Assembly (NCBI GenBank): GCA_013002105.1
Contig: JABDKS010000629.1
Span: forward strand, 1 to 5,559
DNA length: 5,559 nt
Direction of reading: 5' to 3'
From: Pirellulaceae bacterium
GTDB taxonomy: Bacteria > Planctomycetota > Planctomycetia > Pirellulales > Pirellulaceae
In this document: positions 1 to 5,559 of the stretch, one piece after another
How positions within the stretch are numbered: the stretch's first letter is position 1
Layout: each line of letters starts with the position of its first letter
Translations under genes and position numbers: made by a program
Notes under the pieces: model-generated
The model's input: only the letters and a program-made list of their open reading frames with translations
Databases searched by the model: none
What the model was told of the DNA's origin: nothing

Positions 1-384
1 GTTCAAGAGCTTGAGGAAATCGTCTCCCGCTCTCGCCTTTACGATGTAGCCGGCGACATTCTTTTCGTAGGCAGCAATCTTATCTTGATCGGCGTCGGAT
101 GTCGTTAATACAAACACGATCGAATCACGAAGTCGTTCGTCGGCTCGCAATTCGCCCAAAAACTCAAGCCCGCCCATCCGGGGCATATTGAGATCCAAGA
201 GAATCAGAAACGGTCGATGAACGGTTGGTCCGTCATCGCCACGAAGAATCTTGAGGGCTTCGATACCATCGGTGGCAAAGACCAGCGGGTTGGCAATTTT
301 CTGTTTGCGAAAAGCACGTTCAATCCCCTGAGCGTCGACCTCATCGTCGTCCACCACCAGCAACGTAACCGGTTGTGTTTCCAT
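1..384 (-). CDS. Receiver-only response regulator, Rcp1/CheY-like (C-terminus cut by window edge)
   Basis: This is a single-domain response regulator that would accept a phosphoryl group from a histidine kinase and pass the signal on by protein contact, since no DNA-binding domain is visible. Counting from the ATG at 384, the acidic triad is Asp12-Asp13-Asp14, the phospho-acceptor is Asp64 in LLDLNMPRMGG, the switch residue is Thr94 in LTTSD, and the conserved lysine is Lys116, with the same Asp+30 and Asp+52 spacing as CheY. The insert before the Asp64 strand and the DLNMP/LTTS wording fit the Rcp1-like regulators that pair with phytochrome-type kinases. Lys116 is followed by Ala, where most receivers have Pro. 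The start overlaps the kinase stop; an ATG one codon upstream (387-385) is possible, but AGGAG at 391-395 is better spaced for 384. About 128 residues are visible and probably 10-25 are missing at the left edge. Confidence 0.93.
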   Translation of the reverse strand, partial: METQPVTLLVVDDDEVDAQGIERAFRKQKIANPLVFATDGIEALKILRGDDGPTVHRPFLILLDLNMPRMGGLEFLGELRADERLRDSIVFVLTTSDADQDKIAAYEKNVAGYIVKARAGDDFLKLLN

Positions 385-2288
385 CATTGGCTCCTGATTC
401 GAGCTTGCTTTGGCCACGTAAATGTGAACGTCGCTCCCGCGCCGGGGGACGAATGCAACTCAATTGTCCCTCCGTGAGCTTCTACCGTTTTGCGAATCAT
501 CGCCAGCCCCATACCGCTGCCTTCCACCTTGTCTCGGCTTTGCAAGGTTTCAAACATTTGGAATACGCGTTCGTGAAATCGAGAGTCAATGCCCGGTCCA
601 TCATCAGAAACTGAAAATCGATAGTTCTTGCCTGCGTCCTGGACGCTCACAGAAATCGTCCCTTGATGCGAATCGTGATGCTTGATCGCGTTGCCGATTA
701 AGTTACGAAATACTAGCTCAAGCGGAGCTCGTTGTGTCTCAACAACGGGCAAGTCTTTGGCAACAATCAAGCTAAAGTCCGCCGGCAATGCGATGGTCTC
801 TATTACAACCGCAATCAAATCCCGAACGTCGACCCGCTCGGCTTCTTCCGCCTCCTGACCCACACGCGAGTATTCCAAGAGATCATTCAACAAGGTCTCC
901 AGCCTGCGAATGCGACCATGGAGCGTACGAAAATTCTTGGCGGTCGCGTCATTCACCGTTTCACCACAGTCTTCTTCGATCCACGAAGCCAACTGCGCGA
1001 CGCCCCGCAGTGGTGCTCGTAAATCGTGTGATGCGACATAGGCAAATTGATCCAGTTCCTTGTTGCGCTGTTCAAGTTGACACACGGTATCTCGTAATTG
1101 ATTACTCGTTTGTCGTAACTCCGTCACATCGGTCGAGATCCCACCAATCGCGACGGTTTCACCATCGGGACCCAAGATTGGGAATTGAGTTGTCAGGTAA
1201 ATCTTTTCGTGGCCGTTCTCGTCGAAGCTCTCCTCGGCTTGCACCGTTCCACCGGAGGCGATGACTTCGCGATCTGCAGCCCGAATCGGCTCAACGTCCG
1301 AATCACGGACCCAGGTGTCCGTCTGCCCGAGCACTTCAACGTCCGTGACGGCAAAATTGTCCTTAAAGTATTTGTTCACCAACTGATAGCGGCCGTCGCA
1401 GTCCTTGACGGTAATCGCTGCATCCGCGTGATCGATCACGCCTTGCAGAAGCGTAGCAGACGCTTTCTTTTCTGTAATATCGTGAATGGAACCGGACATC
1501 CGTGTTGGCTTACCGGTTTCATCGCGCGTTGCAGCTCCGCGCCCCCGAAACCATCGGTAGCTTCCGTCGTGCATTCGCAATCGATACTCCACGTCGTAGG
1601 ATTCGCCGTCCTTGAGATGCCGGTCGACCGCGGCCCAGGTACCCGCTTCGTCCTCGGGATGAAGCCGTGTGCTAAAGCTACTTAAATCTCCAGGGAAATC
1701 TTCAGGATCGAATCCGAGCAACTGGGCGAATCGCGGCGCGTACCAAACTTCATCCGTCGCAATATTCCAATCCCAAAGGCCATCATCCGTGCCAGCGACC
1801 GCTAACACCAATCGCTCTTTCGATTCACGTAACTCAGTCTCCGCCTGTTCACGTTTTTCGATCTCCTCTTGCAGGTGTCGGTTGACGTGTGACAGCGAAG
1901 GAAGTGCCAACGCTTGCGGTGCAACCTTGAGCAACGCGATCAGGGTTGCCGACGAGATGATCGCGGTGATCAATCCGATCGAAACGCTAATGCGATCCAT
2001 TGGCCACCAATAAGTAACAACATCGATCAGATGCACTGTTGAACACGAGACGACCAATGCGCAAAACAGCCATAAGATGCGTGGAAATAAGATGTCGCGG
2101 TGTTTCAAAGCGTAGTAAGCCAAGATGCACGCAATCACTAAGAAAACGAAACACGTCACGACATCAGAAACCACGTGCAGCCATCCGAGCCATGGCACTT
2201 GGTGAGAGTCGAATCCTTGGTGCCAGTGTGACAGCAAACCAGGGGTGCGCCATGAACTCTCATCCAAAGGACTCTTCGGCCAATACAT
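384..2288 (-). CDS. Membrane hybrid-less histidine kinase with ethylene-receptor-like sensor domain, two PAS domains, HisKA and HATPase_c
   Basis: This is an inner-membrane sensor kinase of 634 residues. Three hydrophobic helices (about 37-60, 68-92 and 101-124) resemble the ethylene-binding domain of plant ETR1 and cyanobacterial ethylene receptors. Asp42, Cys82 and His86 match ETR1 Asp25, Cys65 and His69 without a gap, followed by the same His-Leu-Ile; Cys and His are the copper ligands in ETR1. A coiled coil (about 134-160) leads to a PAS_3-type domain (about 160-275) and a PAS_4-like domain (about 280-392). A second helix carries the H box with His421 in VASHDLRAPLRG, of the phytochrome-like HisKA type. 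The ATPase has the N box Asn533 (LIGNAIKHHD), G1 DDGPGID (562-568), F box FQMFE and G2 GSGMGLA (590-596). It has no receiver domain. The start is supported by GGGGGAG 8 nt upstream. The response regulator follows with overlapping codons. The actual ligand is inferred and could be ethylene, another small molecule or copper. Confidence 0.95.
   Translation of the reverse strand: MYWPKSPLDESSWRTPGLLSHWHQGFDSHQVPWLGWLHVVSDVVTCFVFLVIACILAYYALKHRDILFPRILWLFCALVVSCSTVHLIDVVTYWWPMDRISVSIGLITAIISSATLIALLKVAPQALALPSLSHVNRHLQEEIEKREQAETELRESKERLVLAVAGTDDGLWDWNIATDEVWYAPRFAQLLGFDPEDFPGDLSSFSTRLHPEDEAGTWAAVDRHLKDGESYDVEYRLRMHDGSYRWFRGRGAATRDETGKPTRMSGSIHDITEKKASATLLQGVIDHADAAITVKDCDGRYQLVNKYFKDNFAVTDVEVLGQTDTWVRDSDVEPIRAADREVIASGGTVQAEESFDENGHEKIYLTTQFPILGPDGETVAIGGISTDVTELRQTSNQLRDTVCQLEQRNKELDQFAYVASHDLRAPLRGVAQLASWIEEDCGETVNDATAKNFRTLHGRIRRLETLLNDLLEYSRVGQEAEEAERVDVRDLIAVVIETIALPADFSLIVAKDLPVVETQRAPLELVFRNLIGNAIKHHDSHQGTISVSVQDAGKNYRFSVSDDGPGIDSRFHERVFQMFETLQSRDKVEGSGMGLAMIRKTVEAHGGTIELHSSPGAGATFTFTWPKQARIRSQ
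391..395 (-). promoter_or_regulatory. Shine-Dalgarno site AGGAG of the response regulator
   Basis: On the minus strand AGGAG lies 6 nt before the ATG at 384 and 3 nt before the ATG at 387, inside the last codons of the kinase. The spacing favours the second ATG. The kinase stop (TGA, 386-384) overlaps both candidate starts, so translational coupling is likely. Confidence 0.7.
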
Positions 2289-2296
2289 GCGATCCG

Positions 2297-2303
2297 CTCC
2301 CCC
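2297..2303 (-). promoter_or_regulatory. Shine-Dalgarno site of the histidine kinase
   Basis: GGGGGAG on the minus strand ends 8 nt before the ATG at 2288. It is a strong purine-rich site in a window where other genes have weak ones, and it supports this start over the later internal methionines, which would remove the membrane domain. Confidence 0.7.
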
Positions 2304-2390
2304 ACGGTTTGCTAGCTCTTGCCAAACTCCCTGAAAAGATGACTGGAGGCGTCTTCACACGACCCGGCACGCAGCTGCAATTTGATCCGT

Positions 2391-2396
2391 AGTATA
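2391..2396 (-). promoter_or_regulatory. Possible -10 box (TATACT) for the kinase-regulator operon
   Basis: The minus strand reads GGCTTATACTACGG here, giving a 5-of-6 match to TATAAT about 100 nt upstream of the kinase ATG. No good -35 hexamer sits at 16-18 nt from it, so this is a weak candidate based on one hexamer. Confidence 0.25.
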
Positions 2397-2456
2397 AGCC
2401 TGATCGATACATCCAAAACGATGCCTTGGAGTTGAGTCCACAGTCACTTCAAATTT

Positions 2457-2470
2457 GGCGTTTAAACGCC
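2457..2470. repeat. 14-bp perfect palindrome GGCGTTTAAACGCC
   Basis: The two 7-bp arms meet with no spacer, so a transcribed hairpin is unlikely and a dimeric protein-binding site is more plausible. It lies about 60 bp upstream of the possible kinase -10 box and about 165 bp before the hypothetical gene. The operator role is inferred. Confidence 0.45.
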
Positions 2471-2538
2471 GGCGAAAAGGATGTTGATCGACGCGTTTGC
2501 TGGGCCCGAGCAACCTGATTATTGGCTCGCCATCGATG

Positions 2539-2553
2539 AAAACACAGTGTTTT
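2539..2553. repeat. 15-bp interrupted palindrome AAAACAC-A-GTGTTTT
   Basis: Two perfect 7-bp arms are separated by a single base. The element ends 11 bp before the possible -35 hexamer of the rightward gene, a typical position for an operator or activator site. The arms are too close for an RNA hairpin. Confidence 0.45.
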
Positions 2554-2564
2554 ACGCATGTTTT

Positions 2565-2593
2565 TTGCCTACCCCTTTGCTAGCTGCTAGACT
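2565..2593 (+). promoter_or_regulatory. Possible sigma70-type promoter of the 145-residue hypothetical gene
   Basis: TTGCCT (2565-2570) and TAGACT (2588-2593) are each 4-of-6 matches to consensus and are separated by exactly 17 bp, about 41 bp before the ATG at 2635. The spacer and -10 overlap the small palindrome CTAGC-T-GCTAG. The hexamers are weak and sigma70 consensus is only a rough guide here. Confidence 0.3.
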
Positions 2594-2634
2594 CCCAAAA
2601 ATGGAGCTCCGGGTCAGTAACAGGCACAGGCGGG

Positions 2635-3072
2635 ATGGCAAAGCGGAACGACCTGAAACAGAAACTCAAGGCCGCCGATCGTCGGCGTCAGAGGCGAATG
2701 CCCCAGTCGGGAAATTCACCGGCAGTGGGTCCCAACGCGACCTCGCGCAGTGCGGGCCCCGAAATGACCGGTCTGCCCGATGTCACCGGTCTAATCGCGC
2801 GAGCCCTGGTGAAACTGGGGATGACCCATCGCGATCTGGTCGACTCCGCCGCCATCGCCGGACTGCGAGGCGGTTTGAGTAGTCGCCGACCAACGGGATC
2901 GGTGTCGAACGCTGTCTTTGATGAGATTCAGAAAATCTCACAACGCGATGACGTCACCGTGCGTGCCGTTCGCGGCGCGATCAAGGACTTACTGGAGACC
3001 GCATCCAAGCATCAAAGCAAGGGCGATGATCCGAAGAGCTTCTTGAACTATCTGGCCCTGCTGACCAGCTAA
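2635..3072 (+). CDS. Small basic hypothetical protein (145 aa)
   Basis: I do not recognise this protein. Residues 1-21 are very rich in Lys and Arg, with RRRQRR at 16-21. Residues 22-47 are Ser/Pro/Gly/Asn-rich and probably flexible. Residues 50-145 look alpha-helical, with a segment at about 54-102 (GLIARALVKLGMTHRDLVD, then SSRRPTG) that faintly recalls a helix-turn-helix. A basic tail plus a small helical domain would suit nucleic-acid or ribosome contact, but that is a guess. There is no signal peptide or membrane segment. The start has only a poor ribosome site (AGGCGGG directly before ATG). Protein-like composition across the full frame, high third-position GC and a possible promoter upstream support a real gene. 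The nearest gene on the same strand is 460 bp away, so it is probably transcribed alone. Confidence 0.7.
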   Translation: MAKRNDLKQKLKAADRRRQRRMPQSGNSPAVGPNATSRSAGPEMTGLPDVTGLIARALVKLGMTHRDLVDSAAIAGLRGGLSSRRPTGSVSNAVFDEIQKISQRDDVTVRAVRGAIKDLLETASKHQSKGDDPKSFLNYLALLTS

Positions 3073-3331
3073 GTGTTCTTGGGCGTCCGTGCCACTTGCG
3101 TCTGCAATAGCGGTTCGAATCGCCATCGTTTTGCGGGGGCATTTATGATGCCTTGGTCGGACTCTCTCAACCGATCAATCGCGTGAGCATGATTTTCCAG
3201 TGCTCTTGGAGGCCGGGACCGGTCCTGGCAATGTTCCGCCGAGACCAGTCCTGTCCTACCGCTACGGCTACGTCGAACCTCCATCCAGGATCAGATGCTC
3301 GGGCTGTCGGCCGACCAATCGACTCCAAAGC

Positions 3332-3352
3332 GTTGTCGGCTAAGCCAACAAC
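3332..3352. repeat. Imperfect 21-bp inverted repeat
   Basis: GTTGT (3332-3336) pairs with ACAAC (3348-3352), and GGC (3338-3340) pairs with GCC (3344-3346) around a TAA loop, with one C/A mismatch between the two stem parts. It could form a small RNA hairpin or be a protein-binding site. No T-tract follows on either strand, which argues against a standard terminator. Confidence 0.35.
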
Positions 3353-3387
3353 CGTTATTGCGAACCCGATCAGATCACAACGTTACG

Positions 3388-3402
3388 ACCGGTGTATCCG
3401 GT
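3388..3402. repeat. Hairpin ACCGG-TGTAT-CCGGT upstream of the ATP-grasp gene
   Basis: This is a perfect 5-bp GC-rich stem with a 5-nt loop, 130 bp before the ATP-grasp start. GAACC at 3362-3366 can alternatively pair with GGTTC at 3400-3404, so two exclusive pairings are possible. The stems are short and may be chance. Confidence 0.3.
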
Positions 3403-3520
3403 TCAAACGTGAAACTTTCAGTGATCCTATTTTCTTTACAGGTTGATTGTCGATACACGGATATGTCGCGTTCCTTTTCTTTCAACGCGCACGTACTGAC
3501 TGCCCAAACGCGTTTTTAAC

Positions 3521-3525
3521 AAAGG
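3521..3525 (+). promoter_or_regulatory. Shine-Dalgarno-like AAAGG of the ATP-grasp gene
   Basis: AAAGG lies 7 nt before the ATG at 3533, a suitable distance. It is moderate in strength and supports this start over later in-frame methionines. Confidence 0.5.
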
Positions 3526-3532
3526 CACCTGC

Positions 3533-4843
3533 ATGTCCAACGACAGTTTTCACTTCGATACATCACAGAACGCAAAACCGATCAGCATTGTCGAAGGGAT
3601 TCGTCTTGCCAAACAATCTGGCAAGGGAATGGGCGCGATGGTTCGCGAGATCACCAAACTTCGCTTTGGTCTGGGACGACTACGCCCCGACGAATACTTC
3701 ATGTACGGCCTGTATGACGACAATCGCTACACGCCTGAGGCGAAGCTCTCGTTCCTGAGCCAAGATCAAAACTTGCTCGTCAGTCCATGGGCGACTTTCG
3801 CCAAGGACAAACCGCTACTGACGGCGACATTGACCGGACTGGGACTGCCAACTCCCGAAACCCAAGCGATCGTGCATGCATCCCGGACGTTTGCCGGCGC
3901 AGCGGCTCTGCGCAACCGCGAAGACGTCTGCCGCTTTCTGCGTCAAGAAGCTCGATATCCGATCTTTGGCAAACCCTTTGACAGTGCTTGCAGCATGGGT
4001 ACGGCCAAAATCAATGGCTACGATCGCGAAAACGATGCGGTCCTGATCGGCGGCGATCAGCTGATTCCCATTGACGGCTTTGCCGACATGATCGAATCAC
4101 TGGGACAGGACTACCTATTCCAAACACTGATGCTACCGCACGACGAAATCGCCAAGTTAATCGGTCCGAGTGTCAGTTCGGTTCGCATGTTCGTGATCTC
4201 CGACGAAGACGGTTGCTCGCTCTTTCGCGCCGCCTGGAAGATTCCGTCCAACGCCAATAGCGCCGACAATTTCTGGCGTGTTGGCAACATGCTGGCAGGC
4301 ATCGATGTCGAAACAGGTCGCATCGTCAAAACACTTGTCCGCACCGAGACCGGCAGCACGGTTCCGATTGATGCACATCCGGTTACCGGCGCCGATTTCA
4401 ACGACATGGTCTTCCCGATGTGGGATCAAATGCGAAGCACAGTGCTGGCTGCCGCCGTCAACTTGCCCAATTGTCATTTCCAAGGCTGGGACGTTGCGCT
4501 GACCGATCGTGGTCCGGTCCTGGTGGAACTCGAGGGTGATGGCGGAAACCCCATCATGGAGCAACTCTGTTTTGAAAGTGGATTGCTGACTGAACGTTAC
4601 AAACGTGTTGTCCAGTGGGCCCAGAAAAAGAAAGACAATGAGCAATCCCAACTCAGGGCTCAAAACCGTTCTCAGATGAAAAATAGTCTTGCGGCGCTCG
4701 TGATCACGCCACAGACAAACGCAAAGAAAGGTGACGCCGAAACGGTCGAGAACTCTGCGGATTCGGCCAATCATGTTTCCGCCGCGGTCACGGCCCCTGT
4801 CTCCCCACTGGCGACCCCCGAATCCTCGTCGGTTAACTCCTAA
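3533..4843 (+). CDS. ATP-grasp protein, resembling the sugar-transfer-associated ATP-grasp group
   Basis: This is a cytoplasmic ATP-dependent ligase-like protein of 436 residues. ATP-grasp enzymes activate a carboxylate as an acyl phosphate and join it to an amine or similar nucleophile. The N-terminal helical part (about 15-95) has GKGMGAMVREITKLRFG and RLRPDEYFMYGL. The ATP-binding part has the lysine motif PIFGKPFDSACSMGTAKI (143-160, Lys147), Arg218-Met219-Phe220 after GPSVSSV, and the closing motif GWDVALTDRGPVLVELEGDGG (318-338) with Asp320, Glu332 and Glu334 as likely metal ligands and Asn339 just after. This order and wording recall the sugar-transfer-associated ATP-grasp family (Pfam ATPgrasp_ST), often found near polysaccharide genes; the substrate is unknown. 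Residues about 364-436 are an extra tail, first charged, then Ser/Thr/Ala/Pro/Val-rich and probably disordered. The next gene starts 10 bp after the stop. Confidence 0.88.
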   Translation: MSNDSFHFDTSQNAKPISIVEGIRLAKQSGKGMGAMVREITKLRFGLGRLRPDEYFMYGLYDDNRYTPEAKLSFLSQDQNLLVSPWATFAKDKPLLTATLTGLGLPTPETQAIVHASRTFAGAAALRNREDVCRFLRQEARYPIFGKPFDSACSMGTAKINGYDRENDAVLIGGDQLIPIDGFADMIESLGQDYLFQTLMLPHDEIAKLIGPSVSSVRMFVISDEDGCSLFRAAWKIPSNANSADNFWRVGNMLAGIDVETGRIVKTLVRTETGSTVPIDAHPVTGADFNDMVFPMWDQMRSTVLAAAVNLPNCHFQGWDVALTDRGPVLVELEGDGGNPIMEQLCFESGLLTERYKRVVQWAQKKKDNEQSQLRAQNRSQMKNSLAALVITPQTNAKKGDAETVENSADSANHVSAAVTAPVSPLATPESSSVNS

Positions 4844-4853
4844 GTCGCCGCCA

Positions 4854-5559
4854 ATGGATGACATTGACCGTCCCGATCGTGGGGCGGTCGCCGCCGGTTG
4901 CCTTTCTTTTCTTTTTGCCATGTTGCCAGAACAACGTACAGAAACGTACCAGCAGACGATGGTCTCAGGTTGCGACCGCCGGCTGCGGCCGGGATCCGAC
5001 GGATTGAACGTCTACGGTGCGGCGGTACACCCGCGGGCCGCAATTCCGCTCAGTTCCTGTACCTGTTCGTCACCATCGGAGCGCGCGTTCACCGCCGGCA
5101 AAAGAGTTTTCGAGCAGCTTCGATGCACCACGGATCGCTCGGTCACGGTTCCCAACGTCCTGACGCGTGTTCGAGACACAATCCGTCGATGCCTTGAATT
5201 ACCACCGGATACTGAGATCGCGCTGACGCCGTCGGGAACCGATGTTGAACTGCTAGCTCTTGCGTTGATTGCCGGTACCGATGACCGCGAAATCGTGAAT
5301 ATCATCGTCGGTCCGCATGAAGTCGGCAGCGGAACACTCCGTGCCGCGTCGGCGTGTCACTACGATACGCGATTGCCGCGCGGCTGTGAGGCGGTGATTG
5401 GCGAACCGGTCAATGCGGCGTTTGCGTCACGCGTCACGATCGAACGGGTCGACGTGAGAGATCAACGGGGCAGAATCTTGGCGGCCGCGGAAGTCGACAT
5501 CGCCGTCACAGAAATGGTTGCCGCTGCCGTCGCGCGGGGGGCCCAAGTCGTCTTACATC
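4854..5559 (+). CDS. Putative PLP-dependent fold-type I enzyme, N-terminal part (cut by the right edge)
   Basis: An open frame runs from the ATG at 4854 to the window end (235 codons seen). From that start, residues 52-55 read NVYG, 66-73 LSSCTCSS, 117-132 PPDTEIALTPSGTDVE and 153-161 GPHEVGSGT. An SGT(D/E) turn after a short strand, followed by a helix, is what fold-type I PLP enzymes use to hold the cofactor phosphate, as in class V aminotransferases and cysteine desulfurases. The PLP lysine would lie beyond the edge, so the assignment is unproven. Later ATGs at 4920 (residue 23) and 4959 (residue 36) are alternative starts; none has a good ribosome site, and the stretch before 4920 is a pyrimidine tract. 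I prefer 4854 because it is only 10 bp after the ATP-grasp stop, suggesting one transcript, but residues 1-45 look little conserved. No signal peptide is obvious. Confidence 0.65.
   Translation, partial: MDDIDRPDRGAVAAGCLSFLFAMLPEQRTETYQQTMVSGCDRRLRPGSDGLNVYGAAVHPRAAIPLSSCTCSSPSERAFTAGKRVFEQLRCTTDRSVTVPNVLTRVRDTIRRCLELPPDTEIALTPSGTDVELLALALIAGTDDREIVNIIVGPHEVGSGTLRAASACHYDTRLPRGCEAVIGEPVNAAFASRVTIERVDVRDQRGRILAAAEVDIAVTEMVAAAVARGAQVVLH

Follow-up and report, generated by a model that had tools for sequence, protein, structure and literature searches.

The sensor histidine kinase of the window (the whole stretch of DNA that was analysed, 5,559 nt) probably works no longer as an ordinary ethylene receptor. 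Judging from the sequence, it belongs to the ETR1_N kinases, keeps the equivalents of D25, C65 and H69 of Arabidopsis ETR1, has changed those of Y32, P36, I62 and K91, and is encoded with complete kinase and receiver domains. The explanation preferred here, with moderate confidence, is a former ethylene receptor whose pocket was lost or strongly weakened and whose input would now come probably mainly via the PAS domains.

The kinase and its features are collected in Table 1. Residues 34-129 matched the ETR1_N profile (PF25487) with 80.7 bits (cut-off 27, E 9.8e-23, profile positions 2-97 of 97), a score too far above the cut-off for the resemblance to an ethylene-receptor domain to be chance, and it ruled out both an unrelated membrane family and a chance likeness. 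The first-pass annotation had described an ETR1-like membrane domain in the kinase and had set a profile search beforehand as its possible refutation; the family returned was ETR1_N, not an unrelated membrane family. Three helices were predicted by AlphaFold2 at residues 32-62, 69-91 and 98-128 (mean pLDDT 87.2 for residues 1-150), in agreement with hydropathy. Against the PDB, the domain profile gave one match, a synthetic protein with E 0.13, and Foldseek gave 66 matches, none of them at E <= 0.001. The same annotation had the domain feeding two PAS domains and a phytochrome-like kinase core, and the Pfam order bears this out; the closest solved structures to the kinase core are histidine kinase 8f71 and then bacteriophytochromes, so "phytochrome-like" is a fair label.

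Table 1. Features of the kinase gene, its ETR1-type domain and the adjoining regulator gene
Feature	Positions	Strand	Basis and remarks
Single-domain response regulator, cut by contig end	1..387	(-)	PF00072, 59.6 bits
Sensor histidine kinase, 634 aa	384..2288	(-)	ETR1_N membrane domain, PAS, PAS, HisKA, HATPase_c; ORF and Pfam
Kinase core: HisKA (residues 412-478) and HATPase_c (521-628)	405..1055	(-)	Pfam
PAS 2 (PAS_4 type), residues ~277-396	1101..1460	(-)	Pfam and segment comparison
PAS 1 (PAS_3 type), residues ~152-276	1461..1835	(-)	Pfam and segment comparison with P0207
ETR1_N (ethylene-receptor-type) three-helix membrane domain, residues 34-129	1902..2189	(-)	PF25487, AlphaFold2 model, hydropathy peaks
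Gly105 = ETR1 Lys91, changed	1974..1976	(-)	Alignment; Lys in 288/320 and Arg in 19/320 rows
His86 = ETR1 His69, Cu(I) ligand, kept	2031..2033	(-)	Alignment
Cys82 = ETR1 Cys65, Cu(I) ligand, kept	2043..2045	(-)	Alignment
Val79 = ETR1 Ile62, changed, conservative	2052..2054	(-)	Alignment
Ala53 = ETR1 Pro36, changed	2130..2132	(-)	Alignment; Ala in 48/320 rows, window included
Phe49 = ETR1 Tyr32, changed	2142..2144	(-)	Alignment; Tyr in 312/319 others
Asp42 = ETR1 Asp25, kept	2163..2165	(-)	Alignment
GGGGGAG, likely ribosome-binding site for kinase Met1	2297..2303	(-)	Start-region inspection

The domain was compared with ETR1 in a MAFFT alignment of the window kinase, 49 database relatives and an ETR1 sequence. 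Asp42, Ile52, Cys82 and His86 fell on D25, I35, C65 and H69 as had been proposed, without a gap from D25 to H69; a three-residue gap then precedes helix 3, in which the matches HLI and TA..S.AT to ETR1, also proposed before, were seen. The alignment further placed Phe49, Ala53, Val79 and Gly105 on Tyr32, Pro36, Ile62 and Lys91, which the first-pass annotation had not mentioned, and Leu78 on F61. Wang 2006 reportedly found seven ETR1 residues to be needed for binding, namely D25, Y32, I35, P36, I62, C65 and H69. Most members of this list are confirmed in the available text of PMC11819568, PMC6586836 and PMC8879215. The number seven is given in the accessible parts of PMC11819568, PMC6682694 and PMC6944256, C65, H69, I35, P36 and I62 are counted among the essential residues (PMC6586836), and binding was diminished in the ETR1 mutants Y32A, F61A, I62A, C65Y and H69A (PMC8879215). 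Four of the seven are kept in the window and three differ (Y32F, P36A and I62V), so the full set is not present, while both Cu(I) ligands and D25 have their equivalents.

Two further positions near the site were changed. K91, where the window has Gly, is the predicted polar partner of D25 (PMC11819568, in the text available). A Cys before helix 1 was present in 49 of the 51 relatives with a letter there, and the window has Gln24; it has been suggested that the single N-terminal Cys of cyanobacterial proteins may functionally replace the disulfide cysteines of plant receptors (PMC6682694, excerpt). The equivalents of T94, S98 and P110, which are reported for signal transmission in ETR1 (excerpted sources including PMC6586836), were kept.

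The residue pattern was counted in 320 distinct domains in which every site could be read, that is the window and 319 others. This is an uneven sample, drawn from protein matches (in one search 120 of 1179 proteins were listed) and from genome loci; the loci of profile- and kinase-search matches were taken, some in part only, the motif-pattern genome scan contributed 80 of its 538 confirmed stretches, and rows in which a site was blank were removed (7 of 209 distinct cores, later 1 more). The scan favours canonical relatives because its patterns were drawn from the canonical motif, and the profile searches are free of that bias. In the 319 other domains, none of the seven residues was changed in 230, one in 71, two in 9, and three or more in 9. 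Three or more changes together with intact D25, C65 and H69 occurred in the window only (0/319 others), and the combination of kept metal ligands with a changed pocket is peculiar to it among the 320 rows. Tyr32 was kept in 312 of the 319, and C65 or H69 was lost in 6 of the 7 domains without it, compared with 7 of the 312 that have it; the Fisher value calculated with these counts takes no account of kinship among the rows.

P36A was considered as the decisive change and rejected, since Ala stands there in many bacterial domains, and in many of these the remaining six are unchanged. The sequence DYIAICH was read in 43 of 121 distinct cores, in a set that includes the matches listed, and the organism-named ones looked at were cyanobacteria. 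I62V also occurs in other bacterial domains. P36A alone therefore says little, and the weight was moved to Tyr32, Lys91 and the relative P0207. The set behind the DYIAICH count took in 162 sequences, 144 with the domain and 18 without. Among the matches listed, at least six domains (P0173, P0179, P0182, P0188, P0194 and P0203) have Asn in place of Asp25 while the remaining six residues are unchanged, and two of these are from Stanieria by source name; a receptor with the Asp-to-Asn change works with ~100-fold lower affinity (PMC13012798, as far as its available text goes). The ETR1_N kinase L122:1480-3483 (-) carries Phe for Tyr32 and Cys for His69, so that its motif reads CxxxC instead of CxxxH.

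Within the phylum to which Blastopirellula marina belongs, 42 of the 392 genomes sampled carried PF25487; within the family of that species the number was 61 of 241, with 60 above the cut-off. In the kinase-core tree (75 rows) the window was placed within a nine-row group with support 100/97. The other eight members (L106, L116, L118, L231, L111, L004, L160 and L165), which are Pirellulaceae-type and other ethylene-binding-domain (EBD) kinases, share with the window an adjacent regulator homologue; unlike it, seven of them have the complete set of seven residues, and the eighth, L165, carries Ser at P36. The changes of the window thus look derived. A regulator homologue adjoins the kinase in 8 of the 9 distinct related kinases checked, and together with the canonical group mates this suggests an origin of the window kinase among canonical kinase-regulator pairs. 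L020 was the sole one of the nine without a regulator homologue alongside.

The metagenome protein P0207 (641 aa) aligned with the window kinase over 601 aa without gaps at 45% identity, has the same EBD-PAS-PAS-histidine kinase architecture, and was the only gapless full-length relative among the matches listed (120 of 1179 proteins). Like the window, it has lost Y32, P36 and the Cys before helix 1; it differs in having Gly for C65, Val for I35 and Phe for I62, and in keeping K91. The EBD tree of 18 rows paired the two with moderate support (91/87), and a kinase-core tree built from those rows placed neither. Gapless full-length orthologues were found neither with the window kinase as query (none in 196 genomes, none in 392) nor with P0207 (none in 241). 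By segment, the identity between the two was 61% in PAS 1, 44% in the kinase, 40% in the EBD and 37% in PAS 2.

The membrane domain of the window has diverged faster than its kinase core, as far as identities tell. A line was fitted to 120 non-independent pairs from 16 related kinases, of which 15 have the complete set of seven residues and L165 carries Ser at P36. Among these kinases identity is higher in the EBD than in the kinase core, and the window shows the reverse. Between the window and L106, for example, the core is 56% identical and the EBD 41%, where 65% would be expected. The EBD of the window lies 15-25 identity points under expectation against its eight closest relatives and only 3-9 points under it against seven cyanobacterial rows.

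The response regulator gene overlaps the kinase gene, as its probable ATG (387-385) runs into the kinase stop (386-384), and it is preceded by AGGAG at 391-395. HisKA, HATPase_c and an adjacent receiver domain are all present, as required for a two-component pair. Other genes of the window include a sugar-transfer associated ATP-grasp protein (PF14397; 3533-4843, plus strand), of which the best named relatives were those of Rubripirellula tenax (64%), Planctomycetes bacterium K23_9 (62%) and Stieleria (58-59%), and for which a plasmid search gave 6 records with identity <=36%. Going by these relatives, the DNA probably comes from a member of the Pirellulaceae. A 145-aa ORF (2635-3072, plus strand) had no Pfam or NCBIfam match, and an ORF open at the contig end (4731-5558, plus strand) had none in the stretches tried. 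Pfam and NCBIfam scans revealed no copper gene in the 5,559 nt.

The preferred reading, a former ethylene receptor, would be as follows. The ancestors of the kinase would be bacterial kinases of the ethylene-receptor-like kind, with a single-domain response regulator as partner. The ethylene pocket would have been lost or strongly weakened, and the main role left to the three-helix bundle would be to anchor the protein in the membrane and to couple to the kinase, which it could do although the standard ethylene pocket is gone; it may still hold Cu(I). The main input would enter through the PAS domains, PAS 1 first, which is suggested by conservation in the single pair of window and P0207, and the output would be phosphotransfer to the overlapping response regulator. 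This is supported by the three changes among the seven residues together with the loss of Lys91 and the N-terminal Cys, by the constancy of Tyr32 and the tendency of other domains without it to lose C65 or H69 as well, by the lack of Y32, P36, C65 and the N-terminal Cys in P0207, by the shortfall of the EBD against the eight closest relatives, and by changes that look derived within a canonical group. The kept T94, S98 and P110 equivalents and the well-kept PAS 1 also speak for this reading. On the other side, a pure anchor would not need the D25, I35, C65 and H69 equivalents; Y32F and I62V are mild exchanges, and the mutants named for ETR1 were Y32A and I62A (PMC8879215, in part); P36A stands in 48 of 320 rows, in many cases with the other six intact; the shortfall against cyanobacterial rows is small; and the pairing with P0207 has moderate support in the EBD tree, the kinase tree placing neither of the two.

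Since Asp42, Cys82 and His86 are kept, copper or another ligand could be sensed, and the kept Cys-x-x-x-His makes a putative Cu(I) site possible. A retuned copper-centred sensor, in which Cu(I) is held by Cys82 and His86 beside Asp42 and the pocket reads copper or a non-ethylene ligand, is therefore a serious rival, which we consider unlikely but the best of the alternatives. It would explain why all three residues were retained despite the fast divergence of the domain, a pattern in which the window stands alone. P0207, however, has the same architecture without the Cys, neither Lys91 nor the conserved N-terminal Cys is left, and the short window holds no copper gene.

The first-pass annotation had also proposed that the operon may sense ethylene. 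Of this, the ETR1-type kinase with its regulator stood, and the part on ethylene was weakened by Y32F, P36A, I62V and K91G, by P0207 without the copper Cys and by the fast divergence of the domain. A working receptor, in which Phe, Ala and Val take the places of Tyr32, Pro36 and Ile62 and Cu(I)-bound ethylene is read, perhaps at lower affinity, is somewhat more doubtful than the copper sensor. The ETR1_N match, the kept metal ligands and I35, the occurrence of P36A and I62V elsewhere in bacteria and the conservative nature of Y32F favour it; but P36 and I62 are counted as essential (PMC6586836), and Y32A, F61A and I62A lower binding (PMC8879215; both in their available text), with F61 changed to Leu in the window too.

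About equally doubtful, and offered as speculation, is that the window kinase and P0207 form a lineage leaving ethylene sensing stepwise, in which the N-terminal Cys, Tyr32 and Pro36 were lost first and the copper Cys later. The window protein would then be a stage at which a Cu(I) site persists beside a new pocket that reads copper or another small ligand. Separately, domains of the ethylene-receptor type may have taken on new roles repeatedly in the Pirellulaceae group, as seven kinases of that family (L206, L207, L208, L209, L211, L212 and L213) lack the Cys, with Ser, Gly or Ala at its place. Three of these seven (L206, L209 and L212) were scanned with Pfam and are hybrid kinases with receiver domains.

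A public protein entry for the same contig (P0001, 538 aa; among the 18 sequences without the domain) starts at Met97 (1998-2000, minus strand), so most of the membrane domain is cut off, and a domain census built on gene calls would miss it. That this is the true start and the membrane domain lies outside the protein is very improbable and was dismissed, since the Shine-Dalgarno-like GGGGGAG stands before Met1, no such site precedes Met97, the P0207 alignment is gapless from residue 34 to 634, and the ETR1_N match runs across Met97.

Bacterial ETR1_N kinases are already known; on ethylene receptors in Planctomycetes, no paper was found in the one literature library to which the search was confined. 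An ethylene receptor is readily assumed where PF25487 matches or a Cys-His pair is conserved, and the window keeps the metal ligands with an altered pocket. Together with P0207, of the same architecture without the copper Cys, it gives natural material for telling apart the binding of copper, the binding of ethylene and the coupling of the signal. With Arabidopsis ETR1 the window shares the three-helix ETR1_N domain and the equivalents of D25, I35, C65, H69, T94, S98 and P110, and differs by Y32F, P36A, I62V, F61L and K91G; ETR1 has a GAF domain (PMC6586836, in part), whereas the window has PAS-PAS and a separate response regulator. AzoEtr1 of Azospirillum brasilense is, like the window, a bacterial EBD-PAS-histidine kinase, and it binds ethylene when expressed in yeast; it keeps all seven residues, whereas the window changes three of them and has two PAS domains (PMC11819568, as far as its available text describes).
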